IMG/VR virus record: IMGVR_UViG_3300022074_000304 | Coordinates: 1 to 27,263 of that record | Source of the DNA: a virus | Direction: 5' to 3' (one strand) | DNA: 27,263 nucleotides | Shown here: piece by piece, positions 1-27,263 of the stretch | How the letters are laid out: each line of letters starts with the position of its first letter | How positions within the stretch are numbered: position 1 is the first letter of the stretch | Translations under genes and position numbers: made by a program | Notes under the pieces: model-generated | Told to the model about the DNA's origin: nothing | Database searches by the model: none | The model's input: only the letters and a program-made list of their open reading frames with translations

Positions 1-62
1 GATGCAATCAATTTTTGAACACGGCCTGTGGCCCAGTCCAATGGGGTGGTTTCTCCGTCCAT
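1..62 (-). CDS. Small terminase, 5' fragment (redundant copy)
   Basis: This is the first 62 bases of the small terminase gene, read leftward from an ATG at 62. It duplicates 27137-27198 because of the terminal overlap and is not a separate or broken gene. On the circle the gene continues into the right end of the window. Confidence 0.9.
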   Translation of the reverse strand, partial: MDGETTPLDWATGRVQKLIA

Positions 63-127
63 GGTATTTCCTCAAAACCCGCTTCCTGGGGCTGCTAGGG
101 GGGGGCAAAAACCCCAAAAAAGTGTAT
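1..127. repeat. Terminal direct repeat, left copy (assembly overlap)
   Basis: These 127 bases are identical to 27137-27263. This is most simply the overlap left when a circular or circularly permuted genome is assembled with a 127-base word length, so it should be counted once. A true 127-bp terminal repeat of packaged DNA is possible but less likely, because the repeat cuts through the terminase gene start. Confidence 0.95.
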
Positions 128-373
128 CGGTTTTTGTCATGGTCTGCCGCCCGGTCACCTGTAGAACGCTGTCAGAAAATGCACCCCCCTACCCTGTGTT
201 GTATACCCCCCGTCACGGCCTAGAAACGCGGTTTTTGGTACTTTTCGGGAAACTGAACCGGCTTCACAGCCTCCAAACAGGGTTTTGCACTTCCCAGTTT
301 TTTTTGCTGATGACTCAAGCCACATCAATCACCAGCCGATTAAAGGCTGGGCAACTGCCCAGGAGGAACAATC
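63..373. other. Divergent intergenic region between terminase and lysozyme operons
   Basis: I see no convincing gene in this 311-base stretch. It separates the leftward terminase operon from the rightward lysozyme operon, so both operon leaders should lie here. It is rich in homopolymers: eight G at 98-105, two blocks of six C at about 184-210, and eight T at about 298-305. A small hairpin (GGGG-CAAAAA-CCCC) sits just upstream of the small terminase start. The terminase start itself has a good ribosome-binding site (GAGGAAAT, seven bases before ATG on the minus strand). I found no clear sigma70 promoter on either strand. The position next to the small terminase is where HK97-like phages usually carry their packaging (cos or pac) site. 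That is inference only. Confidence 0.5.
332..366 (+). promoter_or_regulatory. Two overlapping hairpins and Shine-Dalgarno of the lysozyme gene
   Basis: Hairpin A pairs CCAGCC (332-337) with GGCTGG (345-350). Hairpin B pairs CTGGGC (347-352) with GCCCAG (357-362) around the loop AACT. They share bases 347-350, so only one can form at a time. The last two bases of hairpin B (AG, 361-362) are also the first two of the Shine-Dalgarno AGGAGG (361-366), which lies seven bases before the ATG at 374. Hairpin B would partly block ribosome binding, and hairpin A would free it. This is seen directly in the sequence. The regulatory role is inferred. Confidence 0.55.
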
Positions 374-808
374 ATGTTCAATCTGCTTTCAATCATTGTG
401 GGGCTGTGTGGCCCCGTCACTCCGCCGTTTGAAATGTCCAAGCTGGAACGCGCCATTTGGGCTGTGGAATCATCCTGCCACCTTGGTGGGGTTCCAATGT
501 TCTCAGATAAGGGTTTCACCGCTGGCCCGTATTGCATCAGCAAAGGTGCAATGGTGGATTCTGGCGTGGCCGGCAAATGGCCTGATGCTGTGTTTGATCT
601 GCAAACCTCAGTGGATGTGTTCAGGGGATTTCAGGCCAGGTACAACAAACCCCACAGGTTGCCCGCTGGCACCTCATACAACTACGCCGCTGCCCTGATG
701 TGGAATGGTGGCCCCAAAGCCCTGCAAGCCCCTCCAGGCTCCCGCAAATGGAAACGGCTGCAAACGTACTGGGCCAAGGTGCAAAAAGAACTGGCCAGAT
801 TGCCCTGA
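374..808 (+). CDS. Endolysin, destabilase/i-type lysozyme-like
   Basis: Predicted 144-aa peptidoglycan hydrolase that would cut the cell-wall glycan at lysis. The pattern matches invertebrate-type (destabilase) lysozymes and their bacterial relatives. The likely catalytic Glu32 is in AVESSC. Asp45 lies just before the conserved GPY-x-I (51-55). WNGGP stands at 110-114 in the place of the family's HNGGP, followed by a C-terminal YWAKV (132-136). The many disulphide cysteines of animal enzymes are missing, as expected for a bacterial-type member. Residues 2-17 are hydrophobic and could be a short export or signal-anchor segment, but this is weak. The start is set by a full AGGAGG seven bases upstream. 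It heads the plus-strand operon and is followed by its own terminator. The small membrane proteins that could act as holin or spanin are on the other strand at 4027-4726. Confidence 0.75.
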   Translation: MFNLLSIIVGLCGPVTPPFEMSKLERAIWAVESSCHLGGVPMFSDKGFTAGPYCISKGAMVDSGVAGKWPDAVFDLQTSVDVFRGFQARYNKPHRLPAGTSYNYAAALMWNGGPKALQAPPGSRKWKRLQTYWAKVQKELARLP

Positions 809-837
809 CAGCCCACCGGACCATCAAACTCCACCAA

Positions 838-869
838 AGCCCCTGCTGATGCTTCAGTGGGGGTTTTTT
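838..869 (+). terminator. Rho-independent terminator after lysozyme
   Basis: CCCC (840-843) pairs with GGGG (859-862). An inner stem CTGA/TCAG encloses a four-base loop, and six T follow at 864-869. The stem has a small internal mismatch, so it may be only partly effective and allow read-through into the downstream genes. Confidence 0.7.
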
Positions 870-908
870 GATGCCCTGAAAAAAAATGTGCAATTTTATT
901 GATTAGGC

Positions 909-937
909 TCAACATTTCCGGCCAGTTGGCGGATAAA
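909..937 (+). promoter_or_regulatory. Weak candidate promoter for the 977-3164 genes
   Basis: TCAACA (909-914) and GATAAA (932-937) are separated by 17 bases, each matching four of six sigma70 consensus positions. It lies between the lysozyme terminator and the next gene, where an internal promoter would make sense. The match is modest and could be chance. Confidence 0.25.
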
Positions 938-976
938 GTCTGTGCAGGGCAATAACGCCTGATGAGGAAATCAAAA

Positions 977-1345
977 ATGAACAACCACAACGCTCAAATC
1001 AATGAATGGCTGCACGGTGACAAACCAAACACCCTTGCCAGATGCAGCAACTTCATTGGCCCATTGCAATGGCTTCCACAAACAGCAACACCAAATGAAC
1101 GTATGGAATTTGAATTCGGCTATGAAGATATGGACCCTTGGGGTGTCAGGGCAAAAATGTGCAAGTACGCCACTCCCGATTTCAAACACGCTTGGTCAAT
1201 TGTTGTTGCGGATCGGCGGCGCAAAACCTGTGACAACTGGGATCCTACTAGTGACAACTTGGGGAACCGTGAAAAAGTTTTCCATGTTTGGTTGTCCAAC
1301 AAACGGTTGCAAGCCAAAACACGCAAACTGTTGGGCATGGCCTGA
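977..1345 (+). CDS. Hypothetical protein, 122 aa
   Basis: I do not recognise this protein. It is soluble-looking, with no membrane segment or signal peptide, and is rich in Trp and Asn near the N terminus (MNNHNAQINEWLHGD). The middle has aromatic and acidic residues (FGYEDMDPWGVRAKM) and the C terminus is basic (KRLQAKTRKLLG). An in-frame ATG at 962 exists, but the ATG at 977 is preferred. It has GAGGAAA six bases upstream, and the 18 bases GAGGAAATCAAAAATGAA recur exactly at the next gene. It is the first gene after the lysozyme terminator, followed by a UUCG-loop hairpin and then by a tightly packed set of small genes. Function unknown. Confidence 0.7.
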   Translation: MNNHNAQINEWLHGDKPNTLARCSNFIGPLQWLPQTATPNERMEFEFGYEDMDPWGVRAKMCKYATPDFKHAWSIVVADRRRKTCDNWDPTSDNLGNREKVFHVWLSNKRLQAKTRKLLGMA

Positions 1346-1358
1346 ACACAAACCCTGG

Positions 1359-1376
1359 GGGTGTCTTCGGGCACCC
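1359..1376 (+). other. Intercistronic hairpin with UUCG tetraloop
   Basis: GGGTGTC (1359-1365) and GGCACCC (1370-1376) close a TTCG loop. In RNA this is the very stable C(UUCG)G tetraloop type. No T tract follows, so it is not a standard terminator. It lies between the stop at 1345 and the ribosome-binding site at 1389-1394 and may protect or process the mRNA, or adjust the relative yield of the two genes. Confidence 0.6.
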
Positions 1377-1400
1377 TCTCATCCAAAGAGGAAATCAAAA

Positions 1401-1658
1401 ATGAATCTTAAACCAATCAACAAAAACAAAATCAGCCGCCTGTTGCGGGAAAAAAACATTGTGATGCGTGATGCCAAACGCGCTTTGAATCAAGCTAAAA
1501 TCTGGCGTGGCCATGAGCGTATTGCCAGCACACAAATCTTTGTGGAAATGTATGCCGCCAAAGCTGTGAAATGTGAAACCAAAGCTGACCGTTTGTTTGG
1601 CAAGGTTGACAAAATCATGGGCAAGGTTCATGAACTTGTATTGGAGGAAACCAAATGA
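1401..1658 (+). CDS. Hypothetical basic helical protein, 85 aa
   Basis: Small, strongly basic protein, probably all alpha-helical with a coiled-coil look (long run of K, R, E, A and L from residue 10 to the end). No family is recognised. The start is set by GAGGAAAT six bases before the ATG, with the same leader as the gene at 977. It lacks cysteines apart from one in the middle (KAVKCETKA). It overlaps the next gene by ATGA, so the two are translationally coupled. A nucleic-acid-binding role would fit the charge, but nothing in the sequence proves it. Confidence 0.7.
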   Translation: MNLKPINKNKISRLLREKNIVMRDAKRALNQAKIWRGHERIASTQIFVEMYAAKAVKCETKADRLFGKVDKIMGKVHELVLEETK

Positions 1659-1924
1659 AACCAAAAATCAAAAACCTGAAACTGGATGATGAAGGTGATT
1701 ATAAGTTTGAACTGTGGGTTGAATATGACAGAACGCAAGGTGACCCACACAACAGGACAGCCATTTGGAGCATGTATGCCTATCCCACTGGCCCCAGATT
1801 CCAAAGGTTGGGTTTGCTCATTGGTGCCCCTCACCTGATCCAAGGTGATTGGGCAGACAGTATCCCTGTTGATGTATCAATTGAAGATTTGGTGCAACAT
1901 GAAATTCAAAGGGTATTTCAATGA
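1655..1924 (+). CDS. Hypothetical protein, 89 aa
   Basis: Unrecognised soluble protein of mixed charge. The N terminus is basic (MKPKIKNLKLDDEG), the middle has several aromatic residues (YKFELWVEYDR), and the C terminus is acidic (SIEDLVQHEIQRVF). The pattern suggests a small beta-sheet followed by a helix. The start overlaps the previous stop (ATGA) and has GGAGGAAA upstream. Its own end overlaps the next gene in the same way. The tight packing supports real coding. Function unknown. Confidence 0.7.
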   Translation: MKPKIKNLKLDDEGDYKFELWVEYDRTQGDPHNRTAIWSMYAYPTGPRFQRLGLLIGAPHLIQGDWADSIPVDVSIEDLVQHEIQRVFQ

Positions 1925-2244
1925 ACCTCAGACAAATCAAAGCTATCCGCAAATTGTTCTTGGCCTACGGTCAACCTGGAACCGTGGGGATATCACCGCT
2001 GATCCTCAGGCATCCAAAACACCATGAACCTTTGCAGCCTCAGCCCTTTTTTATTGAATTGAAACAGGTTTCAGATGTGAAACACATTCCAGTTTCCACA
2101 GGCTATTTCTATCGGGTCAAAGTCCGCACCCCTGACACATCAGGCTGGCACGGAATCCATTGGGTCAAATGTGTTGACCTGACCGACCTGAAAAACCCAA
2201 AGTTTGCAATCCACAAGGAGGAATCAGCAAATGCACCCGCTTGA
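1921..2244 (+). CDS. Hypothetical protein, 107 aa
   Basis: Unrecognised. The N-terminal 15 residues are basic and helical (MNLRQIKAIRKLFLAYG). After that comes a likely beta-rich part containing VSTGYFYRVKVRTPDTSGW. The gene overlaps its upstream neighbour by ATGA and its downstream neighbour by 14 bases. The ribosome-binding site of that next gene lies inside the end of this one. No membrane segment, metal-binding motif or enzyme motif is seen. Confidence 0.65.
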   Translation: MNLRQIKAIRKLFLAYGQPGTVGISPLILRHPKHHEPLQPQPFFIELKQVSDVKHIPVSTGYFYRVKVRTPDTSGWHGIHWVKCVDLTDLKNPKFAIHKEESANAPA

Positions 2245-2581
2245 AGAAACACACACATACCGTTGGGTTGGTGAAACCCTGGAATCAATCTTTGATGGTG
2301 GCACCCGAATCACCGGATTTTCACCCATCAGGGATTCAGCAAACATCCACCGCACTTGGCAAGGCTATGTGGTGCAACTTGGACAGGCTGGCGTGATGAA
2401 TGGACCAGCCCTGTTCAAAATCACCACCAGGCATGACAGCGGCACAATCACGCTTGAATTCATGGGGAATGATGTGAACATCTACACCTCAGACCACCTG
2501 CCTGAACGTGAAGCGCTGGCAGAACTGAAACACCAAACAGCCCGTGGTGTTCTTGAACTGCTTGAACCATGGGTGGCCTGA
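2231..2581 (+). CDS. Hypothetical protein, 116 aa
   Basis: Unrecognised soluble protein. The start at 2231 is chosen over an in-frame upstream ATG (2204) because a full AAGGAGG lies at 2215-2221, nine bases before it. The sequence alternates beta-like segments (TYRWVGETLESIF, GYVVQLGQAGV, ALFKITTRHDSGTITLEFMG) and ends in a helix (EREALAELKHQTARGVLELL). It is sandwiched between coupled genes. Function unknown. Confidence 0.65.
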   Translation: MHPLEETHTYRWVGETLESIFDGGTRITGFSPIRDSANIHRTWQGYVVQLGQAGVMNGPALFKITTRHDSGTITLEFMGNDVNIYTSDHLPEREALAELKHQTARGVLELLEPWVA

Positions 2582-2582
2582 A

Positions 2583-3164
2583 ATGATTTTTGGAATTGGA
2601 ATCAATGATGTGCCTGGGATCTGCAACACGCCGGTGTACAAATGCTGGGCAGCAATCCATGAACGCTGCTACTCCCAGGCCAAACACAAACGTTATCCCA
2701 CTTACATTGGCACATCCATCTGTGATGAATGGCACACACTCAGCAATTTCAAACGCTGGTATGACAAACACCACATTGATGGAACAACCATTGATAAAGA
2801 CATTGCAAACCCATTCAACATGGAATACAGCCCTGGCAACTGCATGTTTGTTTCCAAATGGCTGAACAATCTGTTCAAAGAGAAACCACCCTCAACCCGC
2901 ATCAGCCGCAACAATGATTTGCCAGTTGGGGTTGATTTGCACTTTGGCAGATACAGGGCACAGATGAACAACATACCGTTGGGCAGGTTTGACAACCCTG
3001 AAGATGCTGAACGCTGCTATCTCAAACACAAACGCCAATTCCTGGCTGACTTGGTTGACAGCATCCGATCTGAACCAGACAACCCAAAATACAAATGTTC
3101 ACACACTGAACGGCTCATTCATGGCCTTCACCTACACAGGAAACAGATGCAACCAATCGGGTGA
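2583..3164 (+). CDS. Phage HNH-like/AP2-domain protein
   Basis: Predicted 193-aa DNA-binding protein of the kind often found scattered in phage genomes as free-standing homing-endonuclease relatives. The N-terminal part has the family's spacing: CWAAIHERCY (21-30), TSICDEW (44-50), NFKRWY (55-60), then IDKDI (70-74), YSPGNCMFV (82-90) and a following Asn pair (95-96). The C-terminal part (about 113-155) looks like an AP2 DNA-binding domain (GVDLHFGRYRAQM ... LGRFDNPEDAERCYLKHK). No classical His-Asn-His triad is obvious, so nuclease activity is uncertain. The ATG is one base after the previous stop and has only a weak ribosome-binding site, so translation is probably coupled. It is the last gene before the operon terminator. 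Confidence 0.7.
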   Translation: MIFGIGINDVPGICNTPVYKCWAAIHERCYSQAKHKRYPTYIGTSICDEWHTLSNFKRWYDKHHIDGTTIDKDIANPFNMEYSPGNCMFVSKWLNNLFKEKPPSTRISRNNDLPVGVDLHFGRYRAQMNNIPLGRFDNPEDAERCYLKHKRQFLADLVDSIRSEPDNPKYKCSHTERLIHGLHLHRKQMQPIG

Positions 3165-3187
3165 TTTCTCTTCTCACCCAACCACAG

Positions 3188-3211
3188 CCCCAGCCAACGC
3201 TGGGGTTTTTT
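3188..3211 (+). terminator. Rho-independent terminator of the plus-strand operon
   Basis: A perfect seven-base-pair stem CCCCAGC (3188-3194)/GCTGGGG (3199-3205) with loop CAAC is followed by six T. It lies 23 bases after the plus-strand operon and overlaps the stop codon (TAA, 3212-3210) of the convergent minus-strand gene. On the minus strand there is no T tract after the stem, so it acts mainly on rightward transcripts. Confidence 0.9.
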
Positions 3212-3674
3212 ATTTGCGCTTACGGCTGGGCCTGACCAACAGCGCTGCTGCCAGTGGTGTTGCCACCCCTGTATCTGGAACAATCAGTGGTTCACCCTCA
3301 TCCCAGGCATCAAATCCGAAAATATGGTTGGATTCCACCTGGCCCAACGTGGGCAACAATGGTGGAACATATGCAAAGAGGTTGTTTGAATGTCCACTGA
3401 ATTCATCTTGGGTGTGTTGCTTTTCATCACTAGCATCTGCTGTTTGGGTTGCAGCGTAGTGTTCTGGCTGCTGTTCAGCTGCTGCAAATGTGTCAACTGC
3501 CCCCAAGATTGCAACTGCCCGTTCAAACGCTTCCTGACCAATAAGTGTCCCAAGAATTGCAACCAGGATTGCCATACGCTGTGAATGGCTTTGGAGCCGC
3601 TTCACTTCCTGTTTGCATTCAGCCCCAGCTTTTTGTTCCTGGGCTGCACGCCGTTCACAAACTGGGCAGCTCAT
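3210..3674 (-). CDS. Hypothetical Cys-x2-Cys protein with hydrophobic segment, 154 aa
   Basis: Unrecognised. It starts with SCPVCERR, a possible zinc-binding knuckle or disulphide pair. A charged helix follows, then a hydrophobic stretch at about 34-46 (MAILVAILGTLIG) that may be a membrane segment or a buried helix. The second half is acidic, rich in Gln, Asp, Ala and Pro, and probably flexible, with a basic end (RPSRKRK). It is coupled to the HNH gene upstream by ATGA and is the last gene of the leftward block. Other small membrane-type genes lie just upstream, so a role in lysis or membrane alteration is possible but not shown. Confidence 0.6.
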   Translation of the reverse strand: MSCPVCERRAAQEQKAGAECKQEVKRLQSHSQRMAILVAILGTLIGQEAFERAVAILGAVDTFAAAEQQPEHYAATQTADASDEKQHTQDEFSGHSNNLFAYVPPLLPTLGQVESNHIFGFDAWDEGEPLIVPDTGVATPLAAALLVRPSRKRK

Positions 3675-4030
3675 TTGTTGTGCCTGACCTCATAGGGGTT
3701 TTTTCTCACCTGGTGGCCAGTCATGCTGGCCCGCTCAGGCTGGCGCTCATGGGCTGTTTTGGTGGCATGGCATGCCAGGCAAATGCCTTGCAGATTCTCA
3801 TAGGAATCATCACCGCCCTGGGCCAGCGGTTTGATGTGGTCCACCTGGGCTGATGCTGCCCGCTGGCAAACCTGGCACACAGGATCACGCGCCAACACCT
3901 GGCCACGCAGCTTCATCCAACGCCGCCCCCTGTTGGCTCTGGTGGATCTGTCCTGCCTGGGGTCCGGCCCACGGTCACGCTTGCCCAGTGGGACCAGCCT
4001 GCCATCCCCTGTCACCTTGCGGATGGTCAT
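3671..4030 (-). CDS. HNH endonuclease
   Basis: 119-aa nuclease with the complete HNH zinc-finger core: Cys52-x2-Cys55, the catalytic Asp64-His65 in VDHIKPLAQGG, Asn79 in YENLQGIC, and Cys84-x2-Cys87-His88. In HK97-like phages such an HNH protein is usually found beside the terminase and works with it in packaging. Here the plus-strand operon lies between it and the small terminase on the circle. The N terminus is Arg-rich (residues 18-43), as expected for DNA binding. The start at 4030 overlaps the upstream 31-aa gene by ATGA. It has only a poor ribosome-binding site, so translation is likely coupled. Confidence 0.85.
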   Translation of the reverse strand: MTIRKVTGDGRLVPLGKRDRGPDPRQDRSTRANRGRRWMKLRGQVLARDPVCQVCQRAASAQVDHIKPLAQGGDDSYENLQGICLACHATKTAHERQPERASMTGHQVRKNPYEVRHNK

Positions 4031-4122
4031 TTGTTCAGCCGATTCAAAACCCGTTGTTTGTGAACCATGCCCATGATGAATCCAACAACAAAACAACCAA
4101 CGCAGATAGAAAACTCAATCAT
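4027..4122 (-). CDS. Very small membrane protein, 31 aa
   Basis: The ORF starts at 4122 with MIEFSICVGCFVVGF. It is one predicted membrane helix (residues 2-20) followed by a basic tail (HKQRVLNRLNK). Its start overlaps the previous gene and its stop overlaps the next, both by ATGA. The sequence AAGGGG lies about eight bases before the start. This exact double coupling is strong evidence that so short an ORF is real. Single-helix proteins beside other membrane genes in phages are often holin, antiholin or spanin parts. The function is not established. Confidence 0.65.
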   Translation of the reverse strand: MIEFSICVGCFVVGFIMGMVHKQRVLNRLNK

Positions 4123-4499
4123 TTTGAAACCCCTTGCCCATGCCGCTGGCGCTCCCAGCTTCGGGCCAGATAGAAAACCAACATGCCGCCACCAACAACC
4201 ACTGTGGCTATTGATACCGGCACCAACAAACTGTGTTCCAGGGCCAGGAATATTGGTGGCACCAGGCTGATGATGATTCCCACCACCAGCGCCCGCCTGC
4301 CCGATGGGCCTGGAAACCAAATCATGGCCACAATCCCTGCCAGGATTGCCAGCCCCCCTGACAGGCTCAATGGGAACAGACTCCATGCCACTGCGTTTTG
4401 AGCCTTGGGTGGTGTCGGCATTGCCTTGGCCACCCCTGATGCAAAAGGGTTTTGGGAAGTCTGGCACCCCAACAGAAACAGCAACCACAACCAACGCAT
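4119..4499 (-). CDS. Predicted lipoprotein with three membrane helices, 126 aa
   Basis: The N terminus (MRWLWLLFLLGCQTS) looks like a lipoprotein signal with a lipobox ending LLGC (Cys12). Three hydrophobic segments follow at about 38-62, 69-89 and 90-111, and then a short basic C terminus (RSWERQRHGQG). No family is recognised. It lies between a helix-plus-coiled-coil membrane protein and a 31-aa membrane peptide, overlapping both. The cluster is the best candidate for the holin/spanin functions that the lysozyme at 374-808 would need. A lipoprotein-like start recalls outer-membrane spanins, which would imply a diderm host. Those proteins, however, normally lack extra membrane helices. Confidence 0.6.
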   Translation of the reverse strand: MRWLWLLFLLGCQTSQNPFASGVAKAMPTPPKAQNAVAWSLFPLSLSGGLAILAGIVAMIWFPGPSGRRALVVGIIISLVPPIFLALEHSLLVPVSIATVVVGGGMLVFYLARSWERQRHGQGVSK

Positions 4500-4726
4500 C
4501 AGCGGCCCCGCAGGTCACGTTCCATTTGGTCAATCTTTCCTTCCAACCTATTGATCCGCTCACCTTGCAGCTGCTGTGAGACACTGACTTCAGACAACAT
4601 CCTGTCATGGCGTGAATAGGCTGCAAAAAACGCACCCATGATGGTCACCGCCACGGCCAGCAATCCAACCCAATCCCTGGATGCAAGCTGGACAATTTCA
4701 GGTGCCGGTGTGGTGTCTTTGTTCAT
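4499..4726 (-). CDS. Small membrane protein with coiled coil, 75 aa
   Basis: It has one membrane helix at about residues 20-37 (GLLAVAVTIMGAFFAAY) and then a heptad-like coiled coil to the end (LQGERINRLEGKIDQMERDLRG). This N-terminal helix plus C-terminal coiled coil is common among phage lysis-cassette proteins such as holin-like and inner spanin-like proteins. The sequence does not allow a choice between them. It overlaps the upstream gene by ATGA and the downstream gene by TGATG. Role inferred from context. Confidence 0.6.
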   Translation of the reverse strand: MNKDTTPAPEIVQLASRDWVGLLAVAVTIMGAFFAAYSRHDRMLSEVSVSQQLQGERINRLEGKIDQMERDLRGR

Positions 4727-5133
4727 TTCACTGTGTCAACGTAGGTTTGCAATGATTTCATGGCCCGCAGAATTGTTGGGATCACAACATCCTGCACCTG
4801 TGGTTGTTCGGTCCTGTTTGGGCTGATGTACCCCAAATCGGCATCTGTGTGGTACGTCCGGCCATGATCCTTGGTACGCCTGATCTTTTTGCCCAGGCTC
4901 CGCTGATATATGTCTGGCAACCGCCGGTTGAACACCAGTTTGGCCAGCCCCCGCCACCGCTCATGCAAATTGTTTTGGTGCTTCATAAGAATTTCATGAT
5001 GCCACAACAGCCAACATTCTGATTCAACATCCTCCCTGGTCCACAGTGGGAACTTGCGTTCCCTGGTCACCTTCAGGGCATATGCCTTCAGGTATGCCAA
5101 AACATCCTCCAGGTCAGGGTCCATCAAAATCAT
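4723..5133 (-). CDS. Hypothetical protein, possibly sigma-factor-like, 136 aa
   Basis: Unrecognised with certainty. The first half (DLEDVLAYLKAYALKVTRE ... TREDVESECWLLWHHE) has the rhythm of sigma-factor region 2: a helix with aromatic and basic residues, then an ED-x-x-x-E-x-x-L-x-W-like helix. The middle is basic (RRLPDIYQRSLGKKIRRTK), as in a DNA- or RNA-binding protein. Several phages control late genes with small sigma-like proteins, and this gene stands between the replication block and the membrane-protein cluster. That idea is tentative. The start is uncertain: ATG at 5133 is chosen (AGGGA upstream), with ATGs at 5154 and 5124 also possible. It overlaps the upstream gene by about 20 bases. 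Confidence 0.55.
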   Translation of the reverse strand: MILMDPDLEDVLAYLKAYALKVTRERKFPLWTREDVESECWLLWHHEILMKHQNNLHERWRGLAKLVFNRRLPDIYQRSLGKKIRRTKDHGRTYHTDADLGYISPNRTEQPQVQDVVIPTILRAMKSLQTYVDTVK

Positions 5134-5491
5134 CCAATGTGATTTCCCTGGCATTCAGAAACCATGATTTCGTTTTTTCCTCCCAGCCCCATCCCCAAAC
5201 CTCCAGCCGCCGACCTTCAAAACTCAGCCACTGTTTGGCTTCTTCTGCCCGCTCAATCAGGATCTTTTTTCTCCGGTGTGATGCGTTTGATAATGATGTG
5301 GCCTGAACCCCCAGGGTTTCATATTGGTTGACGGCAAGAAAATCTAGAAACCCATACAGGTCACGCTTGATGCCCCTGGTTCCAGGGATGGTTTGTTCAA
5401 CCAGCGCCACCATGTATCCCTGATCTTCCAGTGTTGCCCTGGTCAGCGGGTTCACTCGGTTGCAGTTGCCGCGTTTCTTCTTCTTGGCCAT
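5114..5491 (-). CDS. Predicted PD-(D/E)XK-type nuclease, 125 aa
   Basis: Small basic protein (MAKKKKRGNCNR) with the features of a compact phage nuclease family related to VRR-NUC/Holliday-junction-type enzymes. An acidic pair sits in KRDLYGFLDFLAV (Asp44, Asp50), and a beta-strand motif follows in which Gln63 replaces the usual Glu-x-Lys (LGVQATSLSN). A basic HRRKKI stretch comes next, and the protein closes with a Trp-rich beta part (LEVWGWGW). I infer metal-dependent DNA cleavage from this pattern only. The start at 5491 is chosen over longer in-frame versions because AGGGG precedes it by six bases. The first 95 bases overlap the 3' end of the zinc-ribbon ORF upstream in another frame. Confidence 0.6.
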   Translation of the reverse strand: MAKKKKRGNCNRVNPLTRATLEDQGYMVALVEQTIPGTRGIKRDLYGFLDFLAVNQYETLGVQATSLSNASHRRKKILIERAEEAKQWLSFEGRRLEVWGWGWEEKTKSWFLNAREITLDDFDGP

Positions 5492-5639
5492 GGTCATCCC
5501 CTGGTATGTATTCCAAAACAAACACACCGCATTCAGGGCAGCTGTGGTTGTTGACAATCAACGCCCAGTCTGTGCCGCATTCCTCACCGTCATGGCTCCC
5601 ACCATGAATCATCTGGGCACCGCATTGGTCACAAATCAT
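5397..5639 (-). CDS. Small zinc-ribbon-like protein, 80 aa
   Basis: Two Cys-x2-Cys knuckles (CDQC at 3-6, CPEC at 34-37) about 30 residues apart form a probable zinc ribbon. Such small phage proteins often bind nucleic acid or a protein partner. The start overlaps the previous stop by ATGA. From about residue 50 on, the sequence becomes low in hydrophobic residues (Glu, Gln, Pro, Gly) and overlaps the start of the nuclease gene for 95 bases. The tail may therefore be a non-conserved by-product of the overlap. Function unknown. Confidence 0.55.
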   Translation of the reverse strand: MICDQCGAQMIHGGSHDGEECGTDWALIVNNHSCPECGVFVLEYIPGDDHGQEEETRQLQPSEPADQGNTGRSGIHGGAG

Positions 5640-5854
5640 TCTTCATCCTCCAATTCATCATCATCATCATCCAGGTCATCATCCACATCCTGCACCAATG
5701 GCTCTTCTGTGATGGTCCACCTGGACATCAGCAAATCAAACAGGGCCATGGATAATGCCCCAACCAATTCTGCATGGCTGATGTTCCATTCCTGATCCCA
5801 CCGCCTGATGAGGTTGTGAATCTCCTTTTGCAGCTTGGTGGGTGGGTTGGTCAC
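5636..5854 (-). CDS. Small protein with acidic tail, 72 aa
   Basis: Residues 1-50 are a mixed helical segment with several Trp (LIRRWDQEWNISHAELVGAL). The last 15 or so residues are almost all Asp and Glu (DDDLDDDDDELEDEE), coded by a TCA/TCC-rich repeat on the plus strand at 5643-5690. Acidic tails of this sort occur in DNA mimics and in proteins that bind basic partners or SSB-like surfaces. No family is recognised. It starts with GTG overlapping the previous stop (GTGA) and ends overlapping the next start (ATGA). Confidence 0.6.
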   Translation of the reverse strand: MTNPPTKLQKEIHNLIRRWDQEWNISHAELVGALSMALFDLLMSRWTITEEPLVQDVDDDLDDDDDELEDEE

Positions 5855-6204
5855 ATATCACCTGTTCGGAACCTTGCCTGTTTGCCCAGCCTGTCAGCCC
5901 AGCGGAATGTGTCCACCTGTTCTGATTCTGGCAGGGTCAGAAACGCCAACCAGAATTGCCTTGTTTGTTCTGGTGGAATGTTGAACCTGTGGTGGATTTC
6001 TGATTTGGTCATTCCAATTGCCACCATGCCACCAATCAGTTTGGGCAGGTTGTTTGATTTCAAACCTCCGCCCTTCACAAATGCTGTTGGTGAAACCTGA
6101 TTGCCGCGCCATCTGGAAATGCTCATGGACATCCCACCAGTCATGGCACCATCAGCCACAAACATGGCCCAACGGTTTCTGTTGGCTTCACCCACTTTGG
6201 GCAT
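5851..6204 (-). CDS. Hypothetical protein with possible helix-turn-helix, 117 aa
   Basis: The segment at about 52-83 (LPKLIGGMVAIGMTKSEIH, then HRFNIPPEQTRQFW) has the spacing of a helix-turn-helix or sigma-4/resolvase-type DNA-binding unit: helix, MTKSEI turn, recognition-like helix. The N terminus is Gly/Met/Arg-rich and the C terminus basic. It could be the DNA-binding partner of the replication protein directly upstream, which it overlaps by 17 bases, or a regulator. The start has AAGGA eight bases upstream. The function is inferred from this motif only. Confidence 0.55.
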   Translation of the reverse strand: MPKVGEANRNRWAMFVADGAMTGGMSMSISRWRGNQVSPTAFVKGGGLKSNNLPKLIGGMVAIGMTKSEIHHRFNIPPEQTRQFWLAFLTLPESEQVDTFRWADRLGKQARFRTGDM

Positions 6205-6928
6205 GGCGGGATTCCTTCAACAGATTCAGAACATACGCCGTTGGGTTTTTCAGCTTCTGCTTTGGATCATTCACGCCTTGGGTGTAGGCATCTTCAAACG
6301 CTGCCTGAATGCTGTTCCAAGCGTCCGCAGTCATTGAAACGCCTGCTAGGGCTATCCGATTGCCAGAGAGCCGTACAGGAGATCCTGCTGCCTCCCAGCG
6401 GGTGTTGTAGTGTTCAGCCCAGGTCAGGATGTGCTTTTTTAATTCTTGGGAATAATCATCCCCACCAGCCTGCCCCCCTGGGGGGGTTTGGGGGGGAGGG
6501 ATCTGTTTCTGTTTCTTATTCTCCCCGGAGAAACATTCCCGCACCGTGCGCGCACTGTTCGCGCACTGTCTGGATTTGCGGGCACGGTCCCTGGCAGCTT
6601 CTGAATCCTTGGTGGCTTTTTCCACCTTGGCCCTGGCCTGTTCCACTTCTTTCCGCATCTTGGGGTTTTGCAGATGCTCTTCCCCTGTCTCTGGATCGGC
6701 CACCACTTCAAACCGGCTGGCCAGCTCACGCCACATTGAAACCGTGAACCCAGGAATCACACCCTGCAACCGCTCCAAATCATTGGGGATCCTGCCCCCG
6801 TTGGCCTGAACGCACAACAGCATGATGTACGCCCCTTTGACCTCAAGGCTCATGCTCCAGGTATCTGCCAGAAACGCTTGGGGATACCAGGCAACCCATG
6901 GTGTGTTGTCATTTCCTCCACCAGCCAT
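6188..6928 (-). CDS. DUF1376-type replication/replisome organiser protein
   Basis: 246-aa protein. Residues 10-100 match the DUF1376 signature found in many phage replication modules: WYPQAFLADTWSMSLEVKGAY, then CVQANGG-x-IPND and LERLQ. This domain is believed to bind origin DNA or recruit host replication proteins. A charged, probably disordered linker follows (about 100-155), with a Pro-rich stretch PPPQTPPGG (149-157). The C-terminal part (about 160-240) is helical. No ATPase, helicase or polymerase motif is present, so the phage probably relies on host enzymes. It overlaps the upstream SSB-like gene by TGATG and sits where a replication initiator is expected. The origin itself was not identified. 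Confidence 0.75.
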   Translation of the reverse strand: MAGGGNDNTPWVAWYPQAFLADTWSMSLEVKGAYIMLLCVQANGGRIPNDLERLQGVIPGFTVSMWRELASRFEVVADPETGEEHLQNPKMRKEVEQARAKVEKATKDSEAARDRARKSRQCANSARTVRECFSGENKKQKQIPPPQTPPGGQAGGDDYSQELKKHILTWAEHYNTRWEAAGSPVRLSGNRIALAGVSMTADAWNSIQAAFEDAYTQGVNDPKQKLKNPTAYVLNLLKESRHAQSG

Positions 6929-7335
6929 CAGAACGGAATCTCATCATTAGGTTGCACTGGTGGCTGTTGCTGCTGCCCAAACGCCGCCTGAACGCCTGCA
7001 CCCTGTTGGGGCTGTTGGGGTTGCTGGGGTTGGCTTGGGGCACGCAGCCGCACACAGGGCACCGTACGCCCGCCCATTTCAACTGTGGTGGCAAACACTT
7101 CAATTTGCTTGCCTGCCCACTGTTCACTGAACTGCCCAAACAATTCAATCAGGGTTTGGGTGTTTGTCTTGTTCAGGCCCAGACGCTGTTGGGTTTCATT
7201 GAACCCCATGCCCCAACTTGTGGTGCCGTCTGAATATGTGCCCTGATCAATGTCTGTAATTGTCAGCACAATTGGCTGGGGTACATCATGAGCTTTCATC
7301 CATTTGCCTGGAAACGCTTGTGACATATCTGGCAT
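6928..7335 (-). CDS. SSB-like single-strand DNA-binding protein
   Basis: 135-aa protein of a widespread phage family whose members start with F-x-K-W-x-K-A-x-D and contain LNKTN (here GLNKTNTQTLIELFG) followed by W-x-GK-x-IEV. It has a compact beta-rich core (residues 1-95). A Gln/Pro-rich flexible tail (about 97-128) follows, and the very end is acidic and hydrophobic (NDEIPF), just like the partner-binding tip of bacterial SSB. This strongly suggests binding to single-stranded DNA with recruitment of other proteins through the tail. The start at 7335 is preferred because AAGGA lies seven bases upstream. Neighbours are two nucleases and the replication organiser, which fits a recombination-replication unit. 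Confidence 0.7.
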   Translation of the reverse strand: MPDMSQAFPGKWMKAHDVPQPIVLTITDIDQGTYSDGTTSWGMGFNETQQRLGLNKTNTQTLIELFGQFSEQWAGKQIEVFATTVEMGGRTVPCVRLRAPSQPQQPQQPQQGAGVQAAFGQQQQPPVQPNDEIPF

Positions 7336-7351
7336 TGCAGATTCCTTTCTG

Positions 7352-7933
7352 TCAGTTGAACAATGGCCCCGTTCCATGGGGCACCAAATCTTTCAGTGGC
7401 ACGCGCCACCCTGTGGTTGTACCTGTTGTTCCTCCAACCACCTGTGGTAGTTGATCGGACCAATTCTTTTTGTCCATTAGTTTTTCCCGATCAATGTACC
7501 CGCAACAAACAATGGTCCGCACATCTGGGTCATACATGAACACATATAGCCAATCAAAAAACTTGCCCTGGTCCCGTTGGTAGAAATTGCACCAGCTGTT
7601 CCGCTTGCCAAATGTTTTCACCTCAATCAGCTGGCGCTTCCACACCAAATCATGCCGGTCCAACTCATTGGCATGGGCCTCTGCATTTGGCAAAAGGTCA
7701 CGCAAATACCATTCACCAGCAATACCAGGGATGTGCCGCTGTTCCAGATAGTAATCCTCATCACCATCCCAGCGCCCTTTGAACCCCCAATCTGGGGTCA
7801 CGCTGGCACGGCTCTTGGCTGTGGCCACCAGCCCATCATATTCCTGTTTGATGATGCGCCGGTATGGGCCATGCAATGGAACGCCCTGCATGCAAACGTA
7901 TTTGTTCACAGCTGTGGTTGCGGCACAAACCAA
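7352..7933 (-). CDS. PD-(D/E)XK endonuclease, possible resolvase-like, 193 aa
   Basis: It carries the motif order of the PD-(D/E)XK fold: Glu74 in GIAGEWYLRDLL, Asp95 in DRHDLVW, and Glu104-x-Lys106 in LIEVKTFGK, followed by a Gln/Phe-rich helix (FYQRDQGKFFDW). This predicts metal-dependent DNA cleavage, perhaps of branched DNA, but the substrate cannot be read from the sequence. The start is uncertain. A TTG at 7933 has GAGGG upstream and overlaps the exonuclease gene by 28 bases; an ATG at 7891 has no ribosome-binding site. It lies between the exonuclease and SSB-like genes. Confidence 0.7.
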   Translation of the reverse strand: MVCAATTAVNKYVCMQGVPLHGPYRRIIKQEYDGLVATAKSRASVTPDWGFKGRWDGDEDYYLEQRHIPGIAGEWYLRDLLPNAEAHANELDRHDLVWKRQLIEVKTFGKRNSWCNFYQRDQGKFFDWLYVFMYDPDVRTIVCCGYIDREKLMDKKNWSDQLPQVVGGTTGTTTGWRVPLKDLVPHGTGPLFN

Positions 7934-8811
7934 CTTTGCACGCCCTCATATCCGGTAGGCCATGAACCCTCTTGGTGCCACAACGCTGCCAACCTTGCAA
8001 TGTTGTGTTCATTTTCATCCTGCTTCATCTTCAATACAGCATGCGGGATGTTGGCCACCGCCACTTTGTATGGTGGGTTTTTCTCAACAGCCACAATCAC
8101 AACATCAATGTTTGATGTGCAACCACATCCGTTGTCCAATGTTCTGATGAACAAATCACGGTAGAACGCCAACTGTTCTGGGTACCCAAACCTGTGGGCA
8201 TTCCTGGGGAACATTTCCAAATCCTCTGTGGTTTTCAGGTCAACCAATGTGGTGTACCCGCTTCCGGTGTCGGCAACAAAATCAATTTTGCATTGCCTGG
8301 CAAAAGGCTCTTCACCCACATATTTCCTGAACGCCCGTTCTGCATCACCATCAGCAAACAGGCTTTTGGCAATCGGATGTTGCCGCACAGCTTCAGCCAT
8401 GCCTTGGCACTGGTCCCATTGTTCATTGCTCAGGATGTTCACACCAGGCTTTGCATCCTCCAGCGCCGTCTTGGCTTCACGGAATGCTTTGGTGGTTTCC
8501 CCGTACATGGAACCCGTTTTGGGGTTGATGAATCCAAAGCTGGGGCACAGCTCATCAATCCGCACAAAATTGTCCATGAATGTCTGGGTGCCTTCCAGGA
8601 TCAGGGCATGTGCCGCCCGCCCCAGGACCAATGCGGGTGAATCCTTCTGTTTGATTTCTTTGGTGATGTACCTGGCCTGGTAGTCCCGTGGGGATTTCCT
8701 GAATAGCTTCATGCTGCTGGCGGAAATAGCCCGGCCATCTTTGGCGTACTGGTGGTACACCTTGTCATCCTCTTCCAAAAAACTACCCGTTGGGATTCTG
8801 TCCGTTGTCAT
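7906..8811 (-). CDS. Exonuclease VIII-like nuclease (PDDEXK_1/DUF3799 type)
   Basis: 301-aa enzyme of the RecE/AddB-like nuclease group that digests double-stranded DNA to make single-strand ends for recombination. It shows the family pattern: GRAAHAL near 64-70, an Asp in KIDFVAD (about 177), the strand VDLKTT (Asp191, Lys193), and the QLAFY motif (Gln213, Tyr217) in the helix after the active site. The start is fixed by AGGAGG nine bases before the ATG at 8811; longer in-frame versions lack this. It overlaps the small gene upstream by 29 bases. No RecT/Red-beta annealing protein was recognised beside it. The SSB-like protein or the 107-aa neighbour may do that job. Confidence 0.8.
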   Translation of the reverse strand: MTTDRIPTGSFLEEDDKVYHQYAKDGRAISASSMKLFRKSPRDYQARYITKEIKQKDSPALVLGRAAHALILEGTQTFMDNFVRIDELCPSFGFINPKTGSMYGETTKAFREAKTALEDAKPGVNILSNEQWDQCQGMAEAVRQHPIAKSLFADGDAERAFRKYVGEEPFARQCKIDFVADTGSGYTTLVDLKTTEDLEMFPRNAHRFGYPEQLAFYRDLFIRTLDNGCGCTSNIDVVIVAVEKNPPYKVAVANIPHAVLKMKQDENEHNIARLAALWHQEGSWPTGYEGVQSWFVPQPQL

Positions 8812-9106
8812 GCCGATCAACCCTCCTGGCGTTCTGTGCCGCCAAATCCAGGGCAACAATGAACACTTCCAAATCTGGCAACCGCTTTTCCAGCTGCCAA
8901 ATCCGTGCCAGGTCATCATCACCCCTGTTTTCAATCAACGCTTGTGTGCCCAGCAAACCCTTCAAAACCCAGGGTGCCAGACACAACCACGCCGTTGCCA
9001 ATTTTGCAATGTCATCACACCGTTGGGTTGCAGCGGAATCAGAACAGCTTTGGAGCTGTTGATACAGGGCAATAGCCCGTTCCATTTTGGCGCTGAATCC
9101 GTCCAA
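8783..9106 (-). CDS. Hypothetical helical protein, 107 aa
   Basis: Unrecognised. Mainly alpha-helical, rich in Ala, Leu, Asp and Arg (ALYQQLQSC, WLCLAPWVLKGLLG, LEVFIVALDLAAQNARR). The start is read as TTG at 9106 because AGGAG lies eight bases upstream; the in-frame ATG at 9085 has none. It is the first gene after the tail module and overlaps the exonuclease gene, so it may open the replication block. A recombination accessory role follows only from position. Confidence 0.6.
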   Translation of the reverse strand: MDGFSAKMERAIALYQQLQSCSDSAATQRCDDIAKLATAWLCLAPWVLKGLLGTQALIENRGDDDLARIWQLEKRLPDLEVFIVALDLAAQNARRVDRHDNGQNPNG

Positions 9107-9275
9107 CGCTGAAACTCCTGTGATGTCTCAGCCCCTCCTGGGCTGGAAACCTGCCCACGCTGAATGAACAACGTGGGCAAGGGTGGAGGAAATCGGCACC
9201 CATCATTCCATCAACCCGCCGCATGCAATCAAACAGCAAATTGGATGGGCACCAGGCAAGAAGCATACCAAAAAA
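9107..9275 (-). other. Junction between tail and replication blocks with two hairpins
   Basis: No gene is supported here. Two stem-loops stand in tandem: TGCCCACG (9152-9159) with CGTGGGCA (9172-9179), and CAGCCC (9129-9134) with GGGCTG (9140-9145). Neither is followed by a T tract on the minus strand, so they are not classical terminators. They lie just before the ribosome-binding site (AGGAG) of the first replication gene. They may be an RNA-processing or attenuation site, or mark the old boundary between two modules. No clear promoter was found. Confidence 0.45.
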
Positions 9276-10874
9276 TCAGGACATTGCAGCGCTACGCCCT
9301 GGCCCCAGCTTCAATCTGGAACCACCGTTGGAGCGCAGGATCTTACTGGAACCAAAATCAACTTGCCCAGTGGCTGGCCCAGTCAGGTCCATCAGCCCCC
9401 TGGGGAACACATCAATGGTGTTCATTTCCACCGTTGGTTGGCTGGTACGGTCAATGCTGAACACCCCGCCAATCAGTTTGCTGAACCCACCATCAATGAT
9501 TGTGCCATTGAAAACAACATTGCCACCACGCTGGGTGAACTCTGGCATGGCCCCTTCTGTGTGGGTGAATGATCCGTTGCCGGTCACCTCAAAAGTGTCA
9601 CCTGATGCTGCAACAGACCGTTCAACAGCGCCACCAAATCCCACTGTGGTTTTCAATGGCACCCCGCTTGTGTGGTTGCACAGTCCACCGTTGCCAGATG
9701 GGTGCCGCACATCTATGTTCATGCTGCCACTGTTGGACAGGGCCAGGGTTGTTGGATCTTTGGAACGCACAAACAGGTTGGTGGATGAACCAGACAGATT
9801 CACACCATTGGCGGATTCAGTCACAAACGCTTTGGTGTTGCCGGCCAACTGAATGTTCACGTTTGAATTGCTTGAACCAATCACAACTTCATCTGCCGTG
9901 AATGTCCTGGGGCTGCTGCTGGTGCCAATGCTGCCGGTGTACCCGTCTGTGATGAACACGCTGCCAGCTGTCAATGAACCTAAAGTGGCATCTACATCAC
10001 CAGAATTGAACAACACTTTGTCAGCGGCTGTTGGAACTACGCCACCACTCCAATTCAATGCCACATCCAGATTGGTGCCCCGTGTGCCCTCCCACACAAT
10101 TGGGTCAATCTTTGGTTTGTGAAATCTGTATGTGTGGCTGTCTGGCAGTTTGGTTTGTAGCCCATACTTCCATGCTGTATAACCTTCAACCTTTTCAATC
10201 TCGGCTTGGGTTGGGTCAACCAGGTAAATAATTTCAGAAATTTCACCTTCACACCCACCGCTGAAATACGCTGATCCAATTGCATAATCTGTGCCGCTCA
10301 GGTTGATTGCTGATGCGTCTGCCTCATCAGATATTTCATTCCCTAAATACCTCAACGCTAGTTTGTCATCAAACCGGCCAAACAGGATTGACCTATATGC
10401 CGTGCCAGTTGTGCCTTCAGTAAAGTTTGAACTAGAAACAACATCACTGACTGAACCAGCGGAAATCTGCAAGTTTGCATCTCCGTTTTGGTACAACAAT
10501 TGAATTGATGTGGAACTAGATGAACCCCTGGTGATTGTGCCAAATGGCAATGTTGAACCATCATTTGCGTTGCCTACAAAACAGCAAACCAAACTGCCAG
10601 ATGTCCCAACATTCAGGCTGGATTGGGTGAACAACAAATGGTCAAATGAACTTGCCCCATCAAAATTCACAGCGGGTTTGCCTGATATTGTGCTTGCAGC
10701 CACAAATGTTGGTTGGTTTGCAGCTGTTCCCTGAGTGGCTGAAATGCTGTTGCCTTCTGAACTAGTCCAGGATGCTACAGCTGCACCGTTAGACAATGAC
10801 AATGAACTAGCATCAAACCACGCTGCACATTTGGTTGTGCCCAACGCTGATGGTGTGAAATCTCCACCAGCCAT
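9276..10874 (-). CDS. LamG-like tail fibre/adhesin, 532 aa
   Basis: Probable receptor- or glycan-binding tail protein. Residues 10-240 look like a concanavalin/LamG domain: CAAWFDASSLSLSNG, VASWTSSEGNS, KPAVNFDGASSFD, and the usual closing element (EIIYLVDPTQAEIEKVEGY, AWKYGL, LPDSHTY). From about 255 to the end comes a beta-rich, Gly/Ser/Thr/Asn-rich region (VWEGTRGTNLDVALNWSGG, VPTAADKVLFNSG). It matches the start of the neighbouring 283-aa protein and resembles a parallel beta-helix. The start overlaps the previous stop by one base. It is the last gene of the tail block, where fibres are expected. Confidence 0.7.
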   Translation of the reverse strand: MAGGDFTPSALGTTKCAAWFDASSLSLSNGAAVASWTSSEGNSISATQGTAANQPTFVAASTISGKPAVNFDGASSFDHLLFTQSSLNVGTSGSLVCCFVGNANDGSTLPFGTITRGSSSSTSIQLLYQNGDANLQISAGSVSDVVSSSNFTEGTTGTAYRSILFGRFDDKLALRYLGNEISDEADASAINLSGTDYAIGSAYFSGGCEGEISEIIYLVDPTQAEIEKVEGYTAWKYGLQTKLPDSHTYRFHKPKIDPIVWEGTRGTNLDVALNWSGGVVPTAADKVLFNSGDVDATLGSLTAGSVFITDGYTGSIGTSSSPRTFTADEVVIGSSNSNVNIQLAGNTKAFVTESANGVNLSGSSTNLFVRSKDPTTLALSNSGSMNIDVRHPSGNGGLCNHTSGVPLKTTVGFGGAVERSVAASGDTFEVTGNGSFTHTEGAMPEFTQRGGNVVFNGTIIDGGFSKLIGGVFSIDRTSQPTVEMNTIDVFPRGLMDLTGPATGQVDFGSSKILRSNGGSRLKLGPGRSAAMS

Positions 10875-11725
10875 CAGGTCACCGTCAGTGTTCGGGATAC
10901 ATCTGGGCGGATGGTGCCAGCCCCATTCACAACAATGCCATTGCTGAACGTGGTGGTTGCTGCCCCGTTCCGTTCATCAATCTGCCCATCAAACAAATTG
11001 GTGGTGGTGAACACAGCGCCCGTGGATGTGCTGTTTCCAGCTGTGGTTGCCAGGCATGCCCGATCAAACACACTGAGGGTTGCCACCGTGCCCGTGGAAT
11101 TGTGCCGAAGGGTGCCGCTGCCTGTCAGGTTCACCGTGGTGGCCCCTGCTGCTGATGTCAACTCCAAGCTGCCCCCAGAGACATCTGCCGTTGTAATTGA
11201 TTCAGCGGTTGTAATGGTGCCGGAATCCATCAGGATGGTTGCCACGCTTGATGCCGTTGACAGGATGGACAGAACTGCCCGTGGGGCATCCAACATCTGG
11301 GTGGTGGTGATCCCTGCTGATGCCACCTCCACAGCTCCAGCGCCACCTGTGATTCTCAGGGTTGTGAACTGGCTGCTGGTGCCAAACGTCACATTTGGGC
11401 TGGCCGCTGTGCCTGGGTGAATGTCTGTGATGATTGCCGTTGTGTGGTGGCCATCCAAATGGATTTTGGCAGCATCTGTGGCAATCAACAGGCTGGTTGC
11501 CATTACTTCCAGCTTGGTGCCAGACACCCCTAGGCTACCCGTGAACCCATCCAGGATTTTCAGACTGCCGTATGTGGTGCCGGCCACGCTGCTGGAAATG
11601 GTCACATCCCGGCTGCTGGTGTTGAAAATCACATCATCCCCAGCCCCTGGCAACGCGTCTGTTGACCAATTGGTGGTGGTGTTCCAATCACCGTTTGTTG
11701 TTCCTGTCCAAGTCACTACTGCCAT
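10874..11725 (-). CDS. Beta-rich tail protein, paralogous to the next gene's C-terminal half
   Basis: 283-aa structural-looking protein very rich in Thr, Ser, Gly, Ala and Val. The start (VVTWTGTTNGDWNTTTNWS, ALPGAGDDVIFN) follows the motif seen in autotransporter-associated and other beta-helix repeats. The LKILDGFTGSLG segment aligns with VFITDGYTGSIG of the 532-aa protein encoded next. The rest is made of short repeated strands separated by T/S/G turns. It is likely a tail fibre or baseplate adhesin part. A good ribosome-binding site (AAGGA) precedes the ATG. Its stop overlaps the start of the next gene, so the two proteins are probably made together. Confidence 0.65.
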   Translation of the reverse strand: MAVVTWTGTTNGDWNTTTNWSTDALPGAGDDVIFNTSSRDVTISSSVAGTTYGSLKILDGFTGSLGVSGTKLEVMATSLLIATDAAKIHLDGHHTTAIITDIHPGTAASPNVTFGTSSQFTTLRITGGAGAVEVASAGITTTQMLDAPRAVLSILSTASSVATILMDSGTITTAESITTADVSGGSLELTSAAGATTVNLTGSGTLRHNSTGTVATLSVFDRACLATTAGNSTSTGAVFTTTNLFDGQIDERNGAATTTFSNGIVVNGAGTIRPDVSRTLTVT

Positions 11726-11740
11726 GTTTATTCCTTCGGC

Positions 11741-13270
11741 TCAGGTTGCGTATAAATAGATTTGTGGGATGAATGGCCCCAGCTGGATGGTGCCGGTACC
11801 GCTCAGAATTGGTGGCTCTGGCCCATTGAAGAAATAGTCAACCAATGGTGGGAAAACCCCTCCAGAACATGCCGTGGTTGGGTCTGTTTCCAAGTAAGAA
11901 TCCAGCCCTGGACCACTTGGCTTTTCAATGTTGATTGTCACCGCACTACCTGTGGCAGCTCCCCAGGTGAAAACTGGTGCAATGTCCAGCCCTTCAATCA
12001 AATCTTGCACATCAAACTGAAATTCCCAGGCATATCCGATTGGCAAATCAGGTGGGATGAATGGTCCAGGAATGTTCAGGCCCAGGGTGTTGTCAGAAAA
12101 ATCAATTTCCCTATCAACAATTGCACACACATTTTTCTGGCCCAAACTGGCATCATAGTTTTTGGGGCTGCAATTCCCGTAGGAATATGTCCCGCTGTTG
12201 GGGTCACAGGCTTCACAAACAGACCTGTTCAGGTTGGCCCCAAATCCAATATCTGTGCGGCACCTGATTGGTGGGTTGGATGAACCCTGGGTTTTGATAA
12301 CAAAATCACCTGATGTTTGGTTCAGTATCTCAACGGTTTTGGTTGTGATATTTCCATCACCATCATCAACCTGAACATCTGTGCTTCCCAAAACAGCTGT
12401 TGTTCCTTTTGACTGAACTGTGTATTTCAATGGGGTTGTGCCTACACCAAAGGCTGTGATTTTCCGACACTTGATATTTCCTGACAAACTGATGTTGGCC
12501 GTCTTGGGGGCATTGGCACCTGGCACACCTGTTGTGTGGCTTCCGTCACCGTAGGCAAATGGGGCTGTGCCTGAAATGCTTATGGTGATAAAGGTGGGAA
12601 ACTTCTTTGTGAAATCAAAGAACTTTTTGCCGGATGATGGAAACCCATAGATGTCAGGGATATTGGCAGCCACCGCTGGATCTAGCTCCCAGGTCAATGC
12701 ACCCCGTGTTTCACTCAACGCTGGTGATGAACTGAACAGGTTTGAAACAAACAGAAATCCAAACCTGGTGAATTCAAACTGTTGGCTGTTGCCAAAATCT
12801 GGTGCAAAGTTTGGGAACTCAAACAATGTTCTGTGTTCACTCAGGGCATTCCATTGGGCCTGTGTGAGTGTTCTGCTGCTGCTGGTGAAATGCCAGCCCC
12901 GTCTGCCCAAACCGTCAGACTGTTCAAAATTGCTGTTCATCAAAAACCCAGCATTGGTTGTGCCGGATTCAGTCATGGTTGCAAACCCAGCTGGAACAAA
13001 CACTGAATTGTTCCCTGCCGTTTTGAAATCCCCCCAGGTCAATGTGCCACTGGTGTTGTTTGTGTTTCCAGGTTGAACACTGGTGCTTTGTGGGAAAAAT
13101 TCAAAACTGTCAGTCAGGTCCGTCAGGGCAATATCTTTTTTCACCCAAAATGAGTATGTGCCAGATTGGGGCAGCTCAGTACCTGCAATTGTGATTTTGC
13201 TGAAGCATTCAAAAAATGTTGGCCCGTTCACAGGGGTGTTGCAACAGCACTGGCGCTTTTTGTTGAACAT
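11741..13270 (-). CDS. Cysteine-containing tail protein, 509 aa
   Basis: Unrecognised, presumed tail tip or fibre protein. It begins MFNKKRQCCCNTP, an unusual triple-Cys start, and has another Cys-rich stretch in the middle (RCRTDIGFG ... SVCEACDPNSGTYSYGNCSP). This could hold a metal or disulphides. The rest is beta-rich, with many F, T, S, G and N residues and no membrane segment. It follows a 166-aa gene by TGATG overlap and precedes the beta-helix genes. Cys-rich proteins of this kind occur in planctomycete genomes. That is only a loose clue to host. Confidence 0.55.
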   Translation of the reverse strand: MFNKKRQCCCNTPVNGPTFFECFSKITIAGTELPQSGTYSFWVKKDIALTDLTDSFEFFPQSTSVQPGNTNNTSGTLTWGDFKTAGNNSVFVPAGFATMTESGTTNAGFLMNSNFEQSDGLGRRGWHFTSSSRTLTQAQWNALSEHRTLFEFPNFAPDFGNSQQFEFTRFGFLFVSNLFSSSPALSETRGALTWELDPAVAANIPDIYGFPSSGKKFFDFTKKFPTFITISISGTAPFAYGDGSHTTGVPGANAPKTANISLSGNIKCRKITAFGVGTTPLKYTVQSKGTTAVLGSTDVQVDDGDGNITTKTVEILNQTSGDFVIKTQGSSNPPIRCRTDIGFGANLNRSVCEACDPNSGTYSYGNCSPKNYDASLGQKNVCAIVDREIDFSDNTLGLNIPGPFIPPDLPIGYAWEFQFDVQDLIEGLDIAPVFTWGAATGSAVTINIEKPSGPGLDSYLETDPTTACSGGVFPPLVDYFFNGPEPPILSGTGTIQLGPFIPQIYLYAT

Positions 13271-13770
13271 CAGGTACAGCTGCCATCAATGGCATTGGCA
13301 ATGGTGAACAATGCAACCTGTTCCCCGTTTTCATCACGCTGGATGTGGCAGATTGCCAGGGTTCCTGTGGCTATAGCTTGCAATGACATCCCAGCTGGAA
13401 AATCTGCCGCTGACAAATCAACACCTGGCCCTGCAAATGATGAAGTGTTTGCAACCTCAACAGTGTTCACCGCCACCATTTCTGTGATTCCATCTGATTT
13501 GTCTGAAAACAAATAGTCTGGGCTACCGCTGGTGAAATCTGCCAGCTCCTGTTCAGTCACGGTGTAGGTGAATCGGTTGGTGGAAATGGTGCCTGTGTGG
13601 GTGATCTTGCCAATGAAAACCCGCCTGCCCTTCATGCCCTTGCCCCGCTGGTCAAGTTTGGCCATGATCTCTGGGTTGGATTCAAACACCTCCAACATGG
13701 CCATCAACCTGGCAAACAGGTCTGGTGTGAACTTGCCCAGCCCAGTTGAGATGTTTGGGTAGTTTCTCAT
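13270..13770 (-). CDS. Hypothetical tail protein, 166 aa
   Basis: Unrecognised, presumed small tail-tip component. The N-terminal 50 residues are helical (DLFARLMAMLEVFESNPEIMAKLDQRG). Beta-rich segments follow (RRVFIGKITHTGTISTNRF, MVAVNTVEVANTSSFAGPG), with an ending typical of minor structural proteins (LAICHIQRDENGEQVALF). Its start overlaps the stop of the upstream 273-aa protein (TGATG), and its stop overlaps the next start. The role is inferred from its place between the tape measure and the fibre genes. Confidence 0.55.
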   Translation of the reverse strand: MRNYPNISTGLGKFTPDLFARLMAMLEVFESNPEIMAKLDQRGKGMKGRRVFIGKITHTGTISTNRFTYTVTEQELADFTSGSPDYLFSDKSDGITEMVAVNTVEVANTSSFAGPGVDLSAADFPAGMSLQAIATGTLAICHIQRDENGEQVALFTIANAIDGSCT

Positions 13771-14591
13771 CAGACAGGGTTGGGAATGCCCAAATCATTG
13801 AAATTGGATACCAAAGGAAACGGCTGAAGAAGGTGAACAGTTTTTGCAACCTGGTTTGGCTCAGATGATGTGCCAACATTCTTTGGTGGAATGTCACCAT
13901 TGACATCACGGATTGGAACTTGCCTTCTGTGCGCCCACTCATCAAACGTGAATGTGAGAGTTGTGTTGTAGCTGTTCACCCCATCCCGCTGCACACTCAA
14001 CCCTGTGTACAACAGGAACCCTGGTTCTGCACCCAAAAACGCCACGCTGTTTCTGCTGGACAGCATCCCCAAAGATGTTGAAATCGGGATGTTGTCAAAT
14101 GATTCTGAACGCACTGTGAGTTGCAAATCCTGTTGCCGCACAAACGTGGTCAATGGTTCACCACCTGAATCAACCGATTGGCCTGCTATATCTCGGAGGA
14201 TAGATTCTGTGCCGGGAATGTCCAACTCTGGGTCTATGCGGTATGTGTCCACGGCAACAGGTCTTTGGCTGATGCTGAAATCAATGAAATCAGGGTCACC
14301 AGGTTCTGTGCCTGTTTCTGTTATTTCTTCCAGCCCATACCGCCAACTCACTTTGAATTTTCCAACGGCCTCCAGGTCAGTTTGTACGTTCACTTCAAGC
14401 GGAATCAACCTGCCCAGAACTGGGTTTGTGTCACGCTTGAACAGCTTGATACCTGTGGCTGATATGGCCTGCTGCAATGTTGGTTGGTCTTGGGTTTGGT
14501 CATCCTCAAAAACCAAAAACTCCCTTGTGCCGGTTTTGGCATCAGATGAATTGGTTTGTTGTCTAGAAACTTCAACTGCCTGCAACGTCAT
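13770..14591 (-). CDS. Putative distal tail / tail-tip protein, 273 aa
   Basis: First gene after the tape measure, a position usually taken by the distal tail (Dit) or tail-tip protein. No family motif is certain. The sequence is beta-rich and polar, with strands such as VGKFKVSWRYGLEEI, QDLQLTVRSESFDNI and NSYNTTLTFTFDEWAHRR. The last of these, near residues 205-225, resembles the hub-building strands of tail-tip proteins. It is coupled to the tape measure by ATGA. Likely structural, exact role unproven. Confidence 0.55.
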   Translation of the reverse strand: MTLQAVEVSRQQTNSSDAKTGTREFLVFEDDQTQDQPTLQQAISATGIKLFKRDTNPVLGRLIPLEVNVQTDLEAVGKFKVSWRYGLEEITETGTEPGDPDFIDFSISQRPVAVDTYRIDPELDIPGTESILRDIAGQSVDSGGEPLTTFVRQQDLQLTVRSESFDNIPISTSLGMLSSRNSVAFLGAEPGFLLYTGLSVQRDGVNSYNTTLTFTFDEWAHRRQVPIRDVNGDIPPKNVGTSSEPNQVAKTVHLLQPFPLVSNFNDLGIPNPV

Positions 14592-16306
14592 ACAAACGCC
14601 CCTTCCTCTGTTTTATCTGCCAACACTGCTGTGGCTTTGGCAATCTTCTCTAGGTTATCTGAATCCTTCTTGGCCGCACCCGCATCAACCTTCACCGCAC
14701 CCAGCACCGTTTGAATACTAGCGGCTGTTGATTTCATTTTTTCTGGGCTGGCAACTTCAGCCGCAGCCGCTTCCAACTCTGGTGGTGCTTCAATCTTGAT
14801 TGCCTCTGGCAGATCCAACTGTGGTGGCTCTTCAATGGTCACCACTGAACCATCCAGCACCCCGCGCAGGTCTTTGAAAAACCCTTTGACCTCTTTGCCC
14901 TGGAATAGACCACCCATGGTTTCCATGTCATCTGTGACGCCCTTGGCCAACTCATCACGCATATCAGCTGCAAAATTCACACCCGTTTGCAGTTTTGCTG
15001 CCGTTTCATCAAGCCCCAAAACGTCGGCTGCAATTTGGGCCAGGGCAATCATTTCCGTGATTCCTGCCATGATAACTGAGAGCACCGTGCCGATCACAGT
15101 ACGCACACCCAAAAAACCCAAACGGAACACATCAACAACATGGGAAGCTGCTATTGCAAGGGTTTCCAAAACATTGATGATGCCCATGAACGCTGCTTTG
15201 CCATCCTCTTCTGTCAGCCCAAAGGTTTCACCCAGGTTGGTTGCAACGCCTGACATCTTCTGCAACGCCTTTGCAACCCCATCCAACAAACCAATGGTGA
15301 ATGGTCCAAACGCCTTGCCAACAGAATTCACCACGGCTTCAAACGCTGATTTGACTTCCAGGCCAGCACCAGTCACGCCTGACATCATTGTGTCAGCCAT
15401 TTCCTGTGCCGATCCGCCCGCATTCTGGTAGCTCTCTCTCAGCTCCTCTGCCCGCCCTGTGTTGTTTGCCAGGGCAATGGCCGCTGTACCTGCCCGCGCT
15501 CCCAGGTTGTCCATGGCAGCTGTAACCGCTGCAATACCTTCTGAATCCAACGCTTTCAGAGCTGGCAGCAATCCGCCCTGGGCAATGATGTCTGGCCCCA
15601 TCTTCACCAACGCCTGCCGCAAACCTGTACCTGCCAGGGAACCTTTCAAACCAGCATCAGACAACACAGACAACGCTGCCGCAGTTTCCTCAATACTGAT
15701 GCCCATGGCGCTGGCAACTGGTCCAACAAACTTGAACCCTTCACCCATTTCCTGAACGCTAGTGTTTGAACTGGCAGCTGCCTTGGCCAGAACATCTGCA
15801 ACGTTGGTGGCCTCACTGGCCTGCAATCCAAAACCACGCAGCACCGTGGATGTGATATCAGCCGCATCAGCCAATTCCATTGCACCTGCTGCTGCCAGGT
15901 TCAAAACACTGGGCATGGCCGCTTGAATCTCTGCTGCCTTGAAACCAGCTTGGCCCAGGAACCCCATACCCTCAGCCGCCTGTTTAGCTGAAAACGCTGT
16001 GGTGGCCCCCAGCTGTTCTGCCTGGGCTGTCAGCACTTTCATTTCATGGGCTGTGGCACCGCTCACCGCTTGCACCCGCAACATGCCAGATTCAAACCCA
16101 GCAAATGACCTGGTGGCCAAACCAATGGCTGTTCCTACTGCTGCAATGCCAGCTGCTCCAACTGCAAACCCTTTGGCAATCCCAGCACCTACACCTGCAA
16201 CCTTTGATTTGAAGCTGGATAGGTCATTCTGTGAACGCTTAAGCCCACGCCTGAACCCATCGGTTTTGGCTCCAATTGCAATGTGTAAGGCTTTGACGGT
16301 TGCCAT
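14588..16306 (-). CDS. Tail tape measure protein (TP901 type)
   Basis: 572-aa protein that would set tail length and pass with the DNA into the cell. The TP901 core lies at about residues 75-250: LRVQAVSGAT, LGATTAFSAKQAAEGM, FLGQAGFKAAEIQAAMPSVL, ADAADITSTVLRGFGL and MGISIEETAAALSVLSDAG are classic for the family. Hydrophobic stretches occur near 40-67 (GFAVGAAGIAAVGTAIGLA) and about 370-425. The protein is short for a tape measure and suggests a tail of roughly 85 nm if the usual 0.15 nm per residue holds. The start directly follows the stop of the assembly gene (TAA then ATG), and the end overlaps the next gene by ATGA. Confidence 0.9.
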   Translation of the reverse strand: MATVKALHIAIGAKTDGFRRGLKRSQNDLSSFKSKVAGVGAGIAKGFAVGAAGIAAVGTAIGLATRSFAGFESGMLRVQAVSGATAHEMKVLTAQAEQLGATTAFSAKQAAEGMGFLGQAGFKAAEIQAAMPSVLNLAAAGAMELADAADITSTVLRGFGLQASEATNVADVLAKAAASSNTSVQEMGEGFKFVGPVASAMGISIEETAAALSVLSDAGLKGSLAGTGLRQALVKMGPDIIAQGGLLPALKALDSEGIAAVTAAMDNLGARAGTAAIALANNTGRAEELRESYQNAGGSAQEMADTMMSGVTGAGLEVKSAFEAVVNSVGKAFGPFTIGLLDGVAKALQKMSGVATNLGETFGLTEEDGKAAFMGIINVLETLAIAASHVVDVFRLGFLGVRTVIGTVLSVIMAGITEMIALAQIAADVLGLDETAAKLQTGVNFAADMRDELAKGVTDDMETMGGLFQGKEVKGFFKDLRGVLDGSVVTIEEPPQLDLPEAIKIEAPPELEAAAAEVASPEKMKSTAASIQTVLGAVKVDAGAAKKDSDNLEKIAKATAVLADKTEEGAFV

Positions 16307-16627
16307 TTAGCTTTCCCTGGGTTTGGACATGCGCGCCAGAAAACCTAGCTTTGCCTTCATTTGTTCGGATGTTCTGGCCTTCCCATCAACGCCATCCACA
16401 TACGGCATGAAATCAGCAGGCTTGAACGCCCGTGCCCCTTTGGTCCTGTGGGCATTGGCAATCAATGCCGTTTGAATGGCCTGGTTGATGTCACCACGTT
16501 CTGGCCCAATCGGGCTGATGCGGTCATAGGCAATCCAGGATGCCAGCTCCAGGCTGGACATTTCACGCTTTAGCTGCCCGACAGTCATACCCAATGCAAG
16601 CGCTAGCCGGAACAGAAACCGGCTCAT
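16307..16627 (-). CDS. Tail assembly protein, lambda gpT-like (DUF4035 type)
   Basis: 106 aa. The N-terminal half LALALGMTVGQLKREMSSLEL plus ASWIAYDRISPIGPERGD matches the short tail-assembly family exemplified by gpT (L-x-L-x-x-T-V-x-x-L-x-x-x-M-x-x-x-E-L-x-x-W). The protein would bind the tape measure while the tail tube grows. In many phages this reading frame is reached by a ribosomal frameshift from the upstream gene. Here it has its own ATG overlapping the upstream stop (ATGA), and I see no clear slippery heptamer, so coupled re-initiation is more likely. Confidence 0.7.
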   Translation of the reverse strand: MSRFLFRLALALGMTVGQLKREMSSLELASWIAYDRISPIGPERGDINQAIQTALIANAHRTKGARAFKPADFMPYVDGVDGKARTSEQMKAKLGFLARMSKPRES

Positions 16628-16998
16628 TGGGCGGGCGCGGATTCCCCCTCCAGGTCATCAATATCCTGGCTGGTAAACCCGTTCAGTCTGGCCGCAACCG
16701 TAAACACCCGATCAACCGCCGCAGCGGATTTGGCACCCAGGGCTGTAGCGTCAGCCGCTTCAAATAGCTTTTCACCCTTTTCATCACACGCCACCAGACA
16801 CACCAACCTGGCACGCAGGTTCACCATGTTCTGTTTGCGTTTGGTGCCGCCTGAAACCTCAGCTTCAAACTGGTCCCGCTCCCCAGCGGTCATCACCCGC
16901 ACATACAGCACGCCATTCCACTCTGGAACATCAACCCGTTCCAGGTGCAAATCATCCGTGCCCAAAATGTCATCCCTTGACAACAAAACATCTGCCAT
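16624..16998 (-). CDS. Tail assembly chaperone (gpG-like)
   Basis: 124 aa. The pattern MADVLLSRDDILGTDDLHLE ... VPEWNGVLYVRVMTAGERDQFE is typical of the phage tail assembly chaperone family: a short helical N terminus, the conserved P-x-W-G/N-G, then a helical C-terminal half. It lies between the major tail protein and the tape measure, the canonical place. The ribosome-binding site AAGGAGG lies seven bases before the ATG, the strongest of this block, which suggests high expression. It is coupled to the gpT-like gene by ATGA. Confidence 0.75.
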   Translation of the reverse strand: MADVLLSRDDILGTDDLHLERVDVPEWNGVLYVRVMTAGERDQFEAEVSGGTKRKQNMVNLRARLVCLVACDEKGEKLFEAADATALGAKSAAAVDRVFTVAARLNGFTSQDIDDLEGESAPAQ

Positions 16999-17030
16999 GT
17001 GTCAGCCCTCCTTTTGGCTGTGTGTGTGTG

Positions 17031-17450
17031 TTATCCCGTAGTGTGATCAACAGCGCCGGTGATCTTGAATGCAATGGTGGCACGGTTGACTTCATCAATG
17101 GCTTGGCTGTGGCTCATGGAACGCACAAACGCCGTGAACGTATAGGTATCGGAATCACTGAATGTGATGACAACTGTACGGGATGTGCCAGCTGTGAAAT
17201 CATCCCAGATGGCACCTTGGGCTGTGTCATCATGATCAAACTGAACTTCCACAGATACTTCACCAGCATCACCAAACCCAGCGCTGAATGTTCTGAATTT
17301 GACTGCAACACTGTCAACGGTTGACGCAGTGGACAGGTTGGTGGTGTCAACCATGGCCCGTTCCATGTTTGGACCATCAATGGACAAAACCTGCCCAATG
17401 TTGTTGCTGTTCCAACTGATGGTTGCGCCTTGTCCCAAAAATGCTGCCAT
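17031..17450 (-). CDS. Major tail tube protein
   Basis: 139-aa protein that would polymerise into the tail tube. It starts MAAFLGQGATISWNS, as do many tail tube proteins (G-x-G-T-x-L-x-W followed by IGQVLSIDGP), and includes the conserved MVDTTNLS segment. A beta-sandwich with strands ending in TYTFTAFVRSMSHS and ATIAFKITG follows. Size and position (after the DUF3168-type gene, before the chaperones) fit. It is separated from the chaperone gene by a 32-base gap with a short GT repeat on the plus strand. Confidence 0.85.
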   Translation of the reverse strand: MAAFLGQGATISWNSNNIGQVLSIDGPNMERAMVDTTNLSTASTVDSVAVKFRTFSAGFGDAGEVSVEVQFDHDDTAQGAIWDDFTAGTSRTVVITFSDSDTYTFTAFVRSMSHSQAIDEVNRATIAFKITGAVDHTTG

Positions 17451-17457
17451 GGTGAAT

Positions 17458-17907
17458 CTATCCCGTTGCGTTTGCTCTGTAAGAAATCAGGAATGACAAC
17501 ATCCTGATGTATGTGCCTTGCCGGTCCCCATCAACTGGGGCTGCATAATCTGTTCGGTCATTGGTATGTGTACACCCTAAAACCTCCACATTGATTGCAC
17601 CACCCACATTGATGGCAATGGTGCCCCTGAACCCTGACAATGCTTTCCGCACCTCTTCTGCCAGGTCAGACGCATCTAGGAACGTTTCACCCATACAGAA
17701 AAAATCAAAATCCACACTTATCATTTGGGTGGCTCCAGACAGGCTACTGTACGGCCTGCTGGTGGAAACCTCATATGTAATAGCTGGCAGCGCCAATTCC
17801 TGATCCAAAACCAGTGGGCTGATCCTGGTGCCAACTCTGCTGCTGATCTCAGAATCTGCTGACAGTTTGGTGAACAGGGCACGTTCCAATGGGCTGTTTG
17901 TGGGCAT
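17458..17907 (-). CDS. Tail terminator/completion protein (DUF3168 type)
   Basis: 149 aa. It has the DUF3168 pattern: LERALFTKLSADSEI ... RISPLVLDQELALPAITYEV, then polymer-like beta strands (MISVDFDFFCMG) and a helix EVRKALSGFRG, ending with YIRMLSFLISYR. These proteins cap the head-proximal end of the tail tube. Order with respect to the HK97 gp10-like gene and the major tail protein is canonical. Its ATG follows the previous stop codon directly. Confidence 0.8.
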   Translation of the reverse strand: MPTNSPLERALFTKLSADSEISSRVGTRISPLVLDQELALPAITYEVSTSRPYSSLSGATQMISVDFDFFCMGETFLDASDLAEEVRKALSGFRGTIAINVGGAINVEVLGCTHTNDRTDYAAPVDGDRQGTYIRMLSFLISYRANATG

Positions 17908-18453
17908 TTATTTGATTCCCGCCTGTCTTGCCAACCGTTTGATGCGGTTTTTCACCCGCCGGTCAAACTCTTTTGATAGGTCTGCCATGAATGTTGGCAG
18001 GTGCCTTTCAGCTGCCCTGGACAGATAGAACTGGCCTGGCACCGCTGGAATTCGGACCCGATACGTTGTGCCATTTCTGCCAACAATCTTTTGCGTGAAT
18101 GAACGCCGCCCAAATTCAATGATGGCTGCAATGTTTCGGCGCTTCCCTGGCCCCTCACCACCACCACGCAAACCAACACCAACACGGCCCAGGAATCCAA
18201 ACCCACCATCTGTGTTCTTGATTTGCACCTGAATTTGTTCTTTGGTTTTGCCTTTGTCAACAGATACAACTTCCTGGGCAGTCCGTTGGAGCTTTTTGGT
18301 TTCTGTCCGCACTGCCAACTTTGCAATGCGTTTGGCATCCTTGTGGCCCAGAATGCTCATGGCCTGCATCAGCTGGTTGGCCCCGATCAACTGAACATCC
18401 ACCCCCAGGCTGCTGCTGAACTGGCCCATTTTGTTTCTACTTTGGGAAACCAT
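17908..18453 (-). CDS. HK97 gp10-like head-tail protein
   Basis: 181 aa. Basic protein of the HK97 gp10 family, a component of the head-tail joint or tail attachment. It shows the usual layout. A helical N-terminal part (QLMQAMSILGHKDAKRIAKL, RTETKKLQRTAQEVV) is followed by a Gly-rich middle of FGFLGRVGVGLRGGG type and then IIEFGRRSF, the family hallmark. The last part (HLPTFMADLSKEFDRRVKNR) is helical and basic. The ATG at 18453 overlaps the previous stop by one base; an ATG at 18429 is possible. Confidence 0.8.
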   Translation of the reverse strand: MVSQSRNKMGQFSSSLGVDVQLIGANQLMQAMSILGHKDAKRIAKLAVRTETKKLQRTAQEVVSVDKGKTKEQIQVQIKNTDGGFGFLGRVGVGLRGGGEGPGKRRNIAAIIEFGRRSFTQKIVGRNGTTYRVRIPAVPGQFYLSRAAERHLPTFMADLSKEFDRRVKNRIKRLARQAGIK

Positions 18454-18770
18454 TAGACCATTTCCCTTGCCAGAATTTCCAGCTGTTCATCTTTTTCCAG
18501 CCTGTTCAGCACCTGCACCACCTCAAAATTCCTGCTGCTGTACACCAGCCTGGATGTGGTGGTGATTTGGCTGGCATACCTGGTGGTGATTTTGTGGGTA
18601 ATTCTGCCCTTAGTTTGGTTGGCGTTTTGCAGCTCCTCCCCACGGTGTGGTTCAATCCTGGCCCAAAGGGTGATGGCTGTGGAATAGCTGGCTGTACGCT
18701 GCCCAACGCCGTCCACAGTCATTGATGGGTTCTGAACCTGAACCCTGTGCCGCATGGGTCCAGTCCGCAT
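18453..18770 (-). CDS. Head closure / head-tail adaptor protein
   Basis: 105 aa. It matches the phage head-tail joining family: MRTGPMRHRVQVQNPS ... LWARIEPHRGEEL, then HKITTRYASQITTTSRLVY and NFEVVQVLNRLEK. The W-A-x-I/V-x-P-x-x-G-x-E element is typical. The protein closes the connector after packaging and provides the tail docking site. It overlaps both neighbours by one base (TAATG, TGATG), so it is translated with them. Confidence 0.85.
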   Translation of the reverse strand: MRTGPMRHRVQVQNPSMTVDGVGQRTASYSTAITLWARIEPHRGEELQNANQTKGRITHKITTRYASQITTTSRLVYSSRNFEVVQVLNRLEKDEQLEILAREMV

Positions 18771-19369
18771 CAGTACGCCTTCCCAACCTCAAACTGGTGG
18801 CAAATGTTTTTCACGCCCAATGGCACTTCTGCAAACGTGTTCCCCCTGGGGTCAACTGCTTCACGGTGTTCATAGTAATGGCTGACCAGCATCAACACAG
18901 CATGTTTCAATGGTTCTGGCACATCAGACGCGCTGGCCCCGTAGCCTGCAACAGCCACCACGGTCACCACGTTTGCCTGGTCCAATGTGCTTGGCCACTC
19001 CTGGCCTGACTTCAGGAAAATCCTGCCAGGGTCACGGATGGTGCCAACGCCATAAACACTGGTGCCCAACGTCTGGCTGGCCCCGTCTCCATCGGTGTAG
19101 CTAATGGATGTCACAGAAACCAATGGGGCAATCGGGAAGAAAATAGCATCTTGGTGGGGGAACTGATCCACCTGATAGGTCCAGCTGGCATTGATCATTT
19201 GCCGGTTGGTCAAATGCTCAACAACATTGGTTGCCCTGGTCACCAGGCTGGCAATCAGGGTATCTTCATCGGAATGGTCAATGCGCAACCAGGCTTTGGC
19301 ATCGGACGTTGCAACCACCGCTGCTGATGGTGCCGTGGTTTGTTTCAGGCCAAAATTATGTTGATCCAT
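18770..19369 (-). CDS. Head-tail connector (gp6-like)
   Basis: 199 aa. Phage gp6-like head-tail connector, which forms the ring under the portal. It has the N-terminal helical part AKAWLRIDHSDEDTLIASLV ... RATNVVEHLTNRQ, followed by the usual SWTYQVDQFP and FPIAPLVSVTSISY, and a C-terminal helix with LKHAVLMLVSHYYEHREA. The start has AAGGGG upstream. The gene lies directly downstream of a strong minus-strand terminator (19399-19425). It needs read-through, antitermination or a local promoter for expression. Confidence 0.85.
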   Translation of the reverse strand: MDQHNFGLKQTTAPSAAVVATSDAKAWLRIDHSDEDTLIASLVTRATNVVEHLTNRQMINASWTYQVDQFPHQDAIFFPIAPLVSVTSISYTDGDGASQTLGTSVYGVGTIRDPGRIFLKSGQEWPSTLDQANVVTVVAVAGYGASASDVPEPLKHAVLMLVSHYYEHREAVDPRGNTFAEVPLGVKNICHQFEVGKAY

Positions 19370-19398
19370 GCTGCCCCTTTTGGTGATTATTCGGAATC

Positions 19399-19425
19399 AA
19401 AAAAAATGGGCACCGTTTGGTGCCC
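19399..19425 (-). terminator. Rho-independent terminator between the 47-aa gene and connector
   Basis: On the minus strand a perfect seven-base-pair stem GGGCACC/GGTGCCC with loop AAAC is followed by one A and then eight T (T tract at 19399-19406). It lies between the stop at 19450 and the connector start at 19369, so the connector and tail genes lie behind a terminator. Partial read-through could set the level of tail transcripts. Confidence 0.9.
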
Positions 19426-19449
19426 TGTGTGGTTGGGGTTGTTTTGGGT

Positions 19450-19593
19450 TCAGCCGACCTTACCCAGAACCTGCTGGGTGAACCAATGGTTGAAACCTTC
19501 ATCCGTTCCGTTGATTTCAATCCACACAGCTCTACGCTCCTCATATTGTTTCATCAGCTCCCGAATCAGGTTTTGAATTTCATTCTCGGTCAT
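19450..19593 (-). CDS. Small hypothetical protein of the accessory island, 47 aa
   Basis: The reading frame begins at the ATG at 19593 (MTENEIQNLIRELMKQYEER) and runs to TGA at 19452-19450. A good AAGGA stands eight bases upstream and a sigma70-like promoter is centred 50-60 bases upstream. A terminator lies just after it, so it forms its own transcription unit. The protein is a charged helix (residues 3-22) followed by an aromatic-rich part (VWIEINGTDEGFNHWFTQQV). No family is recognised. The size and charge would fit a small regulator or toxin/antitoxin-like partner, but this is guesswork. Confidence 0.7.
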   Translation of the reverse strand: MTENEIQNLIRELMKQYEERRAVWIEINGTDEGFNHWFTQQVLGKVG

Positions 19594-19632
19594 TTCAGAT
19601 TTCCTTCCAGGCCCATCATTGGGCACATGGAC

Positions 19633-19661
19633 AATTTAGCCGTGCCAAATGTAGGTTGCAA
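19633..19661 (-). promoter_or_regulatory. Sigma70-like promoter for the 47-aa gene
   Basis: On the minus strand TTGCAA (19661-19656) and TAAATT (19638-19633) are 17 bases apart. The -10 box is the same as in the divergent plus-strand promoter. The transcript would start near 19626, about 33 bases before the ATG. The -35 box lies inside a perfect palindrome GGTTGCAACC (19654-19663), a possible operator. Confidence 0.6.
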
Positions 19662-19663
19662 CC
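19654..19663. promoter_or_regulatory. Palindrome GGTTGCAACC, possible operator
   Basis: Perfect ten-base palindrome covering the -35 box of the minus-strand promoter. It is flanked, one base off symmetry, by GCCAA (19644-19648) and TTGGC (19667-19671). It would suit a dimeric repressor. No binding protein can be named. Confidence 0.4.
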
Positions 19664-19729
19664 CTCTTGGCCTAATTTTCCACATTTTTTTCAGGGCAAG
19701 AAAAAAAGTTGATTTTCTCACCAGTAGGC

Positions 19730-19758
19730 TTGACAGCCCTTTGGGCGTTGCCTAAATT
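19730..19758 (+). promoter_or_regulatory. Sigma70-like promoter for the 113-aa gene
   Basis: Consensus TTGACA (19730-19735), a 17-base spacer and TAAATT (19753-19758). This is the best promoter I found in the window. Transcription would begin near 19765, about 30 bases before the ATG. An AT-rich stretch at about 19670-19715 lies upstream, as in strong promoters. Confidence 0.7.
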
Positions 19759-19795
19759 TGGTCATGGCAATTCTGCCGATTTGAGGAAATCAACA

Positions 19796-20137
19796 ATGAA
19801 CACTTCTGCTTCCCACCCCGCTCTGACCGATCTCTGCCTCCTGATCCGTGACCGCCGTTTGGGCAAATGGTTTGCCACAAAACCATCTGAAATCCGTTGC
19901 TATGAAAGGGCGTATGGATTTTCTTGCACGCTTGATTTCAAAGGTACGGTTGGCACCGCACAGGTTCATGTCAGAATCCGCACCAATGATGATGGAACGC
20001 ATGATGTGCTTTTTCAGGGCAGGGGTTCAGAACGCTTGGTGGTTTGTGTTCCAGAATCCCACCCAAACTTCCACTGTGGGTTTGACAACATTGATGATGC
20101 ACCCGCATTCAATTTTTATGATGAGTGGGCTGGATGA
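19796..20137 (+). CDS. Accessory (moron-like) protein on the opposite strand, 113 aa
   Basis: Unrecognised soluble protein encoded against the direction of all surrounding head and tail genes. The start at 19796 has GAGGAAA seven bases upstream, using the same leader as genes at 977 and 1401. An in-frame ATG at 19709 is rejected because it lies upstream of the promoter. The first third is helical (ALTDLCLLIRDRRLGKW). The rest looks like a beta sheet (YGFSCTLDFKGTVGTAQVHV, GTHDVLFQGRGSERLVVCV) and ends acidic and aromatic (FDNIDDAPAFNFYDEW). It has its own promoter and a bidirectional terminator, the hallmarks of a gene added between structural genes. Function unknown. Confidence 0.75.
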   Translation: MNTSASHPALTDLCLLIRDRRLGKWFATKPSEIRCYERAYGFSCTLDFKGTVGTAQVHVRIRTNDDGTHDVLFQGRGSERLVVCVPESHPNFHCGFDNIDDAPAFNFYDEWAG

Positions 20138-20163
20138 AACCAACACCACCCAAAACAAAAAGA

Positions 20164-20192
20164 GGCCACCCAAATGGGTGGCCCTTTTTTTT
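20164..20192. terminator. Bidirectional terminator after capsid gene and island gene
   Basis: A perfect eight-base-pair stem GGCCACCC (20164-20171)/GGGTGGCC (20176-20183) with loop AAAT is followed by eight T (20185-20192) on the plus strand. On the minus strand it is followed by TCTTTTTG. It ends both the rightward 113-aa gene and the leftward capsid gene. Confidence 0.9.
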
Positions 20193-20215
20193 GATTGTCA
20201 ATCCTGGAATCAGGA

Positions 20216-21409
20216 TCAGGCCAGGGTAATGACCTTACAGGCTGCCGTGTTCAACAACTCACCGTCATTGAACGCAATGCCACGCACACCAACTTGGCCA
20301 TTGGCCGCAAACAGCTCATCCAAACGGCTGAATTCAAAGCCGCCGAAATCAACAATTTGATAGTAGCTGGTATCACCAAACAGGATTGGCTTCTTGCCAG
20401 TGGTCATTACGTCCACGTTGTCAGACTCATATACCGGCTTGCCCAACAGGGTGTCAGGAGCTGCACCCAAACCTGGGGTCCACAGGTAATTCAATGAACC
20501 GCTGCTGGTCACTGGGTTTTTGAGCTGGCGGATTGCCTTGGCTGCCTCTGGGGAAACAATCCAGTTGGCAGTTGGTGCCATACGGTAATCCACAGCAACG
20601 CTGTAGTACAGGTCAATGATTTCATCACCAGTCACAGCAGTAGCGCTGGCAGCAGTCACACCAGATGTGGCATTGTCAAAGATGCCGCGTGGCGCGTTGC
20701 TGTTGTCACCAGTCAAGAATGCTGCCAATTCAGCACTGGCAAATGAACGTGCAAAGCTGGATGCAATGTAGGCTTCCAGCTGGGCAGCGCTGAACGTGCC
20801 GGTGTAATTCAACAGCTCTTCAGAAACCTTCATGATCCGGCCCAAACGGACAGGGTTCATGGTCACTTGGCCAAAGCTGTGATCAGACTCAGAGATGGAA
20901 CCACCTTCAGCCCCGTATGCCGCTGAACCAATGCTGGATTCAGTTGCAAATGCGGTTTTCTGGCTGACTTGGGTCACCGTGCCGATTTGCCGCATGAAGT
21001 TTGCTTCCTCACGCAATTGGCTGATCTGTTGGCTCACAGCAGTGGTGGCCAGGTTGCCACCAGCACCAGCTGAACCAATGGACAATGCACGCTGTTCAGC
21101 GCCATTCATTGGCTCACCACACAAACGCTTCATGAATGCTGTCCGGTATTCTTCTGACTCAGTGGTGATTTCACCACGGTGTTCAGCTTCTTCAACCTTC
21201 ACAACAACATCAGCCATTTCAGCTTCACGTTGGGCGGTTTGCTCTTCCAGCTTGATACGGCTTTCAATTGAGCGTACTTCAGATTCCATGCCTTCAAATG
21301 ATTCCATTTGATCGGCTGACAATGCGGATGCGTCTTTGTTGGCATCCAAAATTTCACGCTGCTTTGCAATCAGGGCAGCGCGCTTTTCCTTCAGGGAATT
21401 GATGTTCAC
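20216..21409 (-). CDS. Major capsid protein (HK97 gp5 family)
   Basis: 397-aa HK97-fold coat protein that forms the icosahedral head. Residues 1-80 are a charged coiled coil (MNINSLKEKRAALIAKQREI ... VRSIESRIKLEEQ), the delta or scaffold domain that the protease removes. The mature part follows from about residue 110, with family segments EANFMRQIGTVTQ, TMNPVRLGRIMKVSEELL, TPGLGAAPDTLLGKPVYESD and ILFGDTSYYQIVDFGG. The start codon is GTG at 21409 with AAGGA upstream, overlapping a possible small ORF by GTGA. A strong bidirectional terminator follows, which should keep capsid transcripts separate from the tail genes. Confidence 0.92.
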   Translation of the reverse strand: MNINSLKEKRAALIAKQREILDANKDASALSADQMESFEGMESEVRSIESRIKLEEQTAQREAEMADVVVKVEEAEHRGEITTESEEYRTAFMKRLCGEPMNGAEQRALSIGSAGAGGNLATTAVSQQISQLREEANFMRQIGTVTQVSQKTAFATESSIGSAAYGAEGGSISESDHSFGQVTMNPVRLGRIMKVSEELLNYTGTFSAAQLEAYIASSFARSFASAELAAFLTGDNSNAPRGIFDNATSGVTAASATAVTGDEIIDLYYSVAVDYRMAPTANWIVSPEAAKAIRQLKNPVTSSGSLNYLWTPGLGAAPDTLLGKPVYESDNVDVMTTGKKPILFGDTSYYQIVDFGGFEFSRLDELFAANGQVGVRGIAFNDGELLNTAACKVITLA

Positions 21410-21543
21410 GGTATTTTTCCTTTTGAAACGTGAAACAAAAAAACAGGTTTCAGCGCACCACCATCAACAGACAATGGCACCTGTAGCGTTGGAAACCGGA
21501 TGGCCAGCTGGCCCCACTGCCCGTTGGCAGATTCCCAAAACAT
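21406..21543 (-). CDS. Possible 45-aa ORF between protease and capsid
   Basis: The frame of the protease gene stays open after its TAA stop (21594-21592) for 61 more codons, down to a TGA that overlaps the capsid GTG start (GTGA). An ATG at 21543 gives a 45-aa product starting MFWESANGQWGQLAIRF and ending FLFHVSKGKIP. There is no good ribosome-binding site before that ATG. Expression would therefore need coupling, another start or stop-codon read-through. The overlap with the capsid start is just like that of the real genes nearby. It could be a small head protein or the non-coding remains of one. Confidence 0.4.
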   Translation of the reverse strand: MFWESANGQWGQLAIRFPTLQVPLSVDGGALKPVFLFHVSKGKIP

Positions 21544-21591
21544 AAAAGGCTGAATCAGGTTGCCCCAACCCAGCCCAGGAGGGTTGTTCTT

Positions 21592-23346
21592 TTATTCGGC
21601 AACCCCATCTGAAATCCGCAGATACAGCCGCAACATTTCAGGTTTGGGTGTATCCCGCCGCATTGCTTCACGCTTCAAACCACGCACAGCCACGGTTGTG
21701 TCCTCATAGGCAGGGAAGCTGACCACGGAAACGTCAAACAAATCCAGGTCACGGATTTCCCGCACCGTCTTCCCGTCACGCTCTTCCCAGTTGTCATCCC
21801 GCACCACAAACCCAAAACTCATGGCATCCAGGTCACCACGCCGGATTGATTCAAGAGTGTCCTGGCCAACGGTTGTGTGGGGAATGTCAATCTCAGTCCG
21901 CAGCCCGTGTTCATCTTGGGACAAACGCAGGGTGCCGGATTTGGTCCGGCCCAGAATCATCTTGGGGTCATGGTCAACCAGCGCCCGTACATCATGCTGT
22001 TCATCAATTGCCCTGGTAAATGCACCTGGTTTGATGTACTCAACAAAATCACCCAGGTCACGGCTCTCTGAATCAAACACGCTGGCATAGCCCACAATGG
22101 TGTCAGCTGTGTCACCCGATTCCAGTTTGACTTCCTGGTGGGCACGCCGTTCCAATTTCTCTGATGGTGCTGATCGGCTGTACCCCCCACCGCCGCCGCC
22201 ACCAGTCACAGACTCATATGCCGCATGGGTGGAACATGGCATGAACACGGTTTCCCCGTCAACCTCCATTGTGTGGGTGCCGTCACACCCCAGGGCATCA
22301 GCCCGTGCCATTGCTTCATCCTCAGTGGTGTATTGATCCACACCAACACGTTCCCGTTTTTCATCACTCATACGTTCATCCTTGCTTGATTCTGGGTGCC
22401 CGCTGGGCAACAAATCTAGGTCATGCTTGCCCCGTCTGAACTTCAGATTGGCCAGGGCATACAGAAATGAATTCACCCGTGCATAGGCCCATGCTTCTGC
22501 ATTGGGGATGCTTGGGCGCACTGAACTGGGCTGGGTTTTGTATGCCCCAACACCACGTTCAAACACCTTTTCCAACATGGACAATGTGGCCCGCTTCCTG
22601 GCATCATCCCCATGTTCATCATTGTGTTCTTCCAGCTTGCGTTCCAATGCAACCTTGACGTTGCCGGTCACCTGCCGCTGTTCTTCTGATCCATCACCCA
22701 GGTCCGCCACCAGGTCCAAATCCACCACCGGCACACCAACCTGCCTGTCTGTTTCAATCAGGTCATCATTCATTTCCACAAACACTGTGATGATTGCTAC
22801 TGGCCCAACATCATCAGTGTCCATGGATTCTGCACCAAACTCAGCAATGCCGGATGTCACAACCTCATCCACCACGCCGGTGTATATGCCTTTTTCAGCC
22901 CGCCACCTGACAAACAAACCTGGTTCAACATCTGCCAGGTCAGCCCGTGTTTCACGCCGTTCCTTCAATTCATCCAGCACGGCTTTCATTCTGGATTCAC
23001 CCAGCACACCAACCGTGCCCCATTTCACTTGGGCAACAATCCCAGCAACATTGGACAGGTTTGGCCCCAGGTCAGCATCCTGGAATTGTTTGCCATCTTC
23101 AAAATGTCTGGCGCTCCAGGCTTCACGTTCCTTGATCCATGCCAACACGGCTGGGGAACTCACACCACGTTCTGCCCGCTTCCAAATCTCAAACGCTTCA
23201 TTGCCACGGATGTTGCCACCAGCACCCCAGATGTCTGGGTGGTTGCGTTTCAAATCCCTGGCATAGCTGTGGTCAAACACATCAAACCTGGAATTGCCCA
23301 GGCTGATTGGTTCATCATCACCGGATTGGGGAAAATCTGTTGCCAT
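21592..23346 (-). CDS. Prohead protease fused to long N-terminal domains, 584 aa
   Basis: The C-terminal third is the HK97-type prohead maturation protease. It reads IVGYASVFDSESRDLG, then IKPGAFTRAI, the catalytic His in VDHDP (about 459), the catalytic Ser in DAMSFGF (about 510), and the closing LFDVSVVSFPAYEDT. It would cut the capsid delta domain. Typical proteases of the family have about 200 residues; this one has nearly 400 extra. The first part includes HPDIWGAGGNIRGNEAF, W...RH (about 71-81) and an SH3/Tudor-like piece VKW ... PGLFVRWRAEKGIYTGVV. A DUF5824-like region (RGVGAYKTQPSSVRPS ... AWAYARVNSFLYAL) and a C-x8-MEVDGETVFMPCSTHAAYE element follow, and then a seven-Gly linker. The start is ATG at 23346, overlapping the portal stop (TGATG). 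Confidence 0.85.
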   Translation of the reverse strand: MATDFPQSGDDEPISLGNSRFDVFDHSYARDLKRNHPDIWGAGGNIRGNEAFEIWKRAERGVSSPAVLAWIKEREAWSARHFEDGKQFQDADLGPNLSNVAGIVAQVKWGTVGVLGESRMKAVLDELKERRETRADLADVEPGLFVRWRAEKGIYTGVVDEVVTSGIAEFGAESMDTDDVGPVAIITVFVEMNDDLIETDRQVGVPVVDLDLVADLGDGSEEQRQVTGNVKVALERKLEEHNDEHGDDARKRATLSMLEKVFERGVGAYKTQPSSVRPSIPNAEAWAYARVNSFLYALANLKFRRGKHDLDLLPSGHPESSKDERMSDEKRERVGVDQYTTEDEAMARADALGCDGTHTMEVDGETVFMPCSTHAAYESVTGGGGGGGYSRSAPSEKLERRAHQEVKLESGDTADTIVGYASVFDSESRDLGDFVEYIKPGAFTRAIDEQHDVRALVDHDPKMILGRTKSGTLRLSQDEHGLRTEIDIPHTTVGQDTLESIRRGDLDAMSFGFVVRDDNWEERDGKTVREIRDLDLFDVSVVSFPAYEDTTVAVRGLKREAMRRDTPKPEMLRLYLRISDGVAE

Positions 23347-25259
23347 CAAACTGCCTGAATGATTGACACATCACCAGTTTTGATTGGGCTGTGTCTGATG
23401 TCCGTCCTGGGTTCATACGTTGTGCCGTCTGTGTAGGTCACAGTTTGGCCACGCAGAATGAATGGTTCACCTGGCTTGACGGTCACACCGTCCAGGCTCA
23501 CTGGGGCATTGGTGCCCAGCGCCCGCCAAACCACTTGGTTGACACCGGCCTGCCGGTACAGCTCCAGAACAATGCTGCCTTCTGCACGCCGCATTTCATC
23601 ATCAATGATGTCTGTGGAATGAGCGCCGTTGGCCCAGCTGGCCACCACACCGTCACGGTTTTCCGATGCCACAATGCTTTGGGCTGAACGCCGTGAACGC
23701 CTGGTGGCAAACCGCCGTGCCATGTTTTCCAACGCTTCAACACTCAGTTGGCCAGGGTTGCGGCCCAACTCATCACCCATGATGTTTGACAACTGGTTGC
23801 CCAGCTCAGTCAACGCTGGCAGAATTTGCCGGAACGCCAAACGCTGGTATTCCCCTTCATAAAACTTTTCAGCCCATTCAGCCACCTTGCCTGGTTCACG
23901 GTCCAGCTGGCGTTGGGCTGCATTCACTTCTGCCTGGGCAATGGTGTTCAGCGCCCCTTCCCAATTGGCTTTGGCATTGGCTCTGGCAGCATCCCGCAGG
24001 GCCACCACATCCAAGGTTGGCAGCGCCCGCTGTTCATCCTCCATGGGCATTGGCTCTGGGGCATCACCAGGCTTCAGCGCTTCCATGTTCAATGGTGACA
24101 GGTACAAATCACCGTTGCCACCAATCGGGTCCAGGTTTTCAATTTTGCGGATGTCATTGACAGACAGGAACCCAGCCTGCCGCGCTGTTTGGTATGCCTT
24201 AAATCTTGAATCCAAATCACCACGCAACAAATGGTCAAACTGGAATTCAGAAAACACACCACCAGTGGTTGGCAGCAATTTGGATTTGATTTCTGATTCA
24301 ATCCGCCGTGCCCATGGGGTCAATGTGTGAACCACAAACGCCCTGTTCAGCTCACCAATGGAACCGTAGCTGCCTGCATTCTCCAGGTCAGCCAACATGG
24401 ATGGTGGCACCCGGAAAATCCGTGCAATCTCAGCAACCTGGAACCGTCTGGTTTCCAGGAACTGGGCATCATTCGGGTTCACGCTGATTGGCTTGAAATC
24501 AATACCAGCTTCCAACAGGGCAACCCTGGCTGAATTGCCAGCGCCCTTGTGTAGCTTTTCCCAGCTACGCCGCAGGTTGCCAAACGCTTCATCAGACAGT
24601 TTGCCTGGCACACTCAGAATGCCGGATGGGGTGCCGCTGTTGCCAAACCAGTTGGCCCCATACTGTTCAGCCGCAATGCCCAGCCCGATGGTTTCCCGTG
24701 CCAAACCAATTGGTGAATATCCCACCAAACCCAATGGCCCCAGCGCCCGAATGTGCAACACCTGGTCAGATGTCCATGCCCCCTGGAACTGGCCTGTGGT
24801 GAACTCATATGCCACACGGCCAGATGTGGTCATTTTCACTTCCACGTTCCTGGGGTCCACTGGGGTCAGGGCTGTCACTTCACCACGCCCGTTTCGGGTG
24901 ATGTAGGCAAACCCGTTGCCGTAGGTACAGGCATGGCTGACCAGGGTTTCAAACAGCATGAACGCTGTTAGGTTTTCATCGGCCTGGTCACGCAGGATGC
25001 CGTAGATGGGCAAATCATCCGCCTGCCGTCTGCCATCATCCGTGTTTCTGTAGGTCACCAGTGGCAATGCCGCCAATGATTCAGAAATGATCCTCACACA
25101 GCTGTAAACCGCTGACAGGCTCAGGGCTGTCTGTTCAGATACTTCAACACCAGCACCTGATGGGTTGCCCAGGAAACTCCATTTGTCCGGCTGTTTGAAT
25201 GTGTGCCGTTGTTCAGCTTTGGGGCTGATGATGGTTCTGATGAAATCTGTTAGAGCCAA
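23346..25259 (-). CDS. Portal protein with MuF-like C-terminal extension, 637 aa
   Basis: HK97-type portal, the ring through which DNA enters and leaves the head. The portal core covers about residues 1-390: LSLSAVYSCVRIISESLAAL, YGNGFAYITRNGRGEV, LGPLGLVGYSPIGLARE, RFQVAEIARIFRVPPSML, then the clip and stem part with RQAGFLSVNDIRKIENLDP. HK97 portals are usually near 420 residues. The extra 240 residues are helical (about 425-540) and end with GVNQVVWRALGTNAPVSLDG, PFIL and RHSPI, which looks like a reduced MuF/SPP1 gp7 domain. The start is read as TTG at 25259 with AGGGGA six bases upstream, overlapping the large terminase end by 10 bases. Confidence 0.88.
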   Translation of the reverse strand: MALTDFIRTIISPKAEQRHTFKQPDKWSFLGNPSGAGVEVSEQTALSLSAVYSCVRIISESLAALPLVTYRNTDDGRRQADDLPIYGILRDQADENLTAFMLFETLVSHACTYGNGFAYITRNGRGEVTALTPVDPRNVEVKMTTSGRVAYEFTTGQFQGAWTSDQVLHIRALGPLGLVGYSPIGLARETIGLGIAAEQYGANWFGNSGTPSGILSVPGKLSDEAFGNLRRSWEKLHKGAGNSARVALLEAGIDFKPISVNPNDAQFLETRRFQVAEIARIFRVPPSMLADLENAGSYGSIGELNRAFVVHTLTPWARRIESEIKSKLLPTTGGVFSEFQFDHLLRGDLDSRFKAYQTARQAGFLSVNDIRKIENLDPIGGNGDLYLSPLNMEALKPGDAPEPMPMEDEQRALPTLDVVALRDAARANAKANWEGALNTIAQAEVNAAQRQLDREPGKVAEWAEKFYEGEYQRLAFRQILPALTELGNQLSNIMGDELGRNPGQLSVEALENMARRFATRRSRRSAQSIVASENRDGVVASWANGAHSTDIIDDEMRRAEGSIVLELYRQAGVNQVVWRALGTNAPVSLDGVTVKPGEPFILRGQTVTYTDGTTYEPRTDIRHSPIKTGDVSIIQAV

Positions 25260-26869
25260 CGCAATCCCCTGTCAGTGTAAACATCATCCACGCTGGTTTT
25301 GGATTCACCTGAATCCATACAACGTCCCAGGCCCATCACCAGGGCCACAATCCCATCAATCCGTTCGGAATTGGCCTTTGAACCGCTTGCCCTCTTTGAT
25401 GGTTTGATGTTCCCAGCTGGGTCTGTCTCAATCATCACTTGGGATGCCTGTGCCCGCAGAATGGGGTGATCCCCATGGATCAGCTTGCCAGACAACACCA
25501 ATTCCTCCAGCCGCTTTGATGGGGCTGACAATGAACGGTACCCCTGGCCAATCCAGGTGATATTGGCCCCCTGTTCACTCAGCCTGGTGGAAATGTCTGT
25601 GGCATTCCAACGGTCCAACGTCACTTCTTGAACCTTGTAGCGTTCAACCAGGTCCATGATTTTGGCCTCAACATAGCTGTAGTCAGTCACCACACCTGGG
25701 GTCAGGGTGATGTGCCCTTCACTGGCCCAGGCTCTGTAGGGCAGTCGGTCATTCCGTTCCTTGGCTTCAATGTTGTCTTTGGGCAAAAAGAAATGTGGCA
25801 ACACTGTGATGGTGCCATCAGCGCCGGGGAAAACGGCTGCCACGCATGTGGTGTCCTGGGTGGTGGCAAGGTCTACGCCTAGCCAACATTCTTGCCCATC
25901 TAGCTTTCCTGGATCTATCTGTGAACCGCTTGCGTCCCAGCTGTCCATTGGCAACCATCTGGTTTGCTGTTCGGTCCAAACATTCAGGTGCAAACGCAAA
26001 AACGTGTTCACATACCCTGGCACCTCTTTGGCCCGTTTGCATTCCTGTTCTAGATACTCCAGGCTGATTGACTTGCCCAAACTTGGGTTGGCAATGTGCC
26101 AGGTTTCTGGCTCTGTCCAGTCTGAACCCTCTGGTGCCGCATACACCACTGGCAGAAACCGTTCATCTTTGATGGTGCCATCACGCACCTTGAGGGCATA
26201 GTCATGCTGTTCCCATGCAATGGATGTTCTGCTGTGTCCAGCTGTGGTGATTGCAATAGACAATGGAGCCGCCCTGGCACCCATACTTGTGTGCAATGTG
26301 TCCCACAAATCACGGTTGGGCCACACATGCACTTCATCTGCAATCAGCCCTGAAATGTTCATGCCGTGCTTTGTGCCAGCGTCTGATGAAATCACTTTGA
26401 AAACGCTGTTGGTCCTGGGGTATTTGATTTCACGCCGGTACACCTGTGCCAGTTTGGACAGCATGGCATCACCCTGAATCATTCCCTTTGCCACATCAAA
26501 CACAATGGCAGCTTGGTCACGGTCACCCGCAGCGCTGACAACTTCAGCCGATTGTTCACCGTCACCAAACAGCAAATACAAACCCAGCCCGCTGGACAAT
26601 GTTGATTTGCCATTTTTTCTGGGGATTTCCAACCAGGTCCGCCGATACCGCCGCCGCCCATCAGCATCCACCCAGCCAAACAGGGTTGCCAGGAAATCAC
26701 GCTGCCAAGGCAACAGGGTGAATGGCTTGCCAGCTTCCAAACCCTTTTGGTGTTTCAGGAATGCTTCAAAAAACCCAACAACCCGTTGGGCCTTTTCACT
26801 GTCAAACACAAACCCATCAGCATCCCTGGTGGGGTCATACCCTGCCAGGTCAGTGGGTGGTTTTGTCAC
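25250..26869 (-). CDS. Large terminase subunit
   Basis: 539-aa packaging motor of the Terminase_1 family. The N-terminal ATPase has a Walker A-like RKNGKST (84-90) and a Walker B GLIADEVHVW with Asp178-Glu179. A coupling motif ITTAGHSR (about 207-214) follows. The C-terminal RNase H-like nuclease has the acidic GVDLATTQD (Asp333, Asp339) and continues with TLDRWNATDISTRLSEQGA. The start is GTG at 26869, overlapping the small terminase stop (GTGA). The end overlaps the portal start by 10 bases. It cuts and pumps DNA into the prohead together with the small subunit. Confidence 0.92.
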   Translation of the reverse strand: MTKPPTDLAGYDPTRDADGFVFDSEKAQRVVGFFEAFLKHQKGLEAGKPFTLLPWQRDFLATLFGWVDADGRRRYRRTWLEIPRKNGKSTLSSGLGLYLLFGDGEQSAEVVSAAGDRDQAAIVFDVAKGMIQGDAMLSKLAQVYRREIKYPRTNSVFKVISSDAGTKHGMNISGLIADEVHVWPNRDLWDTLHTSMGARAAPLSIAITTAGHSRTSIAWEQHDYALKVRDGTIKDERFLPVVYAAPEGSDWTEPETWHIANPSLGKSISLEYLEQECKRAKEVPGYVNTFLRLHLNVWTEQQTRWLPMDSWDASGSQIDPGKLDGQECWLGVDLATTQDTTCVAAVFPGADGTITVLPHFFLPKDNIEAKERNDRLPYRAWASEGHITLTPGVVTDYSYVEAKIMDLVERYKVQEVTLDRWNATDISTRLSEQGANITWIGQGYRSLSAPSKRLEELVLSGKLIHGDHPILRAQASQVMIETDPAGNIKPSKRASGSKANSERIDGIVALVMGLGRCMDSGESKTSVDDVYTDRGLRWL

Positions 26870-27198
26870 AATCCCAGCATCCGCTTTTTGTTCTCATCCA
26901 AATCATCCAGCACATCAGCCGCATCATCCAACAGCCCCAGCTGCCGCAGCCACCTGGAAACCCGATCAGCCGCCGAAACTTTGATTGCCTGGGCTGGGTG
27001 GGGTACCGGCTGGCCTTGGCTTCCCTCAGTAATCATGCCCTGTGTTTGCAGGATTCTCCTGGCCTGTTCCCAGTCGGCCAACGCTTCCTGCATTTGGCTC
27101 AACATCAGCTTCTCAGCTGGGGACCAACTGGCCCTAGATGCAATCAATTTTTGAACACGGCCTGTGGCCCAGTCCAATGGGGTGGTTTCTCCGTCCAT
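26866..27198 (-). CDS. Small terminase subunit (P27 family)
   Basis: 110-aa DNA-recognition subunit of the packaging enzyme. The pattern fits the P27 family: a helical ring-forming part (EKLMLSQMQEALADWEQARR) with LQTQGMITEGSQGQPVPHPA, then a C-terminal part ending in LRQLGLLDDAADVLDDLDENK. These are typical of small terminases that pair with Terminase_1 large subunits. The start at 27198 has GAGGAAAT seven bases upstream. The first part of the gene is duplicated at 1-62 by the terminal overlap. It is the first gene of the long leftward operon, and a packaging site is expected upstream (63-373 on the circle). Confidence 0.88.
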   Translation of the reverse strand: MDGETTPLDWATGRVQKLIASRASWSPAEKLMLSQMQEALADWEQARRILQTQGMITEGSQGQPVPHPAQAIKVSAADRVSRWLRQLGLLDDAADVLDDLDENKKRMLGL

Positions 27199-27263
27199 GG
27201 TATTTCCTCAAAACCCGCTTCCTGGGGCTGCTAGGGGGGGGCAAAAACCCCAAAAAAGTGTAT
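27137..27263. repeat. Terminal direct repeat, right copy (assembly overlap)
   Basis: Exact copy of bases 1-127. Removing one copy gives a closed circle of 27,136 bp. The junction lies inside the 5' part of the small terminase gene, which is intact in this right-hand copy. Confidence 0.95.

Follow-up and report, generated by a model that had tools for sequence, protein, structure and literature searches.

A candidate slot for exchangeable early-type accessory units between the capsid and connector genes of an uncultured 27-kb phage

Results

Gene content and signals of the capsid-connector gap

Two small orphan genes lie between the major capsid (head) gene (20216–21409, minus strand; PHROG 10, E 8e-77), which forms the left flank of the slot, and the head-tail connector (adaptor) gene (18770–19369, minus strand; PHROG 442, E 3e-28), which forms the right flank. 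The window, i.e. the whole stretch of 27,263 nucleotides that was analysed, is an IMG/VR virus record. A 113-aa protein (P0001) is encoded on the plus strand (19796–20137). The minus strand (19450–19593) encodes P0002 (47 aa), which is the cargo exchanged in the left unit. Both open reading frames and their flanks, first described in a first-pass annotation of the DNA, were confirmed. The same annotation had the 113-aa gene running against all surrounding genes. This is correct for the minus-strand block in which it is located, but not for the early genes, which occupy the left end of the window and are on the plus strand as well.

The putative promoter of the 113-aa unit (TTGACA-17-TAAATT, 19730–19758, plus strand) was detected by the scanner and matches 10 of 12 consensus bases. 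It is followed by the hairpin GGC[AATTCT]GCC (19766–19777, plus strand), the predicted 5' end of the transcript, and then by GATTTGAGGAAATCAACA-ATG. This leader is 95% identical in relatives. The putative promoter of the 47-aa unit (TTGCAA-17-TAAATT, 19633–19661, minus strand; boxes at 19656–19661 and 19633–19638) was read directly from the sequence. With matches at 8 of 12 consensus bases it is weak, and it is absent from the scanner list for this reason. It is conserved in two related contigs (L008 and L009) with different genes behind it, and the divergent promoters with a TAAATT −10 box proposed earlier are hence supported by the scanner on the plus strand and by conservation on the minus strand. 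The 5' end of the 47-aa transcript is predicted to form the hairpin GCCC[AATGAT]GGGC (19611–19624, minus strand), followed by CTGGAAGGAAATC.

Terminators had been assigned to both ends of the island, and the scanner found them there. A bidirectional terminator (20163–20184, both strands) is located between the capsid gene and the 113-aa unit, and the terminator of the left unit (19408–19425, minus strand) is shared by L008 and L009 despite their different genes. The position equivalent to 20163–20184 carries a terminator in relatives with an empty gap, too, which makes it a native feature of the capsid-connector gap.

The first 127 bases of the window (1–127) are identical to the last 127 (27137–27263), so that the window probably represents a complete phage genome of ~27.1 kb, either circularly closed or terminally redundant. 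The head genes of this 27-kb genome are of the HK97 type. Its capsid and terminase proteins are less than 60% identical to those of any named phage, and a megablast search of the region DNA against named phages gave no match. No relatives of the capsid gene were found in GTDB genome contigs, and a search for tRNA genes found none. A RecE-like exonuclease is encoded at 7906–8934. Two HNH endonuclease genes (2544–3164 and 3671–4096) are located on opposite strands close to the early/late strand switch. The prohead protease gene (21592–23349, 585 aa) has a long N-terminal extension, the protease domain starting only at residue ~400, and contains a match to DUF3721.

Neither orphan protein had been recognised in the first reading of the sequence, and neither gave a match in Pfam, PHROGs or PADLOC. 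For the 113-aa protein, searches of named phages, GTDB genomes and PDB sequences likewise retrieved nothing. Its AlphaFold2 model is all-beta with a confidence too low for interpretation (pLDDT 62, pTM 0.56), and no significant match to this model was found by fold search in BFVD and PDB. Six cargo proteins were submitted to PADLOC without a meaningful match (best E 0.02), in a library search that new defence genes could escape.

Empty and filled gaps in related contigs

A search with the capsid protein gave 21 related viral contigs, all metagenomic and some of them partial. The comparison of related phages for presence or absence of the island, proposed as a check in the first-pass annotation, revealed an empty capsid-connector gap in 13 of these contigs and a filled one in 8. 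Empty gaps comprise 89–107 bases, which contain a terminator-like hairpin and the ribosome-binding site of the connector gene. At least six different cargoes occupy the slot. Both genes of the window are present in L006, which belongs to the same phage species. In L007, L009 and L011, an intact homologue of the 113-aa gene (91% identical) was found, and the leader of the 47-aa unit precedes an unrelated gene (100 aa) in place of the 47-aa gene. L008 is without the 113-aa gene and encodes a third protein (114 aa) behind the same left-hand leader. The contigs L014, L016 and L026 belong to a cousin lineage with a second leader type and, once more, three different cargoes (108 aa; 106 aa; 117 + 96 aa). 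An additional search with the connector gave a contig (L049) that probably continues one of the filled contigs already known, as well as distant relatives, of which the inspected gaps hold ordinary co-directional genes.

These combinations bear on the earlier proposal that the island is a moron or a two-gene regulatory/defence module. Two small genes for orphan proteins, transcribed in opposite directions from adjacent promoters and closed by terminators, would be suited to a toxin-antitoxin system or a two-gene defence or exclusion module, the proteins of which act jointly from divergent promoters. Such a module is very improbable here: the 113-aa gene has an unrelated 100-aa partner in three contigs, the other unit occurs in L008 in the absence of the 113-aa gene, the 47-aa gene has a homologue that occurs by itself at the L042 early slot (see below), and PADLOC gave no match. 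In view of this separate inheritance, the toxin-antitoxin reading was rejected and the module part of the proposal is abandoned. The moron part is retained, based on presence and absence of the island, its own promoters and terminators, and the exchange of cargo. The extra genes are present or absent between two genes that are adjacent in relatives, and they have a promoter and a terminator of their own at the level of sequence signals.

The position next to the capsid gene could also point to an accessory virion gene, e.g. for a decoration protein, and more distant relatives (L064 and L066) indeed have two co-directional genes beside the capsid gene. Against this, which is considered extremely improbable, stand the early-type promoters of the genes in the window, one of which opposes the head operon, the empty slot in most relatives, and the cargo common to early slots.

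Conserved leaders and exchanged cargo

The leaders are 90–94% identical within each lineage and the genes flanking the slot are 87–96% alike, whereas the cargo DNA is no more, or hardly more, alike than shuffled sequences. The 3' flanks including the terminator are 92–96% alike in the lineage of the window and only 77–82% in the other, so that the terminator does not offer a good homologous anchor in all cases. Ordinary morons, i.e. independent insertions with private promoters and no common mechanism of exchange, would account for the presence and absence of the units, for their own promoters and terminators and for orphan genes in a late operon. Independent insertions would not be expected to leave leaders this similar (and, in the window's group, terminators this similar) around unrelated genes, and the same leader architecture recurs at the early slot; morons of this kind are thus quite unlikely.

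Between the window and L009, the 113-aa gene has a dS of 0.084, compared to at least 0.20 for the flanking genes (47 equal-sized windows). The unit therefore looks more recently exchanged than its flanks, or, as an alternative, its synonymous sites may be constrained. With 15 changed codons, its dN/dS of 0.47 carries too much uncertainty for proof of selection at the protein level. Just downstream of the connectors (~16310–18453), dS between the window and L009 is near 1 and some segments are barely alignable, unlike the capsid and connector genes of the same pair (92–94% identical), which points to a recombination boundary inside the head-tail module.

A second variable slot in the early region

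A second copy of the leader type is located in the early region (870–976, plus strand), with an A-rich tract and a TAAAGT −10 box. Its hairpin, GGC[AATAAC]GCC (948–959, plus strand), is followed by GAGGAAATCAAAA-ATG. Behind it lies a cargo gene for 122 aa (977–1345, plus strand), in place of which the close relatives L042 and L043 have unrelated genes for 59 and 141 aa, respectively, and the next early gene (85 aa, 1401–1658 in the window) is 95–99% identical across the window, L042 and L043. As judged from this comparison, the early region holds a second variable slot.

Several cargoes are related between the two slots. The 47-aa P0002 is homologous to the early-slot gene of L042 (39% identity over 38 aa; E 2e-6 in tblastn, z of about 13–15 against shuffles), and the hotspot cargo of L016 resembles an early-slot protein of L046 (32% over 62 aa). 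The last 22 aa of the hotspot cargo of L008 are 95% identical to the end of the early-slot gene of L043 (61/69 nt), and the shared segment (8265–8330 in L008, 1091–1156 in L043) is bordered by unrelated sequence on either side. The unity of the island appears to lie in a shared expression leader, which serves the early-gene slot as well.

The common ending of the L008 and L043 proteins, DPFxAFENMADRQESRNGNDYC, might indicate mosaic genes or a shared C-terminal tag. In the cousin lineage, early cassettes (L015/L034 450–930, L028 470–990, L026 ~1210–1270) are separated by a repeated CCCCTCTCCGGAGGGG hairpin, which has the appearance of an intercistronic repeat; in some cases no promoter but just AAGGAACCC-ATG comes after it.

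Architecture and distribution of the leader

The order of elements is the same in all leaders: a −10 box, 5–8 bases, the hairpin, the ribosome-binding site and ATG. The hairpin loop always has six bases and starts with AAT or AAC (AAY hexaloop), and the stem varies (GGC/GCC, GCCC/GGGC, GGCGG/CCGCC) with compensated changes at pairs 1–4. The divergent copies of the L046 lineage have an AATGAA loop. The scan that detected them did not have an AAY loop as a requirement, and they therefore represent an independent confirmation.

A scan with the leader motif gave 16 sites in the DNA of the clade, all of them at the capsid-connector slot or in front of small variable early genes. The motif was partly defined on sequences in which it was then found, a circularity that is reduced, not removed, by the controls and by L046. 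The sites of the early region are located in the window (~950), L042, L043, L034 (two), L046 (two) and L028 (three). Leader copies number one to three in a genome or contig, and each is located at a variable slot. No site was obtained in the controls, which comprised 100 Markov-simulated windows and other phage loci (462 kb). A recognisable leader is not universal among the members, as the scan gave none at the far end of G001 or in G010, as far as the latter was read. IMG/VR searches with the leaders of the two lineages retrieved only contigs of the clade or contigs bearing its early cassettes, and a stricter pattern for the early leader gave nothing further in IMG/VR.

Single-sequence folding of the two window leaders was not exceptional in comparison to shuffled sequences (z −0.6 and −1.4), so that the RNA structure is deduced from conservation and covariation. 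A palindromic DNA operator would give the same covariation as an RNA hairpin. The hairpin might accordingly be a DNA operator or recognition site, used by a phage repressor or by a homing/HNH nuclease driving the exchange, instead of a structure at the 5' end of the mRNA; it is palindromic and covarying, and the phage has two HNH endonuclease genes. The constant distance of 5–8 nt from the −10 box and the direct transition into the ribosome-binding site fit the 5' end of a transcript better, and the slot itself is without a nuclease gene, which renders a DNA site rather unlikely.

Discussion

The capsid-connector gap is probably an accessory slot for autonomous early-type units, with a leader type and cargo that it has in common with an early slot. 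In each unit, a promoter, a 5'-terminal hairpin and a ribosome-binding site would precede a small orphan gene, or sometimes two of them, and a terminator would follow. Comparison of the related contigs demonstrates, for the sequences at hand, presence or absence at the slot, exchange of cargo behind kept leaders, and cargo common to the early slot.

With respect to the mechanism, the conserved leaders and terminators may provide homologous anchors for phage recombination, and the RecE-like exonuclease of the phage could help recombination between them. The slot genes would be transcribed early by the host sigma-70 polymerase. Stabilisation of mRNA by stem-loops at the 5' end is well established in bacteria, and the 5'-terminal hairpin of the leader may protect the mRNA and/or tune its translation, so that any gene placed behind the leader would be expressed at once after infection. 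The site behind the capsid gene might be tolerated because the native terminator already attenuates transcription there. A more far-reaching and tentative possibility, held with less confidence than its opposite, is that the leader with its AAY hexaloop is a clade-wide "plug-in socket", which is recognised as RNA (or DNA) by a dedicated factor of the phage or the host and secures both the immediate expression of newly gained genes and, as the exchange site, the transfer of cassettes between early and late slots. The least certain point is the role of the cargo proteins. They might act early on the host or against its defences (host takeover or counter-defence), a guess made because such genes commonly do so.

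In close relatives, the same slot can be read as empty, as filled with one unit or with two opposed units, and since leaders are kept and genes exchanged among them, the exchange step is directly testable. The system bears on the question of how small accessory genes can be acquired by phages with their operons left intact. A family of uncultured phages may trade such genes singly, by swapping at the slot. The leader may furthermore be used as a sequence tag for finding further early accessory genes, possibly for host takeover or anti-defence, without relying on homology.

Comparison with known systems

Morons of temperate phages are independently transcribed accessory genes (PMC7380047). The units described here resemble them in being accessory genes with their own transcription signals, present or absent between conserved genes, and differ in that unrelated cargo has one leader type across slots in the window's clade. 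P2/P4-like elements harbor antiviral hotspots (PMC9122126), which are likewise small loci with a high turnover of genes and a conserved gene on either side. In contrast to these, a unit of the window's clade has a conserved leader followed by a single small orphan gene, and the six cargo proteins searched gave no meaningful match to defence genes in PADLOC.

In cluster K mycobacteriophages, a 13-bp start-associated sequence (SAS) and, in the extended form (ESAS), 17-bp inverted repeats are reported, and the ESAS stays with the same gene families (PMC3203893). The likeness consists in a short repeat just upstream of the start codons of many, often different genes, and in the inverted repeats of the extended form. 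The unit of the window's clade differs in that it includes a recognisable promoter and that its cargo changes. The 13-bp SAS GGGATAGGAGCCC was not found before the start codons, where the leaders of the clade read AGGAAATCAA or AAAGGAACCC. With the conserved 13-bp sequence absent from the leaders, identity with SAS/ESAS was rejected.

According to PMC4503421, promoter early stem-loops (PeSLs; Arbiol et al. 2010, Comeau et al. 2014) of T4-type phages are repeated combinations of an early promoter and a stem-loop that precede variable small genes, and they are said to mediate shuffling between related phages. The same arrangement is seen here, with an early-type promoter and a stem-loop in intergenic regions in the form of predicted signals. 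The phage of the window is not T4-like, and its promoter is sigma-70-like instead of a phage-specific early promoter. The hairpin of the clade is located downstream of the promoter at the predicted 5' end of the mRNA and has a conserved AAY hexaloop, and one of the slots lies inside the late head operon. Since the 27-kb genome is unrelated, has HK97-type head genes and is without a close named relative, the leader is not considered a PeSL by descent. By analogy, the leader of the window's clade may work like a PeSL without being one.
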